Shown: positions 1 to 25,252 of the stretch, piece by piece | How the letters are laid out: the number at the start of each line of letters is the position of its first letter | Numbering within the stretch: the stretch's first letter is position 1 | From: a virus | Reading direction: 5' to 3' (one strand) | Length of the DNA stretch: 25,252 nucleotides | Virus record (IMG/VR): IMGVR_UViG_3300009428_000064 | Span: 1-25,252 of that record | The notes under the pieces: model-generated | The model's input: the letters and a program-made list of their open reading frames with translations, nothing else | Databases searched by the model: none | Told to the model about the DNA's origin: nothing | Program-made: the position numbers and the translations under genes

Positions 1-165
1 GAAGGAGGAGTCATTGAAACATTTACTGAATTTCAGTTAGAAGGACATCCAACATTAGGATTTGATTCTTTTTCAGATGTAGAGGTTCACAAGATATCTG
101 AGCCATTTGTTTTCTTACAATTCTTAGAAGAGTTATTAATTGAAGATTTTAAAGAAGAATATTAG
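1..165 (+). CDS. 3' end of an unknown phage protein (partial)
   Basis: The frame is open from the first base to a TAG at 163-165 and gives the last 54 residues of a protein that starts outside the window. The fragment is acidic, ends in ...EDFKEEY, and has a Leu/Phe/Glu-rich stretch (VFLQFLEELL) that should form an amphipathic helix. The next gene starts 3 nt after its stop, so the two are probably co-transcribed. No family is recognised and no function is proposed. The clean junction and lack of internal stops support a real coding end, but the fragment is short. Confidence 0.6.
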   Translation, partial: EGGVIETFTEFQLEGHPTLGFDSFSDVEVHKISEPFVFLQFLEELLIEDFKEEY

Positions 166-168
166 ATT

Positions 169-450
169 ATGAAAGATAAAATTAAAGATGTTTCTGGAAG
201 GGTATATCGTATGCTATCAGAAAAGAACGATGCCTATGGCAACTCGGCATTAGACCCAATTAATATATTTTCTAAAGGAAACGCTGTTGATTCTTTATGC
301 GCCAGGATAGATGATAAGCTTTCACGCATACAAAACAGAGGACTAGCCGATGAGACGGAGGATACTCTATTTGATCTTTGCGGTTATTTAATTCTATTAA
401 TTATAGCAAAAGAAAACAAAAAAACCCCCCTTGATCAGGGTTCTAAATAA
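169..450 (+). CDS. MazG/Nmad1 (DUF1599)-like small protein
   Basis: This 93-aa helical protein has the pattern of the DUF1599/Nmad1 group of MazG-like proteins: a KNDAYGNS motif (residues 19-26), then ARIDDKLSRI (45-54), then an acidic helix with E62, E64, D65 and D69 in the context DETEDTLFDLCGYLILL. MazG-type all-alpha NTP pyrophosphohydrolases bind Mg2+-nucleotide through such spaced Glu/Asp residues. Nmad1 was named for its link to phage nucleotide-modification loci. The likely role is hydrolysis or handling of a (d)NTP. It follows the unknown partial gene by 3 nt and precedes the ERF gene by 66 nt. Family assignment is by motif reading only, and the substrate cannot be predicted. Confidence 0.6.
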   Translation: MKDKIKDVSGRVYRMLSEKNDAYGNSALDPINIFSKGNAVDSLCARIDDKLSRIQNRGLADETEDTLFDLCGYLILLIIAKENKKTPLDQGSK

Positions 451-451
451 G

Positions 452-482
452 TTGCGTGTTACGTTATTTATGTAGATATTTG
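452..482 (+). promoter_or_regulatory. Candidate Bacteroidota-type promoter before the ERF gene
   Basis: In the 66-nt gap a TTG (452-454) is followed after 20 nt by GATATTTG (475-482). This is one mismatch from the Bacteroidota -7 element TAnnTTTG, with spacing in the expected range for the -33 TTG. Transcription would begin near 488, about 30 nt before the ERF start codon. The gap is the longest between plus-strand coding genes before 7199. The match is imperfect and the sequence is AT-rich, so chance is possible. Confidence 0.3.
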
Positions 483-516
483 ATCACTTAATTAAATTAA
501 TTTAAACAAATTCAGT

Positions 517-1098
517 ATGACTATTAATGAAAAGCTCGCCACAATTCAAACCAAATTTAAATCTAAAAAAAGTAGATTTAATGCTTTTGGTAAATACTAT
601 TTTAGAAGCGCAGAAGATATTTTAGAAGCTACAAAACCATATCTCTTAGAGCTGGGGGTATCGGTAATTATAAATGAGCGAGTAGTTGAACTCGACAGCT
701 CATTTCCTATGTTAGAATCTAAAGCTACGCTTTCCGATGGTGAGAGTAGTATTTACAGCACAGCAGTGGTAGGAGTTGATTTGGACCAAAAAGGTATGCA
801 AATGCCCCAAAAATTTGGTTCTGCGTCCTCTTATGGTAAAAAATATGCTCTAGGTAATTTATTTTTAATTGATGATACTCAAGATAGTGACGCTACTAAT
901 GATCATAAGCCACAGATGAAAAAGCCAACTCAATTAGAGAACAAAGACTCTTCAGGCGTTTTTAATAAAGCTTTAGACTATGTTAGAGAGGGTAAGAATT
1001 CCCCTGATCGACAAGTAAGATTAGAAGCTGTGAAAGATAAGTACGGAAACGAAATAACATCTATTGAGTTAGCTAAACTTAACGTGGCGGTAAAATAA
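517..1098 (+). CDS. erf: ERF-family single-strand annealing protein
   Basis: This 193-aa protein belongs to the ERF superfamily of phage recombinases, which anneal complementary single strands during recombination and genome repair. The N-terminal half (about residues 1-125) has the family pattern: a helix, then FNAFGKYYFRSAEDILEA, alternating strands with an SS..Y.T.VVG stretch, and a terminal helix QKFGSASSYGKKYALGNLFLI followed by an acidic D-D-x-Q-D-S-D segment. The C-terminal third is charged and probably flexible. The next gene overlaps its stop by one base (TAATG), and a PD-(D/E)XK exonuclease follows 167 nt on, giving the usual exonuclease/annealase pair. The domain reading is firm; in vivo pairing is inferred. 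Confidence 0.88.
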   Translation: MTINEKLATIQTKFKSKKSRFNAFGKYYFRSAEDILEATKPYLLELGVSVIINERVVELDSSFPMLESKATLSDGESSIYSTAVVGVDLDQKGMQMPQKFGSASSYGKKYALGNLFLIDDTQDSDATNDHKPQMKKPTQLENKDSSGVFNKALDYVREGKNSPDRQVRLEAVKDKYGNEITSIELAKLNVAVK

Positions 1099-1268
1099 TG
1101 CCGTACGAAGTTAACTATCATCTTCACGACAGACATAAAGCTAAGAGGCCTGCACATTGGAAACATATATGTAAGGAATTTCTTACGAGAGATGAGGCTG
1201 TGATTTTTGTGAATAGAATATGTGATAATGTAGCTGTTAAATCAATAAGCTTAACCCAAAAAGAATGA
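1098..1268 (+). CDS. Small coupled protein between ERF and exonuclease (56 aa)
   Basis: This frame of 56 codons starts at an ATG sharing one base with the ERF stop (TAATG) and ends in TGA within ATGA, overlapping the exonuclease start by 4 nt. Both junctions are classic translational-coupling overlaps, and the frame fills an otherwise unexplained 166-nt gap, which makes it very likely real. The protein is basic and His-rich at the N terminus (HLHDRHK, residues 8-14), then has KEFLTRDEAVIFVNRICDN (26-44), a helix-forming stretch, and a short strand-like end. No family is recognised. Its place between annealase and exonuclease suggests a small partner of one of them, but this is only context. 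Confidence 0.75.
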   Translation: MPYEVNYHLHDRHKAKRPAHWKHICKEFLTRDEAVIFVNRICDNVAVKSISLTQKE

Positions 1269-2041
1269 AAAACGTATCTAAAATACTCGAAGAAAAAACA
1301 GGTAAAAGCTATCTGTCTTATTCATCAGTAAAATATGCCCTTCAAGATATGCGTCTCTTTGAGATGTATATGAAAGGACAATTAAAAAGGACATCAACAG
1401 CATTAGAGTTCGGCTCTATGTATGATTGCTTATTGTTTGAACCACATAAGTTTAATGATAGATTTCTTGTACTTAATGAAAATGAAATACTTCAAGAGAT
1501 TGGTGGTAAAAAACCTAAGTCTACAAAGCTTTACAAGGAGTGGAAAGAAGAACAAGGACAAGGAGAAAAGGCTTTGGTGACTTTGGAAGATCATAAACAA
1601 GCTATGGAAATGATAGATAGACTTGACACTTGCGGTGTTAGGGATATTTACCTAAAAGGAAGCTATCAAATAGAATTCAAAGAAGAGATAAATCTTTTTG
1701 ATGACTATGAAGGTATTGTTGTAAGAGGATTCTTAGACTGCCTGGGTGATGGTTTTATATCAGACAGTAAGAGTTCTAGAGGGGCAAAATCGTTCCCTAG
1801 AGATGTGATCTCTTATTCTTATGATATACAAGCATACTTGTACAGTAAAGTGTTTGACATACCCGATTTTTACTGGGTTGTACAAGAAAAAGCGTATCCG
1901 TATTTACCTGCGGTATACAAAGCTTCGGACAAAACTCTTGGGTTCGGAGAAGCAAAGTTCAAGAAGGGTGTAAGAACTGTTCTTGAATACTTTGAAAAAG
2001 ACAAAGCGTCTGATAAATTTTATTTACAAGGGGAAATTTAA
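1265..2041 (+). CDS. PD-(D/E)XK exonuclease (RecE/DUF3799-like)
   Basis: A 258-aa protein with the layout of phage RecE/RecB-like exonucleases. The N terminus has the YSSVKYAL helix (residues 19-26) and LEFGSMYDCLLFEP (47-60), equivalent to the usual G-x-x-x-H-x-x-LL-x-P motif but with Asp where His is common. The core shows VRGFLDCL with D158, ISDSKSS with D167 and K169 (the D-x-K pair), and YDIQAYLYS with Q189 in the C-terminal helix, as in the QxxxY motif. It should digest one strand of dsDNA ends to give ssDNA for the ERF protein. Its start overlaps the 56-aa gene by 4 nt. The H-to-D change is the one unusual position. Confidence 0.85.
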   Translation: MKNVSKILEEKTGKSYLSYSSVKYALQDMRLFEMYMKGQLKRTSTALEFGSMYDCLLFEPHKFNDRFLVLNENEILQEIGGKKPKSTKLYKEWKEEQGQGEKALVTLEDHKQAMEMIDRLDTCGVRDIYLKGSYQIEFKEEINLFDDYEGIVVRGFLDCLGDGFISDSKSSRGAKSFPRDVISYSYDIQAYLYSKVFDIPDFYWVVQEKAYPYLPAVYKASDKTLGFGEAKFKKGVRTVLEYFEKDKASDKFYLQGEI

Positions 2042-2046
2042 TAATT

Positions 2047-2310
2047 ATGAGTGAAGAAAGAAATGTATATATAGGTTTCGTTAGTGAGATGAAGCAGTTT
2101 GACAGTGGTGTCAAGAAGTGGGGTATTTCATTTAAAGAAACACAATTAGAAGAGCTTAAAAAGTATCTTACTAAAAGTGGGAACGTCAATATGGACTTAG
2201 TTGTCAAATCTGATGGCGGTGCTTTTATATCAGTAGTTAACCCTCGTGTTACTACTAAATATAATAGTAGCCAAGGAAATGTAAAAACTGAGGAGGCTTT
2301 GCCGTTCTAA
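2047..2310 (+). CDS. Small ssDNA-binding-protein candidate with SSB-like tip
   Basis: An 87-aa protein starting 5 nt after the exonuclease stop. It is predicted to be strand-rich: NVYIGFVSEMKQF, KKWGISFK, VNMDLVVKS and AFISVVNPR could form a small OB-like barrel, followed by a polar Ser/Asn/Gln linker and the terminal residues EEALPF. That end resembles the acidic-x-L-P-F tip by which bacterial SSBs recruit partner proteins, although only two acidic residues precede it. With the exonuclease and ERF genes just upstream, an ssDNA-binding role is reasonable. The fold is not proven by sequence alone, and the core is shorter than a typical 110-residue SSB OB domain. Confidence 0.5.
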   Translation: MSEERNVYIGFVSEMKQFDSGVKKWGISFKETQLEELKKYLTKSGNVNMDLVVKSDGGAFISVVNPRVTTKYNSSQGNVKTEEALPF

Positions 2311-2318
2311 ATTAAACT

Positions 2319-2345
2319 AGGGGAGGTTTATGCCTCCCCTTCTTT
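2319..2345 (+). terminator. Rho-independent terminator after the SSB-like gene
   Basis: A perfect 8-bp inverted repeat, AGGGGAGG (2319-2326) and CCTCCCCT (2333-2340), encloses a 6-nt loop and is followed by TCTTTATTA. It lies 9 nt after the SSB-like gene stop and only 8 nt before the next start codon, so it should end or attenuate transcripts of the recombination genes. The T-run is short and interrupted, so it may be leaky. Confidence 0.75.
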
Positions 2346-2348
2346 ATT

Positions 2349-2486
2349 ATGAAAAGAGACAAAGAAGAATCAGAGTTTGATCAGTTTTACAGGATAGCAA
2401 TGGCAAGACTAAGGTCGAAGTATAAATTTACTCCCCAGCGCAGATCAATTGTAGCTAAGATGTGGAGGAACAGAAAAGAAATATGA
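2349..2486 (+). CDS. Small basic protein, unknown (45 aa)
   Basis: A 45-codon frame starts just after the terminator hairpin and ends in TGA within an ATGA overlap with the next gene. It is strongly basic, with Lys/Arg spread along the length (RLRSKYKF, PQRRSIVAKMWRNRK), and is probably mostly helical. No family is recognised. The overlap with its neighbour and lack of any other frame filling this gap support it. The basic character would fit nucleic-acid binding, but nothing specific can be seen. Confidence 0.6.
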   Translation: MKRDKEESEFDQFYRIAMARLRSKYKFTPQRRSIVAKMWRNRKEI

Positions 2487-2653
2487 AGAAGATATTTGTA
2501 CAAATGAAAAATATAAATAGTAAGTACGAAATAATATATAATGAAAAGAATAAAGAGTGGAACCTACAACGTGAAGGATTAACAATCTTAAGCGGAGATA
2601 AGGAAGGTTGCAAGAATTATTTTAATTATATAGTGTCATTGACTGTGTATTGA
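2483..2653 (+). CDS. Small unknown protein (56 aa)
   Basis: The frame could be extended upstream to a GTG at 2462, but the ATG at 2483 overlaps the previous stop as ATGA, the same coupling seen elsewhere in this operon, so I choose 2483. The 56-aa product begins MKKIFVQMKNI and reads as short strands: a KYEIIYNEKNKEWNLQ hairpin and a LTILSGDK turn, then a helix KEGCKNYFNYIVSL. It may be a compact beta-beta-alpha fold. No family is recognised. The next gene starts in its last codons. Confidence 0.55.
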   Translation: MKKIFVQMKNINSKYEIIYNEKNKEWNLQREGLTILSGDKEGCKNYFNYIVSLTVY

Positions 2654-2943
2654 AAAAAGGTCAAGAAATATTTGAGCATTATTGTAAAATCTTTTGGCAG
2701 ACTAAAAAGGGAAATTCTTTTTTAAACCATAATAAAGGAAGAGAAATATCTCCATTTATCATTCTTACAAGAGCTAAGAATCTATTAGATATGAATAGAC
2801 ATTCTGACACTATAAAGTATGTACGGAAGATTGCTAAGATTCCAAAGACCGCTATAAATATTAGAGTTGTAAAAATTTATAAAACAAAAACAATTTCCAG
2901 GTCAAGCTGGTATAAAGAAGAAGACTATGATAACGAATTTTAA
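2650..2943 (+). CDS. Unknown basic protein, TTG start (97 aa)
   Basis: This 97-aa basic protein most likely starts at a TTG whose bases overlap the previous stop (TTGA); the first in-frame ATG lies about 47 codons further in and would discard much of the frame. It contains helix-like stretches (QEIFEHYCKIFWQT; ILTRAKNLLDMNRH) and a Lys/Arg-rich second half with the KIAKIPKTAINIRVVKIYKTKT segment split between turn and strand. No family is recognised. It overlaps the DnaA-like gene by 17 nt in another frame, so the two are probably translationally linked. A nucleic-acid role is guessed only from charge and position. Confidence 0.55.
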   Translation: MKKGQEIFEHYCKIFWQTKKGNSFLNHNKGREISPFIILTRAKNLLDMNRHSDTIKYVRKIAKIPKTAINIRVVKIYKTKTISRSSWYKEEDYDNEF

Positions 2944-3475
2944 ATTAAATGCTGAGTCCGTATTTGAACAAGTGTCTGCTGTTTGTGGGGTGAGTGTTAT
3001 GAGAATGCAAACAAAAGGAAGACATCGTGATTCAGTAAGAGCTAAGAGAATGTTCTGCGCTATATTGAGAGAGAACACTAAAATGACTTTTTTAGAGATA
3101 GGTAAACTATTAAATCAAGATCATTCTACTGTTATACATCACATAAACAAGCACAAATCAAGCTTAGTAAAGAACAAAAAAGGTAACTTTGTAGATGTAG
3201 AGTATGCAGAAAAATATAAAGAAGTAGATGACATATTAAATGAACGAGTCAGCGTAACTAATCATCATTATATTTTTACGTACAAAATAGAAAAAGAAGA
3301 CAATCGACGCATACTTCTCCCTAGTAGGTTAAAAGGCTACGTTAGAATATTTAAACTAGACCCTTGTGAAATAGCTTTTGAGTGTGTGGCTTCATCGTTT
3401 ATACACGCAATAAACACTATGTCTATTAGAGAAATATTTGTAGACAGAGAACTACTAAAAGTAGAAAAAGTTTAG
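2927..3475 (+). CDS. DnaA domain IV-like DNA-binding protein with unknown C-terminal half
   Basis: A 182-aa protein. Residues about 8-77 match the DnaA C-terminal DNA-binding domain: a first helix (ESVFEQVSAVCGVS), R-x-R-D-S-V-R-A-K-R like the R-x-x-x-x-x-x-A-R basic helix, then FLEIGKLLNQDHSTVIHHINK, equivalent to the DnaA signature where D-H-S-T-V contacts the DnaA box. There is no AAA+ ATPase part. The C-terminal half (about 90-182) has strand-like segments (HHYIFTYKIE, CEIAFECVASSFI) and is unassigned. The gene lies 1 nt before the primase-helicase. It could bind an origin and help load the helicase, or act as a DnaA-box repressor. Domain confidence is high; the role is open. Confidence 0.82.
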   Translation: MITNFKLNAESVFEQVSAVCGVSVMRMQTKGRHRDSVRAKRMFCAILRENTKMTFLEIGKLLNQDHSTVIHHINKHKSSLVKNKKGNFVDVEYAEKYKEVDDILNERVSVTNHHYIFTYKIEKEDNRRILLPSRLKGYVRIFKLDPCEIAFECVASSFIHAINTMSIREIFVDRELLKVEKV

Positions 3476-3476
3476 G

Positions 3477-5255
3477 ATGGAGAAAGTAACAATGTTTCCC
3501 TCTGTTATTAAAACGGACGAACCCCACTATGTTCTTTTGGAAAACTCTTTGAAAAGGATTATAGAGGGAAATTCTAAAAATATAATTGAAGAAATAAGAG
3601 CTGGAGATAAGAGCAAAAAAAAGACTCTCCCCATCACTCTTTTCTCAGGGGTTTTTAAAGGAAGGAAAGATGAAGATATATTAGGTCATAGTGGTCTTAT
3701 TATATTAGACTTCGATCACATAGACACAGAGTCTTCTAAAGCTTTATTATCTACAGATAAATTTGTAAGAGCTTGTTGGATATCTCCATCGGGTGATGGT
3801 CTTAAAGTTCTTGTCAAGATATCAAATCCAGAAAGACATCGTGATCATTTCAGGGCTTTACAGACTTACTTTGAGAAAACTTATGGACTAGAAGTCGATC
3901 CTTCTGGGATTAATGAAGCTAGAGCTTGTTTTGAGAGCTTAGATCCTGATCTAATATATAATGAATCAAGCGATAAGTTTGGAGGGATGTTGTCAGAGTC
4001 TTCCGAGAGCCAAACAGCAGTTTCATCTGATCTATATACTGATTATGAAAAACTAAGTATAGCTTCTAAGATGATTCGCAGATCTGAAGACGGTGACAAA
4101 CATAATACATTACTTAGGGCTTCGTTATTGTGCGGAGGGTATATAGCTGTAGGTAGGATGGAACGGGACGAGGTAGAGCGTGTTCTATTAAGGGAGATTC
4201 AAAAAATGTCTAGTGTTGATGATATTGAACTCGCTAAGAAAACAATTACTGATGGTATTGAGGAAGGGAAGCGAAAGCCTATTAAAGAAACGCTAGAAGA
4301 TGAGCAAAGGATTAAACGAGAGATGCGTATCAATGATGGAGATATGTCATTTATATCTTCCGATAATCAGGATATGGAGTGGATTAATAAATTTGCTAGA
4401 GGAGACATTGCCAGGGGACTTACTACAGGCTCCCGTTTAGATGAACATTTTCTATTTAAAAAAGAATTTACAATTATAAATGGACATAGTAACGTGGGTA
4501 AAACAACTATGGCTATGTATCTTATGGTAACATCCTCAGTTCTACACGATTGGAAATGGATAATATACTCTTCAGAAAACAAGACTGCCGCAGTAAAGAT
4601 GAAGCTGATGGAGTTTTTGGTGGATGTACCTATTAATCAAATGCATTACGAAGAAAGAGTTGCCGCATACAAGTGGATCAATAATCATTTTACTATTATA
4701 AGCAACGAAGAGGTTTACAGCTACACAGATCTTTTAGTGTTTGCAGAAAAACTTTTAAAGCAGAAAAGTTATGATGGGTTTTTAATAGACCCTTATAACT
4801 CTTTAAAAATAACTATGAGTAATAGCTTGCTTTCATCTCACGAATATCACTATGAAGCCGCATCAGAGCTGTTAACATTTAGTAACGCTAACAACATAGC
4901 TGTGTGGTTAAATACTCACGCCATAACAGAGGCGGCAAGGAGGAAGGGTATGGATGGACTTCAGCCAGCTCCTTATGCAGAAGACACAGAAGGGGGCGGT
5001 AAGATGGTTAATCGTAGTGATAATTTCTTGACTTTTCATAGAAAAATTATGGCTCCAGAGTTTGATTTACGAAACACAATGGAGGTTCACGTAAGAAAAG
5101 TTCGATCACAAGAAACGGGAGGAATGCCAACTAGTTACGATGAGCCTGTATTGTTTGAGATGAATGCTTCCAAAACTGGATTTAGAATATACCCTATGGG
5201 TGACAAGAATTTCAAGCCCTTATCATTAGATTCAGGTAAGTTTGACCTATCTTAG
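3477..5255 (+). CDS. Primase-helicase: VirE-N/BT4734-type primase fused to DnaB-like helicase
   Basis: This 592-aa two-part replication enzyme starts 1 nt after the DnaA-like gene. Residues about 1-165 resemble the VirE-N/BT4734 primase-like domain of Bacteroidota elements: LDFDHID with D78 and D80 as probable metal ligands, SPSGDGLKVLVK (S103-K114), and EVDPSGINEARACFESLDP with D141 and R149. A helical linker (about 190-275) follows. From about 310 a RecA/DnaB-like ATPase has Walker A GHSNVGKTT (336-344), a SSENK motif, Walker B GFLIDPYN with D438, and NTHAITEA (sensor-like), with VRKVRSQE near the end as arginine-finger candidates. It would unwind the fork and make primers. The fusion is intact, with no frameshift. 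Confidence 0.88.
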   Translation: MEKVTMFPSVIKTDEPHYVLLENSLKRIIEGNSKNIIEEIRAGDKSKKKTLPITLFSGVFKGRKDEDILGHSGLIILDFDHIDTESSKALLSTDKFVRACWISPSGDGLKVLVKISNPERHRDHFRALQTYFEKTYGLEVDPSGINEARACFESLDPDLIYNESSDKFGGMLSESSESQTAVSSDLYTDYEKLSIASKMIRRSEDGDKHNTLLRASLLCGGYIAVGRMERDEVERVLLREIQKMSSVDDIELAKKTITDGIEEGKRKPIKETLEDEQRIKREMRINDGDMSFISSDNQDMEWINKFARGDIARGLTTGSRLDEHFLFKKEFTIINGHSNVGKTTMAMYLMVTSSVLHDWKWIIYSSENKTAAVKMKLMEFLVDVPINQMHYEERVAAYKWINNHFTIISNEEVYSYTDLLVFAEKLLKQKSYDGFLIDPYNSLKITMSNSLLSSHEYHYEAASELLTFSNANNIAVWLNTHAITEAARRKGMDGLQPAPYAEDTEGGGKMVNRSDNFLTFHRKIMAPEFDLRNTMEVHVRKVRSQETGGMPTSYDEPVLFEMNASKTGFRIYPMGDKNFKPLSLDSGKFDLS

Positions 5256-5259
5256 ATGA

Positions 5260-5637
5260 GTGGAAAGTGATTATGAAGAACTTGAACTTACGTTACCTAA
5301 ACCCCCTAGCCTCAATGTTTTCTATTCGGGAAGGCATTTTATGGTTCGTAAAAAATACAAAGAAGAATATTGGAAACATATTGAGACAGCTCTACAGTCT
5401 TTCGACAGATTCTATATGGAGCAATTTGCACTTGATGTTTCTTTTAACTGCCGCTTTGATGTTGACAACGCTATATGTTGTAGCAAGTTTCTTGCGGATT
5501 ATTTGCGAAAGTTTGATTATGTTAAAGACGATAACCCAAAACACTTTATTTCACAGTCGACTACCTTCAACGAAAACCTGGAGAAAAACACCTTCAGAGT
5601 GAAAATAAAAGTTTATGGATTTAAAACAATTGAGTGA
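5260..5637 (+). CDS. rusA: RusA-like Holliday junction resolvase
   Basis: This 125-aa protein has the length and motif pattern of RusA nucleases, which cut four-way junctions as dimers. Seen in order: PKPPSLNVFYSGRH at the N terminus, a basic KKYKEEYWKHI helix, then RFDVDNAICCSKFLADYLRKFDYVKDDNPKHF in three parts: D-V-D-N (the acidic metal-binding pair), K-F-L-x-D-x-L, and the later D-D. The end returns to strands (FRVKIKVYG). The best start is GTG at 5260; the ATG 4 nt earlier is out of frame and stops at once. It begins 4 nt after the helicase stop. A longer overlapping frame at 5267 was rejected because only this frame carries the motifs. Confidence 0.8.
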   Translation: MESDYEELELTLPKPPSLNVFYSGRHFMVRKKYKEEYWKHIETALQSFDRFYMEQFALDVSFNCRFDVDNAICCSKFLADYLRKFDYVKDDNPKHFISQSTTFNENLEKNTFRVKIKVYGFKTIE

Positions 5638-5839
5638 GATATATTTCCTAACAACCAATAGGATGCATAACTCAGCTACGGAACTGTATGAAAGTTTACA
5701 CGGTAATTCTGGCTCACCTAGAGTAGATAGCGATAGACTTCATAACACAATAAGAAAATACAAAAAAGATATTGAGCTAGAGTTTGATATGATCAGAGCG
5801 GCTCTATTAGAATTTTATGATGACATTAATATTCCTTGA
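5615..5839 (+). CDS. Small helical protein, unknown (74 aa)
   Basis: A 74-aa acidic, mainly helical protein overlapping RusA by 23 nt at its start and the glycosyltransferase by 23 nt at its end. The first half reads LSEIYFLTTNRMHNSATELYESLH, then a Ser/Asp turn, then HNTIRKYKKDIELEFDMIRAALLEFYDD, a likely second long helix, so it may be a helical hairpin. No family is recognised. The double overlap suggests tight co-translation with its neighbours. Confidence 0.6.
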   Translation: MDLKQLSEIYFLTTNRMHNSATELYESLHGNSGSPRVDSDRLHNTIRKYKKDIELEFDMIRAALLEFYDDINIP

Positions 5840-6776
5840 TGGACTAAACGGTATTAACTACCATAGGTTAATGACACCTTTTCTGCGTATGCAGGCAGAG
5901 TCGAAACTTAATATACACTTCTTTCAAAGCTATAACGAGCTTAAAGATTTTGATATGACTAAGGTTAAGAACTTAGTTACGTCTAGAAGGTGTACTGTTT
6001 CTAATCATAAAGCTTTTAAAAAGTTCTTATTAGACAATGATGTAAAGCTGATACTAGATAACGATGACTTTTGGTATTTACCTAAAGACAACCCAGCACA
6101 TAAGCATTACGAAAAAGTAGCGGGTCCAGAGATTAAAAAGACAATTAAAATAGCTGATGAGATATGGTGCCCCTCTGAGTACCTCATTAATAGAATGAAA
6201 AAAATTAACCCAAATGTCACTTATAGACTTATTCCTAACACCTTATACGAAAAAGAAGAACAATGGAAAGACATTGAAAAAGAACCGACTGACGTAGTTA
6301 GATTTGGTTATGTAGGAGCCAACGGTCACCAGGAAGATATGAAAGCTATGGGTGGAGTTACTTTAGAGGGTAAGGAATCATATTGTATGGACCTTATGAA
6401 CTATATGGACGTACTCAAAGCCAAGCATAAGTTACTCCCTAAAGACGTTCATCAATATGGTGGTTTATACAAACATTTTGACGTATCTATATCTCCTCTA
6501 TTAAACAATAAGTTTAACCGTTGCAAGTCTGCACTTAAAGTAATTGAAGCTGGATATACCAAGACAGCAATCATTGCATCTAATGTATCCCCGTACAAAC
6601 AAGTTATAAAACATAACAAGACAGGTATATTATGTAGTAATCCTGGAGATTGGAAAAGAGCCATTGATGATATGACTCTAGAGAGAGCTCAAGAGCTTGG
6701 GGAGAACTTGAATAAATACTGCAAGAAGCATTATAAGTTAAGCGACATTAACTCTCTAAGGATGAGGGGGCTATGA
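5817..6776 (+). CDS. Glycosyltransferase (GT4/GT-B-like)
   Basis: A 319-aa protein of GT-B/GT4 type. The N-terminal part has LIFLDGLNGINYHRLMTPF (residues 4-22), like the loop after the first strand, and LILDNDDFWYLP (78-89). IADEIWCPSEYLINRMKK (112-129) precedes the interdomain region (LIPNT), then RFGYVGANGH (162-171) opens the C-terminal lobe. FDVSISPLLNNKFNRCKSALKVIEAG (221-246) holds the sugar-nucleotide site, with K237 and E244 as the typical conserved pair. It should move a sugar from a nucleotide-sugar to an unknown acceptor. Start may be either of two tandem ATGs. It overlaps the next gene by ATGA. A GT inside a replication operon is unusual; the acceptor could be phage DNA or host/virion glycan. 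Confidence 0.8.
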   Translation: MMTLIFLDGLNGINYHRLMTPFLRMQAESKLNIHFFQSYNELKDFDMTKVKNLVTSRRCTVSNHKAFKKFLLDNDVKLILDNDDFWYLPKDNPAHKHYEKVAGPEIKKTIKIADEIWCPSEYLINRMKKINPNVTYRLIPNTLYEKEEQWKDIEKEPTDVVRFGYVGANGHQEDMKAMGGVTLEGKESYCMDLMNYMDVLKAKHKLLPKDVHQYGGLYKHFDVSISPLLNNKFNRCKSALKVIEAGYTKTAIIASNVSPYKQVIKHNKTGILCSNPGDWKRAIDDMTLERAQELGENLNKYCKKHYKLSDINSLRMRGL

Positions 6777-7198
6777 GTGACTACCGAAACAATCCCTTTA
6801 ACACAGAATCAGAACTTTTTGATGCTTTAAAAAATCAATTGCTTCCAGATCTTAAAAAGACGAAAGATAGGTTTTCTAAGTACGATTGCTATTCTAATAA
6901 GCACAGAGTCCAAATAGAGCTTAAGTGTCGCAAGTCTCATTACAGCAGACTAGTTATAGAAAAGCTAAAATATGAAGGTCTTTTAGAAAGAAGCAAAGCT
7001 TCTGGAGTTGATCCTGTTTACATAAATTCGACACCATTTGGCGTTTGGGCATTTAGGTTGAACGATATTGATGAGCCTGAATGGAGAGGTAAAAAGATGC
7101 CTAAAGAGACTGACTTTAACGATACCTTTATGATAACCAAGCAGGTAGGTTTTTACGACATAAATAAGGGGACAAACATCACTAGTTTCTTTCAATAA
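6773..7198 (+). CDS. PD-(D/E)XK-like nuclease candidate
   Basis: This 141-aa protein starts in an ATGA overlap with the glycosyltransferase. A helix (TESELFDALKNQLLPDL) is followed by FSKYDCYSNKHRVQIELKCR, with D38 and E49-x-K51 spaced as the metal ligands of PD-(D/E)XK enzymes; a later strand (VYINSTPFGVWAFRLND) fits the core sheet. The fold is shared by many phage nucleases, including small VRR-NUC and resolvase-type proteins. I infer a DNA endonuclease or structure-specific nuclease, but such short motif matches are prone to error and no subfamily is recognised. It is the last large gene before the plus-strand terminator. Confidence 0.55.
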   Translation: MSDYRNNPFNTESELFDALKNQLLPDLKKTKDRFSKYDCYSNKHRVQIELKCRKSHYSRLVIEKLKYEGLLERSKASGVDPVYINSTPFGVWAFRLNDIDEPEWRGKKMPKETDFNDTFMITKQVGFYDINKGTNITSFFQ

Positions 7199-7244
7199 AA
7201 TCACAGCTATCTACGGTAAAATACTATGTAGTAAATTCGTGTTC

Positions 7245-7279
7245 ACCTCTACAAAGCGTAGGGGTTTTACTTTTTTATT
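7245..7279 (+). terminator. Terminator ending the plus-strand operon
   Basis: The stem ACCTCTA (7245-7251) pairs with TAGGGGT (7259-7265), one G-U wobble in 7 bp, over a 7-nt loop, and is followed by the T-rich TTTACTTTTTTATT. It lies 47 nt after the nuclease stop. Only the plus orientation has the T-run, so it does not serve the converging minus-strand operon. The small frame at 7289 starts just beyond it. Confidence 0.65.
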
Positions 7280-7288
7280 ATTCCTAAA

Positions 7289-7393
7289 ATGGCTAAAGAC
7301 CCCTTTGATTCGTGGTTAGAAGATCTTACACAAAAAGAACAACCTACTTGTAATATTGATAACCCAGATGATTGTGAAACTTGTGGTTCTTAG
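7289..7393 (+). CDS. Cysteine-containing microprotein candidate (34 aa)
   Basis: A 34-codon ATG frame lies between the plus terminator and the end of the spanin gene. The product is acidic and has three cysteines, C21, C29 and C32, the last two as C-E-T-C, which could bind a metal or form disulfides. Its TAG (7391-7393) shares two bases with the spanin's stop on the other strand. No Shine-Dalgarno is visible, but that is common in Bacteroidota. It lies downstream of a terminator and would need read-through or its own promoter. Possibly real, possibly chance. Confidence 0.4.
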   Translation: MAKDPFDSWLEDLTQKEQPTCNIDNPDDCETCGS

Positions 7394-7827
7394 GCGTGCT
7401 GAAATAGTCTCTTAAACAATCCCAAGAAGAACATAAGTATTAATAAAAGGAACGAACCAAAGTAAAGCTTGTGGTACCATTTCTCTCTCTCCTGGTAAAC
7501 AATCTTCTCGAAAGGTACATTGACTGTCCTTACTATAGTATCAGACTCACAGCCGCCATCTATTATTAGAGTGTCATAGCTCCGCGTAATCTTTACTCGG
7601 AAGTTGTTCTTTACGATCTCTACTGTATCTATCTTTGAGATGGTTATCGTATCCAATACAGTAGTGGACTTTGTCACAACCGTGTCCGTTACAATCACTG
7701 TGTCCTGAACTAAGATCGTTGGGTCTTTTTGTATCGCTCTCTTGAGATGCCATTGGGTAGAGCAACTTGTGAATCCCGCTAGTAATAAAACTACTAGAAG
7801 AATTAAACTTAGTGTGGAACATTTCAT
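7390..7827 (-). CDS. Unimolecular spanin candidate (lipoprotein plus C-terminal TM)
   Basis: A 145-aa envelope protein. The N terminus is a signal peptide (residues 1-21: KCSTLSL, then LILLVVLLLAGF) ending T-S-C-S with C22 as the likely lipidated cysteine. A strand-rich periplasmic part (about 38-110) contains six D-T-[VIL] units (residues 42, 48, 59, 67, 85, 96). The C terminus has a hydrophobic TM helix (about 121-138) and a short basic cytoplasmic tail (FKRLFQHA). Outer-membrane lipoprotein plus inner-membrane anchor is exactly the u-spanin layout, needed to fuse the two membranes at the last lysis step. It overlaps the upstream 102-aa gene by 4 nt. The topology is convincing; function is inferred. 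Confidence 0.7.
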   Translation of the reverse strand: MKCSTLSLILLVVLLLAGFTSCSTQWHLKRAIQKDPTILVQDTVIVTDTVVTKSTTVLDTITISKIDTVEIVKNNFRVKITRSYDTLIIDGGCESDTIVRTVNVPFEKIVYQEREKWYHKLYFGSFLLLILMFFLGLFKRLFQHA

Positions 7828-8132
7828 CGTCTAGAGCTTTCAAATAATCGTGATTCCATACGATTCATTTGCTGTTTGATTTCTGATATATCTTCTTTTG
7901 TTTCTAAGATAGCGTTATCAATTATCTCTGTCTGTAATCTGAATTCATCAGCTGTTACTGGAGGAACTGGTTCTGTCATAGCAATCTCTATATCACGCTT
8001 CAGCATTCCATAACCAGACGCTGCCATTGCCGCAGTAAGACCTATAGCTATAAGCGACTTGATACTAATACCAAGAACTCTATCTTCTCCAAACGAATCT
8101 AATCTATCTATGGGTGATCTGGGTTTACTCAT
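7824..8132 (-). CDS. One-TM coiled-coil membrane protein in the lysis cassette
   Basis: A 102-aa protein with a charged N terminus, one TM helix (about residues 24-44, SIKSLIAIGLTAAMAASGYGM), a proline-rich turn (EPVPPV, 54-59) and a C-terminal coiled coil (about 61-97: LQTEIIDNAILETKEDISEIKQQ and on). It overlaps its neighbours by 4 nt on both sides (holin candidate upstream, spanin downstream). The position suggests a lysis regulator, antiholin-like protein or a second pore former. The family is not recognised. Confidence 0.6.
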   Translation of the reverse strand: MSKPRSPIDRLDSFGEDRVLGISIKSLIAIGLTAAMAASGYGMLKRDIEIAMTEPVPPVTADEFRLQTEIIDNAILETKEDISEIKQQMNRMESRLFESSRR

Positions 8133-8356
8133 TTCTTTCCTGCAAACTTTTCTAATCCAGATATACCGAATGATCCGAGTGTAACTAACAAGAAAGAATT
8201 GTAGATGAACTCATTAACTACTAGGTCTTTACCAACCCAACCAGTTATGACATCAGCCATAATAACGAATGACATTACAGCAAAAGAAAGGAATCCAATA
8301 ATGGTTTTCTCATTCCAATCGTTGCTATCTTTAAAGATCTCTAGGAATTTTTTCAT
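8129..8356 (-). CDS. Holin candidate, two TM segments
   Basis: A 75-aa protein with two hydrophobic helices, about residues 18-37 (KTIIGFLSFAVMSFVIMADV) and 49-67 (EFIYNSFLLVTLGSFGISG), a short N-terminal amphipathic helix and a basic C-terminal end (EKFAGKK). Size, two TM segments and charged ends fit a small class II holin, which opens the inner membrane at a set time. It is the first gene of the three-gene lysis cassette, about 60 nt after the 1884-aa gene. No endolysin is present in this window, so the muralytic enzyme must lie elsewhere or be part of a virion protein. Confidence 0.62.
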   Translation of the reverse strand: MKKFLEIFKDSNDWNEKTIIGFLSFAVMSFVIMADVITGWVGKDLVVNEFIYNSFLLVTLGSFGISGLEKFAGKK

Positions 8357-8416
8357 ACGACAAAGTTCGTGTATTTTAAATAAGATAACTAGCGTGAACT
8401 CAACTACAGTAGGGTA

Positions 8417-11400
8417 TTACTTTATGTCTTCTATGTCGAATTTCTTAAACGACTTTTTAAATCTTAACATCTGAGCTTTTTCTAAGTTCTCTAAATACTC
8501 TTGACGCTCTGCATTTTCTGTTCTGTCTTTTAACTTTCTGATCTTTCTTAATCTAGAAGAAACATCTTTACTAATGTACTTCATTCGAGATACAGAAATC
8601 TTATCTTTTTTATTTAGCTGTCCGCTTTCAGCCTCTTTAGTCAATTGATTTATTAGCATTACATTATTGTAGTATTCAGAACGATCTTGATAGTCATTTG
8701 TTTGCCCCATAAATATTCTATAGAAAGGAATCTCTCTTGCTTCAGGCAATTCTCCTTCAGTAACTTTTCTTAATGATCTTTGGGTTCTTCCAATTGTTTT
8801 TCCAGCACCTCCTGTAAACCATTCAAAAACAAAACCCATTTTGTCTGGGTTAAGATCAATAGCACCAGGTCTAAATTCAGATCCTCCACTAGCTTTATTT
8901 AATGCTTTAGTCCAAGATTCAAGATTTTTAAACCTATCCCTTCCTAACTCAGAAGCTGGTCTTGGTGTTTTAGACCAAGGGTTTTCTTCACTATATATAG
9001 TTCTTCCAAAAAAGTTTTCGTTGGCAATTAAGCTGATAATTGGCTGACCAAGAGTAGGTGCTAATACTTTAAATATATAAGCTGTAGCATCTGACCCATA
9101 TGAAGGAAAGTTTAAAGGAGAAAATGATCCAAGTGATGCAGTAAATATATCCCCTAGAACTTCACCTTTATCTGTAATTCCTTGATTAGCGTTCATCAAA
9201 GAATTTCCTATCACATAAAAAACATTAAGACCATAAGGGAGTGGGACCTTAACGTAATCACCCTTTTTTTTACTTAAAGGATTCATAATAATAAGATTTC
9301 TTTCACGAACAAATTCAGGTATCTTAGAATAATAAGACTCACCGTCATCATCATCTTCACTCATCGATTCATTAATGATAGACATAACCCCACCAAACAC
9401 CGCTAATCCTGCGGCAAGCTTTTGTGAGTTAGTAACTTTAAGTTGTTTCTTACCTGTCTTTTCATTGAATTCAAACTGTGGCTTTAATGTTTTTACCAAT
9501 CTATTGGTTCCTTGAATAGAAGCGTTAAAGAAAAGATACAAAGAGTTAATAGTAGTACCGTATTCACCACTCCTATTAAAGTTTACAGTTAATTCTTTAG
9601 CTAATTCAGCGGCCTTTTCTCTAGATACTCCAGCTTCACGAGCTTCTATATAAGAAGAAAGACGGATTCCATTTTCTACAGATGTGTTTACCCTTTCCGC
9701 AAAATCTTTGGCCGCTTTTATACTGCTTTCTTTATTCCCTTCAACAAGATTTTTTATGTTAGATTTAAACTCTTCAGGAGACCTAGAATAAAACCATTCT
9801 GTCTTACCACCATCCGCAACAAACTCCGTATAGTATTTTTCTTTGGTATTTAAATCCTTAGTTTTTTTACCTTCCACATTATATATAGCTTTAATAGAAG
9901 GAAGAACCCCAGAAAGAACTTTACCTGCTAGTCCTTTAACTTTTGCTTCATTGAGAACACCACCCTTATTTGTCTCTTCACCTACAAGGTTAAATAAACC
10001 AGCTTGTATATCTCTAGCAAAGTTTCTAAATATAAACTCAGGATCATATGTAGTTATCATTGAGCTTAAAAATCTATTTAAACCAGCCACATATCTAATG
10101 ATGGGTTTCATATCACCTGGGTCAAACACGGTAGTTCCCTTCATTGTTTCTGCCATTCTTGGGTCTGAGAACTGTATGAATTTACTTTCCCCATTTATCA
10201 TAACCCTTAATACCCCGCTATCTTTTTCATTAGACTGAGCATTAAAACTACTAAGTTGTTCTTTGTTTTTTGGTTCTAAAACTGACCAAACACTTTCACC
10301 ATCAGCACCAACTATAGGGTTTTCTTTAACTAAATTAAATAACCTTTGAAGAACTTTATTTTTATTTCCTTCAATAATAGTATTCTGAAGATTGTTTATA
10401 GACTCACTAACAGCATCTCCTGATTCACTTTCCCTTCCCTTAGCTTCTCTCTGATTAAAAACCTTAAATCCTCTACCAGACTGAGTTCGTACTATTTTAT
10501 TCTCTTTAAGATTAGCAAACCCTGATAACGGAATGTAATTAGGATACTCTATAGCCCATTGAGATACCTGCTCTTGGCTTACCAAGCCAGTCTTAACTAA
10601 TATATCTCTTCTTGCTTTATTTATATCTTGAATAGATTCAATTGCATCTCTAATCTTTTTATCTGCATTTTTAAGATTAGGACTTTGAGCTTGCTCCTTA
10701 GTGAAGCCCAACTCTTTTTCAAGAATTTCTTGAGCTTTTTTATCGGACATACCTGATCCTTCTGTGTTTACGTTCTTGCTGTTTTTTGTTTTTTCAAGTA
10801 TACTTTTATTTCTATCTTGAGCAAAGAAAGCTGTGGCAATTTGATCTATTTGATCTAAAGTTTTACCGCTTTTTTTAATAGCTTCAGCCGTTGCTATTTC
10901 CAAGGGATTTATAATCTTTTTTAACTGATCCTGAACCTTACCATCTAAAGTAGACAGAGCGTTTTTAAAATCAGAACTCAAGCTCAAACGCCCTACAGAT
11001 TCTAAGACTTTATTTTGAAGTTGAATTATATCTTCATATTTATCTATGACGCTTCTTCTAAATATACTTAAGTATTCAGCGTATTTACCTTTCTTCTCCA
11101 GCGTTATAACAGCTCCAGGAGTTTGAGGAGTAGTTACAGTACCATCTTCAGCAACAGTAGTTTCTTTAACTTGAGTTGTGCTTGCAGGTGTAGGTGTAGG
11201 CTTTTTGCTTATAGCTCTTCTTTTCTTAGGAGATTTCTTTTTCTTTGGTTTTCTTTTTCGTTTTACTTGATTTATATTATCTGAAATAAATTTGTCATAT
11301 TTAACCTTATCTACTGTGGATCCCTGTTTCCTTATGTATTTAATACCATCATCAATTGCTTGAGCTAAAGACTTACCTGCTAGATAAGCAGCTCTAACAA

Positions 11401-14071
11401 CTTTTAAAGAGTTGTTAGCCATAAATAAAGGTATACCTAGTGTTGCGTCATATGCGTTTCCTCTTGTTGAAGTAACCCTTATCGCTGCATCAAGAAATTC
11501 TATTATTAAATCTTTTGTATTGCTTGATTCATCTGATTCTGTTAACTCAATTTTTCTTTTATACAAAGACTCCAAGCGTTTTAAATCTGAATCAAGAGCA
11601 GTCGTTTTACTAGTAGTAGATTTATCTAAATCCTCTTTTATTAATTTTTCATATTCCTTTATGTTGTTATCGGCTTCTTGTATGAGCCTATTTTCTGTTT
11701 CAGTTTTTTCTTTTTTAAACTCATTTATAGCTTGCTGTCTAGATTTTTCATCTTTTATTCCAACTAGTTTCCCATCTTCTCTCATTTTAGAGACAGTGAA
11801 TGAGCCATCTTTCTTTTTAACTACTTGAAATATATTTTCTTTAACTTGAACTAAATCTTTATTCTTTTCTTCAGAAGCCATTTCTTCTAAAAAGAGAGCC
11901 TCTGCTTCCTTAAGGTCTCTATCTCCTTGTTTCTTTAAAGCATTAAGCTCCTTCTCTGTTTTATTTAATTCTTTTAATTGTTTTGAATCTCTTTCTTCAG
12001 TAATTACTTTAACTTCTTTCTTTATTCTAACGGGCCGTTCTTGTTGACTTTTTTTTATTTTTTTATATTCACCTAATTTTTCGGCTAATGCGTCTGTCCC
12101 AGAATTTACGGATAATGGCCCTTCGATTATTTCAATACCTTTTTCTGAAACTAAATCTACTTGATCATTACCTTGCTCGTCTTTTACTTGACCAATTTCT
12201 ATTATCTCATCTTCCGTTTCAAATACAATTGTATTTTCATTTTCACTGTCTATTTTTATAACACCTTCTTTGTTTTCAAAAATCCCTAGTTGATTTATGT
12301 TTGCTGTTAACCTTTCTCTTTCTATCTTCTCTTCTTGCTGTGCTTTATTTTCTGAATCTTGTTTTTTTTGAGCTTTATTTTCTCTTTCGATTTCATTAAA
12401 GGAAGATCTAGCTTCTGTATTTAATTTTTTCTGCTCTTTCTCTGTTTGATTAGTTTCTTTTTGTTGCAGATTTTTTTCCCTAGCTGCCTGTTTTATTCTT
12501 TCTGTGGCTGTAGGTTCTGGTGGAAAAATAATAGATTTAATTTCATCCATTAAAGCAATAGACTTTTGCTTTTGATATTCTCCAGGAGCACTTAATCTTA
12601 GTTTGTACTCTCTAGCTAATGTCTGTACATTTTCAAATTCAGTAAGACTCAAACTTAAAATCCTTTCCTTAAGCTTACTTTTAATTTCGTTTATACCTGA
12701 TTGTAATTTTTTAAATTCCCCATCAAGAAGTTCCTTTTTAGTTTCTTCAGGTACATTAGGTGAATTTAAATTATTTTTAGTTTCTGATATTTCTTTATTT
12801 AAAGATTGATATTTTTTATCATCAGATAAAATTTCTGTAGAGAAATCCTCAGCAAAAGAAACAATTTCATCAGAAAGCTCTTCTCTCTGCTCATCAGAAA
12901 GCCTATCTTCAGGAGAAGCATTTTTATTTTCTTCGTTAATTTTATTGTTTAAATCAACAATAGTTTGTTCAGAACCAGAAGGTTCTCCTTCTTGTTTTCT
13001 AGACTTAACGTATTCAGCTAAAATACTTGGAGATGCAGGTGCTAGTTCTGCAAAACTTTCTAAAAGAATATCTCTTACATCTATTTCATCACCCGATATA
13101 ACCTGACCTGAAAGTTCACCTGATCCACCTAACAAGGATTGAGCTCCCAATTCTGCAAGGACTGCCTTTCTTTTCACAGCGGAGGGTAGTGCTTCACCTA
13201 TTTTTAAACCTAGTGATTTTCTAGAACTTTTTGCAACAGCACCAGCAATTTTACCACCTGATCCACCAGATACAGCATCAAATAAAGCGATAGGTATGCC
13301 TCTTTTGTTTGCATACAATCTTGCTTTTTCCATAATGCTAGGGTTACTAAATGCATTAGATAAAGCTTCTTCATTAGTAGTATCAACGCCAGCTTCTTGA
13401 AGAGATGACATTACAGCATTAGCATACTCTATGGCGTAAGAAGTACCTCCAGCCAATCCCGCAAAACCTCCTGAAACACCGCCTACAACTGACCCTATTG
13501 CTGTACCTATTGGTCCTCCAATAGAACCTGCCACAGCCCCTATTCCCTTACCACTAGCAGCCCCGACAGCAGCTTCTGTTAATGCAGATGGAGCAGCAAC
13601 ACCCATACTGATAAATGACTGAGGAACTGTCCTTAAAACATCTAAAGCAAAACCACCAATAAGGCTATCGCTGTAAAGAACATCTCCTTCTTTAGGTTGG
13701 TTTTCTTGAAGGATTCTATTATAATATGAAATTTTTTCAAAGTCTGTAGATCCTTTGTCTATTAATTTAGCGAGTATTCCAGAAGCGACACCTGAGTTTA
13801 TAACCTTTTGAATCTCATTAGGGTCATCTGAAATCCATCTTGATTCAAATTCATCATCATCACTCCCCCCTAAAACAACTTCCTCTTCAACAACATCATA
13901 TCCTTTATATGAAGGCTCTTGTACTTGAGTTTGGGTACTTAAATATTCTTCAGCTTTAAACAATTGGTCTTCTGTAAACCTATCATCAGACCTTAAGTAG
14001 TCTAATACATTTTCAGGAGTGTCAACCTGTGATGCTTCCTGAAGCTTTTCGAAGAACTCTTCATCTTCCAT
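8417..14071 (-). CDS. Giant internal virion (ejection/cargo) protein with LPD38-like region
   Basis: A 1884-aa protein. After an acidic N terminus, residues 165-210 are a Gly/Ala zipper (GAVAGSIGGPIG, VVGGVSGGFAG) able to enter membranes, followed by YANKRGIPIALFDAVSGG (253-270), a pattern common in phage internal proteins. Residues about 370-900 are Lys/Glu-rich coiled coil. A very basic segment (about 936-955) and a Thr/Pro linker follow. About 1340-1530 (FRNFARDIQAG to SLYLFFNASIQGTNRLVK) resembles the Large Polyvalent Protein domain LPD38. It should be packed in the head and ejected with DNA, like T7 gp16 or crAss cargo proteins. No catalytic motif was recognised. It begins 1 nt after the 651-aa gene. 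Confidence 0.72.
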   Translation of the reverse strand: MEDEEFFEKLQEASQVDTPENVLDYLRSDDRFTEDQLFKAEEYLSTQTQVQEPSYKGYDVVEEEVVLGGSDDDEFESRWISDDPNEIQKVINSGVASGILAKLIDKGSTDFEKISYYNRILQENQPKEGDVLYSDSLIGGFALDVLRTVPQSFISMGVAAPSALTEAAVGAASGKGIGAVAGSIGGPIGTAIGSVVGGVSGGFAGLAGGTSYAIEYANAVMSSLQEAGVDTTNEEALSNAFSNPSIMEKARLYANKRGIPIALFDAVSGGSGGKIAGAVAKSSRKSLGLKIGEALPSAVKRKAVLAELGAQSLLGGSGELSGQVISGDEIDVRDILLESFAELAPASPSILAEYVKSRKQEGEPSGSEQTIVDLNNKINEENKNASPEDRLSDEQREELSDEIVSFAEDFSTEILSDDKKYQSLNKEISETKNNLNSPNVPEETKKELLDGEFKKLQSGINEIKSKLKERILSLSLTEFENVQTLAREYKLRLSAPGEYQKQKSIALMDEIKSIIFPPEPTATERIKQAAREKNLQQKETNQTEKEQKKLNTEARSSFNEIERENKAQKKQDSENKAQQEEKIERERLTANINQLGIFENKEGVIKIDSENENTIVFETEDEIIEIGQVKDEQGNDQVDLVSEKGIEIIEGPLSVNSGTDALAEKLGEYKKIKKSQQERPVRIKKEVKVITEERDSKQLKELNKTEKELNALKKQGDRDLKEAEALFLEEMASEEKNKDLVQVKENIFQVVKKKDGSFTVSKMREDGKLVGIKDEKSRQQAINEFKKEKTETENRLIQEADNNIKEYEKLIKEDLDKSTTSKTTALDSDLKRLESLYKRKIELTESDESSNTKDLIIEFLDAAIRVTSTRGNAYDATLGIPLFMANNSLKVVRAAYLAGKSLAQAIDDGIKYIRKQGSTVDKVKYDKFISDNINQVKRKRKPKKKKSPKKRRAISKKPTPTPASTTQVKETTVAEDGTVTTPQTPGAVITLEKKGKYAEYLSIFRRSVIDKYEDIIQLQNKVLESVGRLSLSSDFKNALSTLDGKVQDQLKKIINPLEIATAEAIKKSGKTLDQIDQIATAFFAQDRNKSILEKTKNSKNVNTEGSGMSDKKAQEILEKELGFTKEQAQSPNLKNADKKIRDAIESIQDINKARRDILVKTGLVSQEQVSQWAIEYPNYIPLSGFANLKENKIVRTQSGRGFKVFNQREAKGRESESGDAVSESINNLQNTIIEGNKNKVLQRLFNLVKENPIVGADGESVWSVLEPKNKEQLSSFNAQSNEKDSGVLRVMINGESKFIQFSDPRMAETMKGTTVFDPGDMKPIIRYVAGLNRFLSSMITTYDPEFIFRNFARDIQAGLFNLVGEETNKGGVLNEAKVKGLAGKVLSGVLPSIKAIYNVEGKKTKDLNTKEKYYTEFVADGGKTEWFYSRSPEEFKSNIKNLVEGNKESSIKAAKDFAERVNTSVENGIRLSSYIEAREAGVSREKAAELAKELTVNFNRSGEYGTTINSLYLFFNASIQGTNRLVKTLKPQFEFNEKTGKKQLKVTNSQKLAAGLAVFGGVMSIINESMSEDDDDGESYYSKIPEFVRERNLIIMNPLSKKKGDYVKVPLPYGLNVFYVIGNSLMNANQGITDKGEVLGDIFTASLGSFSPLNFPSYGSDATAYIFKVLAPTLGQPIISLIANENFFGRTIYSEENPWSKTPRPASELGRDRFKNLESWTKALNKASGGSEFRPGAIDLNPDKMGFVFEWFTGGAGKTIGRTQRSLRKVTEGELPEAREIPFYRIFMGQTNDYQDRSEYYNNVMLINQLTKEAESGQLNKKDKISVSRMKYISKDVSSRLRKIRKLKDRTENAERQEYLENLEKAQMLRFKKSFKKFDIEDIK

Positions 14072-14072
14072 A

Positions 14073-16028
14073 TTAAGACTGTGTTAATGCTTTTCTAAAT
14101 CTATTAAAAATTCTACCAAGTGGACTTTGTTCAGACACCCTACCTCCCTCTTTGAACTTTCCTTGATATAATATGGAACTATTTTTTTTATTTAATTCTT
14201 CTATGAAGGATTTAACTTGATCTAAATCTAAAGGCTTATTTCGCAAACTGCTATTGTAACGATCAAGAGTTTTTAATTTAGATTCTATCTCTTTAGCTAA
14301 ATCATCATAAAGCGATATTTTTTTATCATTGGAAATATCTTGAGATGCTATTGATTCTGTTTTTGTTTTTATAAAATTACCTAACAATAAATTAGCTTCA
14401 TCAACTACATCTTGATCACCTAATATGTCGATCTCATTAATTGCTGCATTTATACTTTTTAATTTTTTAATCTCATCAGACTTGAATTTTTTAGTGATAC
14501 CAGAAGATTTTTCATCCGAAGATTGTTTTATTGTTTCTTCAGCTCTTGTTTTTACTCTTGATCGTTGTTCTTCATTTAACTCATTAAATCTCTTTTGACT
14601 AGAATAATGTAGTCTTCTTACAATGTCAGGGTCTTTTTTAGAAAAATTGGAATCTAAACCTTCCCCGTGCGTTTTTTTATTTTCTTCTCTTTTGTTATAT
14701 TCATCTGCTAATTTATCTATGTCAATTTCTACATTGATATCTTTGTCATTTTCAAATACATTTTTTAAACCTTCAGAATTTAGTTTTAGATCACCTTCTC
14801 TATTTTTTTGAAAAAGGGGAGCGTTTTGCAATTGAATATCATTTAAAGTTTTACCAATTCTAGGATTTGTTTTTTGAACTCTAGCTAAAGCTCCAGGAAT
14901 ATTTTTTTCAGGTATAAATGTTGTGCTTACAAATTCTTCGTCATCAAGAGGGTTTTTTATTGTTTCACTAACTATAAAACCAAGGTTTCCTAAGCCATCA
15001 AAAGCAACCCTATCAATATCTAATTCTTTGTTTTTGTAAGTTTGTTTGAAAGACTTTTTTAAATCTACAGCAAAAGGATAACTTCTTAATTCACCACGTT
15101 CAAGTACTCCCTCATCATTAATTTTAAATGAGCTAGTGTTAACATTTGAAATATAATACGGCTCTTCTGTTTCTCCCTTTGCTGCAGCAACTCTTTGTGC
15201 AGTTATATATCTCTTCTCGCTTTCTGTATTGAGGTCTAGACGATTAACAAGCTCATCAACTAATTTTCCTCTGTATATTTCTAAGAGTCTTGTTCTTTCT
15301 TCGTATTCAGGAGTCCCTTCTTCTGCTTTAGCTAATTCTAACATAGCTGCAGCACCGCCCATTCTTTCCAACATAGTTGGATCATCAAATACAGAAGAAA
15401 GCATTGAAGCAATATCTTCATTATTGTATGTGTTTCCTAAAAGAATATTATCCACAGTTAACTGAAGTTGTTCTAAGGTTTTCCTTTCACCAGTAGTATT
15501 ATAAAATTGGTCTTCTGAAAATGTTTTAATAAAGTTTTCAGCGGCATCACCTGGAACTAAAACAGGGGTTTTATACATTAGATTATCAGCAGCTTTAGGT
15601 ACATTATTAGCAAATTCAGAAATAGAAAAAGCACTTACAGGTGAAGATTGAGCTTCTTGTAGACTCAGTAAAAGCTCTTCTGGATTTTTATACTTAGCAG
15701 GATTTTGTTGTATTAATGCAATGTCAGTACCTAATTGAGTGCTGAAATTTAAAGCATCTGAAGCTAAATTTTTATAGTCATTATAAAGTTGTTTTATTTG
15801 TCTCCTACCTTGAGGTGTAGAATTACCTAAAGTAAATTGACCCTCAATTTGGCTCCATAAATTTTGCATTTCTGGCTTAACTCCCTCTGTAAAAGGTCCA
15901 TTAATCTCAGCGAAATTATCATAGTATGCCATAGCCGCTTCTTCTTCAGCAAGCTTTCTGTTTTGATTTCTTTGAAACCTTTCGCTAAAGTCATCAAACT
16001 CTATTACATATGGATTAGGATCTGCCAT
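14073..16028 (-). CDS. Probable internal virion protein (651 aa)
   Basis: A 651-aa, charged, mostly helical protein lying between two internal-protein candidates. No catalytic motif is seen. The N terminus (residues 1-90) has FDDFSERFQRNQNRKLAEEEAAMAYYDNFAE; the middle alternates strand-like and helical parts; the last 150 residues are Lys/Glu/Asp-rich with probable coiled coils. It ends GKFKEGGRVSEQSPLGRIFN and a basic tail (RFRKALTQS). The GG-containing ending recalls the neighbouring 336-aa protein. I infer a head-located cargo or tail-core protein, on position and composition only. Its stop is 1 nt before the 1884-aa start, so the two are one transcript. Confidence 0.6.
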   Translation of the reverse strand: MADPNPYVIEFDDFSERFQRNQNRKLAEEEAAMAYYDNFAEINGPFTEGVKPEMQNLWSQIEGQFTLGNSTPQGRRQIKQLYNDYKNLASDALNFSTQLGTDIALIQQNPAKYKNPEELLLSLQEAQSSPVSAFSISEFANNVPKAADNLMYKTPVLVPGDAAENFIKTFSEDQFYNTTGERKTLEQLQLTVDNILLGNTYNNEDIASMLSSVFDDPTMLERMGGAAAMLELAKAEEGTPEYEERTRLLEIYRGKLVDELVNRLDLNTESEKRYITAQRVAAAKGETEEPYYISNVNTSSFKINDEGVLERGELRSYPFAVDLKKSFKQTYKNKELDIDRVAFDGLGNLGFIVSETIKNPLDDEEFVSTTFIPEKNIPGALARVQKTNPRIGKTLNDIQLQNAPLFQKNREGDLKLNSEGLKNVFENDKDINVEIDIDKLADEYNKREENKKTHGEGLDSNFSKKDPDIVRRLHYSSQKRFNELNEEQRSRVKTRAEETIKQSSDEKSSGITKKFKSDEIKKLKSINAAINEIDILGDQDVVDEANLLLGNFIKTKTESIASQDISNDKKISLYDDLAKEIESKLKTLDRYNSSLRNKPLDLDQVKSFIEELNKKNSSILYQGKFKEGGRVSEQSPLGRIFNRFRKALTQS

Positions 16029-16031
16029 CTC

Positions 16032-17042
16032 TTATTTAAATTGTGATTTATTAAGCATTTTATTTACAAACTTATGCAGAGGAGTTTTTCCTTTCTTAGA
16101 TAAAGACTTTAACTGTTTTGCCTGATCAGGATTAAAGATATATTCCCCTCCTGTCATCTCTCCAATCTTATCTCCTTCTTGAACTATGTCAATAGGATTT
16201 TTATTATGAGAAAATTTACCAGGGGTTTTCTTTGCTTTCCCTCCTTTGTTAAATCCAGAAAGATTACGTAAAGATGGATCTTTAATATAGTCTTCTATAC
16301 CTTCAGTAGCTAACTTATCATCTAGCTCTTCATTAGTAAAACTAGAAGGTACTCTAGGTTTAACAAAAGAAGAGACATTAGTATCTTGACGTACGTTTTC
16401 TTTTAATTTATTTAGTGATTCTAATTCTCTTTTGGTATCTACCATTACGTTTTTTTCATCAGACGCAATTTTTTTTGCTTTGTTTTGAGATTGTATATCA
16501 GATAAAGAATTAACATCTGAAGTGTCTTTTTTAGGGTTGATTACATCTAGCCCACCACCAACAGCTTTACCTAATCCTTTAAATACATTTTGAAACCCAG
16601 CATCTCTTATACTTTGTGCTCTTCGTCTATCAAAATCAACTCTCCTTGCAGATTCTCCAAAGTCTGCTCTTTCTAAAGCTTTATCTTTAGCTGAAGATGC
16701 AGATCCGTATTTATCTAAATATGCAGCTGTAGCTTGATCTGCGGCAGATTGTAATCCTTGAACTCCACCTATTAGGGCTCTATTACCTCTTCTTGCTAAT
16801 GCTTCTGTTCCTGTTGCCATATTCCTAGTGATAGACTGAAGCCCTTTCATTGTGTCTGTTTGCTGTTGAGCCATTCTTTTTCGTGCAGCCTCTGATCTAA
16901 TCATACCAGCTTGAAGAGAATCGGTTTGAGCTAAATCTCTACCTCCTCTTCTATATTGACCAATTCCTAATGCAGCTTGACCTAGACCTAAACCTAAATC
17001 AACATACCCACCAATATTATATTTTTTTACTTTCTTTTTCAT
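16032..17042 (-). CDS. Probable internal virion protein with tape-like GE motif (336 aa)
   Basis: A 336-aa basic protein. It opens KKKVKKYNIGGYVDLGLGLGQAALGIG (residues 2-28, split Lys-rich then glycine-zipper helix), followed by long Arg/Ala/Gln-rich helices (about 35-165), a Lys/Ser linker, and a C-terminal compact part: FNKGGKAKK (264-272), NPIDIVQEG, IGEMTGGEYIFNP (293-305) and a helix to the end. The IGEMTGGEYIFNP stretch resembles the VGExGPEx-VxP loop near the ends of many tape-measure and internal virion proteins. It sits between the muzzle-like protein and the 651-aa protein. I infer a cargo/ejection protein; the exact class is unknown. Confidence 0.6.
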   Translation of the reverse strand: MKKKVKKYNIGGYVDLGLGLGQAALGIGQYRRGGRDLAQTDSLQAGMIRSEAARKRMAQQQTDTMKGLQSITRNMATGTEALARRGNRALIGGVQGLQSAADQATAAYLDKYGSASSAKDKALERADFGESARRVDFDRRRAQSIRDAGFQNVFKGLGKAVGGGLDVINPKKDTSDVNSLSDIQSQNKAKKIASDEKNVMVDTKRELESLNKLKENVRQDTNVSSFVKPRVPSSFTNEELDDKLATEGIEDYIKDPSLRNLSGFNKGGKAKKTPGKFSHNKNPIDIVQEGDKIGEMTGGEYIFNPDQAKQLKSLSKKGKTPLHKFVNKMLNKSQFK

Positions 17043-17061
17043 ATTACAAAATTAACACTTA

Positions 17062-20000
17062 TTAACTTAGATTATTAGCTAGATTAGACTTAGCAAAAAT
17101 TAAATTCACAGCATACACTTCTAGTGGTGTAGTTAAATTAGAAGTAAGCTTAGTTTTTATATAATAGTCCCTCATAGGATCTCCCTCAATAGGAGAAGAA
17201 GCTATTAAAACTATCTCATCATTTGTTGAAACTTTACCAATCACACTAACATTACAAGTTAATTCTTTTTCGCCACTTACACTTACAGCAGAAAGACCTA
17301 ATGGATTTAATGCGTTTCCGTTTATTTTATACAATGCTGTGCCGCTTATAGACCCACTCTCTCCTAGAGTTCCAAGAGGAAATGACATATTGTTAATGGC
17401 ATTCTTAAATGTGACTTTAGTAACATCTCCCGTACTTGTAGTTGCAACAACACCTAAACCAAATATTTCTGATGTTCCACTTACAGAAGTAATACTAGCT
17501 GTAGATGTTGTAGAGATAGCTCCAGCAGCTAATGTTGAGTCTTGATGTATAGGTGCATAATAGAACCCTTCCTTTTCCTCAAAAACTGAGGAAGCTATAG
17601 TAGATGTTTGAGTTGTATTATTTAAAGTACAAGACCAAGATCCACTATCACCTTCTACACTTATTGCTTCATAAACCTTAACCATAGATGGATCTGCATT
17701 TGCAACAGCTTCAATAATACTAGGTCCCGCTACACCGTAAAATGTATTTCTTGCTGTAGTTGAATTATGCTCATATAGCTTACCTGCTTTAAACGTATAT
17801 AGTTTGTTAGATAAGGAACATATATCTTCAGCTATATAAGAATATCTAGAATTCCACTGAGGTTTTTTTAGATCATATGCTATAGTAAAAGCATTTAATG
17901 TTACAGCACTTTCAGTTAAAGTTAAAGTAGTATCATCATTCACTAAAGTTAGTTGATTTGTACTTTGACTCAAAGTACCTTGTCCAAAAGCGGTAGTTGC
18001 CTGAGTAGTTAAAGTAACTTGAATTTCACTTAATTGAGTAAGTTGATTAGTTGGAGATAGACTTTCTGCAATTCCTAATATTGGGTTACTTGTCTGAGTG
18101 TCCGCAATTAAAAGACCTGATCCTGACTCGTTAAATTTTTCTTGATCTAAATTAAAAGTATGTGGATCGGTGTCCCAATCATAAGTTAAAGCATCATCAT
18201 ATATAACCTCGCTCTCCACAAAACCTACTGGATTGTCGTCAGTTTTTACTTTAGCTGTAGATGTAGCTCCTGTGAGATTATCTTCAATAGTCAATGTAGA
18301 TGTAGTAAGAGCTGGAGAACTTATTATATATTCATAGTTTTCTCTATCGATACCACCAATATATCTTCTGTTTACAGCTGTGGCTAGGATTGAAAACATT
18401 CTGCTTGTAAAAAATGAATTTACCAATTGCTCACTTATAACAGAAAGTCCTGATTGTGGTTGAATACTTAACACCTTACCCGCTCTATTGTCCACAAAGT
18501 AAGCATTACCCCTATATGATGCTATAGATTCAGGATTATTATTACAACCGTAATCTCCAACATAATATCTAATAGGCCCTAATACTTTTTCAGTAGCTGT
18601 AATTAAATCATTAGCAGAACCAGTTTGAATTATATTCCTACTAACAGGAATAACTCCTGCTCTTCTTTCTTGTATAACATACATACTCTCATCATAAGAA
18701 ACCAATCCTCTTATTGATCCGTATTCATATGACATATCTTCATAGTTGACAAGCTGTAGGTTAAAAGATGATAAGCCTAAATATTCACTACCAGTTATAA
18801 ACTGATCAGAATAAGTTATTGATCCATACCTTTTAATTCTTCTAGCGTCTGGTAAGTAAGGAAATATTCTTCCTTTAGAAGTGTAGTCTGATGGGTAAAA
18901 ATCACTTACTCTAAAGTCTTCTATAAAGTCCACCAATGCGTTTTGAGTAGTGGCTAATAGTTGATTTTTCTTTTCATCACCATAATCAGGAGAAGCTCCT
19001 ATAAAATTTGTTCTTAGTCTAAAATAAGAGTCCCCCTCATTCAAAGTCATAACAGCAGTTCCAGATGCATTATCTACCGTTACAGCTTTTACTTCTGCAG
19101 CACTCCAGGTTGAAACTGAAACTCCGTAAAACTTATAACTATATCCTGTTTCATCGTTATTTTCCATAACGTTACCAACAGCTATAGCCCTATTAGGGGA
19201 AGCGTCTTCTACAATTCTATCTCCTTTATATATTTTTTGAGTAGAGAATGCAACAACACTGTTTGTTACTGCATCGTAACTTATTATTTTAATATCTGCC
19301 GTTGTTGATGGTCTTTGTGTCCCTAAAACTCCGTTTGTAACAGGGAATGAAGTTCCTATTTCATAGTAAACTTCTGCATCTGTCATTAGATTAGGTCTGT
19401 ATATTTCTATCAAACATTTTTTGTTCCAATTAGAATTACCATCAGCTATAGAACTAACATCAAAACCCAATGCTGATTTTATTTCTTCAATTACTATAAA
19501 ATCTCCTGTAGTATTTAATATAGCTTCAGGGCTACTTCTATCTAATAAAGGATTCTTTAAAGGGTCTGCTGTTAATGTAACAAAATTCACAACCCTAAAT
19601 TCTATATTAGATTTTAAATCATCATCATATCTTACTATCCTTAAACGATCTCCCTCTGCAAAACCATAATTGGTTAATGCACCCATTTGATTTACGTAAG
19701 AGTTTTGTTTTCCTTGAAGAGTATTAAATGATAAGTAAATATTTTTAGTAGATGAAAAACCTCCTTGATTACTTTGATCGTTAAATGATAGATAAGCCCC
19801 ACCAATACCGTACTGTATTTTGTTTTGATTAGTTCCTTTACCTATATAAACAGGAGAATATCTTTCAGCGTAATTAGGTGCGCCAATTTGGTTTAATCTA
19901 ATTGTTATATCAGAAAATCCTGTTAAATTATTTTCTAATGTTCTACCTCCTACAGGTTCAATATATACGCTAGGAAACTTTTGAACACCAGAAGCTCTTC

Positions 20001-22155
20001 CTCTATTGTCAAAATAAACTAGTCCTAGTTGATGAGACGATCCTCCTTTAAAAGATTTAGTTCCATTAAGTTTTGTCTTGTCTATTATAAAAGACCCCCC
20101 TTGTTGGACAGTTGCCCCAACTCTGTTTACTTGACCATTCGTTTTATCTGAGTTTCCGTCTGATGTTCGTTTAATAATAGTACCTCTTCCGTTGTCTATA
20201 TTAGTGTATTGAAACGGAGTCATTTCCTCTCCTTTTGAGTTAACGCCTTCAATAAAATCAAAAACAGAATTTTGATTAGAAGGATCAATTACAGAAGTTT
20301 GATTTTGACCCGTAGTGTATTTATCTACTTTTAATCTTAATCTTTCAATAGACTTTTTAAATACAGAAATATTTGTTCTTTCATTAGGTTCAAAACCACT
20401 ATTGGTTAAAGAGGCGTATCCATAACCACTAAATGCCGCACTATTTACAGAAAATGAGTTATTACTTCCAGTTGAAACTTGTACATTACTAAATCCTGAA
20501 GATCCACCTTGTGGTGTTGCTTGAATAGGATAGTCTTTTTGGATTGCGTTAACAATAATGTTGTGAACTTCTTGACGATTAACTGTTCCTTGTGGAAGTA
20601 AAATTTGTTTTCTTACTTGAATTCCACTAGTATTTATTTTAACACCTCCACTTTTAATTATCACAATAGAACAAGATTCTTCTTGTGTATCAGCTGTATC
20701 TTTTTGCGTTATATAATTTAACGTTGGAGGAGATATAATCACCCCATCTACGTTAGGACCTACAGTTTTATTTTGAAAATCAAATTTAAGACCAGCACTT
20801 GCGCCAGCTACATCATTAACCTCATCGTTATTTCCTCCTACTGTTGAAGTAGTTAATATATTAAATGTTAAAGCTCTAAAAGCATTAAAAATAGGCGCAA
20901 TAATGTTTGGAACTAACTCATTAGCTAAAACAACATCTCCATCATTGCAAGAGAAATCAAGAAAAATTTCAAAATCTCTATCTAAAGGAAATGTCAAACC
21001 AGTAAGACTTAGATCTATATCTATTAAAGAATCATCACTAGCGTTTTGAGTAACTGGTATATTAAAAACACTAGGCTTTTCATTGTAATTTGCTAACACA
21101 GTTGGTTCTATTGTGTCATTAGGAAAACCTTCTGTATACCCCCCATAAAAAAGTCTACCACTTGCAATAGCTTGACTATCAGCAACTTGAGGAACGTTGT
21201 CATATACTTTGTCAGCTTGTTGAGCAGGTAAAGGAATATATCCCTGATCATCACTAAAATTAATAGTGCTTGTTGTACCATTTACATTATTAGAAATGTC
21301 AGCTATAACTTCAAAAGCTTTAGTTCCTCCTCTACGTGCTACAATTTTAATTTTTTTTACGTCAGCAACACTATGATTTACTGTAATATTTATTTGATTA
21401 AAAAAGTTTCTTTGTTCATTGTTTATAAAGCCATCTTTTAATTGAGATGCTGTAGTGGACATTTGAGTATAAGGGCTCAAAGCAGATTCTTCACCGTCTA
21501 TATATTCATATAAGTAAGCAAACTGAAAATTCTCTTCAAATATATTATTTATAGGAAGGTTAGGATTATTGTCAAATAACATTACAGGTGGCTCCAAAGG
21601 TGGCTGTTTAGCTGTAGTTATATAAAGCAATTTCTGCTCATCAGTTCCACTTAAAAAGAAATTACCTGGATAACCTCCAGCACCTGTATAAGAAGCTTCA
21701 GACAGTGTAACGTTTATTTTTTTAGGAGCAGAATCCGAACTATTGAAGTATATAAGTATATCCTCATTGGTATTTGTAAGTAAAGAGGCTTGTACGTGGT
21801 CAGTTAAACTAAACTGTAATACAGAATCTTGATACACGATGTACAGCTTTTTACCGTTTTGATCATATCTAAAAATAGTATGATTAGCGTTACTGTTGTA
21901 TACAAAATAATACAGCTGTCCTTTTGTCTCGTCTCCAATAGATCCAATTGTAACATTAGTACCTGTTGGCATCGTGCCGTTTTCTATAGTTCCAGAAATA
22001 TCTTGATTGCCATAAGCGTTTTTAATAAGTAAAGCATCACCATCGTCATCAACAGACACACGAAGGTTCTGAGCGTCACTCATCTGAACGCTAGTTATAA
22101 TCCTTTCGTCATCATCTGTATTTATATATCGGGGCAATAGCTTATCAATAGCCAT
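17062..22155 (-). CDS. Muzzle/tail-tubular (gp12-like) giant tail protein
   Basis: A 1697-aa beta-rich virion protein. The N terminus (IDKLLPRYINTDDDERIITSVQMSDAQNLRVS, broken by turns) is a typical start for tail-tube/nozzle proteins of Bacteroidota podophages. Repeated features of this group are EEN-FQFAYLYEYIDGEESALSPY near 210-230, GLVYFDNRGRASGVQ (about 700-715), a GNAYFVDNRAGKV blade-like motif and GIDRENYEYIIS (about 1265). These fit the beta-propeller-like muzzle of crAss-like phages, related to P22 gp10/T7 gp12. It would form the lower short tail and close the DNA channel. The last ~500 residues are Thr/Ser-rich and may be a peripheral module. The gene lies 3 nt after the 247-aa ring protein. 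Homology class is inferred from pattern, not search. Confidence 0.72.
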   Translation of the reverse strand: MAIDKLLPRYINTDDDERIITSVQMSDAQNLRVSVDDDGDALLIKNAYGNQDISGTIENGTMPTGTNVTIGSIGDETKGQLYYFVYNSNANHTIFRYDQNGKKLYIVYQDSVLQFSLTDHVQASLLTNTNEDILIYFNSSDSAPKKINVTLSEASYTGAGGYPGNFFLSGTDEQKLLYITTAKQPPLEPPVMLFDNNPNLPINNIFEENFQFAYLYEYIDGEESALSPYTQMSTTASQLKDGFINNEQRNFFNQINITVNHSVADVKKIKIVARRGGTKAFEVIADISNNVNGTTSTINFSDDQGYIPLPAQQADKVYDNVPQVADSQAIASGRLFYGGYTEGFPNDTIEPTVLANYNEKPSVFNIPVTQNASDDSLIDIDLSLTGLTFPLDRDFEIFLDFSCNDGDVVLANELVPNIIAPIFNAFRALTFNILTTSTVGGNNDEVNDVAGASAGLKFDFQNKTVGPNVDGVIISPPTLNYITQKDTADTQEESCSIVIIKSGGVKINTSGIQVRKQILLPQGTVNRQEVHNIIVNAIQKDYPIQATPQGGSSGFSNVQVSTGSNNSFSVNSAAFSGYGYASLTNSGFEPNERTNISVFKKSIERLRLKVDKYTTGQNQTSVIDPSNQNSVFDFIEGVNSKGEEMTPFQYTNIDNGRGTIIKRTSDGNSDKTNGQVNRVGATVQQGGSFIIDKTKLNGTKSFKGGSSHQLGLVYFDNRGRASGVQKFPSVYIEPVGGRTLENNLTGFSDITIRLNQIGAPNYAERYSPVYIGKGTNQNKIQYGIGGAYLSFNDQSNQGGFSSTKNIYLSFNTLQGKQNSYVNQMGALTNYGFAEGDRLRIVRYDDDLKSNIEFRVVNFVTLTADPLKNPLLDRSSPEAILNTTGDFIVIEEIKSALGFDVSSIADGNSNWNKKCLIEIYRPNLMTDAEVYYEIGTSFPVTNGVLGTQRPSTTADIKIISYDAVTNSVVAFSTQKIYKGDRIVEDASPNRAIAVGNVMENNDETGYSYKFYGVSVSTWSAAEVKAVTVDNASGTAVMTLNEGDSYFRLRTNFIGASPDYGDEKKNQLLATTQNALVDFIEDFRVSDFYPSDYTSKGRIFPYLPDARRIKRYGSITYSDQFITGSEYLGLSSFNLQLVNYEDMSYEYGSIRGLVSYDESMYVIQERRAGVIPVSRNIIQTGSANDLITATEKVLGPIRYYVGDYGCNNNPESIASYRGNAYFVDNRAGKVLSIQPQSGLSVISEQLVNSFFTSRMFSILATAVNRRYIGGIDRENYEYIISSPALTTSTLTIEDNLTGATSTAKVKTDDNPVGFVESEVIYDDALTYDWDTDPHTFNLDQEKFNESGSGLLIADTQTSNPILGIAESLSPTNQLTQLSEIQVTLTTQATTAFGQGTLSQSTNQLTLVNDDTTLTLTESAVTLNAFTIAYDLKKPQWNSRYSYIAEDICSLSNKLYTFKAGKLYEHNSTTARNTFYGVAGPSIIEAVANADPSMVKVYEAISVEGDSGSWSCTLNNTTQTSTIASSVFEEKEGFYYAPIHQDSTLAAGAISTTSTASITSVSGTSEIFGLGVVATTSTGDVTKVTFKNAINNMSFPLGTLGESGSISGTALYKINGNALNPLGLSAVSVSGEKELTCNVSVIGKVSTNDEIVLIASSPIEGDPMRDYYIKTKLTSNLTTPLEVYAVNLIFAKSNLANNLS

Positions 22156-22158
22156 ATA

Positions 22159-22902
22159 TTAAGCTTTAGGAGATAGTTTGAAACTCTTTTGTATAGTAGA
22201 TATAGCATCCATTTTATTGAATGATTTCAATCTTGAATTAGCTAGTCTTCTTTCATTATAATATTCTCTTCTTGCTCTAGCTTTCTCATTAAAAGGAACA
22301 CTAGATCTTCTAGAGATTACCTTGTAATAAACGTAAGCTCTTAATGCTTCCTCAGCATAGACAGGAACACAAGGATTGCTACACTTTGCAGCATCAGAAA
22401 TATATTCCATTACAATCCTAGATGTATCTATATTAACTGAAAGCTCTATTCTATTTTGATCAGTGTTTATTCTATACTGACCACTTAACTGTCCTCCACC
22501 TAATCCATACATCCTACCCATCTGTGACTGATACTCAAAGTTTCTAAACAAGTAAGAATCAAAACCAAGAAGATCGTCAGGGACATTAGATGCTGGCTCA
22601 TTAGGCAGTATATTCATATTAGGGTTTTCACCAAATACATACACTAAACCATCAGTTCCTAGAACACCAATCTTTACCATATCTACATAGTCAGAAGGCA
22701 ATGGAACAGTACCTAATGCAGCGTCATAAGTAAGCATAGTGCTTTTAATATTGTGAGCTATATCAAAATTGAATTCTCTTATTCCTAATAAAGCGTGCTG
22801 TCTTAACTGATAGTCTGCAGAAGTGTAACCGTAGTCATCCTCTGTTTGACTAATCATATAGTTGTTTATTACTTGGTCGACTGTTATATAATTTTGTGCC
22901 AT
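22159..22902 (-). CDS. Ring/adaptor protein (T7 gp11 / crAss ring-like)
   Basis: A 247-aa protein typical of head-tail adaptors under the portal. Early helices hold YTSADYQLRQHALLGIREFNFDI, then a strand with PLPSDYVDMVKIGVLG (the LPxDYV loop is common in tail-tube A/adaptor proteins), a central strand region (NRIELSVNIDTSRIVMEYISD) and a long C-terminal helix pair (PVYAEEALRAYVYYKVISRR; EKARARREYYNERRLANSRLKSFN). Cys-containing KCSNPCVP may form a small site. Its start shares one base with the previous stop (TAATG). It probably makes one of the rings between portal and muzzle. Confidence 0.72.
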   Translation of the reverse strand: MAQNYITVDQVINNYMISQTEDDYGYTSADYQLRQHALLGIREFNFDIAHNIKSTMLTYDAALGTVPLPSDYVDMVKIGVLGTDGLVYVFGENPNMNILPNEPASNVPDDLLGFDSYLFRNFEYQSQMGRMYGLGGGQLSGQYRINTDQNRIELSVNIDTSRIVMEYISDAAKCSNPCVPVYAEEALRAYVYYKVISRRSSVPFNEKARARREYYNERRLANSRLKSFNKMDAISTIQKSFKLSPKA

Positions 22903-23633
22903 TAGCTAATAGATGTTTTTTCGTTCTCAGAAGAAGCGTAACTGAATACATCCTTATCCCTTAAGCTTACTCCTACAAGCTCTGCTATCTCAACAATTAG
23001 ATCAGTGAAGTACATTTCTGGTAATTCGAAGTCAACACTGTTTGCTGCTGAATATAACTCTACTCCCGCTACAGCAGATGTGTATCCAAATGTAGGCTGT
23101 GCTGTTGTCTTTGCTTGAGTAGTAGGGTTAATACCTTGAGGTAACTTATAGTACCTTAATGTAATGCTTTCAATACTTGTGTTCACGTTAGGAAATACTT
23201 CTATTGTGTCAGAGATTAAAGCGACAGGAGCATTGTCAGACGGTGCCATAATATCACTATTAATAATTCTATCAATGTGATCTGTGTTATAAACTATCTG
23301 AACTAGATTAGATTCTGAAACCCCTAGAATAACTTTAGTTACGGTATTGATTGTTACAGCTCTAGCAAAGTCTGCAGGTTTAGCAACAATTCCGTTAGCA
23401 AGTGTGAGTGATATTTTTTTTGTGAATGTAGATAAATCCTCTAGACTTTCTTTAGAACTAGCAGGTCTTTGACCCATCCTTGATGATCTGGTCATTCTAT
23501 CAAACAAGCGATTGTAAACATTCATCTGTGCTACTCCAGCAAACTGATTAAATACAGACGGAGTAATGAAGCCTCGTTGATCTTTATTGACCAAATCTTT
23601 TAATGATTTAAATACCCTTTCTACACTTGCCAT
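22902..23633 (-). CDS. Ring/adaptor protein, head-tail connector
   Basis: A 243-aa protein. The N-terminal pattern (FKSLKDLVNKDQRGFITPSVFNQFAGVAQMNVYNRLFDRM, read in two parts: a helix with D-Q-R-G, then I-T-P-x-x-F-N-x-F-A) is characteristic of ring proteins in crAss-like and related Bacteroidota phages. A strand-rich middle (KPADFARAVTINT; NTDHIDRIINS; IEVFPNVNTSIESITLRYYKLP) and an acidic C-terminal helix (LIVEIAELVGVSLRDKDVF) follow. With the 247-aa protein it probably forms stacked rings of the connector. It is first after a terminator and a promoter-like element, so it may head the tail operon. Confidence 0.72.
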   Translation of the reverse strand: MASVERVFKSLKDLVNKDQRGFITPSVFNQFAGVAQMNVYNRLFDRMTRSSRMGQRPASSKESLEDLSTFTKKISLTLANGIVAKPADFARAVTINTVTKVILGVSESNLVQIVYNTDHIDRIINSDIMAPSDNAPVALISDTIEVFPNVNTSIESITLRYYKLPQGINPTTQAKTTAQPTFGYTSAVAGVELYSAANSVDFELPEMYFTDLIVEIAELVGVSLRDKDVFSYASSENEKTSIS

Positions 23634-23650
23634 AGCAATTATCCTTTTAG

Positions 23651-23658
23651 CAAATATA
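23651..23658 (-). promoter_or_regulatory. Candidate -7 element TATATTTG ahead of the tail operon
   Basis: Read on the minus strand this is TATATTTG, an exact match to the Bacteroidota -7 consensus TAnnTTTG, 17 nt upstream of the 243-aa gene start and just downstream of the terminator. No TTG is found at the expected -33 distance, where the sequence falls in the terminator stem. Its placement between a terminator and the next start is what makes it credible. Confidence 0.4.
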
Positions 23659-23660
23659 CG

Positions 23661-23690
23661 GAAAAGAAAGAAGGCCCCAGGGGGCCTTCT
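23661..23690 (-). terminator. Terminator after the capsid-neighbour gene
   Basis: A perfect 10-bp inverted repeat, AGAAGGCCCC and GGGGCCTTCT (23669-23678 and 23681-23690) with a 2-nt centre, probably folding as a 9-bp stem with a 4-nt loop. On the minus strand it runs into TTCTTTTCC, a T-rich tail. It lies downstream of the 264-aa gene and separates it from the tail genes. Confidence 0.75.
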
Positions 23691-23693
23691 CCT

Positions 23694-23719
23694 GAGTTAG
23701 CTCAATCATAAACTAACTC
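23694..23719. repeat. Inverted repeat beside the terminator
   Basis: GAGTTAG (23694-23700) and CTAACTC (23713-23719) are perfect 7-bp inverted repeats around a 12-nt spacer. There is no T-run directly after either side. It lies between the 264-aa gene and the strong terminator hairpin, so it may stabilise the transcript end or be a protein-binding site; this could also be chance. Confidence 0.4.
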
Positions 23720-23745
23720 GTAACAAAAACAGATAGACTACAAAC

Positions 23746-24540
23746 TTACGAAAGTTTCTCTAGTCTAGCAAGGATCTCATCATATACTAATGAACCCTTA
23801 TCTGTTAAGCAGAAACGTACCAATATATCTCTAGAGTCTTGGCCTGCAGGACAGCTAACAATTAACCTCCCTGAATCAAACCAATAAGCACCATCAGGCT
23901 TACACGATAGTATCTGAAACTCTGTAGCTTGAATGACGGCAGACCGACATTTAACACGAGGGTCATCAAACATTCCCATAAAAGCTTCAGGCTTAGACTT
24001 CGCTTCTTTTAAAAGTTCTCTTCTTATCTCTAAATTCTTTTGAGAAATATTTATACCTAAAGAAACAGCGACTGATAACAGCTCATCCATATCTTTATTT
24101 CTCACCATAGCAATTGCATCGTGAGCCAAAAATTCATCAGCTACTTCTTTTTCTGTGTCTTTTGTTCTGTCAACAACTAAGAAAATGGTTCCTCCATTTG
24201 ATCTATTGTCAGGGTGAAGATCAAGAAATGCTTGAAGGTTTGGTTTACTCTCAGGAACTATTAGCAACCCATCTCTAAAAATTATATGTTCTCTTCTAGA
24301 CTGATTGCTTTGTTCGTCTTTATAAATACTAGGCTCTGAAGGGCAGTATCTAATTCCTCTTACTTGCTTTTTTTCAGGGTCGTAGTAAGTGGCTTCACTA
24401 ATAATCTTACAGACTACACCTCCTCCTTTGGGGATTTCGTAAATTTTAGATAAAACAATAGGTGCTTCTTTCTTTACGACTTTGTATCCTGTCTTTTTAG
24501 CCACAGGAGCTGCTTTGGGGTTTTTGACTTGATTAGTCAT
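23746..24540 (-). CDS. Conserved capsid-neighbour protein (264 aa)
   Basis: A 264-aa protein of the group found beside major capsid genes in many Bacteroidota and marine phages, as I recall the pattern: strand-rich YDPEKKQVRGIRYCPSEPSIYKDEQ, then HIIFRDGLLIVPESKPNLQAFLDLHPDN (residues ~83-112), an acidic DRTKDTEKEVADEFLAHDAIAMVRN helix, and a LLKEAKSKPEAFMGMFDDPRVKCRSAVIQA helix before a final strand/helix end. The N terminus is Lys/Ala/Pro-rich and probably flexible. Function is unknown; a head-associated or assembly role fits its place between the capsid gene and the connector genes. It has its own terminator on each side. Confidence 0.62.
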   Translation of the reverse strand: MTNQVKNPKAAPVAKKTGYKVVKKEAPIVLSKIYEIPKGGGVVCKIISEATYYDPEKKQVRGIRYCPSEPSIYKDEQSNQSRREHIIFRDGLLIVPESKPNLQAFLDLHPDNRSNGGTIFLVVDRTKDTEKEVADEFLAHDAIAMVRNKDMDELLSVAVSLGINISQKNLEIRRELLKEAKSKPEAFMGMFDDPRVKCRSAVIQATEFQILSCKPDGAYWFDSGRLIVSCPAGQDSRDILVRFCLTDKGSLVYDEILARLEKLS

Positions 24541-24560
24541 TATTAAATAATATTAAATTA

Positions 24561-24591
24561 AAAAAAAAGGGAAGGGGAAAATCCCCCTCCC
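24561..24591 (-). terminator. Terminator after the major capsid gene
   Basis: On the minus strand GGGAGGGGG (24591-24583) pairs with CCCCTTCCC (24577-24569), 9 bp with one G-U, over a 5-nt loop and followed by a run of nine T (complement of 24568-24560). It lies 13 nt after the capsid gene stop and is the strongest terminator in the window. It should restrict or attenuate read-through so that capsid message is the most abundant. Confidence 0.82.
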
Positions 24592-24604
24592 AAATAAAAA
24601 ACAA

Positions 24605-25252
24605 TTAAGCTCCTTTAAGTAAAACGTGCTGGTTAGCAGCGCGTGTCACAAGACAAGCCTCAGAACGATAGTTGAACTGAAGATCATCAACATTAGTGTT
24701 ATGAACACCTAAGATAGAACCTGTCATCCAGTGCTCTAACTCACGGCTATAACCATTGGTATCCTTGTAGTTCATCTCCAAAGCGTTAGCACGAATGCCA
24801 GTCTTAGGATCAACAACTGTAGTCATAGGAATCATAGCTCCTATATACTTAGAACCAGATAACAATGTAGGATCATTAAGAAGTTTCCAATCGTGCTTAT
24901 GGAAAGTATACCCTCCACGAGTGAATGATTGGAATCCTAAGTCAGCTCCACCGCCATCACGGCCACCGAATGCGTTAACACCAGTAGTTGTAGCAGCAAA
25001 ACCTGCAGCTCCCGCTAGACTAGCGACCATATCGTCAATAGCTAAACCTTGTGCAGTGTTAACATACATAGCGTACTCAGGAGTAGCTCCTTGCTTGTCC
25101 AATTCAGCAATGATATCGTCAAGGTCAGAAAAACTAGAAATAGCACCACCAGTGTTTACGATACCTCTAGTCTCAAGAGACGCAAAGTAACCTTCACCAG
25201 CTGTAACTCCTGCTGCAGCACCTGTTAGAGTGTTGCCAAGGGTTTCGCCTAA
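24605..25252 (-). CDS. Major capsid protein, C-terminal part (partial)
   Basis: The frame is open to the right edge of the window and encodes the last 215 residues; the TTG near 25102 is an internal Leu, not a start. Reading: TLGNTLTGAAAG, GYFASLETRGIVNTGGAIS, then LDDIIAELDKQGATPEYAMYVNTAQGLAID, a helix plus strand typical of the HK97-fold E-helix/P-domain boundary, then GRDGGGADLGFQSF, SKYIGAMIPMTTV, and a conserved end with FNYRSEACLVTRAANQHVLLKG. High Gly/Ala and Thr content and a strong terminator directly after it fit a highly expressed capsid gene. The N-terminal arm lies outside the window. Confidence 0.75.
   Translation of the reverse strand, partial: LGETLGNTLTGAAAGVTAGEGYFASLETRGIVNTGGAISSFSDLDDIIAELDKQGATPEYAMYVNTAQGLAIDDMVASLAGAAGFAATTTGVNAFGGRDGGGADLGFQSFTRGGYTFHKHDWKLLNDPTLLSGSKYIGAMIPMTTVVDPKTGIRANALEMNYKDTNGYSRELEHWMTGSILGVHNTNVDDLQFNYRSEACLVTRAANQHVLLKGA

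Follow-up and report, generated by a model that had tools for sequence, protein, structure and literature searches.

A phage protein built of DnaA domain IV and an orphan tail, encoded directly before a primase-helicase gene

P0001 is a 182-residue protein encoded on a 25,252-base virus fragment from IMG/VR, here called the window, which is the whole stretch of DNA that was analysed. It consists of a complete DNA-binding domain of DnaA (domain IV) followed by an orphan C-terminal tail, and both its profile match and its fold place it in PF08299. Bacteria normally initiate replication with DnaA, whose motor domain is considered essential for opening the origin. P0001 carries no AAA+ motor and does not qualify as a full DnaA initiator. 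We see about an even chance that it is a motor-less origin-binding initiator or a helicase adaptor. This reading is based on the observed domain IV fold, the conservation of DNA-reading residues, the lack of an AAA+ match, the position of the gene in a replication/recombination module and the repeated linkage of such genes to helicase genes. DNA binding, a binding site, an interaction with the helicase and any function of the tail are inferred. The points of interest are the orphan tail and an apparent exchange with another initiator.

The P0001 ORF (2927-3475, plus strand) is intact and starts with ATG. Its first 17 nt overlap the upstream ORF (2650-2943), and a single base (3476) separates its stop codon from the ATG (3477) of the 592-aa primase-helicase, confirming the one-nucleotide gap claimed in an earlier reading of the letters alone (the sequence-only reading). 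Two more contigs represent the same phage, with 99.98% identity over the compared parts, and the three copies show two mismatches across the 9.2 and 9.5 kb compared. The coordinates of P0001, its parts and its neighbours are summarized in Table 1.

Table 1. Position and supporting evidence of P0001, its parts and the neighbouring genes in the window
Feature	Position	Strand	Evidence
Erf-type single-strand annealing protein	517..1098	+	PF04404 2e-28
Exonuclease VIII-like nuclease (DUF3799)	1265..2041	+	PF12684 3.5e-16; phrog_412 1.6e-36
87-aa protein, acidic C-terminus EEALPF	2047..2310	+	sequence; relatives end in DLPF
o97, 97-aa orphan gene	2650..2943	+	beside primase in sister phages
P0001, 182-aa DnaA domain IV protein without AAA+, orphan tail	2927..3475	+	ORF; PF08299 E 1.1e-13
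Complete DnaA domain IV, residues ~7-108: basic loop, helix-turn-helix, last helix	2945..3250	+	pLDDT; VIA Z
Arg32, equivalent to E. coli DnaA Arg399, minor-groove reader of the basic loop	3020..3022	+	alignment to 1j1v; PMC5742627 (excerpt)
Residues 64-71, Q-D-H-S-T-V-I-H, start of the recognition helix (E. coli 432-439)	3116..3139	+	alignment
Orphan tail, residues 113-182 (~70 aa)	3263..3472	+	pLDDT ~50; matches only the same phage
592-aa primase-helicase, BT4734-like N-terminal domain and DnaB-like C-terminal part	3477..5255	+	PF08800 4.2e-21; phrog_18375 4.3e-132
RusA-like Holliday junction resolvase	5260..5637	+	phrog_1682 9.2e-8

The match of P0001 to DnaA domain IV is far beyond chance. 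PF08299 (Bac_DnaA_C) covers residues 10-75 with 51.4 bits against a gathering cut-off of 31.5, and Foldseek places the P0001 model on 3pvp_B with an E-value of 5.2e-6. The model was obtained with AlphaFold on an alignment of 50 sequences (prediction without an alignment gave a mean pLDDT of 34.7), and its pLDDT is about 97 at residues 11-100, 86 at residues 101-110 and about 50 past residue 111. The nearest solved structures are domain IV of Mycobacterium tuberculosis DnaA with DNA (3pvp_B; model residues 7 to 108, VIA Z 16.6, 95 aligned residues, 1.2 A) and that of E. coli DnaA with DNA (1j1v_A; model residues 7 to 106, VIA Z 16.1, 93 aligned residues, 1.1 A). These ranges identify the helix at residues 91-111 as the last helix of domain IV. 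The DnaA DNA-binding domain recognised in the sequence-only reading is thus borne out by profile and fold, and its extent has to be revised from residues 8-77 to about 7-108 so as to include this helix. Because helix 91-111 belongs to domain IV, the tail comprises residues 113-182; the unassigned C-terminal part exists as proposed, and is about 70 residues long instead of 90, its supposed first 20-25 residues being the last helix of the domain. MarR-type regulators show a weak fold similarity to the helix-turn-helix part (Z up to 5.7), which may reflect a common arrangement only.

Domain IV accounts for about 100 of the 182 residues. Pfam searches at E-values up to 1 returned only Bac_DnaA_C and a weak HTH_38 match and no AAA+ family, and so domain III of DnaA is absent and the earlier claim that no AAA+ domain follows holds. 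Domain I, the helicase-binding N-terminal domain of DnaA, is absent as well, with domain IV starting around residue 7.

DnaA domain IV contacts bases through eight positions (399, 423, 432-435 and 438-439 in an excerpt of PMC5043019). Arg399 of E. coli DnaA reads the minor groove, and the R399A and T435M variants are defective in box binding, as described in excerpts of PMC5742627. Four of the eight positions are identical in P0001 when it is aligned to 1j1v (chain position + 373 gives E. coli numbering): Arg399, Asp433, His434 and His439 correspond to Arg32, Asp65, His66 and His71. Two are conservative (Thr435 to Ser67 and Leu438 to Ile70), and two are different (Pro423 to Leu56 and Arg432 to Gln64). 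The sequence-only reading had staked its assignment on residues that align with the DNA-binding residues of domain IV; these are present, and most of the base-reading ones are kept. In an alignment of 69 domains (67 taken from loci L001-L130, with three proteins left out, and two from MAG contigs), the position of Arg399 is R in 67 and K in two, position 433 is D in 62, and position 434 is H in all 69, a residue that the collection pattern itself required. Residues 65-71 of P0001 (DHSTVIH, positions 433-439) recur unchanged in the DnaA protein of an Ekhidna MAG. In sister phages of the L009-L015 types, HH replaces DH at positions 433-434 and A occupies position 439.

With a pLDDT of about 50, a strand-rich tail as described in the sequence-only reading is plausible. 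Searches for relatives of the tail found none in GenBank phages and only the same phage in IMG/VR; nothing better than E 0.22 appeared among the ORFs of the fetched loci, and PDB sequences gave chance-level matches only (E 0.64 and worse). The structural comparisons returned one weak row that covers the tail, for aIF2 alpha (1yz6, Z 4.6, 70 aligned residues, 2.9 A), and weak Lrp/AsnC rows that span the helix-turn-helix and the tail (E 0.05 and worse, rmsd near 14 A). Because the pLDDT of the tail is about 50, nothing is drawn from these rows, and both likenesses were set aside. A known unrelated domain, which would have told against the sequence-only reading, was thus not recognised in the tail by sequence, and the tail model is poor.

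The sister proteins (L009-L021, L056-L057 and L140-L153) carry a C-terminal extension that differs in sequence from the P0001 tail. Used as a query, this extension matched 29 loci. When eight of them were extended, seven read through into DnaA domain IV and one was cut at the contig end; all 14 of L140-L153 have a domain IV HMM match, and the remaining loci lie on contigs already known for a domain IV protein. In these loci the sister extension was therefore not seen separately from domain IV. As a side observation, the 82,425-base contig behind L020, L060 and L153 holds two complete replication modules about 59 kb apart, each with its own domain IV protein, that of L153 being the same as on the 81-kb contig of L141; the 82,425-base contig may be a chimeric or two-phage assembly.

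The replication/recombination module of the window runs in the order Erf, exonuclease VIII-like nuclease, 87-aa protein, two small ORFs, domain IV protein, primase-helicase, RusA, a 74-aa ORF and a glycosyltransferase, and most of this order is kept in the sister contigs. The DnaB_C match of the primase-helicase (2.6e-4) is below the cut-off. Neither the 87-aa protein nor o97 matches a Pfam or PHROG family. The EEALPF and DLPF ends of the 87-aa protein and its relatives resemble the acidic tip of single-strand DNA-binding proteins, and the 87-aa protein is possibly SSB-like, judging from its sequence. The o97 gene lies between the domain IV gene and the primase gene in sister phages, an order that is swapped in the window, and its product is a possible helicase partner. 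Elsewhere in the window, a 1697-aa protein (17065-22155, minus strand) contains the C-terminal domain of a Crassvirus muzzle protein (PF25729, 1e-11), a hint of kinship with crAss-like tails, and a protein of about 1884 residues (8417-14068, minus strand) contains an LPD38 large-polyvalent-protein domain (7.2e-29).

Linkage of the domain IV gene to a helicase gene recurs in other phages. Relatives of the primase-helicase were collected from 44 loci, and 23 of them carry domain IV in the locus, mostly upstream; these 23 include L042-L045, where domain IV is seen by a weak HMM match only and two of the records have no PF08299 match. The other 21 loci comprise 10 that are truncated either in the primase itself or no more than about 1 kb from its start, and 11 with at least 1.2 kb upstream in which no domain IV was found. 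PF08299 found no match in two long records of 23.7 and 32.2 kb. In a group of relatives that have no domain IV in the locus (L028-L036), the slot is filled by small ORFs, among them a DUF3310-like one. A primase profile search of genome contigs gave three MAG contigs: domain IV lies about 30 nt downstream of a related primase-helicase in an Ekhidna MAG (L160) and 2.8 kb downstream in a Sphingobacteriales MAG (L162), and none was found on the 4.4-kb contig L161. The position directly before the primase-helicase therefore holds for the window and is not a fixed arrangement, as a member of the o97 family intervenes in most sisters and domain IV lies downstream in L038-L041, L160 and L162.

Taking all domain IV clusters together, a replicative helicase or primase-helicase is present in the locus of 14 of 23 clusters and within 1 kb in 11 of 23, as raw counts. 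Because five of these 11 clusters are close relatives of the module of the window, the number of independent cases is smaller than 11. Outside this family, DnaB is found beside domain IV in L070, L066 and L107. Nine of the 23 clusters have no helicase in the locus, some of them with about 5 kb on both sides. A survey of neighbours scanned 72 of 144 listed neighbouring ORFs.

The isolate with the nearest primase-helicase is Maribacter phage Panino (34% identity over 94%), which has the same module. The gene before the Panino primase-helicase is annotated as a replication initiation protein and matches phrog_428 (8.9e-23) and PF09524 (1.2e-16), and no PF08299 match was found in the 77-kb Panino genome. 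Conversely, phrog_428 and phrog_678 have no match in 12 domain IV-bearing records of the family of the window, and none in 14 family records; the positive controls of these searches, Panino and Tenacibaculum phage Gundel_1, were found. Since phrog_428 also matches seven of 14 unrelated control genomes, its single match in Panino leans on hmmscan and annotation as well. Searches with phrog_50 and phrog_186 carry no weight, as their positive controls were not found, and a search for a family A polymerase, with no hit in 15 records, is uninformative, as the annotated polymerase of Panino was missed too. Domain IV and the Panino initiator thus apparently swap places in the same slot, in a single case. 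The initiator idea gains support from this, because the slot in Panino holds an initiation protein of another family in a genome without domain IV.

The sequence-only reading had expected clustered DnaA boxes, and neither the window nor the 32.7-kb contig of this phage contains such a cluster. The motif TTATNCACA with up to one mismatch occurs at 20 sites in the window compared with 33.1 +/- 5.8 in shuffles, with at most two sites in 500 bases, a density reached by 50 of 50 shuffles. The 32.7-kb contig has 30 boxes against 32 for a reversed-pattern control, with no cluster. Among 19 sources searched with up to one mismatch there was no cluster either, the largest group (six, in L009) being reached by four of 30 shuffles, and exact TTWTNCACA gave 44 sites in 14 records against 36 for the reversed pattern, with no pair closer than 1 kb. 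Boxes are fewer than expected in all four genomes compared; ranked among 250 permuted motifs, their counts stand at 9 in pelagiphage HTVC204P, 34 in the window, 53 in Harreka_1 and 54 in tooticki6-1, extreme only in HTVC204P. With such weak ranks, depletion was set aside as a sign of host targeting. The first 8.5 kb of the window showed no enrichment of iterons over shuffles, and diverged iterons could escape this search; among nine loci none was enriched, the six copies in L060 exceeding its six shuffles and being reached by three of 40 further shuffles. Because no cluster of DnaA boxes is seen, the site of P0001 is probably not a canonical array like that of oriC. If P0001 binds phage DNA, it probably uses few or non-canonical sites within the 32.7 kb seen, and the origin may lie beyond.

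The statement that phages rarely carry domain IV alone with such a partner domain is refuted. An initial profile search turned up 166 relatives in IMG/VR, from which 80 loci were kept, forming 23 clusters at 45% identity. BFVD contains 73 domain IV models at E 0.001 or better, and the 50 matches listed of these 73 are all 99-218 residues long; by name, 22 of the 50 are DnaA C-terminal, one is a chromosome replication initiation protein, one is an HTH protein and 26 are nameless. Loci L001-L130 provided 70 distinct domain IV proteins, three of them from GenBank phages, and 66, of 75-208 residues, remained after four incomplete or weak ones were dropped. Thirty of these 66 have an N-terminal extension of at least 40 residues, 23 (P0001 included) have at least 60 residues after the HMM match, and 13 consist of the domain only. 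GenBank phages with a standalone domain IV include the pelagiphages HTVC, Skadi and Lederberg, Olleya phage Harreka_1, Tenacibaculum phage Gundel_1 and Flavobacterium phages tooticki and snusmum, in which such proteins are annotated as DnaA, as DNA replication initiation or as bacterial HTH protein. Excerpts of the literature name DnaA as a replication initiation protein of Polaribacter phages P12002L/S (PMC4615864) and list DnaA among the proteins of HTVC010P-related phages (PMC6811365). In the open-access full text covered, such phage proteins appear in annotation mentions only, with no functional study. Together, the 80 loci, the 23 clusters, the 73 BFVD models and the annotated GenBank phages make the rarity claim untenable. 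A prophage search gave no relatives of P0001 in genome contigs. The Ekhidna MAG mentioned above encodes two short domain IV proteins, one of 183 residues with a second HTH-like stretch (L160, 6097-6648) and one of 199 residues with a long N-terminal extension before domain IV and no AAA+-sized region (L173, 1426-2025, minus strand).

According to the reading that we prefer, P0001 would keep only the sequence-reading domain of DnaA, the ATP-driven motor having been lost. It would bind a candidate site in the phage genome and, via its tail or neighbouring proteins, would help to bring the phage primase-helicase to the origin. By analogy, it could work like a lambda O-type initiator encoded just before the helicase gene. 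Pelagiphage HTVC204P speaks for this reading, as domain IV is there the sole initiation protein annotated and the annotation names neither a helicase nor a primase or polymerase. Against it stand the lack of DnaA-box clusters and iterons, the nine clusters with no helicase in the locus, the 11 primase-helicase loci and two long records without domain IV, and the separate position of domain IV and the annotated replication protein in Harreka_1. The phages in which domain IV accompanies a separate initiator or loader (Gundel_1, L107 and L116) also count against it, and against the exchange inferred from Panino. In a more far-reaching version, which we hold to be tentative and rather doubtful, phages would have repeatedly detached the reading domain of DnaA to make a minimal ATP-independent initiator, in which the phage origin is marked by domain IV, while an exchangeable tail (in P0001 the orphan fold of about 70 residues) replaces domains I and III and loads the primase-helicase directly.

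It is also conceivable, but unlikely, that P0001 competes with or hijacks host DnaA by binding DnaA boxes of the host chromosome, thereby blocking or redirecting DnaA and freeing the host replisome for the phage. The DHSTVIH stretch and Arg32 match Bacteroidota DnaA of the Ekhidna MAG, the phage has no box cluster, box counts fall below expectation in four of four genomes, although only HTVC204P is extreme, and the missing AAA+ domain would be expected to give a dominant-negative form. However, conserved host boxes should not tolerate the divergence of reading residues seen in the sister phages of the L009-L015 types, the P0001 gene is embedded in a phage replication operon, and the depletion of boxes is not robust because the 32.7-kb contig has nearly as many boxes (30) as the reversed control (32).

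P0001 could instead assist an initiator or loader that escaped recognition, such as the o97 product, without being the initiator itself, an option that we regard as distinctly unlikely. It is consistent with phages in which domain IV is accompanied by other initiation proteins: in Gundel_1 these are an O-like protein and a DnaC-like loader, in L116 a DnaD-like loader and in L107 a nearby phrog_2562 initiator, with Lin1244-type proteins also represented among these phages. Sister phages, besides, retain o97 next to the primase. The absence of phrog_428 and phrog_678 from the 14 family records, with the positive controls found, argues against such a partner in this family. DnaA itself regulates transcription at some promoters, and a role of P0001 as a repressor or activator of the early region, using its DnaA-type helix-turn-helix, would fit a small HTH protein with weak MarR-type similarity; in Harreka_1 and the pelagiphages, moreover, domain IV lies in an early operon away from the helicase gene. 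Such a regulatory role is improbable, as the Z of 16.6 to DnaA domain IV is far above that to MarR proteins and linkage to replication genes recurs in several lineages. A phage family that retains the reading domain only, linked to helicase genes in many lineages and in one case apparently exchanged with an unrelated initiator, would provide a small system in which to ask which parts of initiation need the motor.

Compared with domain IV of DnaA (PF08299; 1j1v and 3pvp), P0001 has the same whole-domain fold of about 100 residues and keeps the equivalents of Arg399, Asp433, His434 and His439, with Gln and Leu at the places equivalent to E. coli positions 432 and 423. It differs from complete DnaA in lacking domains I and III and in its added C-terminal tail of about 70 residues. 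The gene of a lambda O-type initiator sits just before a helicase or helicase-loader gene. P0001 is alike in gene position, and in the origin binding proposed for it, but its DNA-binding family is different, no iterons were found in or near its gene, where diverged ones could have escaped, and O-like or initiation PHROGs gave no match to P0001 at E-values up to 1. The initiation protein of Panino is encoded in the corresponding slot, immediately ahead of a related primase-helicase gene, yet it is unrelated to P0001 by family profile. The sister proteins share with P0001 the combination of domain IV and a C-terminal extension, the same module, the same primase-helicase and, around the last helix, a conserved stretch NG..V...Y..K. 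Unlike P0001, they have only about 28 residues past the last helix, with a YRVVLY motif that is absent from P0001, and an o97-family gene between domain IV and the primase. In the pelagiphage proteins the extension is N-terminal, whereas it is C-terminal in P0001, and the tail sequence is not common to them. P0001 belongs to a known, little-studied kind of standalone phage domain IV protein, with which it shares its short length, the lack of AAA+ and a location in the early or replication/recombination region.
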